This document shows positions 1 to 11,948 of a stretch of 11,948 bases of DNA, one piece after another. Source of the stretch: Pseudomonas sp. (GTDB lineage Bacteria; Pseudomonadota; Gammaproteobacteria; Pseudomonadales; Pseudomonadaceae). The position numbers and the translations under genes were made by a program. The notes beneath the pieces are model-generated. The model was not told the origin of the DNA. It ran no database searches and saw only the letters and a list, made by a program, of their open reading frames with translations. The stretch spans positions 1 to 11,948 of the forward strand of contig DQGF01000600.1 in assembly GCA_003525045.1 (NCBI GenBank), read 5' to 3'. Every line of letters begins with the position of its first letter. The stretch's first letter is position 1.

Positions 1-788
1 ATCTTGGCCGTGCTCGGGGGGTATTGGGAAATACTCACGCCATAAGACTTACTGTTGGCGTAACCGAAACTGGCGATCTTGCTATTGGCGATGTAGGTCT
101 GGGTGCCGCCCCAGGACAGCAGGAACGGCCGGAATTCCTTCGGCGACTTGAAGGTCGCCGGGCCGTTTTCCTTCTCGCGCCAGCCGGTGATTTTGGTATC
201 ACGCACAAACAGCTGGCCGTCGTTGACCAGGAACGAACCGGCGTCCTGGGACAGGCGCAACTCCTGGGTCTGCTTGTCGATTTCCAGGATGCCCTTGTTA
301 CCGACCACGATTGGCAACTTCGCCAGGAACACACCCGGCGAGGTTTCGCTGAAGTACTGCTTGGGCACCTTCTTCGCCAGGTCCTTGAGGTTCATGTAGC
401 CGTCGTCGATGAAAATCGCCTGCGGGATACCGTGCTGACGCACCACCCACTCGGCCATCTTGTTGTCACCGCCGATGAAGTCCTTCAACGCGGTTTCCTG
501 CATCATCCGACGCACGCTGATTTTGCCGGCCTTGGTGCGCACGATTTTCGCGGCGATGGCTTCGGCGGTGTAGCCGGAAGTGTCCGGCAGTTTCGGTTTC
601 TCCAGCTCCAGCGGCGCGGTCGGCGCGCTGGCGACGGTGTAGGTCTTGGCCTGTTGCAGTTCCTTGGCCACGGTGGCCGGCTTCCCTTGTTGAGGGGCTG
701 CCGGTTCCACACTGGCGAAGACCGCCGAGCTGACCAGCAGCATCGCGCCGGCCAGCAAGGTGATCGAGCCTCTCTTCGGACTGTTCAT
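1..788 (-). CDS. algG: AlgG, poly(beta-D-mannuronate) C5-epimerase, N-terminal part (cut by left edge)
   Basis: The frame is open from ATG 786-788 to the left edge and gives 262 residues, about half of the usual length of roughly 540. A Sec signal peptide is clear: basic start MNSPKRG, hydrophobic core, and AVFA-S with likely cleavage after residue 25, so the protein is periplasmic. The stretch with WGGTQTYIANSK followed by SKSYGVSISQY (about residues 222-256) is characteristic of AlgG and begins the right-handed beta-helix. The catalytic DPHD region lies outside the window. AlgG converts D-mannuronate to L-guluronate in the polymer and is part of the periplasmic scaffold that protects nascent alginate. 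A good ribosome site (AAGGGAG, 797-803) sits 8 nt before the start, and the gap to algE is 26 bp, consistent with one transcript. No frameshift or internal stop was found. Confidence 0.96.
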   Translation of the reverse strand, partial: MNSPKRGSITLLAGAMLLVSSAVFASVEPAAPQQGKPATVAKELQQAKTYTVASAPTAPLELEKPKLPDTSGYTAEAIAAKIVRTKAGKISVRRMMQETALKDFIGGDNKMAEWVVRQHGIPQAIFIDDGYMNLKDLAKKVPKQYFSETSPGVFLAKLPIVVGNKGILEIDKQTQELRLSQDAGSFLVNDGQLFVRDTKITGWREKENGPATFKSPKEFRPFLLSWGGTQTYIANSKIASFGYANSKSYGVSISQYPPSTAK

Positions 789-814
789 GTGAGGAACTCC
801 CTTCGCGGTTCGCA

Positions 815-2302
815 TCAGAAGCGCCAGATCACGTCGACGAACGCACGGTGCATGTACGAGTCGACACCCTTGCCGTAGGCATCGCCGGGCTTGAACACAC
901 CGCCACGCAAACGCACCAGGGCCGAAGGCTCATCGATCGATTGACTCAAGGCCGCGGGCAGCAGGCCCTGCTTGAAGTACTTGGTGACGACCACGTCCAT
1001 TTCCTGACCGAGGTCCTTGTTGCCATCTTCCAGCGGCAGGGACGTGCTGGAGAGCACGGCGCCGGTCACGTCATCGGTGTCGTTCTGCACGGCGTTGATG
1101 CCGTTGCTGCCGACCGGCTTGTTGCCGTCGACGCGCCAGAATTTGTGGTAGATCACGCTGGCGTCGTATTCGTCGTTGAGCATCCACGAGCCGAACAAAG
1201 TAGCGCTCTGCATGTTGTTCATTTCGCCGCGGAAGGCCTCGCCGAAACGGTGCACCCGCGAGCGGGTACCGGTGTAGTTCGAGCGGTTGCTTTCCAGGCC
1301 GTTCTGTTCGTAATCGGCACTGGCACGGGCATAGGCCGCACCGACTTGCCACTGCGGATCGAGGCGCAGACGCACGCCGAGGTCGGTGGCCCAACCATCA
1401 ACATCGCCACTGGTTTTGGCTTGTGCCGGCGCGGTGCCGTCGGCGTTCAGCGGGTTGGACTTGTCGCGGTCGCCGCTCATGCCAGTAACGCTGCCCCAGT
1501 AATTGACGGTATTGGTGTTGCGCCAGTTATAGGCATCGCTGTCGGCGGTGAGGCCGATCCAGCTGATGTCGCCGTTCTCTTTCTTGTCCAGGGAATCGGC
1601 GGCCACACCCGGCTGCGCGTAGTCCAGCTTGCCGTCATCGTGAGTGTGATGACCGCGAATGCCGACCCAGTTGCCGGGGTTCCACTGATACGCCGCATCG
1701 GCGTAAGCGTGCAGGCGATCCTTGTCGTTGGGCGCGAGTTCGGTGAGGTCGGTGCGGTATTCGCTGAAGCGTTCGGCAACACCGACGTTGGCGCGCAACA
1801 GGGTGGTATCGAAGGTCCAGTTCAGGGCTTCGATGTTGGTGTCGCGCCATTGGCCGTCGTCATTGCGCAGGCGTTGACGACCGAGCTTGAGCATCTCGCC
1901 GGGGTAGGGCGTAAGACCGCTGTAGCCGACCCAGAACTCACGCATCGCCAAGTAGTTTTTCTTGGTCTTGCGGTCACCGTTGGCGGTGGCCTGGGTGCCG
2001 TCGCTGTCGGACTGTTGCAGGGTGTCGGTCTCGATGATGTCGGTCGACGTCACGGCCTGACCCATGGCGTAGGCGCTCCACGCGCCGCTCTCGCCATAGA
2101 CCCATGGACGCAGGTCAAGACCGAGGCCGTTGACGTCGCCGCCGCTCTGCGTACCGAGGTCAGCATCGTCTTCGGACTGGGCAGTGATTTTCACATCGAG
2201 ACCGTAGTTCTTGCTTTCGGTCAAAGCTGCCAGGGTCGGGCACGACCACAACAAGGCGAATGACAGGCCGATACCGGCCTTAACGAATGGATTCAACTTC
2301 AT
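815..2302 (-). CDS. algE: AlgE, outer-membrane alginate export porin
   Basis: This 495-residue protein is close to the roughly 490 of P. aeruginosa AlgE. The signal peptide ends TLA-A (cleavage near residue 25). The mature part shows family blocks LDLRPWVYG (62-70), [12 protein letters not shown] followed by TNIEALNW (141-162), RFSEYRTDL (178-186), a later [23 protein letters not shown] block, and [10 protein letters not shown]. It ends in WRF, the terminal aromatic needed for assembly of outer-membrane beta-barrels. AlgE is an 18-strand monomeric barrel with an arginine-rich pore that passes the polyanion out of the cell; the many conserved arginines fit this. The start ATG overlaps the algK stop as ATGA (2299-2302), with GAGGAA 5 nt upstream inside algK, so translation is probably coupled to algK. 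That suits two proteins that work together in the outer membrane. Confidence 0.97.
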
Positions 2303-3807
2303 AGGGATTCCTCGCCGTCTTCTTCTTCCAGGGCATGCAGATCCAGCGTGTTCTGGCTCAAGGCACCACGAACGGCCTGTTCTTGTTTCAACAGGCGTTG
2401 GGCCTCGGCGAGCTGGGCAGGCGGCAATTGGGCTTCGAGTGTTTGCGCAAGCTCGGTGGCTTGCGGGGTGTTCTGGGCCTTGGCCAACTGGCTGAAGACA
2501 TAAGCGTTAAGCGGGTCGGGCTTGGTGCCCTTGCCTTGGGAGAACAATTGGGCGATGGCGAAGTCGGCGCTGTTCTGGCCGTTGCGCGCAGCGGTCAGCA
2601 AGTGATCCAGGGCTTTCTGCGAGTAAACCTTGCCCAGGTAGCCACGGCGGTAGATCTGGCCGAGGTAGTAATCGGCGGCCACTTCTCTGCCGACGGCTTT
2701 CTGGAAGTGTTCTTCGGCGACCTTGGCGTCGGCCGGGACCATTTTGCCTTCGTAGTAGAGCTTGCCCAGCAACAGTTCGGCGCGGGGCTGGTCGGCGGCG
2801 CGGCCGTTGTCCAGGTACTTCATCATGGTGTCGACATCGCCGAGTTCCGGGAAGTCGTAAAGCAATTGCGCCAGGCTGACCCAGGAAGCGGGGTAGCCGG
2901 GTGCGATGCCTTCAAGCAGTGACTGAGCGGTTTTCTCGTCGGTCGTGCCCAGGGTGGCATCGCCTAATACGCGAGCCACGCTGTCCACGCGCTGAGCGGA
3001 AACCGCACCGCGAGCCTGGGCAGCTTGCATCTGTTTGATCAGCTCGGCCTGTTGCTCAGGCGCAGCTTTTTTCTGATAGACCGTGGCCAGCTCGACGTAG
3101 CAGATGTCGGTGGTGTTCAACGCGGCCTTGCAGATGGTTTCCACTTCGTCCAGATGCTGGTCGTAAGTGCCTTGGGTGCGATACAGCAGCACTTGGGCCA
3201 GGCCCGCTTCCGGCTTGCCTTCGGCGCGCCACTGGCTGATCTGCTGCTGGGCGTTGACGTTGGGGAAGCTGTGGGGATATTGCAGGTACAGCATCGCCAA
3301 CGGAATCAGGGTGTTGCCTTCGCCATTGGCCGAGGCTTTTTTCAACAGGCCTTCGGCTTCCTGCTGTTCGGCTTCGGTGGAACCGGGTTTGGCCACCAGC
3401 AGACGACCCAGGCGCGCCTGAGCCCGCGGCGAGACGCTGGCCGCGGCACGGTAAGTCGCCTCGGCCTGTTTCATCTGCGCCGGGTCACGGCTGTCGACCT
3501 GGATATCGGCCAGGCCAACCTGGGCTTCGCTGTAGCCCAGGTCTGCCAGTTGCTTGTAGTTTTGCGCCGCCAGCGCGGTATCGCCGCGCTTGAGGGCTTC
3601 GTTGGCCAGACGCTGGTCGGGCAGGCCGGCGCAACCGGCCAGGCTCACAGCCAATGCAACGGCACACAGTGAGCCCATGTGGGAGCGGGCTTGCTCGCGG
3701 AGGCTGCGGCTCGGTGCATCAGACAAACCGAGTTGACCCCTTCGCGAGCAGGCTCGCTCCCACAGGGTTTGCGGTGTTGTGAGGATAGTTGGAGTCATCA
3801 CGGGCAT
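2299..3807 (-). CDS. algK: AlgK, outer-membrane TPR/Sel1 lipoprotein of the alginate secretion complex, with a REPIN-encoded N-terminal extension
   Basis: AlgK is a superhelical TPR-like lipoprotein that helps place AlgE in the outer membrane and links it to the periplasmic complex. A lipobox LAGC has the lipidated cysteine at residue 59; the next residues AG do not signal inner-membrane retention. Helical repeats follow, for example [28 protein letters not shown] and [20 protein letters not shown]. The product is 502 residues against about 475 in P. aeruginosa. Codons 15-44 are an 87-bp REPIN (3678-3764), exactly 29 codons, which accounts for the extra length. The start is uncertain. M1 (3807) has AGAGGA only 1 nt away, whereas GTG at 3801 (7 nt) or M4 at 3798 (10 nt) are better spaced. 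M44, just before the hydrophobic core, has no ribosome site and no basic residue ahead of the core. The gap to alg44 is 9 bp. Confidence 0.95.
3678..3764. repeat. REPIN (paired inverted REP elements) inside the algK coding sequence
   Basis: Two 26-nt arms, 3678-3703 and 3739-3764, face each other. The left arm begins TGTGGGAGCGGGCTTGCTCG, and 23 of 26 positions pair. The spacer is 35 nt. The core matches the REPIN at 9618-9707 and the REP family widespread between genes in fluorescent pseudomonads, which is mobilised by RAYT transposases. Here it lies wholly within algK, is read in frame, contains no stop on the algK strand, and adds an arginine-rich stretch just before the signal-peptide core. 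In the transcript it would fold into a strong hairpin close to the algK start. Confidence 0.93.
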
Positions 3808-3816
3808 GTCCTCTGT

Positions 3817-4986
3817 TTAAAGACCGGCGGCCATGGCTTTGTCGATCAGCCAGTTCAGGTTCGGACCACGGGTGCTGTTCACTTCAACCGGGCGACCGGC
3901 GAAAGCGCTGTCCAGTGGTTCGTCAGGCTTGATCTGCACGCGGATGTCGGACGACAGGTCGGCACTTTTCAGGCTGGTGCTGCTGACGATCTTGCCGCTG
4001 CGGGTTTTGTCTTCGCCGGCGATCTGGAAGCTGACGGTGCTGCCTGGCAGCACGTCGCCGAACTGGCGATAGGAGAAGCGCGCTTCAACGTTGGCTTCGC
4101 TGTTACGCGGCACCAGTTGGAAGATCACGTCGCCTTTGCTGGCGTACTGACCGTCGGCAACCAGTTGCTGCGCCACGGTGCAATCGCATGGCGAGGTCAG
4201 GGTGCCGGTCATCTGTTTGCCGAACAGTTCTTCAACCTTGGCCGGTTGCAATTGATCTTCGTCAAGATGGCCCTTGAGCACGTCGAGCATGCTGGTGCTG
4301 AAGGTCGCCAGTGGAGCGCCTTTGGCGGCAATGCCGTCGGGTTTGATCAGGCTCTGCACAGTACCGTCGCGCGGCATGGTGATGTTCATGCCCGCCACGC
4401 TGACCAGACCGGCCTGGGCGTGGCTGACGAAGTACATGCCGTACACCGACTTGAAGATGAAACCGAAGGCCGTCAGGCCGACGAGGAAAATCGCCAGGCT
4501 GAAGGTCACCGCACGCAGACGACCGAACGGAGTCATGCCGTGGCCGCCATCCTTGACCTTGCGCGCCTTGGTGAAGTTGTCGCGCTGCAGGGTCGCCAAC
4601 ACTTCACCCATGCTGACGATGTCGCCGGCCAGGTGAGAGGTGATCAGGTGGCGCAGGGTGGAGATGTCTTGCGGTTCCAGGTTCTGGAACTGGCAACCGG
4701 CACGCCCGGTCTGGCGATCGAAGGAGCGTACTTGCAGCTCCACGTCCATGGCCAGGCCGAGGTTATCGATGACAAATTGCAGGCGAGCCTTGTAGACCTC
4801 ACCGATCTTGAGTGGCAACTGACCGGCGTTGAAGGCCAGGCCGCCAGCGGAGAGGTCGATGACTCGAGCTTCTACCGGGGTCCGGTCAGGACCGAAGAAG
4901 CGCAGCTTGGCCGGGATTTTCACTCGGGCGTGTTGGCGCTGGGCTTCTGACTCATGCACTACGTTGGCGTTGACGGCGGTATTCAT
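3817..4986 (-). CDS. alg44: Alg44, PilZ-domain c-di-GMP receptor and co-polymerase for alginate
   Basis: The 389-residue protein has an N-terminal cytoplasmic PilZ domain with both parts of the c-di-GMP signature: R17-xxx-R21 and D44-L-S46-AGG. These residue numbers match those known to matter in P. aeruginosa Alg44. A single membrane helix lies at about 161-179. It is followed by a periplasmic domain of the HlyD/membrane-fusion type (about 190-389), including the block GTVQSLIKPDG and the Cys-containing SPCDCTV at 265-271. Alg44 partners with Alg8 in the inner membrane, and c-di-GMP binding switches polymerisation on. The start ATG at 4984-4986 has AGGA (4997-5000) 10 nt upstream. The gap to the alg8 stop is 35 bp and to algK 9 bp, so all are probably co-transcribed. 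No key residue is missing. Confidence 0.97.
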   Translation of the reverse strand: MNTAVNANVVHESEAQRQHARVKIPAKLRFFGPDRTPVEARVIDLSAGGLAFNAGQLPLKIGEVYKARLQFVIDNLGLAMDVELQVRSFDRQTGRAGCQFQNLEPQDISTLRHLITSHLAGDIVSMGEVLATLQRDNFTKARKVKDGGHGMTPFGRLRAVTFSLAIFLVGLTAFGFIFKSVYGMYFVSHAQAGLVSVAGMNITMPRDGTVQSLIKPDGIAAKGAPLATFSTSMLDVLKGHLDEDQLQPAKVEELFGKQMTGTLTSPCDCTVAQQLVADGQYASKGDVIFQLVPRNSEANVEARFSYRQFGDVLPGSTVSFQIAGEDKTRSGKIVSSTSLKSADLSSDIRVQIKPDEPLDSAFAGRPVEVNSTRGPNLNWLIDKAMAAGL

Positions 4987-5021
4987 ATGGACGATTTCCT
5001 AGTTAATTCAGGCGAGTTCGG

Positions 5022-6503
5022 TCAGACCATCATCAGCAGCACGGCAACAAAAATGCTGCCGGCGGAGAAGGTCATGGTCCGAGACGACCAGGTGTTGAAC
5101 CAACGTTGAAAGCTGGCGAGATCACGGGTCAATTTGGTGTCCTGGCGAGTCCAGGATTGTTGGTCGAGGCGGAAGAACACGTAGATCTTCACCAGCGCGC
5201 CGACGATCTGGTTGTAATACAGAATGATCGGGTAGGCCGGGCCGATTCGGTGACCGGAGCACGACAGCAGCAGGGTCAGGATCAGGCGGGTCAGGCCGAT
5301 CCACAGCAGGTACGCGAGGATGAACGCGCCGCCGTACTTGAAGCTGGCGATGATGGCTACGGTCAGGCCGAGCAGGGACGTCCACATCGACACACGTTGG
5401 TCAAACAGCACCACCGAGGTGAACAGACCGAGGCGTTTCATCCCCAGGCCCAGTGCGCGGGAGTTCTGGCGCAGGTTGTTGCCGTACCAGCGGAACATCA
5501 GTTTGCGGCTGGCCTTGATGAAGCTTTTTTCCGGCGGGTGTTCCACGGTGTGGATCGCCGCGTCGGGGACGTAGAAAGTGTCGTAGCCCAGGCGCATCAG
5601 GCTGAACCAGCTCGACTTGTCGTCACCGGTCAAAAACTTGAAGCGGCCCAGGCGCCAGTGTTGCAGCGAGTCGCTTTCCACGTCGGCGATGAAGTCCGGG
5701 TCGGTGACCACGGTGGCGCGGAATACCGACATCCGTCCGGTCATGGTCAGGACGCGCTTGGACAGGGCCATCGAGCACATGTTGATGTGGCGCTGGGCGA
5801 AGCGCAGTTTGTGCCACTCGGACATGACGTAGCCGCCGCGCACTTCGCAAAACTCGTTGGTGGTCAGGCCGCCGACATTGCCGAACAGCTGGAACCACGG
5901 CACGGTCTTGAGCACGACGCCTGGGGCGAGCACGGTGTCGCCATCGATCACTGCAACCACTGCGCGGTCGTCCGGCAGGTGGCGAGAGATGGCGCGGAAA
6001 CCGTAGGCCAGGCCGTCACGCTTGCCGGTGCCGGGAATACGCACGAAGTCGAGTTTGACGCGATCCGGCGGGTTCATCCGGGCCCAGAGGCTTTTCACCA
6101 GCAGCTCATCGGACATTTCGACGATGGAGCAAACCATGGTGGCCGGCAGGCCGCAGTCGATCGCTTCGCGGATCACCGAGCTGTACACCTGAGCGGTGGT
6201 CAGCGCGTCGATACGAAAACTGGTGACCATCAGGTACACGTGCGACGGGTCTGCCGCTTTGCCCAGCTTGCGCACTTTGCGCCGCAGGTGCGGGTAGACC
6301 ACGTACAGAAACAGCATGCCGCGCAGAAAGTGCGTGGCACCCATCGAGTAACGCCAGATCCCGATGAAACCGATCAGGAAGATAAAGTCCTTCGACTCGG
6401 AGTCGAACGTGGACGAAGGCAACGCCATGGCGATGCCCATTAATAAACTTAGGTAAAACAGCCAACCGGCGGCCTGAAGTAGGCCGTGCTTTAGCCTGTG
6501 CAT
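5022..6503 (-). CDS. alg8: Alg8, inner-membrane alginate polymerase (family 2 glycosyltransferase)
   Basis: Alg8 transfers mannuronate from GDP-mannuronate to the growing chain at the inner membrane. The frame opens at 6536, but I choose the ATG at 6501-6503: TAGGA (6512-6516) stands 8 nt upstream, and the resulting 493 residues match the usual 494. The extra 11 codons would be read from the repeat between algD and alg8. Visible features are an N-terminal membrane helix (about 13-29) and a second at about 39-70; the sugar-nucleotide motif D187-G-D189; LTGDDK with D294, D295, K296; the acceptor-side block [14 protein letters not shown] (237-250); and C-terminal membrane segments around 372-415 and 480-493. 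DxD and DDK sit one residue before their P. aeruginosa positions, as expected for a one-residue-shorter N terminus. Alg44 follows after 35 bp, and its PilZ domain controls this enzyme. Confidence 0.97.
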
Positions 6504-6525
6504 AATCGGAATCCTAAAGTCAGTT

Positions 6526-6591
6526 GCAAGCCCCAAGCTTCAAGCTCCAAGTGAGGAGCTTTAAACTTGCGGCTTGGAGCTTGGAGCTTGC
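6526..6591. repeat. Inverted array of heptamer-like repeats between algD and alg8
   Basis: Left arm 6526-6551 and right arm 6566-6591 (26 nt each) match at 22 positions when one is reverse-complemented, around a 14-nt loop. Each arm is itself made of near-copies of CAAGCTC/CAAGCTT in 7-nt steps (for example CAAGCTT, CAAGCTC; CTTGGAG, CTTGGAG). In the operon transcript the stem would begin 7 nt after the algD stop codon and end 22 nt before the alg8 start. There is no U-run after the stem, so it is not a classic terminator. It could stabilise the algD end of the message or reduce read-through into alg8. Confidence 0.8.
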
Positions 6592-6598
6592 GGCTGCT

Positions 6599-7915
6599 TT
6601 ACCAGCAGATGCCTTCGGTGCGACCGCTGACGCTGGTGGCTTGAGACATGAAACCGACCAGGTCGATCACTTGCTTGCCGTGTGGTGCCTGATGCGCCAG
6701 TGCACGGAATTTCTCGTCACGGTTGCCGAGGATGATCACGTCGCAGTTGTCGATCACGTTGTCGAAGTCGGCGTTGAGCAAGGACGAGACGTGAGGGATC
6801 TTCGACTCGATGTAATCCTTGTTCGCGCCGTGAACACGAGCGTATTCGACGTTGCTGTCGTAGATGCTCAGGTCGTAGCCCTTGCCGATCAGCATTTCCG
6901 CGAGGTCAACCAGCGGGCTTTCGCGCAGGTCATCGGTGCCGGCCTTGAAGCTCAGACCCAGCAGGGCGATTTTGCGTTTGCCATGGCTGGAGACGATGTC
7001 GAAGGCGTTCTGCACCTGGGACACGTTACTGCGCATCAGCGAGTTGAGCAGCGGTGCTTCCACGTCCAGAGAACCGGCGCGGTAGGTCAGGGCGCGAACG
7101 TCCTTGGGCAGGCAGGAGCCGCCGAACGCGAAACCAGGGCGCATGTAGTACTGGGACAGGTTCAGCGTCTTGTCCTGGCAAACCACTTCCATCACTTCAC
7201 GACCATCGACGCCGACAGCCTTGGCGATGTTGCCGATCTCGTTGGCGAAGGTCACCTTGGTGGCGTGCCATACGTTGCAGGTGTACTTGATCATCTCGGC
7301 GACAGCGATGTCCTTGCGGATGATCGGTGCGTCGAGCTCTTCGTACAGCGATTGCAGAACGTCGCCCGAAGCCTTGTCGAACTCGCCGATGACGGTCATC
7401 GGTGGCAGGTCGTAGTCGGCGATCGCGGTGCTTTCACGCAGGAACTCAGGGTTCACCGCGACACCGAAATCGACACCGGCTTTCTTGCCGGAGCAGTCTT
7501 CGAGGATCGGGATCACGACGTTGGCCACGGTACCCGGCAACACGGTGCTGCGAACCACGATGGTGTGGCGGGTGGTCTTGTCACGCAGGACAAAACCGAT
7601 CTCGCGGCACACGGCTTCGATGTAGTTCAGTTCCAGGTCGCCGTTTTTCTTGCTCGGCGTGCCGACGCAAATCATCGACAGGTCGGTATCGCGAATCGCT
7701 TCGGCGAAGTTGGTCGTGCCGCGCAGGCGGCCCGTCTCGATACCCTGTTGCAGAAGTTCGCCCAGACCCGGTTCAACGATCGGCGATTTGCCGGCATTGA
7801 TCATATCGATCTTGTCTTTGGCGACATCGACGCCAATGACGTCATGGCCCCGTGCAGACAGGCAACCGGCACATACTGCACCGACGTAACCCAAACCAAA
7901 TATGCTGATGCGCAT
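6599..7915 (-). CDS. algD: AlgD, GDP-mannose 6-dehydrogenase
   Basis: AlgD oxidises GDP-mannose to GDP-mannuronate with two NAD+, the committed and rate-limiting step that supplies the polymer's only donor. The 438-residue product (about 436 in P. aeruginosa) begins MRISIFGLGYVGAVCAG, the Rossmann NAD-binding loop G7-x-G9-xx-G12. Further family blocks are VGTPSKKNGDL (84-94), NPEFLRES (155-162), the central-helix segment EMIKYTCNVWHATKVTFANE (207-226) and FGGSCLPKD with catalytic Cys268. The C-terminal domain contains GLSFKAGTDDLRESPLV and the protein ends EGICW. The start has AGAGG (7924-7928) 8 nt upstream; the ATG at 7918-7920 is out of frame. As first gene of the operon it follows a long, AT-rich control region. 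It is separated from alg8 by 95 bp containing the heptamer hairpin. Confidence 0.98.
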   Translation of the reverse strand: MRISIFGLGYVGAVCAGCLSARGHDVIGVDVAKDKIDMINAGKSPIVEPGLGELLQQGIETGRLRGTTNFAEAIRDTDLSMICVGTPSKKNGDLELNYIEAVCREIGFVLRDKTTRHTIVVRSTVLPGTVANVVIPILEDCSGKKAGVDFGVAVNPEFLRESTAIADYDLPPMTVIGEFDKASGDVLQSLYEELDAPIIRKDIAVAEMIKYTCNVWHATKVTFANEIGNIAKAVGVDGREVMEVVCQDKTLNLSQYYMRPGFAFGGSCLPKDVRALTYRAGSLDVEAPLLNSLMRSNVSQVQNAFDIVSSHGKRKIALLGLSFKAGTDDLRESPLVDLAEMLIGKGYDLSIYDSNVEYARVHGANKDYIESKIPHVSSLLNADFDNVIDNCDVIILGNRDEKFRALAHQAPHGKQVIDLVGFMSQATSVSGRTEGICW

Positions 7916-8192
7916 CGCATTTACCTCTCAGTTAATCAAGTCTTTTTCACCCAGCCATAACAGGGCCTGGATTAATGGTGTTAAGCGGTCATAGTGCGCT
8001 CGCAAGTGCGCCTTACAGGCGCCACAATGCAGCGAGCAGGCATACTAAGTTCCGAGTGTCTAAATAAGTGCACTCAATATGCGCGCAACTAGGCCTTGTT
8101 ATTATGATTTGCCCTGTCATGCAGCCGAGCTTCTGTTCAGAAGTCATTGGTGCAAAGGTCTTGCGCGCTCAATGTCAGGCAATAAGCCTGTA

Positions 8193-8205
8193 AATCAAGC
8201 GGTTG
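8193..8205 (+). promoter_or_regulatory. Candidate IHF binding site
   Basis: AATCAAGCGGTTG matches the IHF consensus WATCAANNNNTTR at every defined position. IHF is known to bind around the algD promoter in P. aeruginosa and to help bring distant activators to it. The site is about 280 bp upstream of the algD start and one base from a perfect 16-bp palindrome. A 13-bp degenerate consensus can occur by chance, so this is a candidate only. Confidence 0.45.
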
Positions 8206-8206
8206 G

Positions 8207-8222
8207 GTGCTCAGCTGAGCAC
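8207..8222. promoter_or_regulatory. Perfect 16-bp palindrome, candidate operator
   Basis: GTGCTCAGCTGAGCAC is its own reverse complement with no spacer, the geometry of a site for a dimeric helix-turn-helix regulator. It lies one base from the IHF consensus and about 290 bp upstream of the algD start codon. If the upstream promoter at 8402-8428 is real, it would lie within the leader transcript and could instead form a hairpin. I do not recognise the bound protein. Confidence 0.4.
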
Positions 8223-8316
8223 GTTTATAGGGGCGCGGCCTTGGCCTGGTAGGGGATAGTATTGATGCGTTATCTCCTGTCCTTCATGTGTTGCCCAAAT
8301 CAGGGATTCTTCAGCA

Positions 8317-8336
8317 GAAGTTGATGTGACAACTTC
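8317..8336. repeat. Inverted repeat with 7-bp perfect arms in the algD upstream region
   Basis: GAAGTTG and CAACTTC flank ATGTGA. This could be an operator or, in a long algD leader, a small hairpin. No U-run follows on either strand, so it is not a terminator. No known site is recognised. Confidence 0.4.
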
Positions 8337-8401
8337 GCTGCGTGAATCACTTATCTGCGTAAGTTATCTCGTACATGCACCGTGAGAATCGTTACCGGTG
8401 G

Positions 8402-8428
8402 TATGAACTACGCATTTGGACATAGTTC
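8402..8428 (-). promoter_or_regulatory. Candidate AlgU (ECF sigma-22) promoter for algD
   Basis: On the minus strand GAACTA (8423-8428), preceded by CCG, is followed after exactly 16 bp by TCATA (8402-8406). The AlgU consensus is GAACTT, 16 to 17 bp, TCTGA; the -35 differs at one base and the -10 at two. Initiation near 8395 would give a leader of about 480 nt; the P. aeruginosa algD leader is also long (several hundred nt). The -35 is one half of the inverted repeat GAACTA/TAGTTC (8405-8410 and 8423-8428), which may mean a regulator overlaps it. The rival GGAACTT at 8047-8053 has a better -35 but no acceptable -10. Confidence 0.3.
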
Positions 8429-8553
8429 CGGTCCGCTCATCGCGAAAGCTGAAATTTCTCGAAATATTGCGAAAGATGGCACTGCTTTCATATTGATAGC
8501 AACGTCTGTTTCACCCTTGATACATAGGGTTATGAGCGGGTTCGATAGTTTTA

Positions 8554-8593
8554 TGCCACTACCGCTGAAAATTTTCCGTGCCACTACGGAAAA
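8554..8593. repeat. Direct repeats TGCCACTAC with an 8-bp inverted repeat
   Basis: TGCCACTAC occurs at 8554-8562 and 8579-8587, 25 bp apart. The second copy sits in the centre of the inverted repeat TTTTCCGT (8572-8579) and ACGGAAAA (8586-8593). T-tracts lie outside the 5' arm and A-tracts outside the 3' arm, the reverse of an intrinsic terminator, so protein binding is the likelier use. The repeat weakly resembles the AmrZ site GGCCATTACC (7 of 10 for the first copy). Confidence 0.35.
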
Positions 8594-8695
8594 AAATCAG
8601 CAATGTCGAGTGAAACTAAAGTTAGAGATTTTAGTGCTGGTTTTTTGGCGTCAATAAAACGGCGAAGCAGGCGAGGGATTGTTAGACGATCAGAC

Positions 8696-8731
8696 GTCGG
8701 CGCAGGACGGCATGAAGTGTCGTGCGCCGAC
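8696..8731 (-). terminator. Stem-loop just downstream of yaaA, possible transcription terminator
   Basis: A 13-nt stem with one mismatch (arms 8696-8708 and 8719-8731, GTCGGCGCA against its complement) closes a 10-nt loop. It starts 7 nt after the yaaA stop in the direction of transcription. The stem is strong and GC-rich but no U-run follows at once, so it may work as a weak or Rho-assisted terminator, or protect the mRNA end. It separates yaaA from the algD control region, which lies in the same orientation. Confidence 0.5.
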
Positions 8732-8738
8732 CGGCTAA

Positions 8739-9518
8739 CTACTCTGCGACGTGATCGCGCAGAAAGACCAGATTGTCCGGTGAAGACTGCTCGGCACTGT
8801 ATCGATAGCCCTGCACGTCGAACTGTTTGAGGTCCGTCGGGTCGTTGACCCGCTCTTCAATGACAAAGCGACTCATCATTCCCCGAGCTTTTTTCGCGTA
8901 GAAGCTGATGATCTTGTACTTGCCGTTCTTCAGGTCCTTGAATTCGGTATTGATGATGCGTGCGTCAAGGGCGTTGCGCTTGACCGCGGAGAAGTATTCG
9001 TTGGAAGCCAGGTTCAGCAGCACGTCGTCGCCTTGATCGGCGAGTGCTTCGTTAAGCCATTCGCTGATCCGTGTGCCCCAGAAGGCATACAGGTCCTTGC
9101 CGCGGGCGTTGGCCAGTTTGGTACCCATCTCCAGCCGATACGGTTGCATCAGATCCAGTGGACGCAACAAACCATAGAGCCCGGACAACATGCGCAAGTG
9201 CTGCTGAGCGTAATCGAAGTCGGCTTCGCTGAAGGTTTGCGCATTCAGGCCGGTGTACACGTCGCCCTTGAACGCCAGCAGTGCCTGTTTGGCGTTGGCG
9301 GGGGTAAAGGCCGGTGTCCAGCTGCCAAAACGTGCGGCGTTGAGCCCGCCGATCTTGTCGGAGACATGCATCAACTCGCTGATCTGCGCCGGGGTCAGCT
9401 CACGCAATTGCAGGATCAGCTCCTGGGAATGGTCGAGGTACTGCGGCTGGGTGAAGCGCTGGGTCGCCGGCGGTGTTTCGTAGTCGAGGGTCTTGGCGGG
9501 GGAAATCACCATCAGCAT
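8739..9518 (-). CDS. yaaA: YaaA, peroxide-stress response protein (UPF0246/DUF328)
   Basis: The 259-residue protein matches the family size (E. coli YaaA is 258). Diagnostic blocks are the opening [23 protein letters not shown] (83-91), [20 protein letters not shown] (111-130) followed by [11 protein letters not shown] (169-176) and FYAKKARG (206-213). There is no signal peptide or membrane segment, so it is cytoplasmic. In E. coli the gene is OxyR-induced and limits DNA and protein damage during H2O2 stress by lowering free intracellular iron; the structure resembles a DNA-binding fold, but the biochemical activity is not settled. AGGAG (9527-9531) stands 8 nt before the ATG at 9516-9518, better placed than the next in-frame ATG at 9510-9512. 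It appears monocistronic, with a stem-loop behind it, and is divergent from the deacetylase-like gene. Its place beside algD is probably positional rather than functional. Confidence 0.95.
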
Positions 9519-9546
9519 GAAGTCGTCTCCTTTAATCGTGGGGGCG

Positions 9547-9575
9547 ATTCTAGGGGGTTGTCCGTGACGACTCCA
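9547..9575 (-). promoter_or_regulatory. Candidate sigma-70 promoter for yaaA
   Basis: On the minus strand TAGAAT (9547-9552; 5 of 6 against TATAAT) is preceded at 17 bp by TGGAGT (9570-9575; 3 of 6 against TTGACA). Initiation near 9540 would leave about 22 nt before the start codon, including the ribosome site. The weak -35 would fit a promoter that needs an activator, but no OxyR site was identified. Confidence 0.3.
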
Positions 9576-9617
9576 GCTATCGAGGTAATAGGTGATCGAT
9601 GGCTATGCACTATCCCC

Positions 9618-9707
9618 TGTGGGAGCGGGCTTGCTCGCGAATGCGGTGTGTCAGTTACCGATGATGCCGACTGACACACCGCATTCGCGAGCAAGCCCGC
9701 TCCCACA
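9618..9707. repeat. REPIN with perfect 38-bp arms between yaaA and the deacetylase-like gene
   Basis: Left arm 9618-9655 and right arm 9670-9707 are exact reverse complements over 38 nt around a 14-nt loop. The outer part is the REP core TGTGGGAGCGGGCTTGCTCG, shared with the element inside algK; the inner part (ATGCGGTGTGTCAGT and its complement) extends the stem. It sits between divergent promoters, where such elements are usual. Open frames run through it on both strands, giving REP-type peptides such as GAGLLANAVCQ; these are not genes. Confidence 0.95.
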
Positions 9708-9746
9708 AGGGTTCGGTGCTGCTGCGGGAATCCCGGCCGCATCAGC

Positions 9747-9752
9747 TATAGT
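9747..9752 (+). promoter_or_regulatory. Candidate -10 element for the deacetylase-like gene
   Basis: TATAGT (5 of 6) lies 31 nt before the chosen start codon, leaving room for a leader of about 25 nt with the GGAGA ribosome site. No good -35 is present at 16 to 18 bp, so support is weak. Confidence 0.22.
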
Positions 9753-9783
9753 GCCGCCCGGGTTTTGTTATGGAGACATCCCA

Positions 9784-10908
9784 TTGCGTATCGCTTTTCT
9801 ATTCTCGGCCTGGCTCTTGAGTTTCGCTGCCCTGGCGGCACCGGGCGAAGTGGCGACGCTGGATCGTAGTACCTGGCCCGAACAGCTTGGCAACCCGACC
9901 CTATTCGACGTCGCCTCGCGGGCCGAAATCCTGATGTTCGCCCGCGTCCTGCTGGCCAGCGAATCCCTGGATGAAAGGGGTCTTGCCCAGCGCCTGGGCC
10001 TGCGCACGATCAATCTGGCGTCGGTCAACAACCTGCGTCAGCGCCTGTGGCAGCGTCTGCTGAGCAACTACAACTTTGCCCAGCTAAGCTGCGATCAGGA
10101 TGCCTCCTTCTGTTTCCTGATCGAGGACATGGACACCTTGCGCCAGCAAGCGGCCAAGTTTCAGGTCGGTGACGACAGCTACTACATCAAGTGGGCCGAG
10201 CCGAGTCGACTGTTCCATGCCCGGTACCTGGACGAGCAATTGCGCAAGGCCGCGCTGTTTCCGCAAACCAGTAGCGAAGTCGATCGATTTGGCGACTATG
10301 AGCGCAACGGCGACACGATGAATGACCGGCTGTTTCTGCTGACCTTCGACAGCGCCGCCAATGCCACGCCGGACAACACCGCCTGGGTGACCGAGTACCT
10401 GCGCAAGTCGAACCTGAGCGGCACATTCTTCGTCCTCGGCAAGGACATCCAGGCGCGTCTGGCTGAACGTTCAGTCGCCAGCCTGCAAGCGACTTATTCA
10501 ACGCACTGTATTGGCGTGCAAGGCTGGGAGTTCCGTTCCCACAGCCATTGGCAGGACTGGCAGGACTCGGTTCGCCGCAGCGTCGAACTGGTCAAAGGCA
10601 AACTGCCGGAGAATTACGTGCCGCTGTTCCGTCCACCCGACGGTCAACGTCGTTCGGACGCTGAAATTTTCTTCAACGCCCAGGGCTTGCAAGTAGCGCT
10701 GTGGGACATCGATGCCCAGGATGGCGCAGGCAAGCTCAAGCCCGACCAGAGCGCGCAACGGGTGTTGACCCTGATGCTGCTGTGGCGTCACGGGGTGATC
10801 AACTTCAACGTGAAGCAGGAGGGGGTGAAAACGGCGGTGCCCTGGCTCGTCACGCAAACGGCGCAAAGCGGGATCGGTTGGGAAGACTGTCAGGACGGGT
10901 TTCGCTGA
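9784..10908 (+). CDS. Secreted NodB-like polysaccharide deacetylase relative with degenerate active site
   Basis: I start at TTG 9784-9786, with GGAGA (9772-9776) 7 nt upstream; it gives a clean signal peptide (MRIAFLFSAWLLSFAALA, cleavage near residue 18-19) and 374 residues. Starting further upstream would translate the REPIN. Residues 30-180 are not recognised. From about 183 the NodB fold can be followed: LLTFDS (185-190), GTFFVLG (213-219), GWEFRSHSHW (247-256), LFRPPDG (281-287), ALWDIDAQD (305-313), HGVINFNV (336-343). Compared with canonical deacetylases, the metal Asp of TFDD is Ser190, the second His of H-xxx-H is Gln257 (His255 lies nearby), RPPYG is RPPDG, and the final catalytic His is absent. 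It is therefore either inactive, binding rather than cutting, or of altered chemistry. The substrate is unknown; proximity to alginate genes is suggestive only, and alginate deacetylation is not part of that operon. Confidence 0.8.
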   Translation: MRIAFLFSAWLLSFAALAAPGEVATLDRSTWPEQLGNPTLFDVASRAEILMFARVLLASESLDERGLAQRLGLRTINLASVNNLRQRLWQRLLSNYNFAQLSCDQDASFCFLIEDMDTLRQQAAKFQVGDDSYYIKWAEPSRLFHARYLDEQLRKAALFPQTSSEVDRFGDYERNGDTMNDRLFLLTFDSAANATPDNTAWVTEYLRKSNLSGTFFVLGKDIQARLAERSVASLQATYSTHCIGVQGWEFRSHSHWQDWQDSVRRSVELVKGKLPENYVPLFRPPDGQRRSDAEIFFNAQGLQVALWDIDAQDGAGKLKPDQSAQRVLTLMLLWRHGVINFNVKQEGVKTAVPWLVTQTAQSGIGWEDCQDGFR

Positions 10909-11244
10909 AAACGGCAAATGCCCGGAAACATTGGGCGAAGGGTGATTTTTGGAGAGAATTCGGTGCAGGCGGACTTCCGACTTTAACGGCACATTGCCTG
11001 CACGCCAAGGGCTATTCGTCACTCTGAAAAATAAACTTCAAAAAAACGTCAAAGTACTTTTTTCTGTCACAGGTTTTGGAGTATTACGAAGACAGACCGC
11101 CGAAACCTGCAGACAGGTGGCGTCTTCCAAGACCCCAATTTGTGTGCAGTTCACTTGACTCCTCGCAGGTGAATTCGGTGGCCACTTCGAGGCGCAGCAC
11201 TGTCACGGTATTGCGTCGACTGGCTCCCACACAGGTGACCGAGT
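10909..11244 (+). other. Gene-free stretch between the deacetylase-like gene and the PhoH-family gene
   Basis: 336 bp with no credible coding frame. It contains GCCC/GGGC around 10919-10935 followed by a T-run at 10946-10950, too weak to call a terminator. A perfect 8-bp inverted repeat GTGCAGGC/GCCTGCAC spans 10963-11003. An A/T-rich patch covers about 11025-11070. A bulged stem-loop spans 11088-11127 (GAAGA/TCTTC, CGCC/GGCG, ACCTG/CAGGT). No clear promoter for the next gene was found, but it probably lies here. Confidence 0.55.
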
Positions 11245-11948
11245 ATGGATGATCACGGACGTAGTTCTTCCTCCAACCAGCCAATCCTTTATGTACTCGA
11301 TACCAACGTATTGATTCACGATCCAAACGCCCTGCTTAACTTCGAAGAACACCACGTTGCCATCCCCATGACCGTGCTTGAAGAGCTGGACAAGCTCAAG
11401 AGTGGGCATCACAGCGTGGCCGCGGAATGCCGCCAGGCCATTCGCCTGATCGACAAGACTCTGGGCGACGCCAGTCCTGAAGACGTCGAACTCGGTGTGC
11501 CGATCCAGCGTGGCAAAAGCGGGCCCAAGGGTTTGCTGTCGATTCTGATGAGCAAGCGTGCCGAACCGAACATCATTCTGCCGGAGCACCTGAACGACAA
11601 CATCATCATCAACCAGCTGATCGACCTGCACGCGCGCGAGCCCAGTCTGCCCGTGGTGCTGGTCACCAAAGACATCAACATGCGCCTCAAGGCCCGGGCG
11701 TGCGGGATCGCGGCCGAGGACTACAGCACCGACCAACTGGTTGACGACGTCTCGCTGCTGCCTAATGGTTATCACAACATGGACGGCTCGTTCTGGGACC
11801 GCGTGAAGAATGTCGAAACCCGTCAGGACCACGGTCGCACCTGGCACCAGGTGCAGTTGATCGACAACCTGCCGGCGGTGCACATCAATGAGTTCATCAT
11901 CGACGAACAGGGCTTTGTCGGCTGGATCAAGGAGATCGAGGAAGACCG
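11245..11948 (+). CDS. PhoH-family protein with N-terminal PIN domain (PhoH2/YlaK type), cut by right edge
   Basis: The frame is open from ATG 11245-11247 to the window end, giving 234 residues of a protein usually near 460. AGGTGA (11232-11237) is 7 nt upstream. Residues 13-160 form a PIN nuclease domain: ILYVLDTNVLIHD with D19, VLEELDKLK with E46/E47, VTKDINMRLKA with D143, then D159, which is the full set of acidic metal ligands. After about residue 175 comes the linker region before the PhoH ATPase domain; the Walker motifs would lie beyond the window. Proteins with this fusion in other bacteria act as ATP-dependent RNA helicase/ribonucleases. No signal peptide is present, so the site is cytoplasmic. 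It is in the same orientation as the deacetylase-like gene but 336 bp away, so separate transcription is likely. Confidence 0.92.
   Translation, partial: MDDHGRSSSSNQPILYVLDTNVLIHDPNALLNFEEHHVAIPMTVLEELDKLKSGHHSVAAECRQAIRLIDKTLGDASPEDVELGVPIQRGKSGPKGLLSILMSKRAEPNIILPEHLNDNIIINQLIDLHAREPSLPVVLVTKDINMRLKARACGIAAEDYSTDQLVDDVSLLPNGYHNMDGSFWDRVKNVETRQDHGRTWHQVQLIDNLPAVHINEFIIDEQGFVGWIKEIEED

Follow-up and report, generated by a model that had tools for sequence, protein, structure and literature searches.

An in-frame REPIN in the signal-peptide region of AlgK across many species of Pseudomonas

REPINs, in-frame palindromic elements and REPs lying within genes have all been described before. The REPINs of Pseudomonas fluorescens are nearly all extragenic, with 14 of the 1,067 occurrences of the three commonest SBW25 16-mers overlapping genes in the account of Bertels and Rainey (2011, PMC3116915), and the model of REPIN persistence outlined in PMC8049555 assumes that a copy which enters a gene destroys that gene. 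The Rickettsia palindromic elements (RPEs; Ogata 2000, 2002, as described in PMC2229807 and PMC10969869) are found in frame in protein genes, and further in-frame examples are known outside Rickettsia. A YPAL/RU-2 MITE has been proposed to form part of a Yersinia signal peptide, that of YPO1552 (PMC2229807). According to a study of 2013 (PMC3733652), intragenic GTAG/CGTC REPs of several species are read as 20–30 residues within ORFs, many of them N-terminal, and most of the N-terminal REPs of P. putida are judged there not to be coding. The terms "alginate" and "signal peptide" are absent from the main text of PMC3733652. A literature search found no paper on a REP in algK, none on repeated insertion into one signal peptide throughout a genus, and none on an in-gene REPIN which follows the REP type of its genome.

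The element described here, which lies in algK of a Pseudomonas sp., shares with the REPINs of P. fluorescens, as these are presented in PMC3116915, an inverted pair of REPs, a spacer, a hairpin, many copies and sequence subtypes; unlike them it sits in frame within a conserved gene and occupies one and the same position in many species. Like the RPEs it is short, palindromic and in frame within a conserved protein. The RPEs, as characterized in the articles cited above, belong to another family and another host and occur in many genes, whereas here one signal peptide appears to have been hit in many lineages, the insert follows the element population of the genome, and the arms are Pseudomonas REPs. 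With the YPAL/RU-2 case it has in common a mobile element proposed to contribute residues to a signal peptide, but for YPO1552 a new gene was proposed (PMC2229807), whereas in algK a conserved lipoprotein is altered in many species. Finally, in contrast to the verdict of PMC3733652 on the N-terminal REPs of P. putida, the retention of the reading frame in algK argues for translation.

By the window we mean the whole stretch of DNA that was analysed, 11,948 nucleotides of contig DQGF01000600.1. On its reverse strand an open frame of 502 codons extends from an ATG at 3807 (2299–3807). Its product is recognized by the NCBIfam model AlgK_TPR_lipo (804.8 bits against a curated cut-off of 700, residues 46–490), and the AlgK structure, PDB 3e4b, matches its residues 60–502. 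The start region ATG CCC GTG occupies 3799–3807 of the same strand, preceded by GAGG at 3813–3810; counted from the GTG at 3801–3799, which is the more conserved start, algK has 500 codons. The lipobox LAGC is encoded at 3631–3642 (reverse strand) and its predicted lipidated cysteine is codon 59. The upstream gene (3817–4986, reverse strand), which from operon order is presumably alg44, gave only adaptor-like NCBIfam matches below their cut-offs.

In the stretch from the algK start to the lipobox there is, in frame, an 85-nt REPIN core (GTGGGAGC..GCTCCCAC, 3679–3763, reverse strand) which extends from the final base of codon 15 through codon 43. An earlier note on this DNA had reported a complete REPIN translated within the AlgK signal region at 3678–3764; the inverted arms within the open frame bear this out, while the core proved to be one base shorter on each side. 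On the coding strand the two inverted 21-nt REP arms read GTGGGAGCGAGCCTGCTCGCG and CGCGAGCAAGCCCGCTCCCAC. The first, on the side of the start codon (3743–3763, reverse strand), is GTGGGAGCGAGCCTGCTCGCG, belongs to type GACTC, encodes (L)WERACSR and is present in 195 exact copies in the window's genome. The second (3679–3699, reverse strand) is the reverse complement of GTGGGAGCGGGCTTGCTCGCG, belongs to type GGTTC and encodes REQARSH; GTGGGAGCGGGCTTGCTCGCG has 163 exact copies. These arms represent the two commonest in that genome of the four REP types tested, and a pattern scan with a longer spacer gave 62 forward REPIN matches in it. The loop between them (3700–3742, reverse strand) contains the motif GGTTTGTCTGATGCACCG at 3712–3729.

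The algK element thus combines two inverted REPs, a short spacer and a hairpin, and both of its arm types are many-copy in the window's genome. It is not extragenic, lying inside algK and in frame. We retain the name REPIN because extragenic location is the usual place of these elements and not a part of their structure.

Two other repeats were seen in the window. A second REPIN at 9614–9711, with arms 98% complementary over 42 nt, is situated in the 5' open extension of ORF 9592–10908, a polysaccharide deacetylase (Pfam PF01522); it is probably untranslated, since a TTG at 9784 behind GGAGAC is the likelier start, and so forms a contrast to algK within the same window. Another type of repeat, of the AAGCTTCAAGCT kind, is represented by an inverted repeat of 23 nt (91%) at 6529–6595, where what are presumably an alg8-like and an algD-like gene adjoin. 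Elsewhere, REPINs were noticed in frame in two further genes. One (L266 1501–1587, G208:C1:578504-578590) falls within the part of a CobN protein that Pfam matches (PF02514, 1200 bits), the locus having 993 open codons, and a short one (L233 1501–1575, G049:C1:1711708-1711782) is located between the CT_A_B and CT_C_D domains of a biotin-dependent carboxyltransferase.

The AlgK of the window was searched against 398 genomes of the genus and 150 listed matches were used, one of which was not parsed; among the matches listed the alignment was full-length in many and began at about residue 49 in others. From 230 algK loci gathered (L220 unparsed), the merging of identical alleles left 197 distinct ones, and both REP arms occur at one place and in one phase in 148 of these. 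Three (L057, L079, L147) have forward-reverse arms with the inner element in another phase, a second REPIN being nested in the first; four have arms in the reverse order, three only a second arm in another phase, and 16 others a single arm or extra arms. A motif search detected no REP arm in 23 alleles, four of which (L129, L137, L140, L142) nevertheless have long signals. By genome, at least one REP arm is present in 128 of the 149 parsed and the in-place pair in 105. Carriers include P. lini, P. gregormendelii, P. migulae, P. moorei, P. jessenii, P. siliginis and P. thivervalensis; P. mandelii OWC5 and P. frederiksbergensis AS1 are without the insert. Judged by this distribution the algK insert is old and widespread in Pseudomonas and not a local oddity. 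A recent, strain-specific insertion is rejected, the insert being common to many species.

The alignment of algK 5' ends across pseudomonads, which the earlier note had suggested, brought to light REPIN-free alleles such as L121. This natural short allele lacks 96 nt, or 32 codons, relative to the window (3670–3765, reverse strand). The proposal that the REPIN accounts for the extra length of AlgK is upheld, and the figure of 473 residues given for the protein after its removal is nearly right. The sequence CTGTG is repeated at both edges of the missing segment (3765–3761 and 3669–3665), so that L121 could be an unoccupied site or the product of a deletion from one repeat to the other.

Eight insert-free alleles (L096, L097, L099, L104, L113, L123, L125, L126) share the signal MPVTSPLRILPVPLTLAMAIALAGC, or SPIR, in what are apparently separate parts of the algK tree; this could be an ancestral form or a transferred haplotype. 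When the 5' regions of L001–L230 were compared by eye, pre-insert flank, loop and post-insert flank were seen to combine in many ways between strains, and the mosaic looks as if recombination shuffles the signal peptide in modules.

All 148 in-place inserts, representing 130 distinct sequences, are in frame and free of stop codons from the GTG to the lipobox cysteine. Their core lengths are 67 (1 allele), 85 (116), 88 (23) and 100 nt (8), every one of which is 1 mod 3. As a null we took 41 other genomic REPINs in their 82 orientations, a convenience sample including 15 short elements; 29 orientations were open in the algK phase, 54 had a fitting length and 16 had both, and for the 26 long elements alone 13 of 52 orientations were both open and of fitting length. 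Parsimony over the 104 distinct 85-nt inserts placed 4 stop steps against 22.6 expected, all four within multiply changed codons and none in a tip. The insert is apparently translated as part of the AlgK signal peptide, and it is by this evidence of the reading frame that the earlier claim of translation stands.

The choice of start codon bears on this point. The GAGG lies only two bases before the ATG at 3807, and a GTG two codons further on is better spaced from such a sequence. This GTG is kept in 148/148 in-place insert alleles and the ATG in 145; in the insert-free alleles L105 and L118 the ATG of the start motif is out of frame and the PV codons are in frame. Because of its spacing, its full retention and the displaced ATG of L105 and L118, the GTG is probably the true start of algK, and the finding is unchanged by the choice. 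Translation might instead begin downstream, for example at M44, so that the REPIN would be a leader and the long frame an annotation artefact, an explanation that PMC3733652 put forward for the majority of the N-terminal REPs in P. putida. An ATG does follow the insert directly in 71 of the 148 alleles, and some in-frame ATG, GTG or TTG occurs within or after the insert, ahead of the hydrophobic core, in 141. As a general rule, however, a start at M44 is rejected by these codon counts: the ATG is wanting in the other alleles, in 56 there is no in-frame ATG at all from the beginning of the insert to the core, and seven have none of the three codons. Since an in-frame GTG is present upstream of every insert, no insert contains a stop or a frameshift, and native and REPIN residues share a constraint on charge (see below), we regard a downstream start as very unlikely; an internal start is possible allele by allele in the 141 with a candidate codon.

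The region before the hydrophobic core carries a net charge of +1 to +6 in all 148 in-place alleles, and the last 12 signal residues have a mean hydropathy of 2.25. A positive n-region, a hydrophobic core and a lipobox LAGC ending in Cys are together what is expected of a type II signal peptide. It had been suggested that the native flanks contain no Lys or Arg and that the REPIN now supplies the positive n-region. Both statements hold for the window allele but for only 52 of the 148 in-place alleles, the number in which the native flank is not net positive; in the other 96 it is already net positive by itself. The REPIN in turn is not net positive in 21, and never are both so (Fisher p 9e-5); native and REPIN charge are correlated at r = -0.64 (permutation p < 1e-4, holding on the 130 unique inserts), these tests taking no account of relatedness. 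The two charges compensate each other, and the idea is valid for the window allele, with the REPIN as one of two interchangeable sources. Lipoproteins lose their signal peptide before the lipidated cysteine. As the match to 3e4b begins at residue 60, directly after that cysteine, we infer that the insert would be lost together with the signal peptide.

A further 50 loci came from a search with an AlgK of putida type; they were its 30 best matches and 20 chosen from lower in the list. The enlarged set comprised 243 distinct alleles, reduced to 233 by leaving out 10 without a recognised start pattern. None of the 233 is net negative and five have zero charge. The signal peptide exceeds 32 residues in 202 and is shorter in 31. 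An inverted repeat of at least 14 (with at most two mismatches) is found in 193 of the 202 long signals, against 7 of 202 after codon shuffling, and in none of the 31 short ones, which have little room for one. REP arms occur in all three reading phases and in both orders; by a simple motif search, which recovers fewer complete pairs than the in-place search, the arrangements (F forward, R reverse, digit for phase) were F1R0 in 121 alleles, F0R1 and R1F0 in 6 each, R0F2 and F2R0 in 5 each, F0R0 in 4, F0R2 in 3, plus others. In L137, L140 and L142 the repeat in frame is of quite another kind, GCNGCTGCCGCAGGCTGCGA or a close variant of it. The GCNGCTGCCGCAGGCTGCGA-type repeat has 143, 277 and 167 copies in the respective genomes (G061, G351, G325), and of eleven other genomes searched three have 2–4 copies and eight 0–1. 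L129 resembles these three, with only one exact copy of the repeat in its genome, G073. The syringae-type AlgK proteins P0105 and P0112 and that of P. capsici, P0135, are short and have no stretch of this kind.

Since the n-region of other lineages holds REPs of other phases, orders and families, the insertion of REPs into it seems to be recurrent. As substitution does not change phase, at least five independent landings may be postulated; paired indels could also change phase, and the number is to be read accordingly.

What the insert encodes is another matter. In the 104 distinct 85-nt inserts out of the 130 distinct in-place ones, 387 parsimony changes were counted (N 267, S 116), an omega-like ratio of 0.93, spread evenly over the codon positions (132/124/131). 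The ratio for the loop alone is 1.11, and for mature AlgK in the same strains 0.10. The REPIN-encoded peptide is not conserved; mature algK is under purifying selection, and the frame of the insert is kept. One might have supposed that an Arg-rich insert kept over so many species is a domesticated functional peptide, such as an AlgK targeting sequence. That is scarcely credible and we reject it, amino-acid change being neutral here by both ratios and by codon position; moreover other lineages have other REP peptides at that spot.

The DNA of the arms behaves differently from the loop. Change was mapped on a tree of the mature gene, which may itself carry effects of recombination, for the 116 of 148 alleles with 85-nt inserts: 16 of 21 positions of the first arm had at most two changes and 14 of 21 of the second at most three, against means of 14.5 at loop sites and 13.4 at the 108 four-fold sites of the mature gene. 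Eight third-codon sites of the arms at which silent change is possible, outside the REP-variable sites, had 0, 0, 0, 3, 0, 0, 2 and 0 changes. The changes in the arms cluster at positions 8, 9, 12, 16 and 17 and their mirror images, with two further variable sites in the second arm. As DNA the arms are conserved even at silent positions, and most of their variation is at sites that also differ among genomic REPs.

Such conservation at silent positions would also be expected if the REPIN were kept as an RNA hairpin tuning AlgK translation or mRNA decay in the alginate operon, its coding being incidental. The fold is indeed strong, as the earlier note had predicted for the mRNA near the algK start: the RNA of 3655–3830 has -71.3 kcal/mol (z -3.45) and folds better than 200 of 200 shuffles, and all 21 pairs between the arms are Watson-Crick in 58 of the 116 85-nt inserts. 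Yet the 31 short-signal alleles among the 233 do without any insert, L127, L132 and L144 manage with half a REPIN, and the changes fall mostly at REP-variable positions, whereas plain pairing would permit them anywhere in the stem, which makes a pure compensatory RNA stem less likely. The element also starts about 42 nt past the ATG, outside the footprint of an initiating ribosome. We consider a retained regulatory hairpin quite unlikely.

The relation of the arms to the rest of the genome was examined by counting four exact REP types in 80 of the 105 eligible insert-bearing genomes. Fifty-nine could be scored, having both algK arms of a single one of these types, and 21 with mixed or other arms were left out. 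In 50 of the 59 the type found at algK outnumbers each of the other three in the genome, with 17.5 expected and 0 of 20,000 permutations reaching this value; the fit is weakest for TGTCA (8/15). Relatedness inflates the figure of 50/59, and we therefore used independent pairs. For GGTTC 6–7 of 8 pairs went the same way and none the opposite (p 0.016–0.031), and for GACTC 5–7 of 8, again with none opposite (median p 0.016); GATTC gave 4–5 of 5 and TGTCA 2–4 of 5, too few pairs for significance. The four tests are not independent of one another. The link between arm type and genome partly survives phylogenetic pairing.

Vertical inheritance accounts for part of the match. That common descent alone would explain it, with no ongoing exchange, might be argued from those relatives which share both type and ancestry and from a pair test significant for only two of the four types. 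We think this unlikely. Against it are at least 22 changes of algK arm type on the tree of the 59 genomes and the want of any pair with the traits opposed for any of the four types. In addition, differences were seen in 133 arm comparisons within 95 close, overlapping and non-independent pairs of alleles (<4.5% divergence). In 99 of these comparisons the differences are confined to REP-variable sites, with a single site involved in 48 cases and four or five sites at once in 22.

The loops are more varied. The motif GGTTTGTCTGATGCACCG has 0–3 copies per genome, which means that it is not a common genomic loop, and it is present at algK in 12 of the 80 genomes, the window's and 11 more. Loops reading GLS[DE]xP are found in 49 of 148 inserts, together with five different types of first arm, a hint that the arms may be overwritten and the loop left as it was. 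The exact motif of the window is associated with a GACTC first arm in 18 of 21 inserts, and as a general rule a fixed loop with switching arms is only partly borne out. Other alleles have quite different loops, and in these the whole element may have been replaced.

We consider it probable that the cleaved n-region of AlgK is a tolerant landing site whose resident REPIN is homogenised with the REPIN population of the genome. A REPIN, presumably mobilised by a RAYT, would have landed in the n-region of the signal peptide and stayed because the stretch, once translated, serves a single act of export before lipoprotein signal peptidase cuts it off, both translation in the cell and cleavage with the signal peptide being presumed. 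Almost any in-frame, net-positive filler would be tolerated there, and selection would guard the open frame and the positive n-region, not the peptide sequence. The algK element would still belong to the REPIN population of its genome, and its arms would presumably be overwritten, by gene conversion or re-insertion, towards the REP type dominant in each genome. The same n-region would also have been hit independently by REPs of other phases, orders and families. A stronger form of this idea, to which we give an even chance, is that the n-region is a standing REPIN landing site in which selfish DNA continuously rewrites the signal peptide by concerted evolution, the host demanding only frame and positive charge.

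The finding points to a part of a gene that is able to absorb short mobile elements, one which is translated, used and thrown away. It offers a natural experiment, run in many species, on what a bacterial n-region needs: it must be in frame and net positive and is otherwise nearly free. It also presents a REPIN inside a gene, with arms that appear to track the genomic population, so that the uniformity of REPINs, whether by gene conversion or by transposition, becomes testable at one fixed and selectable locus. Lastly, it suggests that N-terminal REPs in Pseudomonas genes are not always the product of misannotation.
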